Origin: Chloroflexota bacterium
GTDB taxonomy: Bacteria > Chloroflexota > Dehalococcoidia > Bin125
Direction of reading: 5' to 3'
NCBI GenBank assembly: GCA_028874365.1
Contig: JAPPJZ010000005.1
Span: 1-61,144, forward strand
DNA: 61,144 bases
Part shown: one piece after another, positions 1 to 61,144 of the stretch
Layout: every line of letters begins with the position of its first letter
Numbering within the stretch: position 1 is the stretch's first letter
The notes under the pieces: generated by a model
Database searches by the model: none
What the model was told of the DNA's origin: nothing
Seen by the model: the letters and a program-made list of their open reading frames with translations, nothing else
Position numbers and translations under genes: made by a program

Positions 1-730
<730 letters not shown>

Positions 731-907
731 GCAGGTCCCCTCACGAACAGATCAAACAGGTCAAACCCGTGCGGTATCCGGTGGCGGCAGAGCCGACGGC
801 GCTGCCAGACGGCAGGCTACCGCCCAGCCCAACACGCGGCAATTGCTTGATTTACAGGCCCAATCCAGTCATACCCGCGCTGGCCGCGGCGTTGAGCGAG
901 TCGAGCA

Positions 908-1252
908 TCAGAGGTCCTTGACCGGCGCCGGCAGCTCGCCTTCGCGCGCGGCGTCGATCATCTGCTTGGCCTCGGCCGGCATTTCGACGCCCATCTGATC
1001 GAAGCGCTCCTCCGCCCAACGGCCGATCTGCCGGGGGTCGCGGTAGGCGTCCGGGCCCGCACCCGGACCCGGTGAACCGTACTGCTCCAGGACCTGCGAC
1101 TCCGTCTTCGGCGTCGCGAAGCGCGAGATCACGCGCACCATCTCCCCCTCCGTGCATGCCTCGCAGGTCGGGACCTGGGCGCGATCCAGCGAACGATGGA
1201 ACTGTTCCTGCGCGTGGCCGCACTGCCGGCATCGGTATTCGTAGATCGGCAC
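908..1252 (-). CDS. FmdB-family zinc ribbon protein
   Basis: Small (114 aa) putative regulatory or metal-binding protein. It opens with the family signature MPIYEYRCRQCGH and has two CxxC pairs, C8/C11 and C30/C33, that would bind one zinc. The start is a GTG with a strong AAGGAGG Shine-Dalgarno 7 nt upstream. The C-terminal half is low-complexity and rich in Pro, Gly and Ala. It follows a second FmdB-like gene by 32 bp on the same strand, so the two look like tandem paralogues in the rnhB-yraN transcription unit. The true function of the family is not well established. Confidence 0.85.
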   Translation of the reverse strand: MPIYEYRCRQCGHAQEQFHRSLDRAQVPTCEACTEGEMVRVISRFATPKTESQVLEQYGSPGPGAGPDAYRDPRQIGRWAEERFDQMGVEMPAEAKQMIDAAREGELPAPVKDL

Positions 1253-1284
1253 GGGCGGCCTCCTTCGCTGCGTCTGCGCGCTGG

Positions 1285-1557
1285 TCAGACGAGATCGGCG
1301 GGCAGCTCAGGGGCGGCGCCGGCCGATTCCCGCCAGGCGGCAACCGACTCGGGATCGTCGGCGTCGACATCGTCGAGCGTGTCGAACCCCGCGAACGACA
1401 ACTCGGTCTTCGACCGGAACCGCGAGAACCTGGTCTGCAGGCTGTCGCCGCGACACTCCGGACAGGCCGGCGGTGGGTCGCCATCAGCCCGCACCCGCCT
1501 CTTGAAGACCTCGACGGTCCGCGCGCATTCGGAGCAGTAGTACTCGTAGATCGGCAT
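1285..1557 (-). CDS. FmdB-family zinc ribbon protein, second paralogue
   Basis: A 90-aa protein starting MPIYEYYCSEC, with CxxC pairs at C8/C11 and C32/C35 that predict one bound zinc. Family members are annotated as putative regulators, but their targets are not known. It lies between yraN and the other FmdB gene, all on the minus strand, 55 bp downstream of yraN. The tail is acidic and probably unstructured. Compared with its neighbour it has a longer spacer between the cysteine pairs. Confidence 0.85.
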   Translation of the reverse strand: MPIYEYYCSECARTVEVFKRRVRADGDPPPACPECRGDSLQTRFSRFRSKTELSFAGFDTLDDVDADDPESVAAWRESAGAAPELPADLV

Positions 1558-1612
1558 GTCGTCGCTCGGGTCTCCGCTTCGCTCTCAGCTTAGTCTGAGT
1601 CGCCGCCGACGC

Positions 1613-2008
1613 TCACTCGTCCTCGACCGCGTCCTGGATGTGCGCCGCGACGACGAGTTGGCCGTCGCGATCGGTCGTGACGACGATCACATCGACGCGG
1701 ATGTCGATCTCGTGGTCGAGCTCGGCGATCAGCCCGTGCGCTAGACGCCGCAACTGGCGCTGCTTGCGCGGCCCGATCGATTGGGCCGCCTCCACGACGT
1801 AGCGAGGGTTGGAGCGGCTGCGCACCTCCACGATCACACACGTGCGGTCCGGCGCGGTCGCGATGATGTCGGCCTCGCCCCAGCGCCGCCGGTAGTTGCG
1901 TTCGACGATCGTGTAACCGCGCGCCGAGAGGTAGTCGGCGGCGCATTGTTCTCCCGCCGCCCCCAGTCGTCGCCGGTGATCAGGATCGGGCGGCATCGAG
2001 CGCCCCAT
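1613..2008 (-). CDS. yraN: YraN/UPF0102 family endonuclease-like protein
   Basis: A 131-aa member of UPF0102, a family with a restriction-endonuclease-like fold (PD-(D/E)XK superfamily) found next to rnhB in many bacteria. The visible signature is AAGEQCAADYLSARGY, then GEADII and VEVRSR, which correspond to the GEIDLI and VEVK motifs of the fold. The usual VEVK lysine is Arg here. The start overlaps the end of rnhB by 29 bp; a second in-frame Met at residue 5 would also overlap. Its cellular role is unproven. Confidence 0.9.
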   Translation of the reverse strand: MGRSMPPDPDHRRRLGAAGEQCAADYLSARGYTIVERNYRRRWGEADIIATAPDRTCVIVEVRSRSNPRYVVEAAQSIGPRKQRQLRRLAHGLIAELDHEIDIRVDVIVVTTDRDGQLVVAAHIQDAVEDE

Positions 2009-2648
2009 CGAGCATCATGCGCGGCTGGAGCAGATCGGCAACGGGAGCGAAACTGCGCCGATGCTCGGGGCAGGGTCCGAGCGACTCGAGCGCGGTGAGG
2101 TGCTGCGCCGATCCATACCCCTTATGACGAGCAAACCCGTAGCCGGGGCAGCGCTCATCGAGTTCGACCATCCAGCGGTCGCGAGCCACCTTGGCGATGA
2201 TCGAGGCGGCGGCGATCGAGGCGACGGTCGCATCACCTTTGACGATCATCTCGGTCCGCCAGGCCAGCCGCAGATCGTCGCGGCCGTCGGCCAGCACGAC
2301 ATCGGGAGGCTCCCGCAGCTGCTCGATCGCTCGCCGGCAGGCCAGCCTCAGCGCGTTCGTCATGCCCAGATCGTCGAGTTCGGCGGCCTGCACCCAGCCC
2401 AGGCTCCATTGCTGCGAGCCCTCGCGGATCAGCGGTGCCAGTCGCTCGCGTTGCTGCGGGCTGAGCTGCTTGCTGTCGCGCAACTCGGACAGCCAGGCCG
2501 GCCGCCGATCCAGCGGCAGCGAGACCGCAGCCGTCACGATCGGACCGGCCAGCGGTCCGCGACCGACTTCATCGACGCCGACCACGCTGCCGGCGCCGTT
2601 GCGCCGGTGAAACAGCTCACGCCGACGGGTAGGACGTTGTCCGGGCAC
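1980..2648 (-). CDS. rnhB: Ribonuclease HII
   Basis: Cuts the RNA strand of RNA/DNA hybrids and single ribonucleotides embedded in DNA. It is 222 aa, normal for RNase HII. The catalytic Asp-Glu pair sits in GVDEVGRGPLAGP near residue 26, followed by DSKQLSPQQRE, the third acidic residue in LADGRDD, and the long conserved KGDATVASIAAASIIAKVAR segment. It heads a minus-strand cluster with yraN, in the usual rnhB-yraN order, and diverges from ftsH. Confidence 0.97.
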   Translation of the reverse strand: MPGQRPTRRRELFHRRNGAGSVVGVDEVGRGPLAGPIVTAAVSLPLDRRPAWLSELRDSKQLSPQQRERLAPLIREGSQQWSLGWVQAAELDDLGMTNALRLACRRAIEQLREPPDVVLADGRDDLRLAWRTEMIVKGDATVASIAAASIIAKVARDRWMVELDERCPGYGFARHKGYGSAQHLTALESLGPCPEHRRSFAPVADLLQPRMMLDGALDAARS

Positions 2649-2795
2649 GCCACGAGGGTAGAGCGCAACTGGCGATCGCGAAATTCACGTAATCCTGACG
2701 TTGGCCTGCCGGGCGTTGCGATATGCTCGAACGTGTCTCGACCTGTCGACGGCGCGGCCTGTTAGCAGGCCGGACGCCGCTATTGAGGGAAGCCG
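2649..2795. promoter_or_regulatory. Divergent rnhB/ftsH intergenic region
   Basis: This 147-bp gap separates the divergent rnhB and ftsH starts. A TATGCT hexamer at 2722-2727 with TTGGCC at 2701-2706 could form an ftsH promoter, but the 15-nt spacer is short. The same TATGCT hexamer lies 15 nt before tRNA-Phe. Confidence 0.3.
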
Positions 2796-4805
<2,010 letters not shown>

Positions 4806-4840
4806 CGCGCCCTGTACAGTGGGCTCTGTTTGCTGATCGC

Positions 4841-4868
4841 TTGACGGCATTGCCCCGCTGACTAGGCT
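4841..4868 (+). promoter_or_regulatory. Putative promoter of rplU-rpmA-rpmE
   Basis: TTGACG at 4841-4846 and TAGGCT at 4863-4868 are separated by 16 nt, with rplU starting 53 nt further on. A TAGGCTGGG run also occurs upstream of clpC on the minus strand (20731-20736), which gives weak support for a shared -10 form. Prediction by eye only. Confidence 0.35.
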
Positions 4869-4921
4869 GGGTAATTCAGGGGTAACGAACCGACCACATC
4901 CGAGGCCGATGCGAGAACGCC

Positions 4922-5443
4922 ATGAGCACTGATCCGTCCGACGTGTACGCCGTGATTCGCAGCGGCGGAAAGCAGTACCGGGTCTCGCCCGGACAACGAT
5001 TGAAGCTCGAACGTCTCGACGGCGCAGCCGGCGACCGCATCACGTTCAGCGACGTCCTGCTGGTCAGCGGCGGCGGCGAGGTCGCCGTCGGAGCCCCCAC
5101 GGTCGACTCGGCCAGCGTCAGCGGCGAGATCGTCGAGCAGGGTCGCGGTCGCAAGATCAACGTGTTCAAGTACAAGAACAAGACCCGCTACCGACGCCTG
5201 CGCGGCCACCGCCAGCTGCACACAGCCGTGTTGGTCGACGAGGTCTCGCTCGGCGACCAGACCTGGACGGCGCCCGTCGCCGATGAGCCGACCGAAGCCG
5301 AGATTGAGGAAGTCGAAGCGGTCGAGGACGAAGCGGCCATCGACGAGCCCGTCGCCGAAGCGACCGACGAGACGGCCGACGAGCCTGACGAGGCATCCGC
5401 CGAAGACACAGCCGACGACAGCGGCGAGGACACCGAGGAATAG
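4922..5443 (+). CDS. rplU: 50S ribosomal protein L21 with acidic C-terminal extension
   Basis: Binds 23S rRNA in the large subunit. The first ~110 residues are ordinary L21, with YAVIRSGGKQYRVSPG at the N-terminus and the RNA-binding stretch KINVFKYKNKTRYRRLRGHR. The protein is 173 aa, against about 103 for standard L21. The extra ~60 residues after residue 115 are almost entirely Glu, Asp, Ala, Thr and Pro and should be disordered and strongly acidic. It heads the conserved L21-L27-L31 gene group, 9 bp before rpmA. Confidence 0.96.
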   Translation: MSTDPSDVYAVIRSGGKQYRVSPGQRLKLERLDGAAGDRITFSDVLLVSGGGEVAVGAPTVDSASVSGEIVEQGRGRKINVFKYKNKTRYRRLRGHRQLHTAVLVDEVSLGDQTWTAPVADEPTEAEIEEVEAVEDEAAIDEPVAEATDETADEPDEASAEDTADDSGEDTEE

Positions 5444-5452
5444 GGGAGCGCC

Positions 5453-5731
5453 ATGGCACACAAGAAAGGCGTCGGCTCGTCTCGCAACGGCCGCGACAGC
5501 AACTCGAAGCGACTCGGCGTCAAACTGTTCGACGGCGAACTCGTGCGTACCGGCGGAATCATCGTGCGCCAGCGCGGAACTCGGATCCACGCGGGAGACC
5601 ACGTCGGCGTCGGCCGCGATCACACCCTGTTCGCCCTGGCCGACGGCACGGTCAAGTTCTCGCCCTACGCCCGCGGTCGGCGCAAGCAGGTTTCCGTCAT
5701 TCCAACGGAGCTCGAGGAGGTGGGCGCGTGA
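5453..5731 (+). CDS. rpmA: 50S ribosomal protein L27
   Basis: Large-subunit protein near the peptidyl transferase centre. It is 92 aa, starting [20 protein letters not shown] with the mature N-terminus directly at the start codon, so no cleaved N-terminal extension is present. The conserved [15 protein letters not shown] and [16 protein letters not shown] segments are intact. It sits 9 bp after rplU and overlaps the rpmE start by 4 bp (GTGA), so rpmE is probably translationally coupled. Confidence 0.97.
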
Positions 5732-5943
5732 AGGCGGAAATCCACCCCGAGTACGTCGACGCGACCATTACCTGCGGCTGCGGCGTCAGCTGGCAGACCC
5801 GCGCGACCCAGGCTGACATCCGTATCGAAATCTGCTCGACCTGCCACCCCTTCTTCACCGGCGAACAGCGCATCGTCGACACCGCCGGCCGCGTCGAGCG
5901 CTTCCGCCGCCGCTACGGCATCGTCGAGGACGAAGAGAACTAG
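5728..5943 (+). CDS. rpmE: 50S ribosomal protein L31 (zinc-binding form)
   Basis: Large-subunit protein that bridges the subunits. At 71 aa with C16, C18, C36 and C39 (CGC and [10 protein letters not shown]) it is the cysteine-containing, zinc-binding type A form rather than the Cys-less paralogue. The start codon is the GTG in the GTGA overlap with rpmA, preceded by a GGAGG site inside rpmA. It is the last gene of the L21-L27-L31 unit and is followed by a hairpin at 5961-5985. Confidence 0.96.
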
Positions 5944-5960
5944 GTCCCACCCCAACCCAG

Positions 5961-5985
5961 GATTCCCGCGCTCCTCGCGGGAATC
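5961..5985 (+). terminator. Hairpin after rpmE, possible terminator
   Basis: A perfect 10-bp inverted repeat, GATTCCCGCG then loop CTCCT then CGCGGGAATC, begins 18 bp after the rpmE stop. It lies between convergent rpmE and hicB and could serve both. No long T tract follows, so it may instead be a dispersed palindrome. Confidence 0.45.
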
Positions 5986-6021
5986 TCGCTGCACGCCTGT
6001 CTACGCCCGAGCGCCCGCAGC

Positions 6022-6483
6022 CTACGGATACGGCGGCGATTCGTCGGCCACGCTCGGAGCCGCACCGCCGGACACATCCCGCGCGCTGACGTCGAGACGC
6101 AGTCCGATCGCGCCCAGCGCCGCGTCCATCTGCTCCAACCGTGAGCTGTGTTGCACGTTGAGCACGCGGTCAACCTGCGGCAGATGCCAGCCCAGCCGGC
6201 GCGCCAGCTCGGCCTTGCCGATCCCCCGGTCGCGCATGCCCTGGTAGAGCATCAGCTTGACCGTGGTCAGCGTCGGCAGGGTTACCCGAACCTCGCCGTG
6301 CGACGGCGACGGAATATCCAGGCGACTGTGCATCCGAGCCGCGATCGCTTCCTCCAGCGCGTCGACCGCCCGCGCCAGCGCCTCCTCCCGGTCCTCGCCG
6401 AAGGTGGTCAACTCGGGGAAGTCGGGCGAAGTCACCAGCAGCGTGCCGGCATCCTCTTCGATGACGAGTGGATAGGAGAGCAT
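6022..6483 (-). CDS. hicB: HicB-family antitoxin with C-terminal helix-turn-helix
   Basis: Neutralises HicA and probably represses the operon. The 153-aa protein starts at the ATG that overlaps the hicA stop by one base (ATGA). The N-terminal HicB fold is clear: LSYPLVIEEDAGTLLVTSPD, FPELTTFGEDREEALARA and the helix AVDALEEAIAARM. The C-terminal half has an HTH-like segment with GIGKAELARRLGWHLPQVDR around residues 90-110, so it should bind DNA. A longer in-frame reading upstream lies inside hicA and is not the gene. Confidence 0.9.
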   Translation of the reverse strand: MLSYPLVIEEDAGTLLVTSPDFPELTTFGEDREEALARAVDALEEAIAARMHSRLDIPSPSHGEVRVTLPTLTTVKLMLYQGMRDRGIGKAELARRLGWHLPQVDRVLNVQHSSRLEQMDAALGAIGLRLDVSARDVSGGAAPSVADESPPYP

Positions 6484-6677
6484 CACTTCAGCTCCAGATC
6501 CTTCTTGATCTTCGCCACCAGCCCTGGCCCGAGTTCCTTGCGTCCCCCGTGCATCGGCAACTGACTGGTGCGCCGACCGCGCCGGACGGTGACGTGGCCG
6601 CTGCCGCCCTTGTGAGTTTCGAAGGTGCAACCCCGTTTCTTGAGCCAGCGGCGAAGCTCCGAGGCGTTCACAACCAC
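6483..6677 (-). CDS. hicA: HicA-family mRNA interferase toxin
   Basis: Double-stranded-RNA-binding-fold toxin that cleaves mRNA when free of HicB. It is 64 aa, the usual size. The core has LRRWLKKRGC, HKGGSGHVTVRRG with the conserved catalytic His, and the C-terminal GLVAKIKKDLEL helix. Several GTG codons are possible starts (6677, 6671); the annotated one begins VVVNASEL. It is upstream of hicB, as is normal for hicAB. The pair sits between the ribosomal protein cluster and the his genes, and nothing visible marks it as recently acquired. Confidence 0.9.
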   Translation of the reverse strand: MVVNASELRRWLKKRGCTFETHKGGSGHVTVRRGRRTSQLPMHGGRKELGPGLVAKIKKDLELK

Positions 6678-6695
6678 ACCCTACACAACACAACC

Positions 6696-6707
6696 GTTGA
6701 TCTCAAC
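6696..6707 (-). promoter_or_regulatory. Palindrome before hicA, possible HicB operator
   Basis: GTTGATCTCAAC is a 5-2-5 palindrome centred about 25 bp upstream of the hicA start, in a short AT-richer patch with flanking CAAC/GTTG half-sites. HicB proteins with an HTH often repress their own promoter. Inference from position only. Confidence 0.3.
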
Positions 6708-6748
6708 ACATCTGTTGCCTTCTCTACATTGTCGTGGTCGCTGCCCGC

Positions 6749-7099
6749 TCAGTCGTCGCCGAGCTCGCGGTAAAAGCAGCTGCGATGGCCCGTGTGACAG
6801 GTCGGACCGTGCGGCACGGCGCGGACCAACAGCGCGTCGACGTCGCAGTCCTTGCGGATATCGACCAGCTCCAGCACGTTGCCGCTGGTCTCGCCCTTGG
6901 TCCAGTACTCCTGCCGGCTGCGGCTCCAGAACGTGACCAGCCGCTTCTCCAGCGTCATCCGCAGCGAGCGCTCGTTCATGTAGCCGAGCATCAGGATCTC
7001 GCTCGTCGCGTCGTCCTGCACGATGGCGGGAATCAGGCCGTGGTCGTCATACTTGAGCTCGGGCACGGCGAACTCGGTCGGGTCAGAGGACGTCGTCAT
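6749..7099 (-). CDS. hisI: Phosphoribosyl-AMP cyclohydrolase
   Basis: Third step of histidine synthesis, opening the adenine ring of PR-AMP. The 116-aa protein starts [15 protein letters not shown] at an ATG inside the end of hisF (17-bp overlap). It has the Mg site DCDVDAL and the zinc cysteines in [11 protein letters not shown], plus [11 protein letters not shown] and the [18 protein letters not shown] segment. It lacks the fused HisE domain found in some bacteria, and no separate hisE is seen in the window. It is the last gene of hisH-hisA-hisF-hisI. Confidence 0.96.
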
Positions 7100-7868
7100 A
7101 GTCCGCGTGTTCCATTCGCATGGGGATGCCGGCGGCTCGCATCTGCCGCTTGACATCCATGATCGGGTGGGTGCCGAAGTGGAAGATCGAGGCAGCCAGC
7201 ACGGCATCGGCGTTGCCGTCCGTGATCGCGTCGATCATGTGCTGCGCGTTGCCCGCTCCGCCCGAGGCGATCACCGGCACGCCGACCGCGTCCGAGACGG
7301 CCCGGGTCAAGTGGATGTCGTAGCCGTCCTGGTGGCCGTCCGTGTTCATCGAGGTCAGCATGATCTCGCCCGCGCCGCGCTCGACGACTTCCCGGGCCCA
7401 TTCGACCGCGTCGATCCCGGTCGGGCGGCGGCCGCCGTGGGTGTAGACCTGCATCGAGCCGTCGGACTCGGTGCGCGCGTCGATCGCGACCACGATGCAC
7501 TGCGAACCGAACCGGTACGCGCCCTCCGAGATCAGCGCCGGACGCTCCACGGCCGCGGTGTTGATCGTGATCTTGTCGGCGCCCGATTCGAGCATCAGCA
7601 TCATGTCCTCGTCCGAGCGCAGTCCGCCGCCCACGGTGAAGGGAATGAAGACGCGGTCGGCCGTGCGCCGCACCATATCGACCACCGTATTGCGATCTTC
7701 GTGCGAGGCGGTGATGTCGAGGAAAACGAGTTCGTCGATCCCCTCGTGGTCGTACAGCGTCGCCAGTTCCACCGGGTCGCCCGCGTCGCGCAGCTCGACG
7801 AACGAGATGCCCTTGACCACGCGGCCGTTGTCGACGTCGAAGCAGCCGATGATGCGCTTGGTCAACAT
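7083..7868 (-). CDS. hisF: Imidazole glycerol phosphate synthase, cyclase subunit
   Basis: Uses ammonia delivered by HisH to convert PRFAR to imidazole glycerol phosphate and AICAR. It is a 261-aa (beta/alpha)8 barrel, starting [20 protein letters not shown] with catalytic Asp11; the second catalytic Asp is in VVAIDART near residue 130. The phosphate-binding segments FTVGGGLRS and VIASGGAGN are intact. It starts 18 bp after hisA and overlaps hisI, consistent with one operon. Confidence 0.98.
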
Positions 7869-7886
7869 GACTCAGTCAGCATCGTG

Positions 7887-8645
7887 TCAGCACGTCCGCT
7901 CGCGCATGCCCGCTGCGGCCGCTGCGAAGGCGTCCGACAGCCTCAATCGACCGTCGTACAGCGCCCGCCCCAGCACAACCCCGGCGGCGCCCGTGGCGGC
8001 CAGACGGCGAATCTGCATCGGATGCGCGATCCCGCCCGCCGCGATGACCGGCGAGCGAGCCATGCCCGCGACGCGGCCGAACTCCGCTTCGTCGTGTCCG
8101 CCCAGCATGCCGTCCGAGGCGATATCGGTGTAGATGAAGCGGCGCACGCCGAACTCCTCGAGCTGCGTGATCAGCGCCACCGCCGGCAGCTCCGATTCCT
8201 CGGTCCAGCCGTTCAGCGCGACGCGACCGCCCCGGGCGTCGACCGAGACGGTCAGACCCGGTCCGCAGACGTCGACCGCGCGGCGCAGGAAGTCGCGATC
8301 GGTCACGGCGGCCGTGCCAACGATGATCCGCGCGACGCCGGCCTCCAGGTAGCGGCGGACGGTGTCGAGATCGCGAATCCCGCCGCCGACCTGCAGCGGC
8401 GTGCCCAGCGAGGCGATCCGCTCGACGAACTCCGCGTTCGCCGCTCGGCCTTCGCGCGCGCCGTCGAGATCGATCACGTGCAGCATCTCGGCGCCCTCGT
8501 CGATCCAGCGACGCGCCGGCGCGGTCGGATCGTCGTCGAATACGGTTTCGCGCTCGTAATCGCCCTGCACCAGCCGCACGCAGCGTCCGCCGCGGATGTC
8601 GATCGCAGGCAGGACATCGATCATGTTGGGCGCTGAAGCAGTCAT
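7887..8645 (-). CDS. hisA: ProFAR isomerase (HisA)
   Basis: Amadori isomerisation of ProFAR to PRFAR in histidine synthesis. It is a 252-aa barrel, homologous to HisF. The N-terminal [20 protein letters not shown] holds the catalytic Asp, and the second conserved Asp is in [12 protein letters not shown]. The phosphate sites are LQVGGGIRD and VIAAGGIAH. The start overlaps the hisH stop as ATGA, so translation is probably coupled. Nothing here suggests the dual-substrate PriA form of Actinobacteria, but this was not tested. Confidence 0.97.
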
Positions 8646-9280
8646 GCGCAGGCGTGTTCGCGCAGGAAATTGCGGTAGATACGGAGCCCGTAGGCGCCGC
8701 TCTTCTCGGGGTGGAACTGCGTCGCCGCGAGCCGTCCGCGCTCGACGGCAGCGGTCACGTCGGTCCCGTAATCGGCAACCGCGACCACCTCGTCTGGCTC
8801 GGCCAAGTCGCAGTAGTAGGAGTGCACGAAGTAGAAGTGGGACCCGTCGGGGATGCCGTCGAACAGCGGCGTCGGACGACGCAACTCCACCCGATTCCAG
8901 CCCATGTGCGGAATCTTGCGGCCCGCCGGCAACCGCACGACGCGGCCCTGGAGCACGTCCAGACAGGCGTGCTCGCCGCCTTCCTCGGACACCGTCATCA
9001 GCGCCTGCAGGCCCATGCAGACCCCCAGGAACGGCCGATCGGCGCCGATGTACTCGCGGATCGGCTCGACCAGCGCCCGCTCGCGCAGGTTGCGCATCGT
9101 GTCGGCCGCAGCGCCGACGCCGGGCAGAATGACGACATCGGCCGCGTCCAGCGCCGCCGGCACCGACGCCACCTCGGGCCTCGCCCCGACCCGCTCCACC
9201 GCGCGCACCACCGAGCGCAGGTTGCCCGCGCCGTAGTCGAGGATGATGACGTCAAGATCGGCCAGCAGAGGATCGCTCAC
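8642..9280 (-). CDS. hisH: Imidazole glycerol phosphate synthase, glutaminase subunit
   Basis: Class I glutamine amidotransferase that supplies ammonia to HisF. It is 212 aa. The nucleophile Cys is in PFLGVCMGLQAL, and the His-Glu pair is in TQFHPEKSG near the C-terminus. The N-terminal IILDYGAGNLRSV motif is typical. The start is a GTG, 54 bp from the divergent ligA. It is the first gene of the hisHAFI unit. Confidence 0.97.
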   Translation of the reverse strand: MSDPLLADLDVIILDYGAGNLRSVVRAVERVGARPEVASVPAALDAADVVILPGVGAAADTMRNLRERALVEPIREYIGADRPFLGVCMGLQALMTVSEEGGEHACLDVLQGRVVRLPAGRKIPHMGWNRVELRRPTPLFDGIPDGSHFYFVHSYYCDLAEPDEVVAVADYGTDVTAAVERGRLAATQFHPEKSGAYGLRIYRNFLREHACA

Positions 9281-9329
9281 GCGCTGAGCGTATCAGCCGG
9301 ATTGGCGGGCCCGGCGTTCGCGGCGTTCG

Positions 9330-9335
9330 TATAGT
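9330..9335 (+). promoter_or_regulatory. Possible -10 element for leaderless ligA transcript
   Basis: TATAGT ends 7 nt before the ATG at 9343, so a transcript starting at the normal distance would begin at or next to that codon. No Shine-Dalgarno is visible and no well-spaced -35 is present. The alternative GTG start at 9334 lies inside this hexamer. Confidence 0.35.
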
Positions 9336-11505
9336 GAACTCGATGTCAACGCAACCAACCACAGGCGACGCCGAGATCATCGCTGCGCGCGACCGCGTCG
9401 AGCTGCTGCGCGCCGAGATCCTGCGTCACAATCACCTCTACCACGTGCTCGACACGCCCGAGATCTCAGACCCCGAATACGACGAGCTCTTCCGCGAGCT
9501 CAAACGGCTCGAGGCGGACTTCCCCGAGCTCGCCTCGGCCGACAGCCCGACCCAGACCGTGGGCGCGCCGCCCGGACGCACCTTCGCGGTCGTCGAGCAT
9601 CGGCAGCGCATGCTGTCGCTGGGCAACGCCTTCAACGCCGATGAGCTGCGCGCCTGGAACCAGCGCGCCGCCGACCTGCTCGACCGCGAGGAATGGACCT
9701 TCGTCAGCGAGCCCAAGATCGACGGGCTGGCCATCGCGCTGGTCTACGAGCGCGGACGGCTCGTCCAGGCGGCGACTCGCGGAGACGGCCGTGCGGGCGA
9801 GGATGTGACCGCCAACCTGCGCGCCATCGATGCCGTGCCCAACGAGCTCGCCGGCAGCCCGCCGCCGCTCTTCGAGGTGCGCGGTGAGGTCTTCATGCCC
9901 AGGGCCGGCTTCGACGCGATGAACGCCGAGATCGCATCCGAGAACGACCGCCGCCGCGAGGAGGGCCGCGCCGCGCTCACGCTCTACGCCAATCCGCGCA
10001 ACGCCGCCGCCGGCTCGGTCCGCCAGAAAGACGCGCGGGTCACCGCAACGCGCCCACTCAGCATCGGCGTCTATCAGCTCGGCTGGTGCGACGACGCCGT
10101 CACGCCCGACACACACTGGGAAACACTCGCCTGGCTCTCCGAGTTCGGCCTGCCGACCACGCCCGAGGCGGCCCACCATGACGGCATCGACGACGCACTC
10201 GCCGCCTGCGAACGCTGGACTCAGCGTCGCGACTCGCAGGCCTTCGAGATGGACGGCGTCGTCGTCAAGGTCGACGACCTCGGCCTGCAGGCCGACCTCG
10301 GCATCGTCGGACGCGAGCCGCGCTGGGCGGTCGCCTGGAAGTTCCCGCCCCAGGAAGCCTCGACGGTCGTCGATCAGATCCTGGTCAACGTCGGACGCAC
10401 GGGCAGCATCAACCCCTACGCCCGCCTGCGTCCGGTGCGCGTCGGCGGCGTCCAGGTCACCAACGCCACCCTGCACAACCTCGACGACATCCGTCGCAAG
10501 GACATCCGCGAGGGCGACACGGTCGTCATCCGCCGCGCCGGCGAAGTGATTCCGCAGGTCGTGCGACCGGTGCTCGAGCGCCGGGCGAAGGACTCGGTTC
10601 CCTGGACCATGCCCGACGCTTGCCCAATCTGTGGCTTCGAGACAATGCGCAATGCCGAAGACGCCATGCACTACTGCTCCAATCGGTCCTGTCCGGCGAT
10701 TTTGCAACGTGGCCTCGAGCACTTCGCCGGTCGCGGTGCGATGGACATCCGCGGCCTCGGCGAGAAGATGATCAGACTGCTTCTTGACGAGGGAGTCATT
10801 AGCGACGCCGCCGACATCTACACGATCCCCGAACGTCTCGAAAAGCTGGCCCGAGTGCCCGGTCTCGGACAGGTCAAGCGGCGCAAGGGTGAGGACCACT
10901 ACGAGGTCGGCGACCGCCTGCGCAACTTGGCCGCCGCGATCGAACGCTCGAAGTCGCGGGGCCTGGCCTATCTGCTCGTCGGGCTGGGTATCCGACACGT
11001 CGGCGGGGAGAACGCCTCGCTCCTGGCCGACGAGTTCGGTTCGCTCAATGCCATCCTGCTCGCGCCGGCCGCGGATCTCGCCGCCGTCGACGGCGTCGGG
11101 CCGATCATCGCCGAGAGCATCGTCGACTGGGCGCTCGACGGCGAGAACTGGTCGCTCGTGCATCGGCTCCAGGCCGCCGGGGTCGAGGACGAGATCCAGC
11201 GCAGCGGGGCCGAGCCGGTCGAGACGCCGCTCGAGGGTCTGCGCTTCGTCCTCACCGGACGCTTCGCCGCCATGACCCGGCCCGAGGCCGAGGCGCAGCT
11301 CAAATCGCTGGGCGCAGCCGTCGGCTCATCCGTCAGCAAGAACACCTCGGCCCTGTTCGCCGGCGAGGCAGCCGGCTCCAAGCGCACCAAAGCCGAGTCG
11401 CTCGGTCTGCCGATCTGGGATGAGGACCGTCTGATCGCCGCCCTCTCCGACCCGGCCGCGCTGCTCACCTGGTTGACGGAAGCGGAACCTTCGGGCGTCA
11501 ATTGA
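9334..11505 (+). CDS. ligA: NAD-dependent DNA ligase LigA
   Basis: Seals nicks in replication and repair using NAD+. The protein is 723 aa from the GTG at 9334, or 720 from the ATG at 9343. It has domain Ia (LRHNHLYHVLDTPEISDPEYD), the adenylated Lys in EPKIDGLA near residue 118, the OB fold, the four-Cys zinc finger (CPICGF ... HYCSNRSC), helix-hairpin-helix repeats around GLGIRHVGGENASLL and VDGVGPIIAESI, and a C-terminal BRCT domain (GLRFVLTGRFAAMTRPEAEA). All catalytic elements are present. It is divergent from hisH and followed by the mre cluster. Confidence 0.98.
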   Translation: MNSMSTQPTTGDAEIIAARDRVELLRAEILRHNHLYHVLDTPEISDPEYDELFRELKRLEADFPELASADSPTQTVGAPPGRTFAVVEHRQRMLSLGNAFNADELRAWNQRAADLLDREEWTFVSEPKIDGLAIALVYERGRLVQAATRGDGRAGEDVTANLRAIDAVPNELAGSPPPLFEVRGEVFMPRAGFDAMNAEIASENDRRREEGRAALTLYANPRNAAAGSVRQKDARVTATRPLSIGVYQLGWCDDAVTPDTHWETLAWLSEFGLPTTPEAAHHDGIDDALAACERWTQRRDSQAFEMDGVVVKVDDLGLQADLGIVGREPRWAVAWKFPPQEASTVVDQILVNVGRTGSINPYARLRPVRVGGVQVTNATLHNLDDIRRKDIREGDTVVIRRAGEVIPQVVRPVLERRAKDSVPWTMPDACPICGFETMRNAEDAMHYCSNRSCPAILQRGLEHFAGRGAMDIRGLGEKMIRLLLDEGVISDAADIYTIPERLEKLARVPGLGQVKRRKGEDHYEVGDRLRNLAAAIERSKSRGLAYLLVGLGIRHVGGENASLLADEFGSLNAILLAPAADLAAVDGVGPIIAESIVDWALDGENWSLVHRLQAAGVEDEIQRSGAEPVETPLEGLRFVLTGRFAAMTRPEAEAQLKSLGAAVGSSVSKNTSALFAGEAAGSKRTKAESLGLPIWDEDRLIAALSDPAALLTWLTEAEPSGVN

Positions 11506-11641
11506 CGTTCAACTGGTACAGAGATCGAGCGGTTAACGGCTACGCTGGTCAGGGCCGACTCGGCGTGGTCGTGCGTGCGTATCGTTGATGAGCGGCCTCG
11601 AACATTCGGCCGGTCTTAGGGCCGAAAACTGAGGAGTCCCG

Positions 11642-12700
11642 ATGGTCTGGTCTCCCTTTGGCTGGCTGGCCCGACGATTCTCACCCGATGTCGGAATCGA
11701 TCTGGGCACCGCCAACACCCTCGTCTCGGTACGCGGACGCGGGATCGTCGTCAACGAGCCCTCGGTCGTCGCGATCAACCGGATCGACAACTCCGTACTC
11801 GCGATCGGCAAGCAGGCCAAGACGATGGTCGGCCGCACCCCGGCCCACATCGTCGCCACGCGCCCGTTGCGCGACGGCGTGATCTCCGACTTCGACGTCA
11901 CTTCCCGCATGCTCAATCACTTCATTCACGAGGCGCTGCAGCGCAGCGGCATCGGTATCGGACGACCGCGCGTCATGGTCGGCATCCCCGGCGGCGCCAC
12001 CGAAGTCGAAAAACGCGCGATCTTCGAAGCCACCCGCTCGGCCGGCGCCCGCGAGGTCCACCTGATCGAGGAGCCCATGGCGGCCGCGATCGGCGCCGGT
12101 CTGCCGATCTTCGAATCGACCGGCAGCATCGTCGTCGACATCGGCGGCGGCACCACCGAAGTCGCCGTCTGTTCGATGGGCGGCATGGTCGTCAGTACCT
12201 CGACCCGCGTCGCCGGCGACGAGATCGACCAGGCGATCATTACGTACGCCCGACAGGTGCACAACATCCAGATCGGCGAAGCCTCGGCTGAGAAGATCAA
12301 GATCGCCGGCGCATCCGCATTCCCACTGGAGGAGGAGCGCGACGTGGTCCTCAGCGGTCGCGACCTCTCGACCTCGATGCCCAAGACCGTGGCCGTAACC
12401 ACCGTCGAACTCCGCGACGCGATCTCCAGCGCCGTCTCCTCGATCATGGAGGCCGTGCTCCGGACGATGGAGATCACCCCGGCCGAGCTGATCCCGGACA
12501 TCATGCAGCAGGGCATCGCCCTCGCCGGCGGCGGAGCCTACCTGCCCGGACTCGACCGACGCATGTCGCAGGAGACGAAGTTCCCGGTCTACAAGGCCGA
12601 TGCGCCCTTGACCTGCGTCGTGCGAGGCTGCACCGAGGCGCTGACCGAGACCCGCGCCCTGGCCTCCGCCGACGGTCAGGTCCTGGCCGGACGCCGCTGA
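11642..12700 (+). CDS. mreB: Rod shape-determining protein MreB
   Basis: Actin-like filament protein that guides lateral cell-wall synthesis on the inner membrane face. It is 352 aa, with the phosphate-1 motif DVGIDLGTANTLV, the phosphate-2 motif VVDIGGGTTEVAV, and the adenosine motif GIALAGGGAYLPGLD. The N-terminal WSPFGWLARRF could be an amphipathic membrane-binding helix. A good ribosome site (GAGGAGT) precedes the ATG. It is the first gene of a five-gene rod-shape operon. Confidence 0.98.
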   Translation: MVWSPFGWLARRFSPDVGIDLGTANTLVSVRGRGIVVNEPSVVAINRIDNSVLAIGKQAKTMVGRTPAHIVATRPLRDGVISDFDVTSRMLNHFIHEALQRSGIGIGRPRVMVGIPGGATEVEKRAIFEATRSAGAREVHLIEEPMAAAIGAGLPIFESTGSIVVDIGGGTTEVAVCSMGGMVVSTSTRVAGDEIDQAIITYARQVHNIQIGEASAEKIKIAGASAFPLEEERDVVLSGRDLSTSMPKTVAVTTVELRDAISSAVSSIMEAVLRTMEITPAELIPDIMQQGIALAGGGAYLPGLDRRMSQETKFPVYKADAPLTCVVRGCTEALTETRALASADGQVLAGRR

Positions 12701-12728
12701 TACGGGGACGGACGATTGGCGGGTTGAC

Positions 12729-13604
12729 GTGCCTCTGATCGGCGCACTCATTCGACTGATAGGCGCGCGGGCACGGTGGGTCATCGCCATCGCGGCGCTC
12801 GTCGCCGTGCTCACGCTGCTCGGCCTCGTCGGATGGGCGGCCACGATCGAGGACACCGCCGCCACGGCACTCAATCCCGTCCAGCGAGCCTTCCGCCAGG
12901 CCGGCGAGCCGATCTCCAACCTGCTCAACGATGTCGACGACTTCGGCCGTCTCAACACCGAAAATCGCGCGCTGCGCTATCGCATCGAGCAACTCGAGGC
13001 CGAGAATGCCAGGCTGCGCGAGGTGCAGAAACAGGTCACCGCGCGCCAGGCGTTGCTCGAAGTCCAGGCCGAGACCGACGCGGTCACCATCGTCGCCAAC
13101 GTCTCGACGCGCGACCTGACCGGCCTGCGCACGATCATCGGCATCGATCGCGGCTCCAGCGACGGACTGCGCGTCGGCCTGCCGGTGCTCGCCGCCGGCG
13201 GCACCCTGATCGGCCAGGTCATCGATGTCCGTCCGCACACCGCCTTCGTCCGCCTGATCACCGATCCCGATAGCGCCGTCCGCGTCCTCCACCAACCGTC
13301 GCGCAGCGAGGTCGTCGCCACCGGCGACACGCTGGGCAACATCGAGGTGCGCATCCCCTGGACATCCGAGGTCGAACTGGGACACCTCTTCGTCACCTCA
13401 GGCCTTGACGGCGAGTTGCCGCAGGGCATCCCCGTCGGACGTGTCTCGGCCGCCGAGGGAACAGTCCAGGACGCATTCCGACATGTCGTGCTCGAACCGA
13501 TCGCGCCGCTCAATCAACTGGAACAGGTGCTGGTTCAGCTCACCATCCCACCGCCCGATCTGCAAATCCTCGACCCCCAGGATGCGGACAGCGAGGGGGG
13601 ATAG
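12729..13604 (+). CDS. mreC: Rod shape-determining protein MreC
   Basis: Bitopic membrane scaffold linking MreB to PBP2 and RodA. The 291-aa protein starts at a GTG. One transmembrane helix lies at about residues 17-40, then a coiled-coil segment (NTENRALRYRIEQLEAENAR) around 75-105, and the beta-rich C-terminal MreC domain with GSSDGLRVGLPVLAAGG and GELPQGIPVGRV. It is 28 bp after mreB and 3 bp before mreD. Confidence 0.96.
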   Translation: MPLIGALIRLIGARARWVIAIAALVAVLTLLGLVGWAATIEDTAATALNPVQRAFRQAGEPISNLLNDVDDFGRLNTENRALRYRIEQLEAENARLREVQKQVTARQALLEVQAETDAVTIVANVSTRDLTGLRTIIGIDRGSSDGLRVGLPVLAAGGTLIGQVIDVRPHTAFVRLITDPDSAVRVLHQPSRSEVVATGDTLGNIEVRIPWTSEVELGHLFVTSGLDGELPQGIPVGRVSAAEGTVQDAFRHVVLEPIAPLNQLEQVLVQLTIPPPDLQILDPQDADSEGG

Positions 13605-13607
13605 AGC

Positions 13608-14150
13608 ATGACCGCAATCCGCTGGCTGCTGCTGCTCCTCGGACTCTTTGTCCTCGTCGTCTTCCAGACATCGGCCAGTCCCTCATTCCCGATCTTCGGC
13701 GTCGGTCCACAGGTCGTGCTCGTGGTCCTCTGCTGCTGGGCGATGGTCCGTCCGCCCGTCGAGACCCTGGTGCTGGTCCCGCTGGCCGGCATCGGACTCG
13801 GCCTGCTCGCCTTCCAGGGCATGCCCGAGTCGGTCGCCGCCCTCGCGCCGATCGGCTTCGCCGCCCTCAGCCGACAACTCCGGCGAGAGGCACAGGGCCC
13901 ATCACCGCTCGCGCTCGAATGGGCCTCAACGATCGTGCTTGTCGGCATCGCCTCGATTCTGCACTTCACCGCCCACGCGATCGCCGTTGAACTCACCACC
14001 ACCGGGGTCAACTGGCTCGCCGCCCTGCGCACGGTGATGCTGGGCGGCATGCTGGGCAACATGATCCTCGGCGCCGTCATCTATTGGTTTGTGCGCATCC
14101 CCACTTCCGTCGCTGGCCCATCGCCCGCCCCGTCCCGAACGGCCGGCTGA
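13608..14150 (+). CDS. mreD: Rod shape-determining protein MreD
   Basis: Integral membrane component of the elongasome. The 180-aa protein has about five hydrophobic segments, starting WLLLLLGLFVLVVFQTSASP. Sequence conservation in this family is poor, so the call rests mainly on topology and its fixed place between mreC and mrdA. A GGGGG-type ribosome site overlaps the mreC stop. Confidence 0.88.
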   Translation: MTAIRWLLLLLGLFVLVVFQTSASPSFPIFGVGPQVVLVVLCCWAMVRPPVETLVLVPLAGIGLGLLAFQGMPESVAALAPIGFAALSRQLRREAQGPSPLALEWASTIVLVGIASILHFTAHAIAVELTTTGVNWLAALRTVMLGGMLGNMILGAVIYWFVRIPTSVAGPSPAPSRTAG

Positions 14151-14152
14151 CC

Positions 14153-16240
14153 GTGCAACGCCGACCGCGCAAGGGCCAGTCCGAGGGTGTCGCTCACGAG
14201 TACTCCCAGCACCTCGCGCACCGCGAAGGATTCCCCGTGCGGGCCAAGGTCTGGATCCTGGCCGGCTTCATCCTCCTGCTCTTCGGCATCCTCGTCGTCC
14301 AACTCGTCCGCCTGCAGATCCTGAGGCACGACGAGTTTGTCGCCCGCGCCGTCAGCAACCGCGTCCGGACCATCGACATCGCGCCCTCGCGAGGTCTGAT
14401 CTACGACCGAGACGGCAACCTGTTGGTCGAGAACTCTCCCGCCTACCAGATCACCCTGGTCTCGGCCGATATCCCCGACGACGACGTCTCCGACATCGCC
14501 CAGGAACTGGCCGAGATGTTCGACATCAGCGCCTGGGACGTGGAACAACGAATCTGGGACCGAAAGTACTCCAACGACCCGTTCCTGCCCCTGCTCATCG
14601 CCGAGGATCCGACGGCCGCCCAGGTGATCGACGTGACCTCACGCCGCTCGGCGCTGCCCGGTGTCCGCGTCGAGACCGTCTCGATCCGTCGCTACGAACA
14701 GGGCCGACTGCTCGGGCACATTCTCGGTTATGTCGGCAAGATCACCGCGGAAGAGTACGAGGAGTTATCCGACGCCCGCTACCTCTACAGCGATCAAATC
14801 GGACGCGCCGGAGTCGAAGCCGCATACGAGCGCCAACTCCGGGGCAGCGCCGGACGGCAACTCGTCGAGGTCGACGCCGTCGGCAACGTCCTGCGCGCCC
14901 TCGATACTCGGCCGCCGACGCCCGGACTCAGCGCCGTCCTGACCATCGACATCGAGTTGCAGCAGCGGATTGAGGACATCCTCCTGGAACATCAGGGCGC
15001 ATCGCTCTTCGCCTCCGCCGTGGTGCTTGACGTCCACTCCGGCGAGGTGCTCGCGATGGTCTCCGTCCCGAACTACGACGTCAACATCTATGAGGAAATC
15101 ACGACCGAGGAGTACCAGGAGCTGCTGCATGATCCGGGCCAGCCGCTCACCAACCAGGCCATCCAGGCCCAGTTCCCTCCCGGTTCAATTTTCAAGATCG
15201 TCACCGCCGTCGCCGGTCTGGCCGAGGGAGCGATCACCCCGGAAACGAAGATCTACTCGCCCGGCGTGCTCGAGGTCCACAACGAACTCTCGCCCGGCAT
15301 CATCTACCGTTTCGGCGACACGACCCAGGGCGTCTACAACATTCGAACCGCCCTCGCCGAGTCATCCAACGTCTTCTTCTACTACGTCGCCGGCGGGGAT
15401 CCGTACCGCAACCCGGAAAATCCACCCCGCCATCCCGCCGAACAGGAACGTCTGGATGATCTGGCCGACGAGGGCGTCGTCGCCGGCGACGTCGAGTTCG
15501 CCGGCGCGGGGAACGAAGCGCTGGCCCGGTGGGCCAGGGAGTTGGGCTTCGACACCCCGACCGGCATCGACCTGGTCGGCGAGGCGGCCGGACTGATCAC
15601 CTCGGCGGAACAGAAGATGGAAGCGTTCGGCGAGGAGTGGCGCGACGGCGACACCTACAACATGGCCATCGGCCAGGGCTTCACCACCGTCACCGTGCTG
15701 CAGATGGCCGTCGCCACCGCCGCCATCGCCAACGGCGGAACCGTCTACGAGCCCAGAGTCGTGCGCCAGTTGATCGATAGCAACGGCAACGTCGTGCAAC
15801 CGTGGCAGCCGATCATTCGCCATCAGCTCGATGTCGACCCGGAGATTCTGCGCATCGTGCGCGAGGGCATGGCACTCTGCACGCTGGCCGGCACCTGCCA
15901 CGACGCGCTCGTCGTCATGCCCGAGATGCTCGTCGGCGGCAAGACCGGCACCGCCGAGTACAACCAGACCGGAACGGCGATCTCCGGCGAGGAGGAAGGC
16001 CCGACCCACGGCTGGTTCATCGCCTTCGCTCCGTTCGACAACCCGGAGGTGGCGGTCGCGGTGTTCTTCGAGTTCTCCGCCGGCTACCTCGCCGCCGGCG
16101 CAGCCGGTGAGATCCTCAGAGCCTGGGCCGAGACGAGCGGCGCGCTCTCGACCGCGATCCCGCCACCCTATGCCAGAGTGGCCCTGACGGAAGAAGAGGA
16201 TCAGCGGTTGTACGAAGCCATTCGAGCGAGGTCGCGCTGA
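14153..16240 (+). CDS. mrdA: Penicillin-binding protein 2 (elongasome transpeptidase)
   Basis: Peptidoglycan DD-transpeptidase of the elongation machinery. The likely start is the GTG at 14153, two bases after the mreD stop, giving 695 aa; an earlier frame start at 14084 lies inside mreD. A single transmembrane anchor is at about residues 31-52, followed by the dimerisation domain (RGLIYDRDGNLLVENSPAYQ). The active site is complete: SIFK with Ser345, SSN in ESSNVFFY, and KTG at Lys597 in GGKTGTAEYN. It overlaps rodA by one base (TGATGG context). Confidence 0.96.
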   Translation: MQRRPRKGQSEGVAHEYSQHLAHREGFPVRAKVWILAGFILLLFGILVVQLVRLQILRHDEFVARAVSNRVRTIDIAPSRGLIYDRDGNLLVENSPAYQITLVSADIPDDDVSDIAQELAEMFDISAWDVEQRIWDRKYSNDPFLPLLIAEDPTAAQVIDVTSRRSALPGVRVETVSIRRYEQGRLLGHILGYVGKITAEEYEELSDARYLYSDQIGRAGVEAAYERQLRGSAGRQLVEVDAVGNVLRALDTRPPTPGLSAVLTIDIELQQRIEDILLEHQGASLFASAVVLDVHSGEVLAMVSVPNYDVNIYEEITTEEYQELLHDPGQPLTNQAIQAQFPPGSIFKIVTAVAGLAEGAITPETKIYSPGVLEVHNELSPGIIYRFGDTTQGVYNIRTALAESSNVFFYYVAGGDPYRNPENPPRHPAEQERLDDLADEGVVAGDVEFAGAGNEALARWARELGFDTPTGIDLVGEAAGLITSAEQKMEAFGEEWRDGDTYNMAIGQGFTTVTVLQMAVATAAIANGGTVYEPRVVRQLIDSNGNVVQPWQPIIRHQLDVDPEILRIVREGMALCTLAGTCHDALVVMPEMLVGGKTGTAEYNQTGTAISGEEEGPTHGWFIAFAPFDNPEVAVAVFFEFSAGYLAAGAAGEILRAWAETSGALSTAIPPPYARVALTEEEDQRLYEAIRARSR

Positions 16241-17361
16241 TGGTCGGTCACTCCTGGCGACACTTCGACCCGTTAATCCTGATCGCCGCGCTCGCCCTGG
16301 CCGGCTACGGAGCGCTGGTCATCTACTCGGCCTCCTTGCCCCGTGGCGCCGAGGGCGTCGTCCTCTCCACCGCTGTGCAGCGCCACATCATCTTCGCCCT
16401 CGTCGGCGCGCTCATCATGGTCGCCATGACACGCGTCGACTACCGCCTCATCGACGCGCTCGGCTGGCTGGCCTACGGCTTCGGCATCGTCGTGCTCGTC
16501 GCCGTGCTTTTCCTCGGCTCCGACGAGTTCGGCTCACGGCGCTGGTTCGACCTCGGATTCACCGTCGTCCAGGCGTCCGAGATCGGCAAACTGATGACGA
16601 TCATCGGCCTGGGAAAATTCCTCACCGACTATCGCGATCGCCTGCAGGAGTTCCGCATCTTCCTGCTCTCCCTCGGGATCGCCTTCCTACCCGCAGCGCT
16701 CGTCTTCATCGAGCCTGACGCCGGTTCCGCAGTCGTGTTCATGGCCCTCTGGCTGGTCATGACCCTGTTCGCCGGCGCTCCGATTCGCCACTACGCCGCG
16801 CTCGCCGCGATCGGCGTCTGCCTAATTCCGGTCGGCCTCGCCGCCGGCGTGCAGGACTACCAGCGCGACCGCATTCGCGCTTTCCTCGACCCCGAGTCCG
16901 ACCCGCAGGGCGCAGGGTTCAACGTGATCCAGGCCGAAACCTCCGTCGGATCGGGCGGCATCTGGGGCCAGGGCCTGACCGAGGGCACGCAGACCCAGCT
17001 CGATTTCGTTCGCATCCAGACCACCGACTTCATCTTCAGCGTGCTCAGCGAGGAGCTCGGCTTCGTCGGCGCGATCGCCCTGTTCGCGCTCTTCCTGCTG
17101 CTCTTGTTCCGCATGCTGCGCGTGGTCACCAGGGCCGGTGAGCCCTTAGGCCAGTTGCTCGCCGTCGGCCTGATCACGATCATCGCGATCCAGGTCTTCA
17201 TCAACGTCGCGATCAACATCCGCCTGATCCCCGTGACCGGCATTCCGCTGCCCTTTATCAGCACCGGTAACTCCTCGTTGTTGGTATTCTTCCTCGGCCT
17301 GGGACTGCTGCAGAGCGTTCTCGCCTGGCAGGACGACGCCCGCCGCGGTCCAGCGCCTTGA
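16240..17361 (+). CDS. rodA: SEDS glycosyltransferase RodA
   Basis: Polymerises lipid II into glycan strands together with PBP2. It is 373 aa with about ten membrane segments. Visible SEDS signatures are GSRRWFDLGFTVVQASEIGK, FIEPDAGSAVVF, with the catalytically important Asp, and the C-terminal PVTGIPLPFISTGNSSLLVF. It follows mrdA with a one-base overlap. Position after PBP2 and mreBCD supports RodA rather than FtsW. Confidence 0.96.
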   Translation: MVGHSWRHFDPLILIAALALAGYGALVIYSASLPRGAEGVVLSTAVQRHIIFALVGALIMVAMTRVDYRLIDALGWLAYGFGIVVLVAVLFLGSDEFGSRRWFDLGFTVVQASEIGKLMTIIGLGKFLTDYRDRLQEFRIFLLSLGIAFLPAALVFIEPDAGSAVVFMALWLVMTLFAGAPIRHYAALAAIGVCLIPVGLAAGVQDYQRDRIRAFLDPESDPQGAGFNVIQAETSVGSGGIWGQGLTEGTQTQLDFVRIQTTDFIFSVLSEELGFVGAIALFALFLLLLFRMLRVVTRAGEPLGQLLAVGLITIIAIQVFINVAINIRLIPVTGIPLPFISTGNSSLLVFFLGLGLLQSVLAWQDDARRGPAP

Positions 17362-17393
17362 CCCTCCCCGCTCCCACTGGAAAGGCCTGAGTC

Positions 17394-17798
17394 ATGTCCG
17401 TTCGACTCTCGATCATTCCCATCCAGATCTCCGATCAGCAGGCCGCGCTCAAGTGGTACACGGAAAAACTCGGCATGGAAAAGATCATGGACGACCCCAT
17501 GGGCCCCGAGCTCCGCTGGATCACGGTCAAGCTGCCCGAGGACGAGGTCCAATTCGTGCTCGCCAACTTCGGGGCCTTCGATCCCGAAGGCGCTCAGCCG
17601 GGCTCAACGAGCGGCTACGTCCTCTGGACCGACGACATCCAGGCCACCTACCAGGAATGGTCCGCCAGAGGCGTCGAGTTCAGCGAACCGCCCACCCAAC
17701 AGATGTGGGGAACCCAGGCCCTCTTCCACGACCCCGACGGAAACGGCTGGGTCCTCGTCCAGCGCCCCACCCCTGACACGCCCTCGACCACCACATAG
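17394..17798 (+). CDS. VOC-superfamily (glyoxalase-like) protein
   Basis: A 134-aa protein with the two-module beta-alpha-beta-beta-beta pattern of vicinal oxygen chelate proteins: QISDQQAALKWYTEKLGM at the N-terminus and ALFHDPDGNGWVLVQRP at the C-terminus. The usual Glu/His metal ligands are only partly recognisable, so the reaction cannot be predicted. It lies 32 bp after rodA and may be read through from it. A repeat-filled intergenic region follows. Confidence 0.85.
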   Translation: MSVRLSIIPIQISDQQAALKWYTEKLGMEKIMDDPMGPELRWITVKLPEDEVQFVLANFGAFDPEGAQPGSTSGYVLWTDDIQATYQEWSARGVEFSEPPTQQMWGTQALFHDPDGNGWVLVQRPTPDTPSTTT

Positions 17799-17830
17799 CT
17801 CCCTTCCCTCTCGTCCCCTCTCCCTCTGGC

Positions 17831-17864
17831 CCCCTCTCCCTGAGGCAGAGGGTTAGGGTGAGGG
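17831..17864 (+). repeat. Intergenic repeat family B, copy 1
   Basis: CCCCTCTCCC ... GAGGGTTAGGGTGAGGG, an imperfect palindrome with a purine-rich tail. The second copy is at 54011-54044 in the same orientation. The 277-bp VOC-clpC gap is almost entirely repeats: this copy, a GC hairpin near 17883-17905, a family A copy and a terminator. Confidence 0.75.
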
Positions 17865-17940
17865 CCCTGCCCCGCGAAGCCTGTCCCGCACTCGATGCGG
17901 GAGCGGGGGGTGAGGGCCCTGCCGACTACTTCACCCGACC

Positions 17941-17986
17941 CTCTCCCCCCGCGGAGCGGGGGGAGATGCCGAAGGCAGAGGGGGGC
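17941..17986 (+). repeat. Intergenic repeat family A, copy 1
   Basis: Palindrome CTCCCCCCGC/GCGGGGGGAG with a short variable loop (GGA here), then the fixed tail ATGCCGAAGGCAGAGGGGGGC. This is one of seven copies in the window, all read on the plus strand. It lies between the convergent VOC and clpC genes. Confidence 0.85.
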
Positions 17987-18023
17987 TTCGCCCGTGCGAC
18001 GCCGCCTGCGTCGCACAAACGCG

Positions 18024-18051
18024 AAGCGCCCCTCAGCGATGAGGGGCGCTT
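18024..18051. terminator. Strong hairpin between convergent VOC gene and clpC
   Basis: A perfect 12-bp stem, AAGCGCCCCTCA with loop GCGA and TGAGGGGCGCTT, lies 25 bp after the clpC stop. With TT at one end and AA at the other it can act as a bidirectional terminator. Its best use is for clpC on the minus strand. Confidence 0.7.
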
Positions 18052-18075
18052 TGACGTCGTGCCGTATGTCGAGGG

Positions 18076-20676
18076 TCAGGAAGTGGCGACCGCTTCGCCC
18101 TCTTCCTCTTCTTCCTCCGACTCGGAGTCGTCCTTGGCCGCTTCGACCTCGGCCGCGAGCTCCTCGGCTCGTGAAAGACCTTCGATGCGCTCGTAGTGCA
18201 GCATCTCTTCCTCGACGCCGTTCTCGTTGAGCTCCTTGACCAGGTCCACGCGAATCGTGTCGCCGGCCTCGAAGTCGCCGCGCAGCAGCGCCTCGGACAG
18301 CGAGTCCTCGAGCCGCTCCTGGATCACGCGGCGCAACGGTCTGGCGCCGAAGATCGGGTCGTAGCCCTTCTCTCCGAGCCAGTCGCGCGCCGCCTCCGTG
18401 ACATCGAGCTCGACCTGCTTCTCCTTGATCCGCGAGTCGACCTCCTTGAGCATCATGTCGACGATCTCGCGGATGTGCGCCCGGCTCAACGGGTGGAAGA
18501 CGAGCGTCGTATCAACTCGGTTCAGGAACTCGGGCCGGAAGACCCGCTTCATCTCCTGAAGCACCTTGTCCTTCATCTTCTCGTAGCGCTGCTTCTCCGA
18601 CTGGTCCTCGTCGTTGATCGTCGAGAACCCGATCGCCGACTCGCGCCGAATCAGGTCCGAGCCAACGTTCGAGGTCATGATGATGATCGTGTTGCGGAAG
18701 TCCACGCGCCGGCCCTTGGCGTCGGTCAGGTGACCGTCGTCGAAGACCTGCAGCAGCATGTTGAAGACCTCGGGGTGCGCCTTCTCGATCTCGTCCAGCA
18801 GGATCAGGCAGTACGACTTGCGCCGAACGGTGTCCGTTAACTGGCCGCCGTCGTCGTAGCCGACGTAGCCCGGAGGCGCGCCAACCAGCCGCGCCACGGT
18901 GTGGCGCTCCATGAACTCCGACATGTCCAGCCGCACCATGTTGTCGTCCGAGCCAAACATGAAGTCGGCCAGCGCCCGAGCCAGCTCCGTCTTCCCGACG
19001 CCGGTCGGGCCCAGGAACATGAACACGCCGATCGGCCGGCGCGGATCCTTCAGCCCCGCGCGAGCCCGCCGCACGGCCTTGGCCAGCGCGACGATCGGCT
19101 CTTCCTGCCCGACGATGCGTTCGTGCAGGTCCTCCTCCATCCGCAGCAGACGCTCGGACTCCTCCGTCGCAATCTGCACCAGCGGAATCCCGGTCCACAT
19201 CGACACCACCTCGGCGATGTCCTCCGCCAGCACGTCCGTTGAGTCGCGCTCGCGCTGCTGGTCGAGGTCTTCCTCGAGTTCGGCAATCCGCTGCGTCAGT
19301 TTGAGCTCGCGGTCGCGCAAATCCGCCGCGTACTCGTACTGCTGCTGGTTGATCGCCTGTTCCTTCTCCTTGCGGATGCCCTCAAGCCCCACCGTCGCTT
19401 CCTTCAGCGACGGCGGCGTGTACGAACGGCGAATCCGAACGCGCGAGGCCGACTCGTCGATCAGGTCGATCGCCTTGTCCGGCAGCGCACGGTCGGAGAT
19501 GTAACGCGACGACATCTCGGCCGCCGCGACCAGCGCGTCATCGGTGATGACGAGCTTGTGATGCTCCTCGTAGCGGTCCTTGATCCCGCGCAGGATTTCA
19601 ACGGTTTCCTCGACCGACGGCTCCTCCACCACGATCGGCTGGAAGCGGCGCTCCAGCGCCGCGTCGCGCTCGATGTGCTTGCGGTAATCGTCCAGCGTCG
19701 TCGCGCCGATCGTCTGCAGCTCTCCGCGCGCCAGCGACGGCTTGAGAATGTTCGCCGCGTCAACCGCGCCCTCGGCCGCCCCGGCGCCGACCAGCATGTG
19801 CAGCTCGTCGATGAACAGCACGCAGTTGCCCGCGCCCTTGATCTCCTCGACCACCTTCTTCAACCGCTCCTCGAACTCGCCGCGGTACTTCGTCCCCGCG
19901 ACCAGCGATCCGATGTCGAGCGTCAACAGCCGCTTGCCTTGCAGCGTCTCAGGCACATCGCCCGAGGCGATGTGCTGCGCGAGTCCCTCGACCACCGCCG
20001 TCTTGCCGACCCCCGGCTCGCCGATCAGCACCGGATTGTTCTTGGTCCGCCGCGAGAGAATCTGTACGACCCGCTGGATCTCCTTGGACCGACCGATCAC
20101 CGGATCCAACGTCCCGGCGCGAGCCGCAGCCGTCAGGTCGAAACCGAGCTGATCGATCGTCGGAGTCCGCGTCGCCGAGCGTGAGCCCGAGCTGCTGCTC
20201 GACCCCGCACCCGCGCCCGCAGTCGCCGGACCACTCTGCGAGAGAATCCGCGTCGTCTCGGCGCGCACCCGCTCAAGGTTGACGCCCAGCGATTCGAGCA
20301 CGCCCGCCGCGATGCCTTCGCCCTCGCGCACCAGTCCGAGCAATAAGTGCTCGGTGCCGATGTAGTGATGGTTCAGTCGCCGCGCCTCGTCAACCGCGAG
20401 CTCGATCACTTTCTTTGCCCGTGGAGTCAGACCGATTTCACCCAGAACCGCGCGGTCGCCTCGTCCGATGATGAACTCGACCGCTGAACGCACCTTTCCC
20501 AGTTCGACGCCGAGATTGGAGAGCACCTTCGCCGCTACCCCGTCGCCCTCGCGCACCAGACCGAGCAACAGGTGCTCGGTGCCGATGTAGTTGTGGTTGA
20601 AGCGCTGGGCTTCTTCCTGCGCGAGCGTCAGGACGCGGCGAGCGCGTTCCGTGAACTTGTCAAATCGGTCTGCCAT
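18076..20676 (-). CDS. clpC: ATP-dependent Clp protease ATP-binding subunit ClpC
   Basis: AAA+ unfoldase that feeds substrates to ClpP. The start is set at [16 protein letters not shown], with GGAGG 8 nt upstream, giving 866 aa; a longer frame adds eight residues. Two Clp-N repeats (each with [15 protein letters not shown]) are followed by AAA-1 with GEPGVGKT, a UVR motif ([19 protein letters not shown]) in the middle domain, and AAA-2 with GPTGVGKT and an [12 protein letters not shown] Walker B. An acidic tail ends the protein. No mcsA, mcsB or ctsR neighbour is present. Confidence 0.97.
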
Positions 20677-20860
20677 GGCAGCCTCCAATGCACGACGCAA
20701 CTGCCACGCAGCCGCTCGTTGGACAATCCCAGCCTATCAGAGCCTTCCCCGCCCAAACCCGCCATCCTCACAACTTATCCAACCCGTCCCCCACCACAAT
20801 CCGGAACCCGTTCCCCGACTCGATCGCGGACCAGCTCCCCTCTGCTCGCGCCTCTCTGTT

Positions 20861-20908
20861 CTCCCCCCGCCGTCAGGTGGGGGGGAGATGCCGAAGGCAG
20901 AGGGGGGC
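20861..20908 (+). repeat. Intergenic repeat family A, copy 2
   Basis: Same palindrome and tail as the other family A copies, with variable loop CGTCAG. Upstream, 20804-20839 carries an extra module (CCCCGACTCGATCGCGGACC) that is also found upstream of copy 4. It fills much of the 256-bp gap between clpC and the S1-domain gene. Confidence 0.85.
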
Positions 20909-20932
20909 ATCCCCAAGAACCGTAGTCAAGCC

Positions 20933-22366
20933 CTACCGCTCGCCGCCGAAGTCCTGCTCCGTCACACCCGCGCGCTCCAGCGCCTCCTGCATCGCCGACA
21001 CCGCGCGCACCGGCTCCGGCGCCGGCTCGGGCTGCGCGTCGTCCGCGACCCGCGACGGTTCCTCGGTCGGCTCCGGCTCGGGCGGCGCCTCCGGCATCGC
21101 CTCCTGCGTGACCCCGAACCGCTCCGCGACATCGTCCGGCATGCGGATAATCCCGCCGTCCTGGTTGAACATCCAGCCCAGACGCTCCGCGTCTGTCCGT
21201 GCCTGCCGCAGCGACAGACCCAACCGATGTCGATCGCGCTCAATCCGCACGATCTTCGCCGGGATGACGTCGTTCTCCAGCACGACCTCGCGCGGATGCG
21301 TAATCCGACGGTCGGCCAGCTCCGACACATGAACCAGGCCCTCGACCGGACCTTCCAGCCGCGCAAACGCGCCAAACGTGACCAGCTTCGTCACGACCGA
21401 CGGCACGATGTCGCCGACCTCGAACTTGGCTACCACTTCGTCCCATTGCTCCGGCGCGGCCCGCCGCACCGAGAGCCCGATCTTCTTCGATTCCTTGTCG
21501 ATCTTCGTGATGTACACGTCGATCGTCTGACCGATCGAGAACATCGCCTCGGGATCGACATCCCGCTCCCAGCTCAACTCCGACAGATGCGCCAGGCCGT
21601 CTGCGCCTCCGAGGTCGACGAACACGCCGAACGAGCGGATGCTCGTGATCCGCCCCGAGCGAATCTCGCCTTCCTGCAGCTCCTCCAGCAGGCGTTCCTT
21701 CTGCTCCGCCCGCCATTCCTGCACCGCGGCGCGCTCCGACAGGATCACCCGGTTGCGGCGCCGGTTAATCTCGATCACCTTGAACCGCAGCGTCCGACCC
21801 TCGTACTCCGAGAGCTGCGCAATCGCCTGCTCGCGGTCGCCCGTGATCTCGACAATCTGCGACAGCGGCACGAACGCGTTCACGCCCTCCACGTTGACCA
21901 GCAGACCGCCCTTGTTCGAGCCGGTCACCCGCGCGTCGAACACCTCGGCCTCGTCGAACCGGCGCTGCAACTCGTGCCAGCCTTGCTCACCGCGGGCGCG
22001 GTCGATCGACAGCTCCAGCGATCCGCCCTCCGACTCCGAATCGGTCACGAACACGTGCGCCGCGTCGCCGGTCTTCAGCGCCTCGCGCTCCGTGTCCGTC
22101 AGCGAGCGCATCTCCTCGTAGTGGACCACGCCCTCCGACTTCGCCCCCACATCGACGATCAACGCCGATCCCGACCAGTGCACGACGATGCCTTCGACAA
22201 TGTCGCCGCGTCTGGGGTTCAGCGGCTCCCGACCGGGTTCGGCCAGGAGTTCGTCCATGGTGGTGGGTTCGGATGCCCCCTCCTGTGCTGCCGTCGGGGG
22301 CGCGGGCGCGTTCGGGTCGATATCGGTGCTGGGTGTGGTCAAAACGTGGTGAGTTGGGGAGGTCAA
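20933..22366 (-). CDS. rpsA: S1-domain RNA-binding protein (ribosomal protein S1 type)
   Basis: Probably binds mRNA and helps initiation on the 30S subunit. The 477-aa protein has a disordered acidic/Pro N-terminus (~45 residues), then four S1 repeats: around GDIVEGIVVHWSGSALIVDV, FDARVTGSNKGGLLVNVEGV, SGRITSIRSFGVFVDLGGAD and VPSVVTKLVTFGAFARLEGP. A Glu/Pro-rich tail of about 80 residues follows. Four domains is typical of S1 in Gram-positive-like and Chloroflexota lineages, against six in E. coli. It is on the same strand as clpC. Confidence 0.88.
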   Translation of the reverse strand: MTSPTHHVLTTPSTDIDPNAPAPPTAAQEGASEPTTMDELLAEPGREPLNPRRGDIVEGIVVHWSGSALIVDVGAKSEGVVHYEEMRSLTDTEREALKTGDAAHVFVTDSESEGGSLELSIDRARGEQGWHELQRRFDEAEVFDARVTGSNKGGLLVNVEGVNAFVPLSQIVEITGDREQAIAQLSEYEGRTLRFKVIEINRRRNRVILSERAAVQEWRAEQKERLLEELQEGEIRSGRITSIRSFGVFVDLGGADGLAHLSELSWERDVDPEAMFSIGQTIDVYITKIDKESKKIGLSVRRAAPEQWDEVVAKFEVGDIVPSVVTKLVTFGAFARLEGPVEGLVHVSELADRRITHPREVVLENDVIPAKIVRIERDRHRLGLSLRQARTDAERLGWMFNQDGGIIRMPDDVAERFGVTQEAMPEAPPEPEPTEEPSRVADDAQPEPAPEPVRAVSAMQEALERAGVTEQDFGGER

Positions 22367-22492
22367 TCAGGTCAAGCCAGAAGACCGCCCCGGCTCCTTT
22401 CTGGGGTTTGCGAAATCGTACCACAGGGCCCCAGTCCCCCGACTCGCTCGGCGGCCAGCCCCTGCCCCCCTTCCCCTCTCGCTCCCTATCCC

Positions 22493-22541
22493 CTCTCCCC
22501 CCGCCGTCAGGTGGGGGGAGATGCCGAAGGCAGAGGGGGGC
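22493..22541 (+). repeat. Intergenic repeat family A, copy 3
   Basis: Same palindrome and fixed tail, with variable loop CGTCAG as in copy 2. It lies between the 5' end of the S1-domain gene and the terminator of the 5S gene. Confidence 0.85.
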
Positions 22542-22572
22542 ACCCCAATCCCCATCCCGCCAAAACGTAAAA

Positions 22573-22604
22573 CCGCCCGACACATCACCAAGTGTGTCGG
22601 GCGG
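22573..22604 (-). terminator. Rho-independent terminator of the 5S rRNA gene
   Basis: A perfect 12-bp stem CCGCCCGACACA/TGTGTCGGGCGG with an 8-nt loop is followed on the minus strand by TTTTACGTTTT. It begins 16 nt past the 3' end of the 5S rRNA and so ends that transcript. Confidence 0.88.
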
Positions 22605-22620
22605 TCACATCCAAAGAGCG

Positions 22621-22738
22621 AGCTGGCGATGGCCTATTTTCCGCAAGGGGTTGCCCCCCCAGTATCGTCAGCGCTGCGGCGTTTCACTTCCGTGTTCGGG
22701 ATGGGAACGGGTGGTCCCACCGCGCTCCAATCACCAGC
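22621..22738 (-). rRNA. rrf: 5S ribosomal RNA (intact copy)
   Basis: About 118 nt. The ends form a 10-bp helix I (AGCTGGTGAT with ATCGCCAGCT, one G-T pair). The highly conserved loop sequence CCCATCCCGAACACGGAAGTGAA and the GCGCTGACGATACTGG segment are present. No 23S or 16S is adjacent: on the minus strand the 176 bp upstream are non-coding and then comes a divergent protein gene. It therefore has its own promoter and the terminator at 22573-22604. Confidence 0.95.
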
Positions 22739-22916
22739 TCACTCCAGATCGTAGCACGCTACTCGAACCTGCCACGGGTCACAGCTAACACCTCCGTCGG
22801 CTACCCGACCCGTGCAAGCAGCTAACCCGGCATAGCCGCGCGCTCCGACATGCCAGCCCAACCCGCCGGCCAACCGTTACCATTTGTGAATATTTCATGT
22901 ATCTGGAGAAACGGTC

Positions 22917-24455
22917 ATGAGCAGAACATCGAGACGACGGCTCTTGCTTCCGCTATCGCTATCTCTGCCAATCGTCGCCCTCCTGATCGCGGGCGCGGCC
23001 ATCGACCGCATGATGCAGTCGGCGCTTTTCTCGGACACCGAGGCAGCCGCCACGACAGTCGCCGATACCGAGGTTCGCATCACCGCCACCCCGCGAGCCG
23101 ATGGTTCGATCCGACTCGGCCTCCAGCAACAGGATCCCGATGGCGCCTGGGGCAGTATCCAGTACCCCAGGTTCAGCGTCGTGCCCGCCGACGCCGAGCC
23201 GAATCGGCGACTCCATAGCTCCGCGCTGACCGTGTCCACCACGGCCGACGTCTACACCCTCGCCGACGCCTACTACGACCACGCGCGGCATATCGCCCAA
23301 CCAACCGTGCTCACCCCGCCCGACCCGCGCATCTGGTGTCTGCTTCACGACACCGAAGACAACGACGCCGGCCGCGCCTACTGCCAGGGCTTCGTCGACG
23401 GCCTGGGCGAGGACGCAATCGAGACCTTCCACTACACCGACCTCAGGGCCGGTGTCGGCCAGGTCGTCGGCCGCATCGCCCGCGGCGACGTACCGCACCT
23501 GCTCGCGGCGGGCAAGGTCGAGGAACTCTTCGGCCTCCTCGGCGCCTTCGCCCGACTCGAGGGCGTCAGCCCCGTCCCGGTCGCCTTCCCCCTCGACACC
23601 ATCGATCCCGAACCACCCGGCGGCGCAACCTACTGCGTCATCGGCCACGGCGATAACTCGTTCTGGGGCCTGACCTTCGATGCCGCCGTCGCCGGCGCCA
23701 ACCACCTCGGCGTCAATCTCCAACACGTGGGCCTGGCCAGCGCCGAGGAACGCGCCGCCCGGATCCGTGAGTGCATCGCCGAGGACGTCGACGCGATCGC
23801 CGTCACTCTGGCCGAGACCGAACACGTCGGCGACGCGATCCGCGAGGCCCGCGCCGCCGGTATCCCGGTGGTCACCTTCAACTCTGGAGCCGACACGGCC
23901 CGCTCGGTCGGCTCGATGCTCCATCTCGGTCTCAACGACCGCAAGGCCGGCGAGATCGTTGGAACCCGGCTAACCGCCGACGGCGTCGATGGACCCGCGC
24001 TCTGCCTCCTGCATGAGCCGGTAAACGTTGGCCTTGAAGACCGCTGTCAGGGGCTCGACGACACCTTCGGCGAAGTCGAGAAGCTATCGCTCGCCCAGGG
24101 CTTCGGACCGCTGAGCGAGCGCCTCGCGGTCGGCGACGTCGGCGCGGTCGTCCTCTTGAACGCCGCCGACGTCGGAGCCGTCGCGCACCTGATCGACGCC
24201 TCCGGCCACTCGCCCACCCTGGCCGTCATCGGCTTCGACACGGCACTGGTCCTGCAGATGCTGTCCGGCCGCGTCGCCTTCGCCGTCTGGGACCACGGCA
24301 CCCTCCAGGGCTACCTCGCCGTCGCCCTCGCCGCCCTCGCCGACACATCCTTCCTCGTCCCCGACCTCATCTTCAACGGAGCCCAACTCCGAATCGAACC
24401 CTCCATCCTCACCGCCCAAGACATGGCCCACCTCCTCGCGAGGGCAGGCGGCTAA
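22917..24455 (+). CDS. Periplasmic-binding-protein-like (sugar-type) protein with N-terminal anchor
   Basis: A 512-aa secreted or membrane-anchored protein. Residues 9-29 form a signal/anchor helix after RTSRRR. Residues ~50-100 are a small beta-rich domain (ITATPRADGSIRLGLQQQDP). From about 130 on it resembles the ribose/LacI-type binding fold (Peripla_BP_4): CVIGHGDNSFWGLTFDAAVAGA, then IRECIAEDVDAIAVTLAETE and IPVVTFNSGAD, with a final FNGAQLRIEPSILT hinge. No transporter genes are adjacent, so a sensor role is as likely as uptake. GGAGA lies 7 nt before the ATG. It is bracketed by an intact and a decayed 5S gene. Confidence 0.75.
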   Translation: MSRTSRRRLLLPLSLSLPIVALLIAGAAIDRMMQSALFSDTEAAATTVADTEVRITATPRADGSIRLGLQQQDPDGAWGSIQYPRFSVVPADAEPNRRLHSSALTVSTTADVYTLADAYYDHARHIAQPTVLTPPDPRIWCLLHDTEDNDAGRAYCQGFVDGLGEDAIETFHYTDLRAGVGQVVGRIARGDVPHLLAAGKVEELFGLLGAFARLEGVSPVPVAFPLDTIDPEPPGGATYCVIGHGDNSFWGLTFDAAVAGANHLGVNLQHVGLASAEERAARIRECIAEDVDAIAVTLAETEHVGDAIREARAAGIPVVTFNSGADTARSVGSMLHLGLNDRKAGEIVGTRLTADGVDGPALCLLHEPVNVGLEDRCQGLDDTFGEVEKLSLAQGFGPLSERLAVGDVGAVVLLNAADVGAVAHLIDASGHSPTLAVIGFDTALVLQMLSGRVAFAVWDHGTLQGYLAVALAALADTSFLVPDLIFNGAQLRIEPSILTAQDMAHLLARAGG

Positions 24456-24459
24456 CCAA

Positions 24460-24543
24460 CCCCAGCGTCGTCGGCCCTGCGGTGTGACAATTCGATGTTC
24501 GGGATGAGAACGGCCGGTCTCACCATGACACCTTCACCAGCTC
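24460..24543 (-). pseudogene. Decayed 5S rRNA copy (5' two-thirds)
   Basis: Aligned without gaps to the first 84 nt of the intact 5S gene (22657-22740), 63 of 84 positions match by hand count (75%). The conserved CATCCCGAACA core and the GACGA..CTGGGG block are kept, but helix II pairing (GTGTCATGG against CCGCAGGGCC) is largely lost. The 3' third does not continue: it would run into the end of the binding-protein gene, whose stop is 4 bp away. It is read as a truncated, diverged duplicate, not a working gene. Confidence 0.75.
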
Positions 24544-24702
24544 GACCATCGGCGTCGCACAGCATCACCGCGATTCCAATGCAAGAGCCAACGCCTCGAT
24601 CCCGACTGACTGCAGATGCAGCTCCGTTGTTGGTCGTGCCCAACACTGACAGTGAACAGTCCGACATGGCCCACGAACGCTCTCGGCTGACGCCGGCGGA
24701 CA

Positions 24703-26604
24703 TTACATGGCGACCTTCGGCGGCGACACCAAGTCCAAATCATCGGATCCCGCGTTCGTACGCTCGCCGATTTCGATTTGCATCTCATCGCCCAACAACT
24801 CCGAATCCAAGACCACGGTAGCCCTGAAGGAACCATCCCCGTTCCCATGGAAGTTCCGCAGCGAGAAGAACGTACTCAGTGCTGGCAGATCTTGCATCAG
24901 CTTCTCTTCCAAGGTCTTCCCGTCAAGCGCAGGCATTGTACGCACATAACCCTGAAGTGCGTAAATGTAATCGCGAAGTGGAGCCTTAGCATGCTCCGTC
25001 CAGTCGACAGCAAGCTTACCAAGCAACACGCTAGCGATCTCAAACAGCTCTCGATACCGCTCACGCAACTCCGCATCGCCTCCCAAGGTGGCTAAGGCTG
25101 CGAGTTCCTCTTGAACGGCCCTCCCCTTCGCTTCTTTGCCAAGCCGGTACTCATCGCCTCGATAGCTAGGCAGGTAATGCTCAAGAGCACCCCCAGGCAG
25201 CACATACACATTGCGACTGCCCAACAACTGCAGTACTTGATGCCTCCGGCCGACAATGTTCCTCACCATGTCCGCGCCGAGGATCTCCTCTATCTCTCCT
25301 TCGTGCCGATCAACCGCAATCATCACTGCCGTCCTAGCTCGCATTAGCGCATCCGGAGCCCAATGTCCTTGTCCCTTCAACTCCCTCAGATAATCGAAAA
25401 GCTTGGAGGCCTCACCGTTTGGGTTTGCCGCAATCACCTCATCGGCGGCCTTGGTTAACAGTCTGTCCAACTGACCACAGTACTCAGCAAAATCAGAACC
25501 GAGTCCTGCTGCGGCAAGCAACCCACCGAGCGAGCCATCATCCCTGATGCTTCTCCGCAGCTGGCCTGCGAACAGTGCATCAAGGTCGTAGACGAAGTAT
25601 GCTTCCTTCTCCATCGCTTGGCACAACCTGAGGTACTTGGTCACTTCGTCGCGTCCGCCGGCCTCGATCAGACAGCTGCCGGCACCGGCGATGGAAACAC
25701 CACGGGCTTCCATCAGGGCACCGACCAACCGGGCATCGGAGCCTCCTTCAACGAAGAGCGGATTGCTCGAGAAAAAGATCTGCTTCCCCTCAAGGTTTAG
25801 GGCCTGGACAAATGGTATGTCGATGTCTTCCTGACTGACGCACTGGCGTACTTGCTTAGGCGACTTAAGGTCCGAGTCAAATGAAATGAGAGACAAAATG
25901 TCCTCAGGGGTTCGAAAGTCAAGGATGAAAGGAGAGTGGGTAACCAAGAAGACGACCTTTGTACCTGCTCCATTGGGATCGCCCGCTACGCGACGAACCT
26001 CTTGCATGAAAAACGCCTGGTACTGCGGATGCAGGTTCAACTCCGGCTCGTCAACGATCAAGCACTGGCTCCAGCTGTCGTAAAGGTGAGTGAGCAGCAC
26101 CAAGATCTCTTTGATGCCATGGCATTCGTCCTGATCGAGTCGGTACATGTTGCCACCAGAGATTCGGCGCCCCCTGGGAATCAATGTGCCGCTGTCCCAC
26201 TCTAGACGAATCTCCCTGTCAAAGAGCGAGCTCAAAGTTGCTTCGAGGCGGATTCGAAGATCCAGTCGCTCCTCCAGCAAGATCATAGTGTCAACGCCGG
26301 ACCCCGACTGGCCGGCTCGCTTGTATTCCCTAAAACTTCCCTTGGGATAACCACTCTCGACCAGCGAGCCCCCGAGCCGCCCATGCGTCCCTGACTTAAC
26401 CATTCCAGCAAGACGATCAGTGCCAAGCATTCGAACACTTAGGCCCTTACGGGACAATGCTTCGCTCAATGACTCGGCAAACCGTGACTTCCCGCTTCCG
26501 TTGGGACCAACCAAGTAGTTGACGAAGCCAACTTCATCCGTAGTGAAGATCCCTTCCTGCCAAGGAGGCGGGAGTGGGAATGGCACATCAATGGAGATCA
26601 ACAT
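24703..26604 (-). CDS. OLD-like ATPase with TOPRIM-like domain (putative defence nuclease)
   Basis: A 633-aa protein. The start is set at MLISIDVPF with GAGGAG 5 nt upstream; another Met is five codons earlier. The ABC/SMC-like ATPase has Walker A GPNGSGKS at 33-40, a degenerate signature (ISGGNMYRLDQDECHGI) near 148-163, Walker B CLIVDEPELNLHP at 181-193 and the switch His in VTHSPF at 221-226. A TOPRIM-like region follows: FVEGGSDARLV at 284-294 and VYDLD at 338-342 supply the Glu and the Asp-x-Asp. This order matches OLD/GajA-type nucleases. Base composition is clearly less GC-rich than the flanks, which suggests transfer. It diverges from a candidate nuclease gene. Confidence 0.8.
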   Translation of the reverse strand: MLISIDVPFPLPPPWQEGIFTTDEVGFVNYLVGPNGSGKSRFAESLSEALSRKGLSVRMLGTDRLAGMVKSGTHGRLGGSLVESGYPKGSFREYKRAGQSGSGVDTMILLEERLDLRIRLEATLSSLFDREIRLEWDSGTLIPRGRRISGGNMYRLDQDECHGIKEILVLLTHLYDSWSQCLIVDEPELNLHPQYQAFFMQEVRRVAGDPNGAGTKVVFLVTHSPFILDFRTPEDILSLISFDSDLKSPKQVRQCVSQEDIDIPFVQALNLEGKQIFFSSNPLFVEGGSDARLVGALMEARGVSIAGAGSCLIEAGGRDEVTKYLRLCQAMEKEAYFVYDLDALFAGQLRRSIRDDGSLGGLLAAAGLGSDFAEYCGQLDRLLTKAADEVIAANPNGEASKLFDYLRELKGQGHWAPDALMRARTAVMIAVDRHEGEIEEILGADMVRNIVGRRHQVLQLLGSRNVYVLPGGALEHYLPSYRGDEYRLGKEAKGRAVQEELAALATLGGDAELRERYRELFEIASVLLGKLAVDWTEHAKAPLRDYIYALQGYVRTMPALDGKTLEEKLMQDLPALSTFFSLRNFHGNGDGSFRATVVLDSELLGDEMQIEIGERTNAGSDDLDLVSPPKVAM

Positions 26605-26858
26605 CGGCTCCTCTCGCATTGCACATCTGGCATCGAAGCTCGGATAGGGCAGAATATCATTGATTGGCACTCCAAGCGGAGTTAGGCTGTTGGTCAACGA
26701 CCAGTTGGCCAGTAAACGGACGGCACGGCACTCAATCGTGTTGCTCAGGTACAGGGAGTCCTGCCCACGAGCTTCAAGAGTGCAACCTTTGGCCTCGGTC
26801 GAATTCGTGGTAGGCCATTGCCAGCTGCCTTCTACGGTGGAGAACGTCGGGAATCGCA
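26605..26858. promoter_or_regulatory. Divergent intergenic region of the ATPase/nuclease pair
   Basis: This 254-bp gap holds no clear gene and should contain both promoters. A short inverted repeat TGGTC-AAC-GACCA sits at 26691-26703. The minus-strand frame stays open through the gap, so a longer ATPase with a non-ATG start cannot be fully excluded. Confidence 0.4.
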
Positions 26859-27656
26859 ATGCCACCGAAAAATCCAAGATGGGCCGAGCCGGAACTAATC
26901 CTCGCCCTTGACCTCTATTTGCGCTCGGGCCTCCTGGACGACAAGGATGAGGCGGTCGTAGACCTCTCACGGGTCCTAAAGGAACTGACTATCCACCCAG
27001 ATCGTCCGGACGCAGAACGATTCCGCAATGAGAACGGGGTTGCTCTCAAACTCGCTAACTTTGCGGCCATTGACCCCAACCACAAAGGAAAGGGAATGAC
27101 AAGCTACGGGAAACTCGATGCCGAGGTGTGGGCACGCTTCGCCTCGGACGAAGACTCGTTAGCCACGGCCGCAGCAGCCATCAGGGCGGGGCACGAGGCT
27201 CCTGCGAACGATCCAGCCGACCCGACTGGGCCGATCATCGACGAGATTGAGGTGGAAGCTCAGCATGTCGAAGAGTTTCAGGTGACGATTCCCGGGAAGG
27301 AGACCGTGGGGCGCCGACGTGAGCAGAGCCTCGTCCTCGCGTATCGGGAACATCTAGAGAGCTTGGGTCACAAGATCAGTAGACACCGGTACCAACCTCC
27401 CAGCGCAGGTGCTCCACTCGTGTGCGATTTGGTCGACGAAAGCGCCGAAGTGCTGTACGAGGCCAAAGGGGACGTTCGACGTACCTCAGTCAGAATGGCA
27501 ATAGGCCAACTGCTCGACTACCGCCGTTTCGAGCCGCCAACGATGGACATAGCCGTTCTTCTTCCGCGTCGTCCCGCAGATGACTTGATCAGTCTGGTCG
27601 GCTCGGTCCCGGCGACGACCGTGTGGAGAACACAGGACGGTTTCAAGAGCACATAG
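26859..27656 (+). CDS. McrA-like N-terminal domain fused to a PD-(D/E)XK nuclease-like domain
   Basis: A 265-aa protein. Residues 1-95 resemble the N-terminal domain found ahead of HNH nucleases in McrA-type modification-dependent enzymes: WAEPELILALDLYLRSG, then FRNENGVALKLANFAAIDP. The C-terminal half (from about 150) has a PD-(D/E)XK-like pattern instead of HNH: D190 in LVCDLV, E201-x-K203 in LYEAKGD, and a QxxxY helix at Q217/Y221 (IGQLLDY). This predicts a DNA-cleaving enzyme, possibly sensitive to base modification. It diverges from the OLD-like ATPase and shares its lower GC. Domain assignments are from motifs, without a database search. Confidence 0.7.
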   Translation: MPPKNPRWAEPELILALDLYLRSGLLDDKDEAVVDLSRVLKELTIHPDRPDAERFRNENGVALKLANFAAIDPNHKGKGMTSYGKLDAEVWARFASDEDSLATAAAAIRAGHEAPANDPADPTGPIIDEIEVEAQHVEEFQVTIPGKETVGRRREQSLVLAYREHLESLGHKISRHRYQPPSAGAPLVCDLVDESAEVLYEAKGDVRRTSVRMAIGQLLDYRRFEPPTMDIAVLLPRRPADDLISLVGSVPATTVWRTQDGFKST

Positions 27657-27977
27657 TCGTTCCTCGTCGACTTGTCGCAGAGGCCTCCGTCACCTCCGAC
27701 ACACCCACCTCGACATCGAACATCCGTCCGCATACAATCACCCGACGACTCGAAACCGGAAAGCCCGACATGCCCGCACCCCACCCAGACACCCAATCCG
27801 GAACCCCCTGGATTGCTCAGGATTCACCCGGAATCACCCTGACCAAGCCCGCTCTCACCCAGACCAATCTGGACAAATCTGGACTGAACTGGACAGATCT
27901 GGACACGAAATGCCACAAAACCCAGCCCAGAACAGGCAAAACTGTCCAGTTGCCCCGAATTTCGCCCCGAAACAGCC
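27657..27977. other. Intergenic region with short tandem repeat
   Basis: These 321 bp between the nuclease gene and a VOC gene have no convincing coding region. They contain four imperfect 10-bp units at 27866-27905 and a distant inverted copy of one of them at 27942-27951. Confidence 0.5.
27866..27905 (+). repeat. Four 10-bp tandem repeats
   Basis: Consecutive units AATCTGGACA, AATCTGGACT, GAACTGGACA and GATCTGGACA. The third unit's AACTGGACAG has an exact reverse complement, CTGTCCAGTT, at 27942-27951. The array is too short and irregular for CRISPR. It could be a binding-site cluster or part of a terminator structure. Confidence 0.7.
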
Positions 27978-28364
27978 CTACGGCTCGATCAACCCACACA
28001 CCGCACCCGCCGGATCGCGAATCACCGCGAACCGACCCTCGCCCAGCTCCCGCGGCCCATCCACGACCTCGCCGCCCAGCTCCGTTACCCGAGCCACGCT
28101 GGAATCGAGGTCCTCGACGTTGATGTAGACCATCCACACCGGCGGGATGTTGGCGTTGACCCCGCGCGCGTGACAGACGCCGCCGACCGCCGACTCGCCG
28201 TCCGGGCTCATCATCACGTAGTCGTCGTACTCGCCCATGCTCAGCGGCTGCGACTGCCAGCCGGCGACCGCCGAGTAGAAGTCCCGGACCTCGTCGGCGT
28301 TGCCAACCGTCAGGTCCTGCCAGCCGATCCGCCCGGGTCGCGTGTCGGGAGCGTCGTCGTTCAT
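27978..28364 (-). CDS. VOC-superfamily (glyoxalase-like) protein
   Basis: A 128-aa protein starting MNDDAPDTRPGRIGWQDLTV, with GGAGGGG 7 nt upstream of the ATG. A longer frame upstream enters tRNA-Ala and is rejected. The pattern VGNADEVRDFYSAVAGWQ, PVWMVYINVEDLDSSVARV and FAVIRDPAGAVCGLIEP fits the PhnB/glyoxalase subgroup that acts on unknown small molecules. It reads toward the tandem-repeat region and is separate from the other VOC gene in the window, which it resembles only at family level. Confidence 0.87.
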   Translation of the reverse strand: MNDDAPDTRPGRIGWQDLTVGNADEVRDFYSAVAGWQSQPLSMGEYDDYVMMSPDGESAVGGVCHARGVNANIPPVWMVYINVEDLDSSVARVTELGGEVVDGPRELGEGRFAVIRDPAGAVCGLIEP

Positions 28365-28387
28365 CGCATTCCCCTCCGCCCCGGGGC

Positions 28388-28463
28388 TGGTGGAGCCGAG
28401 GGGATTCGAACCCCTGACCTCTGCCGTGCAAGGGCAGCGCTCTCCCAACTGAGCTACGGCCCC
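28388..28463 (-). tRNA. tRNA-Ala (anticodon TGC)
   Basis: The cloverleaf is complete: acceptor GGGGCCG/CGGCTCC, D arm GCTC..GAGC, anticodon stem CTGCC/GGCAG with loop CTTGCAC, and T arm AGGGG TTCGAAT CCCCT. CCA is encoded. Anticodon TGC reads GCA and other GCN codons. Confidence 0.97.
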
Positions 28464-28525
28464 GGGATCCCCAGCCTAACGCCGATCCCGTGACCCGACT
28501 CGATCGGGGACCAGCTCCAGGCTCT

Positions 28526-28573
28526 CTCTCCCCCCGCCAAAGGCGGGGGGAGATGCCGAAGGCAGAGGGGGGC
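28526..28573 (+). repeat. Intergenic repeat family A, copy 4
   Basis: Same palindrome and fixed tail, variable loop CAAAG. At 28483-28519 it is preceded by the module CCCGACTCGATCGGGGACCA, as in copy 2. It lies between tRNA-Ala and the first kinase gene. Confidence 0.85.
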
Positions 28574-28645
28574 TGCCCGATTCGTTAACCTGAGTCATGG
28601 CACTCCACCCCAACGTGCCAGTCAGCAACCGGTAAGGAACCAACG

Positions 28646-29386
28646 GTGGCCACCTCCAACGAATTCATGGACCTCCCCGGCCGCCTCATCGTCGTCGAAG
28701 GCATCGACGGATCGGGCAAGAGCACCCAGCTCGACCTGCTCCACAAGTGGCTCCGTAGCGAGGGCTACGTCACCGTCTTCACCGAGTGGAACTCCTCGCC
28801 CATCGTCCGCGACACAACCAAGCGCGGCAAGCGCAAGCAACTGCTCACGCCCATGTCGTTCAGCCTGATCCACGCCGCCGACTTCGCCAGCCGCACCCAC
28901 GAACAGATCCTCCCCGCCCTCCAGGCCGGCGTCGTCGTGCTCGCCGACCGCTACATCTACACCGCCTTCGCCCGCGACGCCGCCCGCGGCGTCAATCGCA
29001 AGTGGGTCCGAGACCTCTACTCCTTCGCCCCGCCACCCGACCTCGCGCTCTACTTCCACGTCTCCCTCGAAGAATCGATCCGCCGCATCGGCGCAGCGCG
29101 GGCCGAGATCAAGTTCTACGAAGCCGGCATGGACCTCGGACTCTCCGAAGACATCAGCGAGTCCTTCCGCCTCTTCCAGGGACGCATCCTGCGGGAGTAC
29201 GACACCCTCTGCGACGAATACGACATCACCCGCATCGACGCGCACCAGTCGCTGGTCACCCAACAGGTGCTCGTTCGCGACCTCGTCGAGCCGTTGCTCG
29301 AAGGCATGCCCCGGCGAGAAGTCACGAACGTCCCCACCCATCTGCAGACCGGCTACGTCTCGCTCGCGGCCGGCGGTGGCCTGTGA
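28646..29386 (+). CDS. Thymidylate kinase-like protein 1 (canonical P-loop)
   Basis: A 246-aa P-loop kinase of the dTMP kinase family, probably phosphorylating dTMP to dTDP. The P-loop VEGIDGSGKST is at residues 17-27, the DRYIYTAFARDA motif near 112 provides the DRY element, and a charged lid-like region follows. It starts at a GTG with AAGGAAC about 9 nt upstream. It is longer than classical dTMP kinase (about 210 aa) and ends in a Gly/Ala tail. Its stop overlaps the next gene's GTG (GTGA), so the two paralogues are coupled. No other tmk is seen in the window. Confidence 0.85.
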   Translation: MATSNEFMDLPGRLIVVEGIDGSGKSTQLDLLHKWLRSEGYVTVFTEWNSSPIVRDTTKRGKRKQLLTPMSFSLIHAADFASRTHEQILPALQAGVVVLADRYIYTAFARDAARGVNRKWVRDLYSFAPPPDLALYFHVSLEESIRRIGAARAEIKFYEAGMDLGLSEDISESFRLFQGRILREYDTLCDEYDITRIDAHQSLVTQQVLVRDLVEPLLEGMPRREVTNVPTHLQTGYVSLAAGGGL

Positions 29387-30078
29387 CCGAGGTCCGGTTC
29401 TACGGCGAGCCCCCTCCAGGCATCGACCAGGACTGGCTGCCCGGCCGCCTGATCGCCATCGAAGGCACCGACGGCGTCGGCCGCTCGACCATCATTTCGA
29501 TCCTCAAGGACTACCTCGAGGCCAACGGCTGGGGCGTCGTCGACAGCGGACTGCGCCGATCGCCGCTCGTGGGACCCGGCATCGACCAGGCCAAGGAAGG
29601 CCACACGCTCGACCCGATCACCCTCAACCTCTTCTACGCCACCGACTTCTGGGACCGCTTCGAGCGCATCATGCTGCCCGCCCTGCAGGCCGGCATGGTC
29701 GTGCTGGCCGACCGCTACATCTTCTCGCTAATGGCTCGCGCCATCGTCCGCGGCGCCGCCCGCGAGTGGCTCGAGCAGATCTACGGCTTCGCGCTCATTC
29801 CCGATCAGACCATCTACCTCGACATCGACGCCGAGGACCTGGTCCTGCGCATCCTCGAGCGCGGGTTCGACTTCTGGGAGTCGGGCGGCGACTACCTGCA
29901 CGACCGCAGCATCTACGACGGCTTCATGCAGCACCAGCGTGAACAACTGCACGAAATGTCGCGCATGGCCGACCGCTACGGCTGGGATGTCGTCGACGCC
30001 CGCGGCACGATCGAAGAGGTCTTCGAGCACGTCCGCCGAGCCGTCATGCCCACCGTCGAGAGCATGTCACGCCCCTGA
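29383..30078 (+). CDS. Thymidylate kinase-like protein 2 (altered P-loop)
   Basis: A 231-aa paralogue of the preceding gene, starting at the GTG of the GTGA overlap. The fold elements match: GRLIAIEGTDG, LPALQAGMVVLADRYIFSLMARA and EQIYGFALIPDQTIYLDID. The P-loop reads GTDGVGRST, with Arg34 where Lys is nearly invariant, so catalysis may be lost or changed. A longer in-frame reading from 28786 runs through the first gene and is not real. Tandem pairs suggest a heterodimer or a regulatory partner; that is inference. Confidence 0.82.
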   Translation: MTEVRFYGEPPPGIDQDWLPGRLIAIEGTDGVGRSTIISILKDYLEANGWGVVDSGLRRSPLVGPGIDQAKEGHTLDPITLNLFYATDFWDRFERIMLPALQAGMVVLADRYIFSLMARAIVRGAAREWLEQIYGFALIPDQTIYLDIDAEDLVLRILERGFDFWESGGDYLHDRSIYDGFMQHQREQLHEMSRMADRYGWDVVDARGTIEEVFEHVRRAVMPTVESMSRP

Positions 30079-30129
30079 ATTCCGCCCGCCGGCCCGGCCG
30101 GCCTGAGTGTATGCTGAGTCAGCTATCGC

Positions 30130-30205
30130 GCCGAGGTAGCTCAGTTGGTAGAGCACACGACTGAAAATCGTGGTGTCGGCAGTTCGACTCTGCCCCTCGG
30201 CACCA
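30130..30205 (+). tRNA. tRNA-Phe (anticodon GAA)
   Basis: Acceptor GCCGAGG/CCTCGGC, D arm GCTC..GAGC, anticodon stem ACGAC..; loop CTGAAAA gives GAA, and T arm GCAG TTCGACT CTGC. CCA is encoded. TATGCT at 30110-30115 is a likely -10 element. Confidence 0.96.
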
Positions 30206-30208
30206 ACC

Positions 30209-33181
30209 CTAATCTCGTGACCTCAGCGCATCCGCCAGGTACTCCACCACATGGCGCGGCTCAGCGTCCGTGAAGTGACCGATCTGCTGCCGGCACGAGA
30301 CCCCGGTAATCGCCACCGGCCTGCCCCCCGCTTCCCGTACCGCCGGGAACAGCCGCAGTTCGCCCATCTTGCGCGAGATCTCGTAGTGCTCCGCCTCAAA
30401 CCCGAACGAGCCGGCCATCCCGCAACAACCACTCTCGATGACCGTCGCCTCGTACCCAGCTCGGCGTAGAACCTCGAGCGTCTGATCGAAGCCGACCAGC
30501 GCCTTCTGATGACAATGCGCGTGCAGCAACAACTCGCCATGCCGACCCGCAAAGATCTCGGCGGCGCCCTCCCCCGCCAGCTCCGAGGCCAGCCACTCGT
30601 CGAGCAGCAGCGCCTGCGACGCCACCGTTGCAGCCGCCTCATTCCGCAGCAGCAGCGGATACTCGTCACGCAGCGTCAACAGACAGGACGGCTCGGTGCC
30701 GACAATCGGTATCCCCGACTCAGCGTGCTCCAGCAGCGCCGAGACGTTCCGCTGCGCCAATTCACGAGCGTCGTCGAGCAGACCCTTCGAGATCGACGGC
30801 CGTCCGCAACAGGTCCGCTTTGCAACCCGAATCACCCGGTAGCCAAGCGCCTCGATGACCCGCGTCGCGGCAATGCCGACCTCCGGATGAACGAAGTTGG
30901 TGAACGTGTCGTCGAACAGGACGACATCGCCCTTCGTCTGTCCCGCGGAAACTCGCCCCCGGGACCAACGCTCGAATGTCTGCCCCGCCAGCCGCGGAAC
31001 CGGTCGCTGTCCATGGACCCCCAACCGCTGTAGAGCCATCCTGGCTGGTGCCGTTGACGCGAGCGGATTCGCCAGCCGCGGCGAAAGCGAGCCAAGCCGC
31101 AGCAGCGTCGCGATGTTGGCGAAGGCGCGATCGCGCAGCGGCACGCCATGATCCCGGTGACGGTGCGCAAGAACCTCGTACTTGATCTTCGCCAGGTCGA
31201 CGCCCGATGGGCATTCCGCCTTGCAGGCCTTGCATTCGACGCACAGGTCGAGCGCATCGTGCAACCGATCCCCGGATAGCTCCTCCAGCGGCATCGCCCC
31301 GTTCAGCACCTGTCGCAACAGGTTGGCGCGACCGCGCGTCGAGTGCTCCTCGTCCTGCGTCACCATGAAGGACGGACACATCCCCCCGTCGAACTTGCGG
31401 CAGGCGCCCTGCCCGTTGCACATCTCCGCCGCACGCGCCAGTCCGCCCTCCAAGGAGAAGTCGAGCCACCCGGGCGGCTCGTGGTTGATCGTGTCCGGGC
31501 TCAGCCGCAGATTGTCGCGGAACGGCGGCGTGTCGATGATCTTGCCCGGATTGAGCATGCCCTCCGGATCGAATATCTGCTTCGCCTCGCGGAACGCGTC
31601 GACCAACCTGGCGCCGTACATCTTCTCCATGAACGCGCCACGCACGATCCCGTCGCCGTGTTCGCCCGACAGCGAGCCCCCGAACTCCACCACCAGGTCG
31701 GCAATCTCCGACGCCAGCGCTTCCGTCTGATCGAGTCCCACCGGATCCTTGACGTTGACCACCGGACGAATATGCAGGCAACCGGCCGCGGCGTGCCCGT
31801 AGTAGCCCGCGCGCAGACCCTTCGCCCTCACCGCGGCGTCGAAGCGGGCCACGAACTCGGGCAACCGCTCAGGCGGCACCGCCGTGTCCTCAACGAACGC
31901 CGCCGGCTTCGGATCGCCGTGCATCGACATCAGCAGTCCCAGACCGGCCTGCCGCATCTGCCACATGCGTGCCTGCGCCGCCGAGTCGGTCTCGGTCACA
32001 AAGGCGTAGCCCATGTCTCGCGATTCCAGCTCCGAGTGGATGGCTCCCAGTTGCTCATCCAGCTCCGCCTCCGTTTCCGCGAAGCACTCGATCAGCAGGA
32101 TCGCGCCGGGATTGCCCACCACGAACTCTGCCAGCGGCGCGTAGCCCACGCTCGAACGACAGCGCTCAATGATGATCTCGTCGACCAGCTCGATCGCCGC
32201 GGGCTTGTGAGCGTTTGCCACGACCGTGGCCTCAGCCGCGTCGATCAACGTACGAAAATGCGCGGCGAGGATGCCCCGCTTGGCAGGCAGCACGGCAAGC
32301 TGGACCGTCGCCTCCGTGACCACCGCCAGCGTGCCCTCTGAACCGACAACCATCTGAGACAGGTTCACACCGTCGGAATCGAGCAACGTCTCCAGGTTGT
32401 ATCCCGAGACCCGGCGAGGAATGTCGGGGAAGCGCCCGGCGATCTCGCCACGCTCCCGGTCCGCCAGCTCCCGCAGATCGCGATACAGGCGGCCCTCGCG
32501 CCCTCCCGAGTCGATCAGCGCTCGCAACCGTCGTTCGTCAACCTGGTCGAAACTGAGCTGGTCACCGTCCGACAGGATCACCTCCATCGATTCGACAACA
32601 TCGACCGTCTTGCCGTACAGCCCGCTGTGCGTGCCGCATGAGTTGTTGCCAATCCCGCCGCCGATCGTCGCCCGGTTCGCAGTCGACGGGTCAATCGGAT
32701 AGTGCAAACCGAACCGACGCGCCGCCTTGTTAAGTTCGGAGAGCACGAGTCCCGGCTGCACCCTCGCGACCCGGCGATCTGTGTCGATATCGAGGACGGC
32801 GTTCATGTGCCGAGTGAAATCAAGCACCACCGCGTGATTCACGCCCTGCCCGGCAAGGCTGGTCCCGCCGCCTCGAGGCAACACCGGCACACCGTGCGAA
32901 CGCGCAACGTCAACGGCGGCCGCCGCATCCTCGTGCGTCCGCGGGAACACCACCGCGACCGGCTCCATCTCGTACAGCGATGCGTCGGTCGCGTAGAGCA
33001 GCCGCGACGGTCGGTCGACCAGCACATCAGTCGAGTCTGAAATCGCGCCGCGCAGGTCGTCGGCCAGCGCAGTCAGCGCGTTTGGGCCGTTGTGCAGCAT
33101 CGCTCGAGCCCGCCGAACCGAGTTGAAACTCGATGGTTCGCGGCCCTCGATCACGGTCCGCAGCGGGGCATTGCTGGTCAT
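30209..33181 (-). CDS. FAD-linked oxidase fused to Fe-S/CCG domains (GlcD-GlcF-like)
   Basis: A 990-aa single-chain oxidoreductase for a 2-hydroxy acid or similar substrate, passing electrons from FAD through Fe-S clusters. The FAD_binding_4 domain (~residues 60-285) has LPRGGGTSLAGQGVN and DPSTANRATIGGGIGNNSCG; an FAD-oxidase C-terminal domain follows, with EHGDGIVRG. Then come ferredoxin-type cysteines (CNGQGACRKFDGGMCPSF; CVECKACKAECPSG) and two CCG modules (TCCGRPSISKG; SGCCGMAGSFGFE). It resembles YdiJ/D-lactate dehydrogenase fusions. Its start overlaps the stop of the tenI-like gene (ATGA), placing it last in the TPP-controlled operon, where a thiamin role is not obvious. Confidence 0.9.
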   Translation of the reverse strand: MTSNAPLRTVIEGREPSSFNSVRRARAMLHNGPNALTALADDLRGAISDSTDVLVDRPSRLLYATDASLYEMEPVAVVFPRTHEDAAAAVDVARSHGVPVLPRGGGTSLAGQGVNHAVVLDFTRHMNAVLDIDTDRRVARVQPGLVLSELNKAARRFGLHYPIDPSTANRATIGGGIGNNSCGTHSGLYGKTVDVVESMEVILSDGDQLSFDQVDERRLRALIDSGGREGRLYRDLRELADRERGEIAGRFPDIPRRVSGYNLETLLDSDGVNLSQMVVGSEGTLAVVTEATVQLAVLPAKRGILAAHFRTLIDAAEATVVANAHKPAAIELVDEIIIERCRSSVGYAPLAEFVVGNPGAILLIECFAETEAELDEQLGAIHSELESRDMGYAFVTETDSAAQARMWQMRQAGLGLLMSMHGDPKPAAFVEDTAVPPERLPEFVARFDAAVRAKGLRAGYYGHAAAGCLHIRPVVNVKDPVGLDQTEALASEIADLVVEFGGSLSGEHGDGIVRGAFMEKMYGARLVDAFREAKQIFDPEGMLNPGKIIDTPPFRDNLRLSPDTINHEPPGWLDFSLEGGLARAAEMCNGQGACRKFDGGMCPSFMVTQDEEHSTRGRANLLRQVLNGAMPLEELSGDRLHDALDLCVECKACKAECPSGVDLAKIKYEVLAHRHRDHGVPLRDRAFANIATLLRLGSLSPRLANPLASTAPARMALQRLGVHGQRPVPRLAGQTFERWSRGRVSAGQTKGDVVLFDDTFTNFVHPEVGIAATRVIEALGYRVIRVAKRTCCGRPSISKGLLDDARELAQRNVSALLEHAESGIPIVGTEPSCLLTLRDEYPLLLRNEAAATVASQALLLDEWLASELAGEGAAEIFAGRHGELLLHAHCHQKALVGFDQTLEVLRRAGYEATVIESGCCGMAGSFGFEAEHYEISRKMGELRLFPAVREAGGRPVAITGVSCRQQIGHFTDAEPRHVVEYLADALRSRD

Positions 33182-33780
33182 GGAGTCAGGCTACTGGCCA
33201 GCCGATACGCGGCCTCTGAGGGATCCTCCGCCGACAGGATCGCGCTGCGCACCGCGACGCCCCACGCCCCCGCTCCAATCGCCAGCGGAGCCGTCTCCGC
33301 CGTCATCCCTCCGATCGCGTAGCAGGCAACGTTGCCCAGCAGGTCCCGCATCGTGCGCAGATGCTCCACTCCGGCTCCTCGTCGGCCGGGGTGCGATTCC
33401 GTCTCAAAGATCGTCCCGACAATCGCATAGTCGACATCATCGGCCAGCGCCATATGCGTTTCGGATTCGTTGTGGACTGACCGCCCAAGCAGCGCGTACT
33501 GGCCGCCAGGCGTCTCGGCCGCGGCGGGCAGATGCAGGCCAATATCTAGCGCCTGCGCGATGTCTGCTCGATCGTTGACGATCAACATCGTCTGCGGCGG
33601 AACCCGGCGCTGGACCGCGCGGATCACCGCGACGAGCTCGGCATCCGAAAGCTCCCGTTCGCGGAACTGCACCATCAGGCGTCCACCGACGCCATTGGCC
33701 GCGCGCACGATCACGTCCGGCAGCGGTCTCCCGTTGGTGCCTTGCGCATCGGCAATCAGCATCAGGCGGTGCAAAATCAC
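33178..33780 (-). CDS. tenI: TenI/ThiE-family protein (putative thiazole tautomerase)
   Basis: A 200-aa (beta/alpha)8 protein of the ThiE superfamily, starting at the GTG of a GTGA overlap with thiX. It keeps FRERELSDAELVAVI, LIVNDRADIAQALDIGLHLP, GRSVHNESE and CYAIGGMTAETAP. Compared with the operon's other copy it lacks the usual THGTK-type phosphate loop and carries the SVH motif expected for TenI, which aromatises the thiazole from ThiG. A divergent ThiE remains possible. A longer in-frame reading through thiX is a shadow. Confidence 0.75.
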   Translation of the reverse strand: MILHRLMLIADAQGTNGRPLPDVIVRAANGVGGRLMVQFRERELSDAELVAVIRAVQRRVPPQTMLIVNDRADIAQALDIGLHLPAAAETPGGQYALLGRSVHNESETHMALADDVDYAIVGTIFETESHPGRRGAGVEHLRTMRDLLGNVACYAIGGMTAETAPLAIGAGAWGVAVRSAILSAEDPSEAAYRLASSLTP

Positions 33781-34571
33781 GATTCGCGCCTGACGAAGTG
33801 CCAGGGAATGGTCCGTCGCTCGACCAGCACCACACCGAGAAACAGCAGATAGCTCAACACAGCCACGACAAAGATCGCCCCAAACACCAGATCCGTGCGG
33901 AAGGACAACCGCGACTGCTCGAGAAAGATGCCCAGACCATCTGTCGCCCCGGCCAATTCGCCGAAGATCGCTCCGAGCACCGCGTAGATCGCCGCGATTC
34001 GCAGGCCGGTGAACAGATCCGGCAGCGCCGCCGGGATCTTCACGTAGCGATACATCTGCCACCGAGACGCTCCGAACGTGCGCATCAGGTTGATCGTCGG
34101 ACGCTCCGTCGCCGCCAGACCAGCCGCGAAGCCAAGCACGATCGGCACGAAGGTGAACAGTCCGATCACGATGATCTTCGGAGTCACGCCGAAGCCGAAC
34201 CAGACGATCATCAGCGGCGCGACCACCGGAATCGGGATCGTCTGCGAGGCGACGATAATCGGATACAGCGCTCGTCGGACAGGCGTGGAGAGGTCGAGCA
34301 ACAGCCCCAGCACCAGCGCGCAAACGATGCTAATCGCGAACCCGGCCGCCACCTCCGACATCGTGACCAGGGAATGCGCCCAGATCGATCCGGCCGACTC
34401 GACGCTCTCGCGAACGATGCGGATCGGCCCGGGAAGTGTTTGCGGACGAATGTCCGAGAGCCACACGTAGATCTGCCAGCCGGCCAGGACAACCAGAACC
34501 AGACCCAGCGGCGCGGCGACGCTCACGGCTAGCTCGCGGCCCAGCGCCCGTCTCAGCGCCCGGCCGTTCAC
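33777..34571 (-). CDS. thiX: ABC transporter permease for thiamin pyrimidine precursor
   Basis: A 264-aa inner-membrane permease with about six helices. The cytoplasmic EAA-type loop is GASRWQMYRYVKIPAALPDLFTG. It lies between the ATPase and TenI-like genes in the thiamin operon and starts at a GTG overlapping the ATPase stop (GTGA). With ThiY and ThiZ it should import formylaminopyrimidine or HMP. The substrate is inferred from the operon and the riboswitch; by sequence alone it is an SsuC/TauC-type permease. Confidence 0.88.
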   Translation of the reverse strand: MNGRALRRALGRELAVSVAAPLGLVLVVLAGWQIYVWLSDIRPQTLPGPIRIVRESVESAGSIWAHSLVTMSEVAAGFAISIVCALVLGLLLDLSTPVRRALYPIIVASQTIPIPVVAPLMIVWFGFGVTPKIIVIGLFTFVPIVLGFAAGLAATERPTINLMRTFGASRWQMYRYVKIPAALPDLFTGLRIAAIYAVLGAIFGELAGATDGLGIFLEQSRLSFRTDLVFGAIFVVAVLSYLLFLGVVLVERRTIPWHFVRRES

Positions 34572-35335
34572 GCGACCACTTCCTGGGACTCAGTCTCATG
34601 CCTCAGGTAGTCGATCAGTTGGTGAGCCGCCTCGGTCTCCGCTGCGCGAGCGGTTCTCGGCCGAGGCAAATCGACTTCGAGGACTCTCGTAATCGTTCCC
34701 GGACGCGGCGACATCACGTACACGCGGTCGGACAGCGCCACCGCTTCATGCGGATCGTGCGTCACCAACAACGCCGAGCCGCCGATCCGATTCCAGGTCT
34801 CGGCCAGCCACGACTGCAGCTGCCCCCGCGTGATCGCGTCGAGCGCGCCGAACGGCTCATCCAGCAACAGGAACGACCGATCAAGCAGATAGGTGCGCAG
34901 AAAACTCGCCCGCTGTCGCATCCCGCCTGACAACTCGTGCGGCCGACGATCCTCAAATCCCGACAGGCCAAACTGATCGAACAGTTCGGCCGCGCGTGCG
35001 CGCGCCTCCGCTTTGTCGACGCCCTGCACTTCCAGTCCCAGCGACACGTTCTCCAACACCGTCCGCCAGGGGAACAGCATGTCCTCCTGCGGCATGTAGC
35101 CGAATCGCTCCAGCCGCTCCTCCGTCGACGGCGCCTCGCCGTCGACGAGGATCCGACCCGAGTCATGCTCGTCGAGCCCCGCAATCAGGTTCAGCAGCGT
35201 CGTCTTGCCGCAGCCCGACGGTCCCACAAGCGCCGCAAACTCACCATCCGCGACCGTCAGCGACACATCCATGAGCGCGTCGACGGCGAGTTCACCCGAG
35301 CCGTAACGCTTGCCGACGCCTGCAATCTCCAGCAT
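34568..35335 (-). CDS. thiZ: ABC transporter ATP-binding protein (thiamin precursor uptake)
   Basis: A 255-aa nucleotide-binding subunit. It has Walker A GPSGCGKTT near residue 37, the Q-loop at YMPQEDMLFPW, the signature LSGGMRQRASF, Walker B FLLLDEPFGALD and the switch His in LLVTHDPHEA. It belongs to the nitrate/sulfonate/taurine-like group used by ThiXYZ systems. It lies between thiY and thiX; the partner genes and the TPP riboswitch indicate the substrate. Confidence 0.9.
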   Translation of the reverse strand: MLEIAGVGKRYGSGELAVDALMDVSLTVADGEFAALVGPSGCGKTTLLNLIAGLDEHDSGRILVDGEAPSTEERLERFGYMPQEDMLFPWRTVLENVSLGLEVQGVDKAEARARAAELFDQFGLSGFEDRRPHELSGGMRQRASFLRTYLLDRSFLLLDEPFGALDAITRGQLQSWLAETWNRIGGSALLVTHDPHEAVALSDRVYVMSPRPGTITRVLEVDLPRPRTARAAETEAAHQLIDYLRHETESQEVVA

Positions 35336-35344
35336 CGAACGACG

Positions 35345-36370
35345 CTACTCTCGCGCCGCCTCGATGATCTCGCTATCGAAGTGCGCCGACCAATCCGGCT
35401 CCGACGACAACGGATCGCCGTTCTCATCGGTCAACAGGCCGTTCTCGTACAACCAGCCGGGATAGCCGGACCACTGCGACAGCGTCTGCGATCCCCAGCG
35501 CCCGTCCGGCGCGAGATAGTATTCGTCCGCCAGCAGCCGCGCCGACGCGTAGACGAGCTCCGGATCCGGGAACGCGTCCTCGCCGGCGGCTTCGATCAAC
35601 AGGCGTCCGGCCTCGTCGGGATCCTCGACCGCGAACTCGTATCCGCGCAGCGTCGCGCGCATGAACCGGACCAGTGCATCCTCCTTCTCGTCCAGCGTTT
35701 CGCCCGACGTCACCAGCAGCACCGCAGGACGGTCGGGCACGCCGAAGTCTGCGTGGCGCCAGGTTCGGTACTCGATTCCCTGCCGATCCCAGTCGAGCCC
35801 TTCCCACGTGACAAAGATCTCCACGGCATGAACGCGTCCCGCGAGGAGAGCGTCGTACGCGCCGGTGTCGAGCACCACCAGCTCAGCGGTGCCCTCGCCC
35901 CCGTCGGCCTGGATCACCGTGCGCCACTGCGGCAGCTCATACGGCAATCCCCAACCGGCGTAGAGCTTGCCGTCCATGTCTCGCAGCCGCTCAACCGGGC
36001 CGTCCTCGAGCACCGCGATCTCCGTCGGACTCTTCTGTAGCACCGCCGCGATGCTGACAACGTCGAGTCCCTGAGCCCGGGAGAACGGCACCACCGTGGC
36101 GAATGAGAACGCCACATCCGCCACACCCTCGGCGACCAGCAGATCGCCGTTCGTGCCGCTGAACGGCAGGATCTCGACAACGATCCCCTCCTCCTCGTAC
36201 CAACCCTGCTCCTGGGCGACGTAGAGTCCCGTGTGGTTCGTGTTCGGAGTCCAGTCGAGCTGAACACGGATCAGATCCGGCTCATCCTCGCCGCAAGCGG
36301 TGAGCAACAGGGCGAGTGCCAGCAGCGCCGCCCCGAGAGCGACGCCTCCTACTCGGATGGAGAACCTCAC
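35345..36370 (-). CDS. thiY: Lipoprotein binding component for thiamin precursor (NMT1/THI5-like)
   Basis: A 341-aa extracellular lipoprotein. The signal helix ends in the lipobox LLTAC, Cys26. The NMT1/THI5 core follows: RVQLDWTPNTNHTGLYVAQE, then GWYEEEGIVVEILPF and GVADVAFSFATVVPFSRAQG. Family members bind formylaminopyrimidine or HMP. It overlaps tenA by 4 bp, and TenA deformylates or hydrolyses such salvaged pyrimidines, so uptake and processing are coupled. Confidence 0.92.
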   Translation of the reverse strand: MRFSIRVGGVALGAALLALALLLTACGEDEPDLIRVQLDWTPNTNHTGLYVAQEQGWYEEEGIVVEILPFSGTNGDLLVAEGVADVAFSFATVVPFSRAQGLDVVSIAAVLQKSPTEIAVLEDGPVERLRDMDGKLYAGWGLPYELPQWRTVIQADGGEGTAELVVLDTGAYDALLAGRVHAVEIFVTWEGLDWDRQGIEYRTWRHADFGVPDRPAVLLVTSGETLDEKEDALVRFMRATLRGYEFAVEDPDEAGRLLIEAAGEDAFPDPELVYASARLLADEYYLAPDGRWGSQTLSQWSGYPGWLYENGLLTDENGDPLSSEPDWSAHFDSEIIEAARE

Positions 36371-37020
36371 TGCGACTCGCCATTCACCCAGGCCGAGTCG
36401 AAGAAGTTGTACTCCAGCTCCATCGCGGTCCGGAACTTGGTCGCGATTGAAGCCGAATCGTCACCGTGCTGATCCAGCATCCCCATGACGGTGTCGACTT
36501 TGGCCAGGTACTCCGGACCGGAGTACATGTTGATCCAGAAGTCGTAGCGGTCGTCGAAGGGCTGATCAACGAGACGCGTGCCCAGCCATCCGTACAGCTT
36601 GGCGCAGGGCGCCATCGCTGCGAGATGTTCGCCAATCGTGCCGACCGAGGCCGTGGCCAGGAGGAAGTCTGTGTACTCGCGGGCGGCCGGCAGCGGCTGC
36701 ACATCCTCAAGCGAGACGCCCAGTTCCGGCGCGGTCTTCTCGTGCAAGGTGCCCTCGCTCAGGATCCCGGACAGCAGCGATCCGAACTGGCGTCGCGTGG
36801 CCCAGTCATGGGCGCGGATCGCGCCCCACGCGTACGAGCGGGCGTACGCATCGAGATAGAAGTGATCCTGCTGCGCGAACAAGCCGTAGCGCGACTCCGA
36901 CAGCGAGCCGTCCGCCAATCCGACGATGAACGGATGCTCCAGGCACGCCTCCGCGAGATCCCGGTTCTCGTCCCAGAGGCGCTGGGACAGTGATGGCTGA
37001 GGCGGATCGGACACGATCAA
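36367..37020 (-). CDS. tenA: Aminopyrimidine aminohydrolase / thiaminase II TenA
   Basis: Salvages HMP from degraded thiamin by hydrolysing aminopyrimidine. The 217-aa all-helical protein has FAQQDHFYLDAYARSYAWGA, the motif LAAMAPCAKLYGWLG with the conserved Cys that fits the nucleophile, and a C-terminal ELEYNFFDSAW Glu/Tyr/Phe motif. It sits between thiG and thiY; the 37-bp gap to thiG is one of the larger gaps in the operon. Confidence 0.93.
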   Translation of the reverse strand: MIVSDPPQPSLSQRLWDENRDLAEACLEHPFIVGLADGSLSESRYGLFAQQDHFYLDAYARSYAWGAIRAHDWATRRQFGSLLSGILSEGTLHEKTAPELGVSLEDVQPLPAAREYTDFLLATASVGTIGEHLAAMAPCAKLYGWLGTRLVDQPFDDRYDFWINMYSGPEYLAKVDTVMGMLDQHGDDSASIATKFRTAMELEYNFFDSAWVNGESQ

Positions 37021-37057
37021 ACTCCTTGGCTCATGCGGTGTTGGACTGGCTTCGCAC

Positions 37058-37879
37058 TCATGACGTTTCCAGAGGGGAAATCATCCCCTCCGACGGCGAT
37101 GATGCCTCCGCGTAGAACTTGCGCGGCATCCGGCCGGCGAGAAATGCGTCGCGACCGGCTCGAGCGGCCGCATTCATCGCGCGGGCCATCTGAACCGGAT
37201 TGCGCGAGCGTGCGACGGCCGTGTTCATCAGCACGGCGTCGCAGCCAAGTTCAAACGCGATCGCGACATCGGACGCTGTCCCGACGCCGGCGTCGACGAT
37301 CACAGGAACGTTGGCGCGTTCCTTGATCAACTGGATGTTGTGCGGATTGCGAATCCCCAGACCCGATCCAATCGGAGCGCCGAGCGGCATCACAGCCGAG
37401 CAGCCGACATCCTCCAGCTTGCGCGCCGTCACCGGATCGTCGTTGGTGTAGGGCAAGACCTGGAACCCGCGCCGGACGAGTTCCTGCGCCCCCTCCAGCA
37501 GCCCTTCCGTGTCCGGCAGCAGCGTTTCCTCGTCGGCGATCACTTCGAGCTTGACCAACGTCACGCCCAATGCCTCGCGCGCGAGTTCGGCGGTCAGGAT
37601 CGCGTCCGGAGCGGTGAAGCAGCCTGCCGTATTGGGCAGCAGGCCGTAGCCGCGCTCGGTCAGCAAGGTGTACAGATTGGTCGGATCGGATCCGTCCGCG
37701 GAACCGACGTTGACCCGCCGCAGCGCGACAGTCACCAGCTCGGTACCGGACGCTTCAAGCGACGCAAGCAGCGTCTCCTGCGATGGGTAGCGAGCCGTAC
37801 CCAGAATGATCCGCGAATTCATCTCCCGCCCGGCGAGCGTCCACGTGTCCTTCTCGATCGAATCGTGTACCGAGCTCAT
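37058..37879 (-). CDS. thiG: Thiazole synthase ThiG
   Basis: Forms the thiazole ring from deoxyxylulose phosphate, dehydroglycine and ThiS thiocarboxylate. The start is set at [19 protein letters not shown], giving 273 aa; a longer frame enters thiS. Landmarks are [12 protein letters not shown], the Schiff-base Lys in [10 protein letters not shown], the phosphate sites [13 protein letters not shown] and [12 protein letters not shown], and [12 protein letters not shown]. It follows thiS by 8 bp. Confidence 0.96.
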
Positions 37880-37887
37880 CGATCCCC

Positions 37888-38112
37888 CTATCCGCCCTGC
37901 TTCGCGCCGACGATGTCGATCCGGTCGCCGTCGCCGATGTTGGTCTGGCCCCACTCGCTGCGCGGAACGACCGACATGTTGATCGCGACCGCAATGCCCT
38001 GCTGCTCGGGGTCGTATCCGAGCTCACACAGGGCGTCGGTCAACTGACGATTCGCCAGCGTGACGACGTCTCCATTGAGCGTCACCTCCAGCGTCGCCTG
38101 GGGCTGTGTCAC
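37888..38112 (-). CDS. thiS: Sulfur carrier protein ThiS
   Basis: A ubiquitin-like carrier whose C-terminal Gly-Gly is converted to a thiocarboxylate that gives sulfur to ThiG. It is 74 aa, ending [13 protein letters not shown], with the fold elements [12 protein letters not shown] and [16 protein letters not shown]. It lies between thiO and thiG and overlaps the thiO stop by 4 bp. The adenylating partner ThiF is not in the window. Confidence 0.93.
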
Positions 38113-39296
38113 AATGCCGCCTCCATGTTCACCTCGGCCTGCTCCAGCCGCTCCAGGCCATATGGCTTCAGTGCCTCAGGCACCTCACCCGATTCCATCG
38201 CTTCGGCCAGCCAATGCGCCGTTGCGGGCGCCAGCAGGATGCCGTGCTGGAAGTGACCCGTCGCGATCCACAGGCCCCGGCGATCTGCCGGTCCGATCAC
38301 CGGCATGTGGTCGGCCACGGCCGGGCGCAGCCCGACGCTGTGCTCCTCCAACTCGAGCTCGCGAATCCGCGGGATCAGCTCCGAGGCTCGGTCGAGCAGT
38401 TCTTCGCGCGCCGCGTCGGTCGCCGTGAGGTCCCAGCCGGCCTCCGGCTCCTTCGTCGACGCGACAATCAGTTCGCCGTCGCGGCGCTGCGCGAGACTGA
38501 CGTTGGTCGTGCGAATCACTCGGTCGATGATCCTGGGCCCGCGCAGCCGCAGGAGCTGACCCTTGACCGGCCCGACGCCGGTCCGAGCCAGCGGGGCCGC
38601 GCCTCCGCTCGCCGTCGCAATGATCTCATCGCACCACGGTCCGGCCGTGATCAGTACCTCCCGTGCCTCGATCGATTTGACCTCCGTTGAATCTCCCTCG
38701 CTCAACCGAACCTTCCACGCTTCCGCGCCCTCGTCATAGTCGCCGCCGACCGCCCCGCGATTCGGTCGCACGGCGACCCTCACATACCCGATCCCACGCT
38801 CCAGCGCCGTCAACAGCCGACGAGGGTCGATCTGGACATCTTCGTCAACCAGCAATCCGCTCAGCAAGTCGCCCGGGAGTTCCGGTTCGATGTTGAAGAT
38901 CTCGCTCGACGCCAGTCGCTGCGAGCGCAGCCCGCGGCGCTGCCGCTCCTCGTGCAGCGCCTCCAACTGCGCGTCTTCGTCGGCGGTCCGCGCCACCCAT
39001 ATGGTCCCGTCCGTTCGATAGCCGGCGCTCCTGCGGCCGATCGACTCAACCTTCGCCACGAACTGTGGATAGCGACGCAGGCTGTCGAGCTTGAGCGGGA
39101 AGATCGCATCGTCCTCGCCGACCGGCAGAGTCGCCGTTCCAAGCAGTCCGGCAGCGACGCGACTGGCCTGTTGGCCCGGCTGCTCCCGCTCGATCAGCGT
39201 CACCTTCCGACCCCGTCGCGCCAACTCGAATGCGCACGTGAGTCCAATGACGCCACCACCGATGATCGCCACGTCCCAGGTCCGTTGCTCGGTCAT
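38109..39296 (-). CDS. thiO: Glycine oxidase ThiO, copy 1 (DAO family)
   Basis: FAD enzyme that oxidises glycine to iminoacetate for ThiG. It is 395 aa. The Rossmann motif is VAIIGGGVIGLTCAFELARRGR, then QQASRVAAGLLG, the distal GVGPVKGQLLRLRG, and the C-terminal HSVGLRPAVADHMPVIGP. It overlaps both neighbours by 4 bp and lies directly after a second thiO with the same layout. The two are clearly paralogues. Divided roles or substrates are possible but not shown. Confidence 0.9.
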   Translation of the reverse strand: MTEQRTWDVAIIGGGVIGLTCAFELARRGRKVTLIEREQPGQQASRVAAGLLGTATLPVGEDDAIFPLKLDSLRRYPQFVAKVESIGRRSAGYRTDGTIWVARTADEDAQLEALHEERQRRGLRSQRLASSEIFNIEPELPGDLLSGLLVDEDVQIDPRRLLTALERGIGYVRVAVRPNRGAVGGDYDEGAEAWKVRLSEGDSTEVKSIEAREVLITAGPWCDEIIATASGGAAPLARTGVGPVKGQLLRLRGPRIIDRVIRTTNVSLAQRRDGELIVASTKEPEAGWDLTATDAAREELLDRASELIPRIRELELEEHSVGLRPAVADHMPVIGPADRRGLWIATGHFQHGILLAPATAHWLAEAMESGEVPEALKPYGLERLEQAEVNMEAAL

Positions 39297-40447
39297 CCGG
39301 CCGCCTCCTGCTGCCGCTCCAGAAGCAGGCGCTCGATGCCGAACGGCTCCACCTCTGCCGGTACACGTCCGGTCGTCATCAATTCGGCCACGAAGTGCGC
39401 CGTACTCGGCGCGAGCAACACGCCGCCGCGATAGTGGCCGCCGGCGATGAAGATGCCCTCCGTGTTCGTCGGTCCGATCACCGGCTGGTGATCGGTCACC
39501 GCCGGACGCAGCCCCACGTCGATCTCGCTCACGTAGAGGTCGTACAGGCCCGGCAGAATCTCGAAGGCGTAGCGCAACAGATCCAACGTCCCGCCGGCCG
39601 TCGGCTCCATGTCGAAGCCCTGCTCCTCTTCGGTCGCCCCCAGCAGCAGCTCACCGCCCGCGCGCGGCACGATGTAGACATCGCTGTTGCGCAGCACCCG
39701 ATTGACCAGGGGCTGCCCCTTGAGATGGACAATCTGCCCCTTAATCGGCCGCATCCCGATCCGCGGCAGCGGCGTGACGAGTCCCTCCTCCAGCCAGACC
39801 CCGGCCGCGAGCAGCACCTGATCAGCATGAAGCAGTGGGCGCTCGTCGTCGCGCTGAAGTGTGAGCTCCGCCCGTCCGCCGACACGCTGAACCGTGCTGA
39901 CGCCGGTCTTGGTGATGATCTCGACGCCGACGCATAGGCACGCCGCCTCGAGCGCCGCCACCAGCTTCCGCGAGTTCACCTGGTGGTCGGACTCAACCAG
40001 CAGCCCGCCGATCACTCGCGGCGACAGGTACGGCTCAATCGCGCGCGTCTCGCGACCGGTCAGACGTTTGGCCGGCAGACCGCGATCCTTTTGGATCTGG
40101 CAGAGATGATCGAGCTCCAGTTCATCGTCCCGATGCCGGGATACCCACAGCGTGCCCTCGTCTCGGTACTCGCACGAAAGCCCGCCGGCAGACTCGACAT
40201 CGGTAATGAACTGCGGGTAGCGTCGCAGGCTGTCGAGCTGCAGCTCGACCAGCTCCGGCGGAGTCAACTCAACCTCGAACGATGGCGTCAGCATCCCGGC
40301 CGCCACAGTCGACGCCCCGAACCCGACCTCTTCCCGCTCCACCACAGTCACCGACCGCCCTCGTCGCCCTAGTTCAAACGCGCACGAGAGGCCAATCACG
40401 CCGCCTCCGACAATCGCCACGTCGGCCAATCGGGACTCGTTCGTCAC
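39293..40447 (-). CDS. thiO: Glycine oxidase ThiO, copy 2 (DAO family)
   Basis: A 384-aa paralogue of the neighbouring thiO, starting at the GTG of a GTGA overlap with thiE. It has VAIVGGGVIGLSCAFELGRRGR, FGASTVAAGMLTP, IGMRPIKGQIVHLKG and VGLRPAVTDHQPVIGP, the same order as copy 1. Both copies keep the FAD and C-terminal glycine-oxidase motifs, so neither looks broken. A longer reading frame upstream overlaps thiE and is rejected. Confidence 0.9.
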   Translation of the reverse strand: MTNESRLADVAIVGGGVIGLSCAFELGRRGRSVTVVEREEVGFGASTVAAGMLTPSFEVELTPPELVELQLDSLRRYPQFITDVESAGGLSCEYRDEGTLWVSRHRDDELELDHLCQIQKDRGLPAKRLTGRETRAIEPYLSPRVIGGLLVESDHQVNSRKLVAALEAACLCVGVEIITKTGVSTVQRVGGRAELTLQRDDERPLLHADQVLLAAGVWLEEGLVTPLPRIGMRPIKGQIVHLKGQPLVNRVLRNSDVYIVPRAGGELLLGATEEEQGFDMEPTAGGTLDLLRYAFEILPGLYDLYVSEIDVGLRPAVTDHQPVIGPTNTEGIFIAGGHYRGGVLLAPSTAHFVAELMTTGRVPAEVEPFGIERLLLERQQEAAG

Positions 40448-41091
40448 GAGAGCACCCGCTCGATCTTCTCGGCGAACTCCCGGCACGCCGACTGCGGGTC
40501 GTCCCGGCAAACAATCGCCGAGAGCACCGCCACGCCATGCGCCCCGGCGGCGAGCACGTCGCCAACCCGATCCGCCGTGATGCTGCCAATGCCGATCACC
40601 GGCTTGTCGACGGCGGCGCAAATCTCGCCGAACCGCTCCAGACCCAGCATCGGCGCCGCCCGATCGCCCTTCGACGTCGTCCCAAACACCGGACCCACGC
40701 CCAGGTAGTCGACCGGCTGCTTGGCCACCTTGACCGCTTCCTCCACCGAGTTCGCGGTGCCGCCGACAATCGCATCGGGCCCCAGAACCTGCCGCGCGAC
40801 ATACGGCGGCAGGTCTTCGCGCCCCAGGTGAACCGCCGTTGCGCCGACCGCAGCGGCGACGTCTGCCCGGTCATCTATCAGCAGCGTCGCGCCGAACTCG
40901 CGGCAGGCGAGGCTCATCAGCACCGCCACCCGCATCATCTCCTTCGTCGACACCTGCCGCTTCTCGCGGTACTGGACGACATCTGCTCCGCCGGCCGCCG
41001 CGGCCGCAGCGAGCTCGACGTGACTGAACCTGTCCTGCAGCACCTCGTCCGTGATCACGTGCAGTCGTCCGATCTGCTTCTGCTCAGTCAT
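40444..41091 (-). CDS. thiE: Thiamine-phosphate synthase ThiE
   Basis: Joins HMP-PP and thiazole phosphate to thiamin phosphate. The start is MTEQKQIGRLHVITDEV, giving 215 aa and an 8-bp overlap with thiD. It keeps QYREKRQVSTKEM, LLIDDRADVAAAVGATAVHLGR, the pyrophosphate loop GPVFGTTSKGDR, and PVIGIGSITADRV. This is the conventional ThiE of the operon; the tenI-like gene is its paralogue. Confidence 0.95.
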   Translation of the reverse strand: MTEQKQIGRLHVITDEVLQDRFSHVELAAAAAAGGADVVQYREKRQVSTKEMMRVAVLMSLACREFGATLLIDDRADVAAAVGATAVHLGREDLPPYVARQVLGPDAIVGGTANSVEEAVKVAKQPVDYLGVGPVFGTTSKGDRAAPMLGLERFGEICAAVDKPVIGIGSITADRVGDVLAAGAHGVAVLSAIVCRDDPQSACREFAEKIERVLS

Positions 41092-41875
41092 TGCGCGTCG
41101 TCCAGAAGTGATCCGTCGGTCCGACCCCGTGGCCGATATCAAGCCCGCCCCGAATCGCCTCGGTCACGTACGCCTTCGCCGTGCCGATCGCTGCACGCAA
41201 CTCCTCGCCTTGCGCGAGCCGAGCTGCAATCGCCGACGCATACGTGCAACCGGTGCCGTGCGTATGACGCTGGTCAATCCACTCACCCTCGAACACATCC
41301 GTCGATTCGGCCGTCACCAGAACATCCGTCGCCGGAGCACCTTCGAGGTGCCCGCCCTTGACCAGCGCCGCCGACGCCCCCGCCTCGACTAGCATCTCGC
41401 CCGCCTGCTGAGCATCATCGACCGTCCTGATCGACAGCCCCGTCAGAGCCTCGGCCTCGTGGACGTTCGGCGTAACCACAGTCGCCAGCGGCAACAACCG
41501 CTGGCGCAGCGTCGACGCCGCGTCCTCGGCCAGCAGCGCGAAACCGGTCTTCGAGATCATCACCGGGTCAACCACAACGAACCGAGACCGCCGAGCCAAC
41601 AGCTCGCTGGCCACCAGTTCGATCATCTCCGAACCGCCCAGCATGCCCGTCTTCACCGCCGCCACATCGAGATCGTCGAAGACTGACGCGATCTGTTCCC
41701 GCACAGCGTCCAGCGGCAGCGGCCACGCGCACTGGACCCCGAGCGTATTCTGCGCCGTCACGGCCGTGATCACCGTGGCGGCATACGCGCCGTTGGCCGT
41801 GATCGACTTCAGGTCGGCCTGGATACCCGCCCCCGCCGACGAATCAGATCCCGCAATCGAAAGAACGACGCGCAC
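41084..41875 (-). CDS. thiD: Hydroxymethylpyrimidine (phosphate) kinase ThiD
   Basis: Phosphorylates HMP and HMP-P. The 263-aa ribokinase-fold protein starts at a GTG with GAGGG upstream. The N-terminal LSIAGSDSSAGAGIQADLK, central VTPNVHEAEALTG, and HGTGCTYASAIAARLAQGE, which holds the anion hole and catalytic Asp/Cys region, are intact. First gene after the TPP riboswitch. Confidence 0.96.
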   Translation of the reverse strand: MRVVLSIAGSDSSAGAGIQADLKSITANGAYAATVITAVTAQNTLGVQCAWPLPLDAVREQIASVFDDLDVAAVKTGMLGGSEMIELVASELLARRSRFVVVDPVMISKTGFALLAEDAASTLRQRLLPLATVVTPNVHEAEALTGLSIRTVDDAQQAGEMLVEAGASAALVKGGHLEGAPATDVLVTAESTDVFEGEWIDQRHTHGTGCTYASAIAARLAQGEELRAAIGTAKAYVTEAIRGGLDIGHGVGPTDHFWTTRND

Positions 41876-41926
41876 GCTATGCCCTCGCTTGGGGCGCTCG
41901 ACTGTCGTCTGGGCGGGCCTGAAAGC

Positions 41927-42022
41927 TGCTGCGCTCCCTGCGCCGGCATTACCCGGATCAGGTTCGGCGGGTGTGTTCTCAGGCCCAGACCCCGTCCCTC
42001 GACGGTCGGACCACCCCGGCTT
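41927..42022 (-). promoter_or_regulatory. TPP riboswitch
   Basis: The minus strand carries the thi-box: GGGGTGG near the 5' side, GGGCCTGAGAACACACCC, then CCGAACCTGATCCGGGTAAT and GCCGGCGCAGGGAG. These match the TPP-binding pyrimidine and pyrophosphate helices. It ends about 52 nt before the thiD GTG. GGGCCTGA in the aptamer is exactly complementary to TCAGGCCC at 41915-41922 downstream, a likely switching helix. No T-tract terminator is seen, so control may act on translation of thiD. Confidence 0.96.
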
Positions 42023-42046
42023 CTCTCTCCCTGGAGATTAACACAT

Positions 42047-42487
42047 CTATGCGTCGGCTTCGCCGCTCCCCGTTCGTCGAGTCCGGATAATCTGCGGCGA
42101 CCACTGGAAGATGCGAACAGTGAGCCTCGTGCCGAACGCCTGGACCCCTCCCACCGAAATCACCCCGTAACTGCTCACGCCCCCGAACGCGATCAACCCC
42201 ACCGAGTTGAACCCTCCGACCGCGACCAAGCCAATCGAGTTCGCGCCACCAATCGCGACGAGCCCGATCGCATTCCAACCTCCGATCGCGATCACGCCAA
42301 TGCCGTTCGCCGTCCCCACAGCGAAGATGCCGATCTCCGACGTCGGCACATCATCCAGAATGCCCCACTGCGTCAGGCCAAACAACGCAACGAACCCGGC
42401 CGCCATCACCATCGCCCAGAAGAACGAGACCCCCTGAGCGGCCTGCTGGTTGTGCTGGCCTGCTTCGGTTTCCGCTGCGTGCGACAT
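42047..42487 (-). CDS. Small membrane protein with 11-residue Gly-rich repeats
   Basis: A 146-aa protein. One transmembrane segment lies at about residues 21-41 (VSFFWAMVMAAGFVALFGL). It is followed by about six tandem 11-residue units with consensus xGxxAxGGxNS, such as IGVIAIGGWNA, IGLVAIGGANS and IGLVAVGGFNS. The regular hydrophobic/Gly spacing suggests a small solenoid or packed sheet. The C-terminus is basic. No function is known to me. It lies between the thi operon's riboswitch and the thiolase gene, and a longer in-frame extension upstream is not supported. Confidence 0.75.
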   Translation of the reverse strand: MSHAAETEAGQHNQQAAQGVSFFWAMVMAAGFVALFGLTQWGILDDVPTSEIGIFAVGTANGIGVIAIGGWNAIGLVAIGGANSIGLVAVGGFNSVGLIAFGGVSSYGVISVGGVQAFGTRLTVRIFQWSPQIIRTRRTGSGEADA

Positions 42488-42528
42488 GGCAATGACCGAT
42501 CCGTTGCTCGCGTTCCGCAAGGTTAACG

Positions 42529-42567
42529 AACGAGGCCGCCCCCGCTTGATTGAGGGGCGGCCTCGTT
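42529..42567 (-). terminator. Hairpin downstream of the thiolase gene
   Basis: A perfect 14-bp stem, AACGAGGCCGCCCC with GGGGCGGCCTCGTT and an 11-nt loop, begins 21 bp past the thiolase stop. On the minus strand the stem ends in GTT followed by CGTTAACC, so the T run is weak. Confidence 0.65.
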
Positions 42568-42588
42568 GTTGCCGAACTGGAGCGTCGG

Positions 42589-43854
42589 TCAGTCGGAAGT
42601 CAGCACCAGGGTCCCGGTCGTCGAGAGCGTCCCGCCGGTGCCGTTGACAACACAGCTTCGAGCGCTGGTCTGCTTGCCCGGGTCGCCCGAGAAGCCGTCG
42701 TCCTCGGCCGTGCCCGAGAGCTGACGATAGGCCTCGACCAGCAACTGCATGCCGTACATGCCGGAGTGGTTGAAACTCAGGCCGCCGCCGTTCGTGTTGA
42801 TTGGCAGCCGACCACCCGGAGCCGCATGACGGTCCTTCCACAGCGCTGGGCCTTCACCCCCCGGCGCCAGACCAAGCATCTCGGCCGTGATCCCGGCGGT
42901 GACGGTGAACGAGTCGTAGATCATGGCCATTTCCATGTCCTCGGGACCCATCCCCGCCATCTTGTACGCCGCGGCCGCCGAGCGGCTGGCCGACGTTTCG
43001 GTGAAGTCATTCATCTCGAGCATGTTCCAGTGCGAGATGCTCTCCCCAGCGCCCGCGATCCAGACCGGCGGCGTCTTGGACACGCTGGCGATCTCCGGTC
43101 CGGCGATCAGCACCGCGCCGCCGTGGTCCGTGACCAGGCAGACGTCGAGCAGCTTGATCGGCCAGGAGATCGCGCGGGAGTTCATCACCGTGTCGACCGT
43201 AATCGGCCCGCCGAACGTGTGGCCGCGCTTGCCGCCGCCCCATTCGCCCTGCTCCAGCGGCGGCAGATCGCCCTCGCCCGCCTTGCGGTACATCACCGCG
43301 CGCGGGTTGAGCGTCGCCCATTCGCGGGTGACGACCGCGATCTCGGCGAAGTCCTCCTGCGTCGTGCCGTAGCGAGCCATGTGCCGGTTCATCGCGTGCG
43401 AGTAGCCGGTCGGCGCGCCGCCCAGGCCGTAGGCCGACGTGTGCTGCGTCCCCGGATCCCACGGATCGCCGCCTCCGAAGGGACGTCCCGTCCCCTTGCC
43501 GCCGGTGAACCGCTGGCTGAATCCCATCTCGCCGTGCGAGACCAGCGCCACGTCGATCACGCCCGCGTGGATCGCCGCCAGCGCGTGATGCACGTGCATT
43601 TCGAACGAGCAGCCGCCGACCGAGGTCGTGTCGATGTACTTGGGGTGCAGTCCGAGGTATTCCGCGAGCTGCGGCGACCAACCGGCCGAGAATATCCCGT
43701 CGATCGCAGCGATCGGAATGCCTGTCATGTTGCAGACGTTGTTGATCGCTTCAATGTGGAGAGTGAGCGACGACTTCGGCGTCGTCGGGTAACCGATGTC
43801 GTTCGCTTCAGCGGCGCCGATAATCGCGGCGGCCTTTGATGCTTCACCAGGCAT
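42589..43854 (-). CDS. Thiolase-family protein (SCP2/SCP-x type)
   Basis: A 421-aa acetyl-CoA acetyltransferase-like protein. It has the nucleophile region TTSVGGCSFEMHVHHALAAI, a Gly-rich NTNGGGLSFNHSGMYG segment with the conserved His, and the second Cys region CVVNGTGGTLSTTGT. The start is MPGEASKAAAIIGAAE. It is partnered with a DUF35 zinc-ribbon/OB-fold gene 31 bp upstream, a common pair in steroid or branched acyl-CoA degradation. The exact substrate is unknown. Confidence 0.9.
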   Translation of the reverse strand: MPGEASKAAAIIGAAEANDIGYPTTPKSSLTLHIEAINNVCNMTGIPIAAIDGIFSAGWSPQLAEYLGLHPKYIDTTSVGGCSFEMHVHHALAAIHAGVIDVALVSHGEMGFSQRFTGGKGTGRPFGGGDPWDPGTQHTSAYGLGGAPTGYSHAMNRHMARYGTTQEDFAEIAVVTREWATLNPRAVMYRKAGEGDLPPLEQGEWGGGKRGHTFGGPITVDTVMNSRAISWPIKLLDVCLVTDHGGAVLIAGPEIASVSKTPPVWIAGAGESISHWNMLEMNDFTETSASRSAAAAYKMAGMGPEDMEMAMIYDSFTVTAGITAEMLGLAPGGEGPALWKDRHAAPGGRLPINTNGGGLSFNHSGMYGMQLLVEAYRQLSGTAEDDGFSGDPGKQTSARSCVVNGTGGTLSTTGTLVLTSD

Positions 43855-43885
43855 GTTGTGCTCCTGAGTTATCTGCTTGGGGCGC

Positions 43886-44308
43886 CTAGACAGGCCGCCA
43901 GAAGGGGATGTGAACGTTTTCGGAGGCTTCCTCGAACTCGATCTGCACGGCGCCGCCGATCTCGATCGAATCCGGGTCGTTCGGATCGACGCCCTTGAGC
44001 ACGGTCAGCATCCGGTCGCCCTCGGCAAGGTCGATGTAGGCCGTCACATACGGAACCTCATCGCCCCAGCCGCGCGCGACCAGGCCGCGGTTGTGCTGCA
44101 CGGCGAAGGTGTGGATCGTGCCCCGGCCGGTGCCCTCGACCCACTCGATGTTCATCGAGTGGCAGAACGGGCAGATCACTCGCGGGTACCAGTGGACTCG
44201 GTTGCAGTCCGAGCAGCGGGGCAGCATCAGCTTCCCCTCTTTCGCCCCGTCCCAGAATGGCTGCGAGACCGGATCGGGACTCGGAATGGGCTTGGTGTAC
44301 TCAGCCAC
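43886..44308 (-). CDS. DUF35 OB-fold / zinc-ribbon acyl-CoA-associated protein
   Basis: A 140-aa protein with a rubredoxin-like zinc ribbon (CSDCNR and CPFCH, residues ~32-53) followed by an OB-fold with GTIHTFAVQH and VTAYIDLAEGDRML. DUF35 proteins bind SCP2-type thiolases and are thought to channel acyl-CoA substrates. It is directly upstream of the thiolase gene, so the two likely form a complex. The 203 bp upstream hold its promoter region and a terminator for the next gene. Confidence 0.92.
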   Translation of the reverse strand: MAEYTKPIPSPDPVSQPFWDGAKEGKLMLPRCSDCNRVHWYPRVICPFCHSMNIEWVEGTGRGTIHTFAVQHNRGLVARGWGDEVPYVTAYIDLAEGDRMLTVLKGVDPNDPDSIEIGGAVQIEFEEASENVHIPFWRPV

Positions 44309-44442
44309 CGCGCTCCCCTCTCAACAATCGCTTGTATACGCCGCGCAGCAATCCGCCGCACGAACATCGCTTGACAACGTGACGCAATTCACGCAGCCCG
44401 CAGTGTACCAGCGACCCTGGAGGACAACGGACGACACGCAAA

Positions 44443-44481
44443 ACGGCGGCCTCCCGACCCTACGGTCGTGGAGACCGCCGT
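44443..44481 (-). terminator. Hairpin downstream of a small basic gene
   Basis: A long, slightly imperfect stem, ACGGCGG.CTCC.CGACC paired with GGTCG.GGAG.CCGCCGT, starts 31 bp after the stop at 44512. On the minus strand it is followed by TTTGCG. It may also end a plus-strand transcript from the TTGACA at 44371. Confidence 0.55.
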
Positions 44482-44511
44482 CCGTTGGCGGTTCCTGTTC
44501 CCAGGTTTCGC

Positions 44512-44763
44512 TCAGCGAGCCCGGAAGAACGACTCGTTGAACATGCTGTAGACCGGCGACAGCGAGTTCGCGACCGCACGGCCGGGACGCAGTTGTCGAA
44601 TCTGCTTCACGCGGTCCACCACCTGCTTCCGTTGACGTAGGCGCTCCTGCTCCCGCTGGGCCTCCCAGCGGCGCCGGGCCACCTCGCGCATCTGCGTCTC
44701 CGTAGCGACCCGTTCGGCAGCGGAACTCGGAGCGAAGGGGTTGGGGTCGGGCGGCGCAATCAT
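44512..44763 (-). CDS. Small basic hypothetical protein
   Basis: I do not recognise this gene. The best start, with GGAG about 10 nt upstream, gives 83 aa beginning MIAPPDPNPFAPSS. Residues 15-55 are a highly charged helix (MREVARRRWEAQREQERLRQ) likely to form a coiled coil, and the end is SLSPVYSMFNESFFRAR. Longer starts reach 149 aa but have no ribosome site. It lies alone between the DUF35 gene and a divergent dehydrogenase gene. Confidence 0.5.
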   Translation of the reverse strand: MIAPPDPNPFAPSSAAERVATETQMREVARRRWEAQREQERLRQRKQVVDRVKQIRQLRPGRAVANSLSPVYSMFNESFFRAR

Positions 44764-44994
44764 CAGGTCACACTCCATGCTGCGGGGGCGGTTGTGCGGC
44801 GTCACGGCGACGCCGTTCTTCGCCTCCAATTCCGACGCTATGTCGAATAGGCGGGCCCGGCGCCGACCCTGTGTCACCGCACGATTAACCGCCCTACGTA
44901 CCGTGCTGCGCGAACACTTCGCTTGACAAGCAAGCGTCAGACTGGCGGTACCCTGCCACACAGTCCGCTAGATGAAGCACTCCAGGAGCCCGTC

Positions 44995-46080
44995 ATGCTC
45001 AAGCAGTTCGCCGTCCCCGAAGAGATCGCCGTCCGCATCCCCGGCGACGCCATGCGCGGCGCGGTGCACGACATCTTCACCACGCTCGGCATGCCCCAGG
45101 ACGACGCCACCCGCAGCACCGACACCCTCCTCTACGCCGACCTCCGCGGCATCGACTCGCACGGTGTCTCCAACATGCTCCGCTTCTACGTCGACGGCAT
45201 CCAGTCCGGAGACATCAACCCCACCCCGAACTGGACAATCGAGCGCGACGCCCCCGCAGCCGCGACGATCAACTGCGACCGCGGTCTCGGTCTCACCGTC
45301 GGCCCCCAGGCCATGGAACTCGCCATCGAGAAAGCGCGCAACCAGGGCGTCGCCACCGTCGTCTGCAACAACGGCCGACACTTCGGCGCCGCCGCCTATC
45401 ACGCCGCGATGGCGATAGAGCACGACATGATCGGTCTCTCGATGACCGTCGGCGGCCTGCTGGTCGCGCCGACCCACGGCGCGCAGGCAATGGTCGGCCT
45501 CAACCCGATGAGCATCGCCGCGCCCGCCAACGAGGAAGCCCCGTTCATATTCGACGCCTCGATGTCCTCGGTCGCCGGCAACAAGATCCGCCTCGCCCAG
45601 CGGCTCGGCGAGGACCTGCTCCCGGGCTGGGTCGCCACCGCCGACGGCACCCCGATGATGGAGGGCGGACCGACCCCGGACGAATTCCTGATGCTGCCGC
45701 TCGGCGGCACCCGCGAAATCGGCTCGCACAAGGGCTATTCACTGGCCGTGATGATCGACATCCTCAGCGGGATCATGGCTAACGCTGGCTCTGCCCTCTT
45801 CCGCTTCAACGGCGTCGGACACCACTTCACCGTCTTCAACATCGCCTCCTTCACCGACGTCGACGAGTTCAAGGGCCACATGGACGAGTACCTCAAGGCG
45901 CTGCGCGAGACACCGACCGCCCCCGGAGAAGAGCGCGTCATCTACGCCGGACTCGAGGAGCACGAAGCGGAAATCGACCGCTCCGAACGCGGCATCCCCT
46001 ACCACCCCGAGGTGATCGAGTGGTTCCGCTCAGCGTTCGCTGACCTCGGTATCCGCGACCACTTCGCCGGGATCGCCTGA
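44995..46080 (+). CDS. Malate/L-lactate/ureidoglycolate dehydrogenase family (Ldh_2) protein
   Basis: An NAD(P)-dependent 2-hydroxyacid dehydrogenase of the second, non-Rossmann family. The 361-aa protein starts MLKQFAVPEEIAVRIPG, with AGGAG 8 nt upstream. It has DLRGIDSHGVSNMLRFYVDG, which holds the catalytic His, then CNNGRHFGAAAYHAAMAIEH and LMLPLGGTREIGSHKGYSLA. The substrate within the family cannot be told. TTGACA at 44923-44928 may be its -35. Its 3' end overlaps the convergent membrane-protein gene by 51 bp. Confidence 0.92.
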   Translation: MLKQFAVPEEIAVRIPGDAMRGAVHDIFTTLGMPQDDATRSTDTLLYADLRGIDSHGVSNMLRFYVDGIQSGDINPTPNWTIERDAPAAATINCDRGLGLTVGPQAMELAIEKARNQGVATVVCNNGRHFGAAAYHAAMAIEHDMIGLSMTVGGLLVAPTHGAQAMVGLNPMSIAAPANEEAPFIFDASMSSVAGNKIRLAQRLGEDLLPGWVATADGTPMMEGGPTPDEFLMLPLGGTREIGSHKGYSLAVMIDILSGIMANAGSALFRFNGVGHHFTVFNIASFTDVDEFKGHMDEYLKALRETPTAPGEERVIYAGLEEHEAEIDRSERGIPYHPEVIEWFRSAFADLGIRDHFAGIA

Positions 46081-46737
46081 TTCGGAACGACCTCGCTCCA
46101 GCGCAAACTCGCGCATCGCCCGACTGACCGTGCTGAATGTCCAGATCATCAGCACCGCGCCCAGTCCCCAGCCCAGCGGCAGCCGGATCAACGCATAAGT
46201 CTCGGCGCTGACCTGGTCGAGTACCCACCAGCGCAGCACGCCCGAAAGTGCGATGTACAGGCCCCAGACAATCGTCAGCCGAACCCAGACCCGGTGATCG
46301 CTGGGCAACTGCTCACGAATAGCCGGGAACACCTCGCGGATCACCGCGCTCACAATCGGCCGCCCAATCAACACGCTGACCAAAAACACGCCGCCCAGCA
46401 CGAAGTTGTCGACAAAATCACGCGCCCAGTACACCTTCCCGTCCGCCTCGATCAGTCCCCAGACCCCGAATCCCACGTTGAAGCAGACGCTGAACACCAT
46501 CAGCCAGCGCACGACCATGATCTGCGGACGCAAGCGCCGCTGAACGACGTACACCACGACCCCCACGACCACCGCCGCCGCGATCGCCGCGCGAACCCCG
46601 ACCACCGCATCGAACAGCAGATACGCCGCCGTCGGACCGACCCCCAGCACCGCAACCGGGTCAACCTGCGGAATCCGCTCAACCTTCTGCACCCACTCCG
46701 GCAGCTCCGCCTCAGGAATCTCAGGATCGCGCTTCAT
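46030..46737 (-). CDS. Multi-pass membrane protein (possibly DUF3159-like)
   Basis: A 235-aa protein with about six hydrophobic segments. The start is MKRDPEIPEAELPEW with AGGAG upstream; a longer frame crosses a repeat. The order of segments, with FVDNFVLGGVFLVSVLIGRP and VWGLYIALSGVLRWWVL, resembles the DUF3159/intracellular-septation-A-like membrane proteins, but this is a weak resemblance. It is convergent with the dehydrogenase gene and their coding ends overlap by 51 bp. Confidence 0.7.
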   Translation of the reverse strand: MKRDPEIPEAELPEWVQKVERIPQVDPVAVLGVGPTAAYLLFDAVVGVRAAIAAAVVVGVVVYVVQRRLRPQIMVVRWLMVFSVCFNVGFGVWGLIEADGKVYWARDFVDNFVLGGVFLVSVLIGRPIVSAVIREVFPAIREQLPSDHRVWVRLTIVWGLYIALSGVLRWWVLDQVSAETYALIRLPLGWGLGAVLMIWTFSTVSRAMREFALERGRSESGDPGEVVADTEVSER

Positions 46738-46753
46738 TCTGCTCCTGATTCCC

Positions 46754-46801
46754 CTCTCCCCCCGCGTCCAGCGGGGGGTAGATGCCGCAGGCTGAGGGGG
46801 C
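46754..46801 (+). repeat. Intergenic repeat family A, copy 5 (diverged)
   Basis: CTCTCCCCCCGC then GTCCA then GCGGGGGG, with a tail that has drifted (TAGATGCCGCAGGCTGAGGGGGC). The compensating GCCGCAGGC keeps the inner GCC/GGC hairpin. It lies 16 bp upstream of the membrane-protein start. Confidence 0.75.
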
Positions 46802-46829
46802 ACCCGTCGACAGGCCCTAAACGCCGTCG

Positions 46830-47171
46830 CTAGTGCTTCCAGAGCGGCGAAGCGACGTTCAGCGAGACGTCCGCCGCCGACTCGCAGACCGCCTTGATCG
46901 TCACCGTCTGCACGACCTCAGCCTCGGGCGATGAGCGGGCGTGCTGCTCCGGATACCAGTTCACCTCGGCAATCCCCCACTCGTCCGAGTCAACAGTCCG
47001 CTCGCGACCGCCGGCCGAGGCCAACGTGCCCGGCCCGTCCTCAATCGTGAACGCCACCGGCGCGCCGGCCAGCGACCCCTCACGGCTGCTGATCGACGCC
47101 GACACCATCCGATACCCGACCTCACCCCGATCGGCCATGCGCACGCTCACCTCAATAGTGTCTTCCGGCAT
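46830..47171 (-). CDS. Small protein with a bacterial Ig-like (Big-1-type) pattern
   Basis: A 113-aa protein starting MPEDTIEVSVRMADRGEVGY, with AGGAG 8 nt upstream. The middle reads GAPVAFTIEDGPGTLASAGG and then TVDSDEWGIAEVNWYP, the usual Big-1 repeat pattern in which a Gly-rich hairpin is followed by a Thr/Asp strand. No signal peptide or membrane segment is seen, which is odd for this fold. Function unknown. It diverges from the GrdB-like gene. Confidence 0.65.
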   Translation of the reverse strand: MPEDTIEVSVRMADRGEVGYRMVSASISSREGSLAGAPVAFTIEDGPGTLASAGGRERTVDSDEWGIAEVNWYPEQHARSSPEAEVVQTVTIKAVCESAADVSLNVASPLWKH

Positions 47172-47244
47172 CGCCCCACTCCTGAACTTGCTCAATGGCC
47201 TCAGCCTACCAGCGCCCGACATCGCACCCATCACGATTTCCTTT

Positions 47245-47288
47245 CTCCCCCCGCAGAGCGGGGGGAGATGCCGAAGGCAGAGGGGGGC
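47245..47288 (+). repeat. Intergenic repeat family A, copy 6
   Basis: CTCCCCCCGC, loop AGA, GCGGGGGGAG and the fixed tail. It lies in the divergent gap between the Ig-like gene and the GrdB-like gene, so it is not tied to gene 3' ends. Confidence 0.85.
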
Positions 47289-47378
47289 ACCGACCACAGG
47301 CCGACAACGAGGAGCCAATTCGGCGTCGCATCCGATATCGTTCGAGGTGCCCCACCCGCAACTCAATGGAGCCTACCC

Positions 47379-48614
47379 ATGGTCCGCATGGACGACCTGC
47401 ACCCCGACATGGCGAACAACCTGCTCAATCTCCCCCTGCCCGAGATCGAGCCCCAGCCCTGGATTACCCCCAAGCCGCTCGCCGATTCGACCGTGGCCAT
47501 CGTCACCACAGCCGGTTTGCATCCCGCCGGCGACCGACCCTTCAATCCCGGCTCCAACGAGTACCGACTCATCCCCGGCGATATCGACTACGCCGACCTC
47601 CGCATGTCCCACCTGTCCGTCAACTTCGACCGCTCCGGCTTCCAGCAAGACATCAATACGGTCTTCCCGCTTGAACGGCTGCGAGAACTCCAGGCGGACG
47701 GCGCGGTCGGCGGCATCAGCCGCTATCACTACTCGTTCATGGGCGCCCAGGCCGACCCGACCAACCTCGAATCAACCGGCGAAGAAATCGGACGCCTGCT
47801 CGCCGAAGACGGCGTCGATGCAGCCTTCCTGACACCCGTTTGACCGTTCTGCACGCGCTCCGTGTGTGCGCTCAGCCACTACATCGAACGCGGCAGCAAC
47901 GGCCGCGTCGCCACCACAGGCATCTCACTGATCCGCCGACATCCCGAAGGGATGAAACCGCCGCGTTCGCTCTGGGTACCCTTCCCCCTCGGCCGACCGC
48001 TCGGCTCGCCCGACCATCCCGACTTCCAGCGCGACGTCCTGCTCAACGCACTCCAACTCCTCGAAACCGCCACCGAGCCCACGATCGACGACTACCCCCA
48101 AGACGCTCCCATCTCAGGCGACGACCCCTGGGCCTGCGCGATCATGGTCAGCCCGCCCGAGCCCGCCGACGAAACCGAGGCGCTGCGCGATCAGCTCGTC
48201 GAAGAGATCCGCCAGCTCGCGCCCTGGCATCGCGAGTCGATCAACCGCCGTGGCCGCACCACCGTCGGAATCAGCGGCGCCACCGTCGAGCAGATGGAAG
48301 ACCTCGCCGTGCTGCTGGCCGATTTCGCCACCGGCACCGAACCCTCCGACGGTGAAATCGACTGGAATCATCCAATGCCGGCCCGCCTCAAGTTCGCCTC
48401 CGACGACCTGCGTGCCTTCTACCACGAGTCCGCCACGGCCCAGCCCGGCGCGGCCTACCCCACCGACGCCGACCTCAACGACTGGCTCTTCAACCAAACC
48501 CTGCTCGGCACCGTCCTGCGCCAGATCGTCGGACGAATGCGCGAAAGCGAAGACCGCCGAGTCTCCGGAATGGTCATCGGAATGATCCCCGCCGGCTTCG
48601 CCCGCGCCCGCTAG
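47379..48614 (+). CDS. GrdB-family (glycine/sarcosine/betaine reductase B-like) probable selenoprotein, in-frame TGA at 47841
   Basis: Two open stretches in the same frame, 47379-47840 and 47844-48614, are separated only by a TGA. Reading it as selenocysteine (residue 155) gives a 411-aa protein with LTPV-U-PFCTRSVCALSHYIE. Non-seleno relatives, as I recall the family, have CPxC at this place, so U replaces the first Cys of a UxxC redox pair. The first part has MSHLSVNFDRSGFQQDINTVFP, and the second SLIRRHPEGMKPPRSLWVPF. A hairpin at 47851-47869 (8-bp stem, 7 nt after TGA) is placed like a bacterial SECIS. The reaction is unknown. No sel genes are in the window. Confidence 0.8.
47851..47869 (+). 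promoter_or_regulatory. Candidate SECIS hairpin
   Basis: GCACGCGC, loop TCC, GTGTGTGC: eight base pairs (two G-T) starting 7 nt after the TGA at 47841-47843. The loop lies 15-17 nt past the TGA, close to the range for bacterial SECIS elements. It lies inside the coding sequence, as bacterial SECIS elements do. Confidence 0.5.
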
Positions 48615-48646
48615 CCACGCCTGCGGACGTCAATCGCTCTCGGTGC

Positions 48647-49525
48647 TTACTGTGCGTCGTCTCGTTCAGGTATCGGTACTAGAGCGATATCCAAGTGCCA
48701 CTTAGCAGACGCCACCTCTATTGCGGCGCGCTGTGATATGAACGTGGCGAGCCTAGCAGCTGCCAACGGATCGGGCGCAATATCACCCTCCGCGATCTCC
48801 TTGAGGTGGCTGGCGTGCGCCGCCAGTTGCCTCTCGTACCAGAACACTTGGTTGAGTGAATCTAGGCCGTAATCCAGGGCAGCATCGTCGTCCATGCCTC
48901 CCCATTCACGAAGGGCAGAAATGACTGTCAGTTCGACGTTTGCATTGACTCGGTGAAGATTCTCCTCGGCTTGTTCTTGTATCACTGTTGCGCTGTTCAT
49001 CAGCCCAGCCTTGGTGTCGTCATCCACCTCCGTCACGCGAACGATCGCCTCCCGAAACTCGCGAATCGTCTGCAGATCTTGCTCTGCTGCTGCGAGAACG
49101 TTCAACGCGAACTCCGCTGACAGGTCCGCGATGTAGCTGGTGGGACCGCCGAGGGTCTTGTGAAGCCTCTCATCCTTTTCTCGCCAATGCCGATTGGTCT
49201 CCGACTTCTCGACCGCGTGTGCGATGCGCATCATGGCCTCTATCGCGACTCTGGAAAAGGGCGCGCGATGCAGATCTGACCGAATCAAGCCCGACAATGC
49301 ACTGATCTGAGCAAATGACACTTCGGCGCGCCTATACGAACTCTCGGCTTCCGCTTCGAGATCCCTTTCTTCGGCAACGCTCGAGGGCCTCTCGGTCTCA
49401 AGAACTGACCTCTCGCTCCTGTTGCGGCGCAACGATCGAGCCACTTCCAATAGCTGAGCCGTAGCTGACAGCATGGTCACAACCGCGGCCGCATTTTCGA
49501 CATCTTCCCACGCCATATCAATCAC
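48647..49525 (-). CDS. Hypothetical helical protein
   Basis: I do not recognise this 292-aa protein. The first 30 residues are mildly hydrophobic (VENAAAVVTMLSATAQLLEV). The rest looks almost entirely alpha-helical, with charged stretches such as SSVAEERDLEAEAESSYRRAEVS and QEQAEENLHRVNANVEL, suggesting a bundle or coiled coil. No catalytic motif is visible. Base composition is less GC-rich than its neighbours, and a low-GC 210-bp gap follows upstream, so it may be a recent arrival. No partner gene is adjacent. Confidence 0.6.
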   Translation of the reverse strand: MIDMAWEDVENAAAVVTMLSATAQLLEVARSLRRNRSERSVLETERPSSVAEERDLEAEAESSYRRAEVSFAQISALSGLIRSDLHRAPFSRVAIEAMMRIAHAVEKSETNRHWREKDERLHKTLGGPTSYIADLSAEFALNVLAAAEQDLQTIREFREAIVRVTEVDDDTKAGLMNSATVIQEQAEENLHRVNANVELTVISALREWGGMDDDAALDYGLDSLNQVFWYERQLAAHASHLKEIAEGDIAPDPLAAARLATFISQRAAIEVASAKWHLDIALVPIPERDDAQ

Positions 49526-49735
49526 TCCCCCTTTGCAGGCCTTGCGATGACGTTTCGTACTCGACCACGATATCGATTGAGAGGAATTCGATCACCGAGG
49601 TAAACGTTTGAAGAGTACAAGTTTTCCTTGCTTCGCTTTTCTGGTTTAGGTCACGGCACAGTCTTCCGAACAAGGTCCGCGATGGCAGACAGTTCGGATT
49701 CTGGCAGGGATGCCACGAAGGGTCGTTGCGGCCTC
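49526..49735. other. Lower-GC intergenic region
   Basis: About 210 bp between the helical protein's start and the hydrolase's stop. It should hold the promoter of the helical-protein gene. I see no coding region, RNA gene or repeat in it. Confidence 0.4.
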
Positions 49736-51430
49736 TCAGTGCCGTCGTGGTCGGTGCGGATCATCCTCGTCAAAGGGGTCCGTGAACCTGATCCCCACCT
49801 CCGACAAATCCCCCTGCAGATCATCCCCGCCCGGCGCAAATCCGAACGAGAGCCACGCGATCATCGCCGTGAACGCGCTCAGTGCCTCACGCTCCGAGAA
49901 CGTGCAGTGACCCGCCCGCCGCACCGCCTGCACCACCAGGTTCCGCTCCCAGCCTGACTCCTGCACCATCCGCTGATAGTCCCGATCCAGGTGAATCGGC
50001 GTGAACAGGTCGCCGGTCGTCTTCATCGCCAGCATCGGCACACGCAGCACGCCGCTAGGAACGCCAACCCCCGGATCGTGTCGCCGGTCAGACTCCGAGG
50101 CAAAGCGAATCACCTCCTCGTTCAGACGCTGCAGATCGATTCCTGCCGCTGGATCGGCCGAATAGATGTGCTCGCGCGTATCCGCCGGTGGCAGCTCGTC
50201 GGAAACCTGAACGACCTCGCCAGGAGCGAGCGGGCTTGTGCCGACCACATCCGGCCACATCGTCACGCCCAGGCTGAACGCGATACTCCACTGCTGCCGC
50301 AGACCTTCCTCAAACCCCCACCGCTCGCCGCCGGTGAAGTCCGCAATCAATGCCGCGAACTGTTCGCCCAGCGGAGTCAACCGCAGCCCGCCATCATCCG
50401 ACGTGCCCAGCGCGCGCGCCCACTCGAGCATCCCCGCGACATCGAGCTGCTGAGGCACATCACCAATCAACCGGTGCGCCAGCGCGTGCCAGGCGACCGT
50501 ATAGTCCACCACCCAGACATTGCCCATCGCCGGACAGAACGCCAGCGCGGCGGTGACCTCCTCCGGAAACTCCTGCGCCATCAGCTGCGCCGTCGCCCCA
50601 CCCATCGACCCACCCGCGATGTACGTGCGTCTCGGCGGACGCACAATCTCCGCCACCCGATCCTTGACCCGCAGCAGGTCGTCGACGCCGACCCCCGGCA
50701 CATAGCCGTTCGTCCGATACGTCGATGTCGCCCAGCCGTATCCCTGTCCGATGATTACGTCGCGCGCAGGAACATCGTCGAATGTCAGACGGCGGCTGAA
50801 GCCCGTCCCCTCGTCGTTGAGACCGCGAAATCCGTGCGCCCAGAGCACGAGCTCGCCGTTCCACTCCTCCGGCAACTCGACCCGATAGCCCGCCCCCTCG
50901 ATCTCGCCAAAGTCCACGCGAGCGCCGGGGACTGGATCGAACGCGGGATCCTGGAGCTCGTAGTCACCGCCCGCCACGTCCGGGACCAGCAGCCGACGCT
51001 CCGCCGGAGGTTCGGGTTGCTCGACCTGCTCTGCTTGCTGGACTTGTTGCGGTTGTATGGACTGCTGTTCCTGCTGAACAACACCCACCTGCGATCGATC
51101 CGTCGTCGCCTGCCCTTCGCCGGGCTGACGTGGCTCCTGTTGTTCCGGCGGCGAGACCGGTTCCGCAGTCTGTTGCGGTTCAGGCTGCTCAATCTGTTCG
51201 ACTTGCTGTTCGGCGGGCTGCGGTCGAGCCTCAGATTCCGCTTCTGGTTCTGCTTGTACGGGTTGCAGTTGCGGCGTCGATGCATCCTCGCCGCAGCCCA
51301 CCAGCGCCAACGCCGCAGCACCGCTGCCGATCGCTCCGATTCGTTTCAGCAGGTCGCGGCGGCTCAGTGTCATGCGCAATTGCCCAAGCATCAGGTCGCA
51401 GCTATGTTCGGTATCGACGGTATCCGACAT
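49736..51430 (-). CDS. Secreted alpha/beta hydrolase with Tat-like lipoprotein signal and Gln/Pro/Glu-rich linker
   Basis: A 564-aa protein from the Met at 51430; Met at 51391 or 51373 would also work. TLSRRDLLKRIGAIGSGAAALALVGC combines a twin-arginine motif and a lipobox. About 90 residues rich in Gln, Glu and Pro follow as a spacer. The hydrolase domain has the oxyanion region LWAHGFRG, the nucleophile GGSMGGATAQ and the late His in RAGHCTFSE. It resembles poly-ester or tannase-like surface esterases, but the substrate is unknown. It diverges from sucC, with only about 31 bp between starts. Confidence 0.85.
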   Translation of the reverse strand: MSDTVDTEHSCDLMLGQLRMTLSRRDLLKRIGAIGSGAAALALVGCGEDASTPQLQPVQAEPEAESEARPQPAEQQVEQIEQPEPQQTAEPVSPPEQQEPRQPGEGQATTDRSQVGVVQQEQQSIQPQQVQQAEQVEQPEPPAERRLLVPDVAGGDYELQDPAFDPVPGARVDFGEIEGAGYRVELPEEWNGELVLWAHGFRGLNDEGTGFSRRLTFDDVPARDVIIGQGYGWATSTYRTNGYVPGVGVDDLLRVKDRVAEIVRPPRRTYIAGGSMGGATAQLMAQEFPEEVTAALAFCPAMGNVWVVDYTVAWHALAHRLIGDVPQQLDVAGMLEWARALGTSDDGGLRLTPLGEQFAALIADFTGGERWGFEEGLRQQWSIAFSLGVTMWPDVVGTSPLAPGEVVQVSDELPPADTREHIYSADPAAGIDLQRLNEEVIRFASESDRRHDPGVGVPSGVLRVPMLAMKTTGDLFTPIHLDRDYQRMVQESGWERNLVVQAVRRAGHCTFSEREALSAFTAMIAWLSFGFAPGGDDLQGDLSEVGIRFTDPFDEDDPHRPRRH

Positions 51431-51461
51431 CCCTCCCCCACGACCGAGGCGGCTGGCGAAC

Positions 51462-52751
51462 ATGAACATCCACGAATATCAGGCCAAGCAACTGTTCAAG
51501 GCTCGCGGCGTCCCAGTCCCCGACGGCGGGGCGGCCACGACCGAGCGCGAAGCTCGGGCCCTACTCAAGGAACATGGCCCCGATGTCGTCATCAAGGCCC
51601 AGGTGCACGCCGGTGGTCGGGGCAAAGGACGCGTCGTCAAGCGCGATCGCGCGAGTCGCACATACAACGATCTGCGCCGCGAACCCGAACGCCACGAGGG
51701 CCAGATCGTCGGACGCCGCCGCGGCGGCGTTCGACTCGCCAGCGGCGTCGAGGAGGCGCTCAAGGAGTTCCGTCCCCTGATGGACAAGGACAGCCGCCTC
51801 GTCAGCGTCCAGACCGGCGCCGACGGCGTACCCATTTCCGCAGTCCTGATCGAAAAGCAGACCTCCATCGCCAGGGAGTACTACTTCTCGATCCAGGTCG
51901 ACGGCGCCAACGGCCAACCGCTAATCGTCGCCTCGGCCGAGGGCGGACAATCGATCGAGGAAGTCAACCGCACCAATCCCGGCGCCGTCCTGCGCGTGCC
52001 GGTCGATCCGGTTGAGGGCTTCCCCGCCTTCCGCGGCCGCTCGCTGGCCAACCAGCTCGGACTGCCTTCTTCGGCGATTCGCCAGGCGGGCGACATGTTC
52101 GCCAACCTCTATCGCGTCTTCTCCGAGATGGACGCCTCGCTGGTCGAGGTCAATCCGTTCGTGCTCACCTCCGAGGGCACCGTGATGGCCATCGACGGCA
52201 AGGTCGGACTCGACGACAACGCCTCCTTCCGCCACGGCGGATACGAGGCCTGGCGCGACCGCTCGCAGGAAAACCCAACCGAGATCGAGGCCGAAGAGGC
52301 CAACATCGGCTCCTACATCAAGCTCGACGGCAACATTGGCTGCGTCGTCAACGGCGCCGGCTTGGCCATGGCCACGATGGACACGCTCAAGTTGCACGGC
52401 GGCGAGCCGGCCAACTTCCTTGACATCGGCACGGTCAACCGCAAAGACCGCGTGATCGAGGCGCTGCGCATCATCGTCAACGACCCCGACGTGAAGACCA
52501 TCTTCATCAACATCTTCGGCGGACTCGCTCGCGTCGACATCGTCGCCGAGGGCGTCGTCGACGCGGTCAACGAGCTCAACATCCAGCAGCCCCTCGTGGT
52601 CAGACTGAACGGCTCAAATGTCGAGGAAGGCCGCCGAGTCTTGCATGACTCCGGCATCGCCGTCGAGACAGCCGACGAACTGGGCGACGCGGCCGCGCTC
52701 GCGGTCGAGGCCGCAAACTCCGGCCGACGACGCAGCCGCTCGAACAACTAG
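51462..52751 (+). CDS. sucC: Succinate-CoA ligase (ADP/GDP-forming) beta subunit
   Basis: TCA-cycle enzyme making ATP or GTP from succinyl-CoA. It is 429 aa from [20 protein letters not shown]. The ATP-grasp domain has [16 protein letters not shown] and [21 protein letters not shown]; the CoA-ligase part has [27 protein letters not shown]. The C-terminal ~40 residues end in a basic RRRSRSNN. It is 45 bp upstream of sucD. An upstream extension in frame overlaps the hydrolase start and is rejected. Confidence 0.97.
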
Positions 52752-52796
52752 GCGCGAAACGCAAACCGCACCGAACAGCTCCCAACCAGGAACCGC

Positions 52797-53717
52797 ATGA
52801 GCATTCTCCTCAACAACCGCACTCGACTGATGATCCAGGGCCTCGGCAACGAGGGCCAGAATCAAATCCGCCGCTCGCTCGATTACGGCACCACGGTGGT
52901 CGCCGGGGTTCACCCGGGATTTCGCGGGGGCGACAGCTTCAGCCATGGCAATCACAGCTTCCCGGTCTTCCCAACCGTCGCCCAGGCCGTCGAGCAAACC
53001 CAGGCCAACTGCTGCATCATCTACGTGCCCGCGCCCGGCGCGGCCGACGCCATCCTCGAAAACATCGCCGCCGAAATCCCCCTGATCGTCTGCATCACCG
53101 AAGGCGTCCCCGTGCACGACATGATCCGCGTCCGCACCGCGCTGGCCGGATCGAAGAGCAGGCTGATCGGCCCCAACTGCCCCGGGATCATCCAGCCCGC
53201 GTCGAAGTGCCGCGTCGGCATCCACCCGCCCGACGTATTCATGCCCGGCAACGTCGGCGTCGTCTCTCGCTCGGGAACACTCGTCTACGAGGCGGTCGAC
53301 CAGCTCACACGTGCCGGCATCGGCCAATCGACCTGCGTCGGCGTCGGCGGCGACCCGATCATCGGTGAGCAGCAGCAAGCCATCCTGCGCCGCTTCAACA
53401 GCGACCCCGACACCGACGCGGTCGTCCTGATCGGCGAGATCGGCGGGCTGGCCGAACAGGCCGCCGCCGCCTACATCAAGCGCAGCATGAACAAGCCGGT
53501 CGTCGCCTTCATCGCCGGCGCCACCGCTCCTCCAGGACGCCGCATGGGCCACGCGGGCGCAATCATCGAAGGCGAAGCCGGCACCGCCGAGGCTAAGATC
53601 GCTGCCCTCGAGGCCGCCGGCGCGGTCATCTCCCGCAGCCCGGCGGAGATCGGCTCAACCATGCGCCGCGTGCTCGAGGAAGCCGGCAAGTACCAGCCCC
53701 CAGGCGCGTCCGCCTAG
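52797..53717 (+). CDS. sucD: Succinate-CoA ligase alpha subunit
   Basis: CoA-binding subunit that carries the phosphohistidine. It is 306 aa, starting [23 protein letters not shown]; the Rossmann CoA site includes [12 protein letters not shown] and [10 protein letters not shown]. The active-site His is in [17 protein letters not shown]. It is cotranscribed with sucC. Near the end a small membrane-protein gene follows 26 bp downstream. Confidence 0.97.
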
Positions 53718-53743
53718 GCCGAAATCTGATCGAAGATCACGAC

Positions 53744-53947
53744 ATGAGCGACGGCCCACTCAGCCCCAAGCAGCAGGGCCAGATCGCGACCCTCGCCGGG
53801 TTCATCGCACCGCTCGTCGGCATCCTCTTGATGGTGATCCTCAGCCTCACCGTCAACGTCGTCGTCGGCATCATCGTCGGAGCCGTCGCCGTAATCGTCC
53901 TCGTCCCAATCACCCAGCGAATCCTCAAACGCCGCGCCAGGTCCTGA
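53744..53947 (+). CDS. Small two-helix membrane protein
   Basis: A 67-aa protein, MSDGPLSPKQQGQIATLAGF at the start, with two hydrophobic helices (about residues 13-34 and 36-57) and a basic C-terminus RILKRRARS. It starts 26 bp after sucD and could be read through from it. The ribosome site is weak. I do not recognise a family. No catalytic motif is expected in a protein of this size. Confidence 0.55.
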   Translation: MSDGPLSPKQQGQIATLAGFIAPLVGILLMVILSLTVNVVVGIIVGAVAVIVLVPITQRILKRRARS

Positions 53948-54010
53948 TACGGACGGCGCGTTCGCATTGCCGCTGCGTTCCGAGACGATGCGCGTTTCGG
54001 TTCCGGAAGT

Positions 54011-54044
54011 CCCCTCTCCCTCTGGGAGAGGGTTAGGGTGAGGG
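54011..54044 (+). repeat. Intergenic repeat family B, copy 2
   Basis: CCCCTCTCCC TCTGGGAGAG GGTTAGGGTGAGGG, closely matching copy 1 at 17831-17864 and in the same orientation. It lies between the small membrane protein and the convergent hydrolase. Confidence 0.75.
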
Positions 54045-54112
54045 TTCCCAATCCTCATCGATTCGCCCTGAGACCATTCGATCGACGTCTCGCATTACCG
54101 TCTGCTCGCGCC

Positions 54113-55087
54113 TCAGTCCCCTTCTTGCTCGTCCTCGTCCTCCGGCGGCCAGCACTCGTGGTCCGGGTCGGCGCTGGGCGCGAGATTGCGCAACTCCTTG
54201 CCCTCGATCCGCAGCGGGTTCGCCAGGAACTGGATCACTTCCGACACCGCGTCAGAGCCGATCTCCTCGTCGTCGAGAATCTCCGTCCCATGCAGGTCGG
54301 TCTCGTAGACCACCAGCCGAACCGGATCGCCCGCCCGCTTGAAGTAGCGGTTCGACTGCCAGTACGAGCACTGATTGCGCGCCCCGACCATGTACAGCTT
54401 CGGCACCCGGATATCGGCGACATTGGCCAGACCGTCGAGTCGGTCGAAGCCGTCTTCATAGACCCGGTCCGAGTCCTTGGGCGCCTTGTTCGGGAAGATG
54501 TTGGGACTCGAGATCGCGCTAACCGCCGTGAACTCATCACGGTACGCCGCGACCTGCATCAGGCTCGTCCCGCCCATGCTCACCCCGATCCCGAAGATCT
54601 TCTCCGCACCCTCCGCCACGGCGTAGTCGATCGCCGCCTCCCACTCGAGGTAGATCTCCGGCACGTCCTCGATCTGTCGGTCGCTATACACGCAGGGCGT
54701 GTCGCCATGACAGCGAAAGTCCCAGCGCAGCACGCGGTATCCCTCAGCGACCAGCCGCGCCGCAAGGTTGTCCCAGATCCCCCGGTGAGTCGGATTCGTG
54801 TTCTTCGTCCGGTACATGTGACCCAGCAGCACCCACTCGTCGCCGTCGCCGTTGACCTCGGCCACGAATCGCGCACCATCCGCCGAACGCAGCACGAATG
54901 GATCGTTCTGATCACTCTTCGTCGCCAGCGCCAACGGCACCGCGATCGCGAGCGCCACGGCGATCGCGCCCAGCGCTCCCAGGATCGGCATCCAGCGATT
55001 CGAGAGCAATCGCAAGACCTGTTCCTGATCGGGAACGCCGGGCGCCGGAACTCTGGGGCCCAGCAGCCGCTGCAAGCGTTCCCGCAT
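54113..55087 (-). CDS. Membrane-anchored alpha/beta hydrolase
   Basis: A 324-aa protein. An N-terminal cytoplasmic stretch of ~32 residues is followed by one transmembrane helix (about 33-56). The rest is a DUF/serine aminopeptidase-like hydrolase: VLLGHMYRTKN, WDFRCHGDTP, the nucleophile elbow GIGVSMGGTS, and a late DLHGTEIL His region. The tail is highly acidic. Substrate unknown. It diverges from tRNA-Ser, 80 bp away. Confidence 0.8.
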   Translation of the reverse strand: MRERLQRLLGPRVPAPGVPDQEQVLRLLSNRWMPILGALGAIAVALAIAVPLALATKSDQNDPFVLRSADGARFVAEVNGDGDEWVLLGHMYRTKNTNPTHRGIWDNLAARLVAEGYRVLRWDFRCHGDTPCVYSDRQIEDVPEIYLEWEAAIDYAVAEGAEKIFGIGVSMGGTSLMQVAAYRDEFTAVSAISSPNIFPNKAPKDSDRVYEDGFDRLDGLANVADIRVPKLYMVGARNQCSYWQSNRYFKRAGDPVRLVVYETDLHGTEILDDEEIGSDAVSEVIQFLANPLRIEGKELRNLAPSADPDHECWPPEDEDEQEGD

Positions 55088-55167
55088 CGTCAGTCCGCCG
55101 TTCCTGCCCCGCGTTCCGTGCAGTTCTCAGCGCAGCATATGACCCTCCCGCTGCTAATCTCGGTGGT

Positions 55168-55257
55168 GGAGGGTTCGCATAGTGGCCTAGTGCGCCCGCC
55201 TGCTAAGCGGGTTCGGGGGAAACTCCGTCGAGGGTTCGAATCCCTCACCCTCCGCCA
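55168..55257 (+). tRNA. tRNA-Ser (anticodon GCT)
   Basis: Acceptor GGAGGGT/ACCCTCC with G discriminator, anticodon stem CCCGC/GCGGG with loop CTGCTAA, a long variable arm (TTCGGGGGAAACTCCGTC region), and T arm GAGGG TTCGAAT CCCTC. CCA is encoded. At 90 nt it is a class II tRNA that reads AGC/AGU. Confidence 0.97.
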
Positions 55258-55269
55258 CGCCACTCCCCC

Positions 55270-55315
55270 CTCTCCCCCCGCAGAGCGGGGGGAGATGCCG
55301 AAGGCAGAGGGGGGC
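55270..55315 (+). repeat. Intergenic repeat family A, copy 7
   Basis: CTCTCCCCCCGC, loop AGA, GCGGGGGGAG and the fixed tail, starting 13 bp after tRNA-Ser and ending 15 bp before the miaB start. Confidence 0.85.
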
Positions 55316-55330
55316 TCCGGGAAGCGATTA

Positions 55331-56683
55331 ATGCCCCAGTACCACATCTGGACCGTCGGTTGCCAGGTCAACACCGCCGATTCCGCCAAGCTCGCGGCCG
55401 GACTGCGACGCCTCGGCATGGACCCCACCGACCAGCCCCGAGACGCCGACCTGATCGTTCTCAACACCTGCGCCGTGCGACAGCATGCCGAGGACAAAGC
55501 CCAGGCCAAGCTCGGTTCGCTCAAACATCTCAAGCGAGCCAACCCCGACCTGCGCATCGCCGTCATGGGCTGCATGGTCGGACCGCACACCGCCCGCGGC
55601 GACGACGCCATCACAAAGCGCTTCCCCTTCGTCGACACCTGGGCTCAGCCGCAGCGCTTCGACCAGGTCGTCAACCTGCTCGACCTGCCCGGCATCCCCG
55701 AGGCCGACGACGACGGCGGCGAGTTCTGGCCGGCCGGTTGGACCGACGTGTTCCCCGACGAGACCCGACCGACCGCGTTCGTCCCCGTCATCGAGGGCTG
55801 CGACAAGTTCTGCACCTACTGCATCGTCCCCCTGCGCCGCGGCCGCGAGCGCTCCAGACCGATCGACGAGATCGCCCGCGAGGTCGAAGCCCATACCCAG
55901 CGCGGCGTCCGCGAGGTCACTTTGCTCGGCCAGACCGTCGAGGCCTACGGCAAGGATCAACCGCCAGTCGACATCGACACCGATCACGCCGACCTCTCAG
56001 ACCTCATGCGCGCGATCCACGACCTGCCCAACCTCAAGCGAATCCGCCAACTCACCAGCTACCCGCCCGACATGACAGACCGCATCCTCGAAGGCATGGC
56101 CGAACTGCCCAAGGTCTGCGAGGCCTTCTCGCTCCCGGTGCAGGCCGGCTCCGACGATGTGCTGACCAACATGCGACGCGGCTACAGCGTCGCCCAGTTC
56201 CGCAACCGCGTCGACAAGGTGCGTTCGCTCTGGCCCGACGTCAGCATTTCCACCGATGTCATCGTCGGCTTCCCCGGCGAGACCGAGTCCGACTTCCAGG
56301 ACACCTACGAACTGCTCGATGAGCTCCGCTTCGACAAGGTCCACGTCGCCGCGTACAGCCCAAGAACCGGCACCTACGCGCAGCGCCACCAGCCCGACGA
56401 CGTGCCCCACGAAGTCAAGATGGAGCGCCTCCACCGCGTCGAGGAGCTACAGCGCCAGATCTCCTTCGAGATCAATAACCGCTACCTGCTCACCGACGTC
56501 GAGGTGCTCCTCGAATCGACCAAGCCCTCCGATCTCGAAGGCATGGAGCGCCACACCGGCCGAACCCGAACCATGAAGCTGGTCCACTTCGACGCGCCAA
56601 TCGGCGATCATCGCGCCGGAGACATGCTCACCGTCTCCATCACCCGGGTCGGCGCATGGAGCTTGCAGGGCCAGCCCGCCTGA
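55331..56683 (+). CDS. miaB: tRNA-2-methylthio-N6-dimethylallyladenosine synthase MiaB
   Basis: Radical-SAM methylthiotransferase modifying A37 of tRNAs. The start is MPQYHIWTVGCQVNTADSAK, giving 450 aa; a long upstream extension in frame crosses a repeat, tRNA-Ser and the antisense of a hydrolase. The N-terminal cluster Cys residues are in TVGCQVN, LNTCAVR and VMGCMV. The radical-SAM motif is EGCDKFCTYCIVPLRRGRE. A C-terminal TRAM domain follows DLEGMERHTGRTRTMKLV. The start is only 15 bp after a repeat and has no strong ribosome site. nrtR follows 27 bp downstream. Confidence 0.95.
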   Translation: MPQYHIWTVGCQVNTADSAKLAAGLRRLGMDPTDQPRDADLIVLNTCAVRQHAEDKAQAKLGSLKHLKRANPDLRIAVMGCMVGPHTARGDDAITKRFPFVDTWAQPQRFDQVVNLLDLPGIPEADDDGGEFWPAGWTDVFPDETRPTAFVPVIEGCDKFCTYCIVPLRRGRERSRPIDEIAREVEAHTQRGVREVTLLGQTVEAYGKDQPPVDIDTDHADLSDLMRAIHDLPNLKRIRQLTSYPPDMTDRILEGMAELPKVCEAFSLPVQAGSDDVLTNMRRGYSVAQFRNRVDKVRSLWPDVSISTDVIVGFPGETESDFQDTYELLDELRFDKVHVAAYSPRTGTYAQRHQPDDVPHEVKMERLHRVEELQRQISFEINNRYLLTDVEVLLESTKPSDLEGMERHTGRTRTMKLVHFDAPIGDHRAGDMLTVSITRVGAWSLQGQPA

Positions 56684-56710
56684 GACCGCCCGACGACGAA
56701 CCGCGAGACC

Positions 56711-57385
56711 ATGACCATCGAGTCGGCACCAGCACCCGAAGCAGCGGTGGTTGAAGCGCGCCGACCTTCGGTCGCCGTGTTGGTCGTCATCTTCACCGTC
56801 GTCGACGGCGCGCTGCAGGTGCTGCTCATCGAGCGCTCGGCCCCGCCCTCGGAAGGGCATTGGGCGATCCCCGGCGGTGCGCTCCAGCACGGCGAGTCGC
56901 TCGACCAGGCCGCCGTCCGCAAGCTGGCCGAAGAGACCGGCGTCACCGACGTCTTCCTCGAGCAGCTCTACACCTTCGGTGACCTCGATCCCGCATCCAA
57001 CGATGGCAGCGTCGGCGTCGCCTGGTTCGCCCTCGTCGACTCGGCCCGCGTCCGTCTGGCCCAGCGCACCGCCTGGCGTCTGGCTTGGTGGGATCTCGAC
57101 GACATCCCGTCGCTCGCCTTCGACAACGAGCGCGTGATCGACGTCGCCCGCGATCGACTAATCAATAAGCTGCAGTACACCAACGCCGCCTATTCGCTCC
57201 TGCCCGAGCACTTCACCATGCGCGAACTGCAGGAGGTCTACGAAGCGATCCTCGGTCGCCCGCTCGACAAGCGAAACTTCCGCCGCCGGCTGCTGGCCAC
57301 CGATTTCATCGCCGCCACTTCGGAACAGCGCGCCGACGGACGCCATCGTCCCGCTCGCCTCTATCGATTCACAACCCGAAGCTGA
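56711..57385 (+). CDS. nrtR: NrtR-type Nudix transcriptional regulator of NAD synthesis
   Basis: A 224-aa protein. Residues ~20-150 are a Nudix domain with GGALQHGESLDQAAVRKLAEETG, where the Nudix box REUXEE reads RKLAEE: the first Glu is Lys, so hydrolysis may be lost. The C-terminal winged helix shows the NrtR pattern YTNAAYSLLPEHFTMRELQ, then LDKRNFRRRLLATDFI and ARLYRF. NrtR senses NAD-related nucleotides such as ADP-ribose and represses NAD genes. It lies directly before nadABC and a palindromic operator. Confidence 0.93.
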   Translation: MTIESAPAPEAAVVEARRPSVAVLVVIFTVVDGALQVLLIERSAPPSEGHWAIPGGALQHGESLDQAAVRKLAEETGVTDVFLEQLYTFGDLDPASNDGSVGVAWFALVDSARVRLAQRTAWRLAWWDLDDIPSLAFDNERVIDVARDRLINKLQYTNAAYSLLPEHFTMRELQEVYEAILGRPLDKRNFRRRLLATDFIAATSEQRADGRHRPARLYRFTTRS

Positions 57386-57489
57386 AAACCGCGCCTCACT
57401 TCCGTTATGTCGAGACGCCATTGCTCCACGTTTCGCCAAACCCTCTCTTGACAACCCCCATGCAGATTTGCAACACTATTCCAGATTGA

Positions 57490-57508
57490 TAGTGTCAACC
57501 TGACACTA
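57490..57508. promoter_or_regulatory. Probable NrtR operator before nadA
   Basis: TAGTGTCA-ACC-TGACACTA is a perfect 8-3-8 palindrome located 24 bp before the nadA start. A further half-site, ACACTAT, lies at 57473-57479, and a TTGACA hexamer at 57448-57453 may be a -35. NrtR sites in other taxa are palindromes with GTCA/TGAC cores, so this fits the adjacent nrtR. Confidence 0.8.
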
Positions 57509-57531
57509 AGTAACCGGTCTGAGAGCCCATC

Positions 57532-58749
57532 ATGACTGAAGCCACCGTCGTCGAGACCGACTTCGTCCCCGAGATTCTCCCGCCCAACCTCCCCGACGAA
57601 GCCTGCGAGACCGACATCGCCACCATCCCGCTCGTCTCCGAGCCCCACCTGCGCGACTGGCAACCCGAGATTCCGCAGGACTACCTGCAACTCTCCGGCG
57701 ACGAACTGCGCGAGCGCATCCGCGCCGCCCGAGCCGAGCTCGGCGACCGACTGCTGATCCTCGGTCACCACTACCAGCGCGACGACATCATCGAGTTCGC
57801 CGACTTCCGCGGCGACTCATTCAAGCTCGCCCAACAGGCCGCCGACAACTCCGAGGCCGACTACATCGTCTTCTGCGGCGTCCACTTCATGGCCGAAAGC
57901 GCCGACATCCTCACCACGCCCGAACAGACGGTGGTCCTGCCCAATCTCGCCGCCGGCTGCTCGATGGCCGACATGGCCCAGCCCGAAGACGTCTACGACG
58001 CCTGGGACGACCTCGGTGAAGTCGTCGACACCGACCGCGTCATTCCCATCACCTACATGAACTCCGCCGCCTCGCTCAAGTCGTTCGTCGGCAAGAACGG
58101 CGGAGCCGTCTGCACCTCCTCGAACGCCACCGCAGTGCTCGAATGGGCCTTCGAGCAGGGTGACCAGGTCCTCTTCTTCCCGGACCAGCACCTCGGCCGC
58201 AACACCGGCAAGCGGCTCGGCATCGACCCGATAACCCAGACCGGCGTCTGGAGTCCACGCAAGCTCAACGGCGGGCTCACCGAAGACAGAATCGAGCAAA
58301 GCAAGATCCTCCTCTGGCAAGGTCACTGCTCGGTCCACATCCGCTTCCGCGTCGACCAGATCGAGAAGGCGCGCGAAGAGCACCCCGGCGTCCGCGTCGT
58401 CGTCCACCCCGAGTGCACTCAGCAGGTCGTCGACGCCGCCGACGCCGACGGTTCCACCGAGTTCATCATCAACTACGTCCGCAACGGCCCGCCCGGCGTC
58501 TACGCCGTCGGCACCGAAATCAACCTCGTCCACCGCCTCAACGAAGAGGTCGCCCACCAAGGCAAGACCGCCTTCTGCCTCGACCCCGTCGTCTGCCCCT
58601 GCGCCACGATGTACCGCATCCACCCCGCCTACCTGGCCTGGGTGACCGAAGCATTGGTCGACGGACGGGTCGTGAACCCGATCGTCGTCGACGACGACAC
58701 CCGCAAGTGGGCCCGAGTCGCCCTCGACCGCATGCTGGCCATCACCTGA
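57532..58749 (+). CDS. nadA: Quinolinate synthase NadA
   Basis: Condenses iminoaspartate with dihydroxyacetone phosphate, using a 4Fe-4S cluster. It is 405 aa. The substrate-binding GHHYQRDDIIEFADFRGDS and YMNSAASLKSFVGKNGGAVCTSSNA are present. The three cluster Cys are in NLAAGCSMAD, VVHPECTQQV and VVCPCATMYR. About 60 residues precede the core. It is the first gene of nadA-nadB-nadC, 8 bp upstream of nadB, under the palindrome at 57490-57508. Confidence 0.97.
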   Translation: MTEATVVETDFVPEILPPNLPDEACETDIATIPLVSEPHLRDWQPEIPQDYLQLSGDELRERIRAARAELGDRLLILGHHYQRDDIIEFADFRGDSFKLAQQAADNSEADYIVFCGVHFMAESADILTTPEQTVVLPNLAAGCSMADMAQPEDVYDAWDDLGEVVDTDRVIPITYMNSAASLKSFVGKNGGAVCTSSNATAVLEWAFEQGDQVLFFPDQHLGRNTGKRLGIDPITQTGVWSPRKLNGGLTEDRIEQSKILLWQGHCSVHIRFRVDQIEKAREEHPGVRVVVHPECTQQVVDAADADGSTEFIINYVRNGPPGVYAVGTEINLVHRLNEEVAHQGKTAFCLDPVVCPCATMYRIHPAYLAWVTEALVDGRVVNPIVVDDDTRKWARVALDRMLAIT

Positions 58750-58757
58750 TCCCGCAT

Positions 58758-60260
58758 ATGCGCGTCCGCAACCACGTTCTGGTCATCGGCAGCGGACTGG
58801 CCGGCATCAACGCCGCCCTTCTGGCCTCCCAGTTCGCCCACGTAACCCTGATCAGCAAATCCTCTCTCGACGAGACCAACACGCAGCGCGCACAGGGCGG
58901 CATCGCCGCAGCCATCACGTTGCTCGACGACCCCGATATCCACGCCGCAGACACGATCCGCGCCGGCGCCGGACTCTGCGATCCGCGAGCCGTCAAGACC
59001 CTCACCAGCGAAGCCAGACGCGCGATCGATCGACTCGTCGACCTCGGCGTGAAATTCGATCATCGAACCGACGGACACCCTGACCTCGCCACCGAAGGTG
59101 CGCACTCGATTCCTCGTGTGCTCCACGCCGGCGGCGACCGTACCGGCCTCCACATCCAGACCGCGTTGATCCAGAGGCTCCAGGCAGCCGAAGTCGATGT
59201 CCGAACCGAGCTGACCGTCTCAGACCTCGCCATCGACGCCGGCCGCTGCGTTGGCGCGGTCACGGACAAGCACGAGACAGTCCAGGCCGACGCGGTCGTG
59301 CTCGCGACCGGCGGCGCGGGCGCACTCTACCGAACGACCACCAATCCCGGCAACGCCACCGCCGACGGCCTCGCACTCGCCGCTCGTGCCGGCGCAGTCC
59401 TGCGCGATCTGGAGTTCGTCCAGTTTCATCCCACCGCATTGATCGGCGACAACAGCGCCTTCCTGATCTCCGAAGCGCTGCGCGGAGAAGGCGCCCGATT
59501 GCTCGACGCGGCAGGCCAACGCTTCATGCCCGCCGTCCACCCCGACGCCGAGCTCGCCCCGAGATCGGTCGTCGCACGCGCGATCACCGAATCCATGCGC
59601 ACCCAAAACTCGGACCACGTCTGGCTCGACATCTCGCATCTGGACGCCGACTACCTGCAGCAACGATTCCCCGGCGTCTACCGAGGTGCGCTTGAGCGAG
59701 GCCACGACATCACCGCCGGTCCCATTCCGGTCGCTCCCGCGGCTCACTACCACATGGGCGGCGTCTACACCGACATCGATGGCCGCACCACGGTCAGCGG
59801 GCTCTACGCAGCAGGGGAATGCGCCTCGACCGGCGCACACGGAGCGAACCGCGTCGCCTCCAATTCGCTGCTCGAGGCGGCAGTGTTCTCCGCCCGGACC
59901 GTGGACGCAATCCGCAAGCAGACAGGACCCGCCGAGCAACCGAACGGCGCTCTTCGTTCGCTGAGGCTGCACCCGAACTGCGCCGCTCCGACATGGGCGA
60001 GCCTTCGCGCCACGATGAACGAGCACGTTGGCATCGCCCGCGATGCCGACGGTCTGCAGACCGCGCTCTCCCAATTCGACCAATGGTCGGGAACCAGCTC
60101 GACCGACCCCTCTTTGTCGCTCGCCACGTTGAGTGCCCGGCTGATCGCCGAAGCCGCACTCCGGCGAACCGAGTCTCGCGGCTCCCACATCCGGCTCGAC
60201 TATCCCCAGGTCGATCCCGCCTGGCAGCGAAACAGCCTCTGGCAACTGGCTCGAGAATGA
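58758..60260 (+). CDS. nadB: L-aspartate oxidase NadB
   Basis: FAD enzyme oxidising L-aspartate to iminoaspartate. The start is MRVRNHVLVIGSGLAGINAALLA, giving 500 aa. It has the FAD motif, the TNTQRAQGGIAAAI segment, EFVQFHPTAL, PVAPAAHYHMGGVYTDIDGRTTV with the active-site His, and GECASTGAHGANRVASNSLLEA. A long upstream extension overlaps nadA and is rejected. It overlaps nadC by 4 bp (ATGA), so translation is coupled. Confidence 0.97.
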   Translation: MRVRNHVLVIGSGLAGINAALLASQFAHVTLISKSSLDETNTQRAQGGIAAAITLLDDPDIHAADTIRAGAGLCDPRAVKTLTSEARRAIDRLVDLGVKFDHRTDGHPDLATEGAHSIPRVLHAGGDRTGLHIQTALIQRLQAAEVDVRTELTVSDLAIDAGRCVGAVTDKHETVQADAVVLATGGAGALYRTTTNPGNATADGLALAARAGAVLRDLEFVQFHPTALIGDNSAFLISEALRGEGARLLDAAGQRFMPAVHPDAELAPRSVVARAITESMRTQNSDHVWLDISHLDADYLQQRFPGVYRGALERGHDITAGPIPVAPAAHYHMGGVYTDIDGRTTVSGLYAAGECASTGAHGANRVASNSLLEAAVFSARTVDAIRKQTGPAEQPNGALRSLRLHPNCAAPTWASLRATMNEHVGIARDADGLQTALSQFDQWSGTSSTDPSLSLATLSARLIAEAALRRTESRGSHIRLDYPQVDPAWQRNSLWQLARE

Positions 60261-61120
60261 CCGCACTTGACCTCAACGTCGTCCAGCGCCTCGTCGACGC
60301 CTCGCTCGCCGAGGACCGCGCCGACCTTGATGTCACCACCGGCTCGCTGAGCAGATACATCGACTGGCGGCAGGGCAATGCGCAGCTCACCGCTCGCGCC
60401 GAGGGCACTATCTGCGGCCTCGACTTCGCCCTCGCCGCCTTCGCCGCACTGGACCCCGATGTCCGCTTCCTGCCGGAAGTCAGCGACGGCGACCAGGTCT
60501 CCGCCGGCCAGACCATCGCCGTGGTCGGCGGCCAACTCGACCCGCTCCTCCGCGCCGAGCGGACCGCGCTCAATTGGCTCCAACGCCTCAGCGGCACCGC
60601 GACCATCACCGCTCGCGCCGTCGCCGCGGCCGGCGCCCGCACCAGGATCCTCGACACCAGAAAAACCACGCCGGGTCTGCGAGCCGCCGAACGCTACGCC
60701 GTCCGCTGCGGCGGTGGCCTCAACCACCGCGACTCGCTCGCCTCCGGGGTGTTGATCAAGGACAACCACATCGCCGCCGTCCGCCTCGCCGGAGGAACCC
60801 TCGGGGATGCCGTGCGCGCAGCAATCGCCCACGTCGGGCCGGCGACCGGGGTCGAAGTCGAAGTGACCGACCTCGACGAGGCACGCGAAGCCCTCGACGC
60901 CGGAGCCAGCGCTCTCCTGCTCGACAACTTCGCGCTCGACGACCTGCCCCCGGCGGTCGAAGTCGCACGCGTCTACAACGCCAAAACCGAAGCCAGCGGC
61001 GGAATCACCATCGACGAAATCCCCGACATCGCCCGAGCAGGTGTCGACTTCATCTCCCTGGGAGCCCTAACCCATTCCGCCCCCGCCCTCGACATCGCCC
61101 TCGACATCGACGCCGACTAA
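60257..61120 (+). CDS. nadC: Nicotinate-nucleotide pyrophosphorylase (carboxylating) NadC
   Basis: Converts quinolinate and PRPP to nicotinate mononucleotide and CO2. The 287-aa protein starts at the ATG overlapping the nadB stop. It has TICGLDFALAAF, the RTALNWLQRLSGTATITARA helix, ILDTRKTTPGLRAAERYAVR, GGLNHRDSLASGVLIKDNHI and LLLDNFALDDL, all with the usual basic residues that bind quinolinate and PRPP. It is the last gene of the nad cluster. 24 bp remain to the window end. Confidence 0.97.
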   Translation: MTALDLNVVQRLVDASLAEDRADLDVTTGSLSRYIDWRQGNAQLTARAEGTICGLDFALAAFAALDPDVRFLPEVSDGDQVSAGQTIAVVGGQLDPLLRAERTALNWLQRLSGTATITARAVAAAGARTRILDTRKTTPGLRAAERYAVRCGGGLNHRDSLASGVLIKDNHIAAVRLAGGTLGDAVRAAIAHVGPATGVEVEVTDLDEAREALDAGASALLLDNFALDDLPPAVEVARVYNAKTEASGGITIDEIPDIARAGVDFISLGALTHSAPALDIALDIDAD

Positions 61121-61144
61121 GACCCCCCAAAGTCGGCCCCGCGC
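61121..61144 (+). other. Window end after nadC
   Basis: The 24 bp after the nadC stop hold no visible terminator or coding start. Confidence 0.3.

Follow-up and report, generated by a model that had tools for sequence, protein, structure and literature searches.

A probable stand-alone selenoprotein related to PrdB and GrdB in a sponge-type Chloroflexota bacterium

The window analysed here is a stretch of 61,144 nucleotides, contig C78 in a draft assembly (3.12 Mb, 96% complete) of a sponge-type Chloroflexota bacterium. At 47379–48614 on its forward strand, which carries every element of the gene described below, lies a PrdB/GrdB-like (PF07355) gene of 411 codons, annotated as a selenoprotein gene from its read-through translation, its PF07355 match and its orthologs. 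The frame runs from ATG 47379 to TAG 48612–48614 and is open save for a single TGA at 47841–47843, read as selenocysteine (U155) on the basis of a TGA in 16/16 orthologs and a U/C column in relatives. A Shine-Dalgarno-like GGAG, read directly from the sequence, is found at 47368–47371, 7 nt upstream of the ATG. The read-through product contains the motif LTPV-U155-PFC158-TRSVC, where Cys158 (codon 47850–47852) is the UxxC partner of Sec155. The original prediction that two halves lie in one frame around a single TGA is confirmed by translation.

The protein can be divided into two parts. A putative catalytic α/β domain, residues 32–240 (47472–48098), is delimited by an AlphaFold model and by the match to the PrdB model TIGR04483, the best of the NCBIfam models, with 107.4 bits over residues 23–232 and an equivalog cut-off of 300 that is missed. 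PF07355 (GRDB family) scores 44.4 bits, above its gathering cut-off of 22, and all 30 aligned family members (alignment A1) match it at E ≤ 1; TIGR01918 (glycine/betaine/sarcosine reductase selenoprotein B) gives 54.4 bits, under its cut-off of 65.45, and TIGR01917 likewise falls under its own. The AlphaFold model of residues 1–244 (pLDDT 85.6, pTM 0.88) places Sec155 between strand 148–152 and helix 156–172, at the helix start. The remaining 170 residues, 241–411 (48099–48611), constitute the C-terminal region of the long form: predicted with low confidence to be mostly helical, it has no Pfam match and is confined to long-form relatives. Searching solved structures by sequence returned no significant match, and Foldseek, run with the whole model and with the N-terminal domain, returned none at E ≤ 0.001; a viral structure library likewise contained no fold match. 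The best VIA Z values, about 8 (8.3 and 8.6), belong to LacI/periplasmic-binding-type α/β folds, a resemblance that we read as a common arrangement only.

With PrdB, the window protein shares a domain of about 240 residues scoring 107 bits, Sec near residue 155 and the UxxC pair. It differs in having UPxC against UGT[GC] in PrdB, in lacking a PrdA partner gene and in its extra C-terminal region of about 170 residues. In the tree, sequences linked to PrdA group in a clade of their own (100/100) on a branch of length 2.5, with a UGT[GC]xRCG-like motif; the others read UPxC, or UGxC without that context. The window protein falls in a clade apart from the PrdBs that adjoin PrdA. From GrdB, GrdF and GrdH, subunits of the reductases that act on glycine, sarcosine and betaine (PF07355, TIGR01917/01918), it is set apart by a host genome without a match to PF09338, although it exceeds the PF07355 cut-off and has the UxxC pair as they do. 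It aligns with the C-terminal ~200 residues of the GrdB-type models and is devoid of GrdB's N-terminal ~200 residues. The original prediction was right about the UxxC pair; its reference point, a CPxC in GrdB relatives, was too simple, as GrdB and PrdB are themselves verified UxxC selenoproteins (PMC13188914).

The pyruvoyl family of PrdA and GrdE, PF09338, has no match in the host genome, an absence that is not absolute in a 96% complete draft. Across a sample of 301 Chloroflexota genomes, 72 contain a relative, and PF09338 was not found in 64 of these. It was found in 8 of the 301; each of the 8 has PrdB-like genes as well, in most cases side by side with it. The search for GrdA (PF04723) gave no match in the host genome, and none in any control genome either. 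Because no pyruvoyl-type PrdA/GrdE partner was found in the genome, the protein most likely acts on neither D-proline nor glycine but on some other molecule; it is probably a stand-alone Sec/Cys reductase and no D-proline reductase. That it decodes Sec and belongs to a PrdA-less branch we hold with high confidence, and with only a little less that its substrate is something other than D-proline. On balance, and by a narrow preference, we take this PrdA-less PrdB/GrdB branch, widespread in Chloroflexota, to be a Sec-dependent reductase of undescribed reaction.

Within the genus, the gene is syntenic with genes for thiolase-like, ChsH2-like OB-fold, malate/lactate dehydrogenase and hydrolase-like proteins, and two syntenic downstream genes look by eye like sucC and sucD. 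Comparison with the loci of distant relatives revealed no neighbour conserved outside the genus, and the neighbourhood therefore offers no pointer to the substrate; deriving the function from gene neighbours was rejected, as synteny within a genus says little and nothing is common to the distant relatives. The same comparison bears on another reading, in which the protein is the Sec half of an undescribed two-part enzyme whose carbonyl- or adduct-bearing partner is non-homologous to PrdA. The relatives PrdB and GrdB do work with partner subunits (PMC13188914), and the extra helical region of the long form could dock one; we nonetheless consider this reading unlikely, as the gene occurs in diverse genomes without a shared partner.

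Far less probable is that the gene encodes a genuine PrdB of D-proline reductase, working with a PrdA from elsewhere in the genome. PrdB is indeed the best family model, domain size and UxxC spacing are the same, and marine relatives go by the name 'proline reductase PrdB' in the literature. Against it stand a TIGR04483 score far under the equivalog cut-off, the lack of any PF09338 protein in a genome searched in the same way that succeeds in 8 related genomes, and the position of PrdA-linked PrdBs, with their UGT[GC]xRCG motif, in another clade.

Comparison of sequences makes the in-frame TGA almost certainly a selenocysteine codon. Relatives at 82–93% identity are found in Dehalococcoidia/Chloroflexota metagenome bins, and each of the genus's 15 genomes has an ortholog with the same TGA. 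These genomes hold two to five family copies each, and all 48 family genes that reach the Sec column have one TGA. The host genome has four PrdB-like Sec genes in all: the window gene and three paralogs, each with exactly one TGA aligned to U155. Each of the relatives read at the residue-155 column, about 50 from across the phylum, has either Sec or Cys. Seven relatives are Cys forms, and about three Sec/Cys switches fall on the tree, two of them forced by well-supported branches. In the 30-sequence alignment, C/U155 and C158 are both invariant columns.

Compared with the 15 orthologs, dN/dS is mostly 0.1–0.2 on both sides of the TGA, at a dS of about 0.5–1.7; a value of 0.49 for the 3′ half of L026 was excluded from use, being inflated by a 4-codon insertion that the comparison of this pair spanned. 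Retention of the TGA throughout the genus, despite near-saturated synonymous sites, is far beyond chance. The host genome encodes tRNA-Sec (selC; Rfam 70.2 bits, ARAGORN anticodon tca), together with selA (529.9 bits), selB (319.1 bits, rising to 342.5 when the adjoining segment is included) and selD (352.1 bits). These three exceed their curated cut-offs, and selD likewise contains a TGA, within CGGUGSKFG. The probable Sec codon of the original prediction is thereby supported on the three counts that could have refuted it: the presence of selA, selB, selC and selD, Cys or Sec at residue 155 in relatives, and TGA instead of TGC in many separately assembled genomes.

That the TGA is a real stop, whether in a pseudogene, through a sequencing error or between two separate proteins, is scarcely credible: its sole support is a hairpin that is not energetically special, against an identical TGA in 15 genomes of the genus that were assembled separately, purifying selection flanking it on both sides, several lineages with Cys in its place and a full Sec machinery. 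Recoding as another amino acid (e.g. Trp) or plain read-through deserves just as little credence, the relatives' alternative being always Cys and selA/B/C/D being in the genome.

A SECIS element probably overlaps the codons that follow the TGA. In windows of 17 codons, synonymous variation drops to 0.165 at codons 156–172 (47844–47894) versus 0.388 gene-wide, the lowest of 314 windows and what an overlapping SECIS would cause. Within this region, at 47851–47869, is the hairpin GCACGCGC-TCC-GTGTGTGC. Its predicted position, starting 7 nt past the TGA, holds, but the argument from energy alone is weak: its stability does not exceed that of dinucleotide-shuffled sequence (z −0.56 and −0.72). A set of 19 diverse Sec genes shows a slight excess of stability downstream, relative to the rest of the gene (p = 0.019); Cys forms look alike in the fold-energy test, with no contrast between Sec and Cys. 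RNAalifold on the orthologs gave no covariation to report, because the sequences are too alike for any to be scored, and the comparison with RNA models suggested alongside the hairpin yielded no Rfam match near the TGA. Hairpin stability was rejected as proof of a SECIS, the shuffle z-scores being unremarkable and the aggregate signal weak. The support for a SECIS is synonymous constraint, not structure, and constraint is better evidence than hairpin energy. Immediately 5′ of the TGA, codon 154 (47838–47840) is an invariant GTT (Val154) in 15/15 orthologs, while GTT makes up about 5% of Val codons otherwise in these genes; a context effect on UGA decoding is possible. GTT also precedes the TGA in both members of a tandem paralog pair described below.

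The protein is related to PrdB and to the C-terminal portion of GrdB, and probably stands alone. In the mechanism we propose, SelA, recognized by homology like the rest of the machinery, would make Sec-tRNA(Sec) with selenophosphate from SelD, and SelB would bring it to UGA 47841; an RNA element that the synonymous constraint suggests for the ~50 nt after this codon may aid the decoding. By analogy, the Sec155 selenolate would then attack a small electrophilic substrate, Cys158 would resolve the adduct through an Se–S bond, and a cellular thiol system would re-reduce the Sec155/Cys158 pair. We regard such a redox cycle as likely. A role in forming the substrate site or the oligomer is possible for the helical C-terminal region.

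The family itself is already known, and reports of oceanic Sec 'PrdB' (pfam07355, UxxC) go back to 2005. These pfam07355 UxxC selenoproteins are described as abundant in surface-ocean samples (PMC1088965, PMC2398784): as the third most abundant family of the Sargasso Sea set, with 42 genes (PMC1088965), and, with 235 sequences in GOS, as one of the most abundant selenoprotein families of ocean metagenomes (PMC2398784). They differ from the window protein in being published as proline reductase, and the sections of the two reports that deal with them mention neither a long form nor the absence of PrdA. A list from 2006 includes three selenoproteins of Chloroflexi (PMC1794560). SelA and SelB were reported for most bins of sponge symbionts (PMC5649159); the bin holding the relative L028 is listed in that study, and MPNM01000006.1 (bin125), one of the relatives at 82–93% identity, comes from it. 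The expectation of a real find in this lineage is right only in part, since PrdB/GrdB relatives with Sec and selenoproteins of Chloroflexi are already on record (PMC1088965, PMC2398784, PMC1794560). Less expected are the separate clade, the UPxC motif, the long C-terminal region and a genome with no PrdA/GrdE gene.

The ocean Sec 'PrdB' proteins are possibly of the same stand-alone kind. If the PrdA-less reductase branch is real, many marine 'D-proline reductase' genes are misnamed; if the ocean genes too are stand-alone, much marine selenium use rests on a misnamed enzyme of undescribed reaction. The genes studied here offer a testable target, occurring in both Sec and natural Cys forms and as four paralogs within a single genome.

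Some further relatives have features of their own. The short-form relative L057 (G073:C268 25774–26412) reads UPHIC, that is U-x-x-x-C and not UxxC. The tandem paralogous Sec genes L002 and L003 (G000:C59 73903–77335, listed with L070) lie near a short-chain dehydrogenase cluster, an enoyl-CoA hydratase, a Fic protein and an ADP-ribosylglycohydrolase, and a single copy, L072 in G218, is flanked by the same neighbours as this pair. At the locus of the relative L091 (G110, a chromosome of 6346587 bases), a thioredoxin gene (7827–8219) lies immediately upstream of the Sec gene, which is PrdB-like; this neighbour was not seen at the other loci.

The Sec genes of the host genome number nine or more, the four PrdB-like ones among them. 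A tRNA-Ser (gct) at 55167–55254 of the window reaches 46.8 bits against the tRNA-Sec model, just short of the cut-off of 47. Four genes of the UGSC family (L096, L097, L098 and L099, on contigs C55, C43, C80 and C67) have a TGA at the motif, which is UGGC in one of them and UGSC in the others. The context of this motif, a strand followed by U-G-x-C, recalls the PrdA-linked PrdB proteins.
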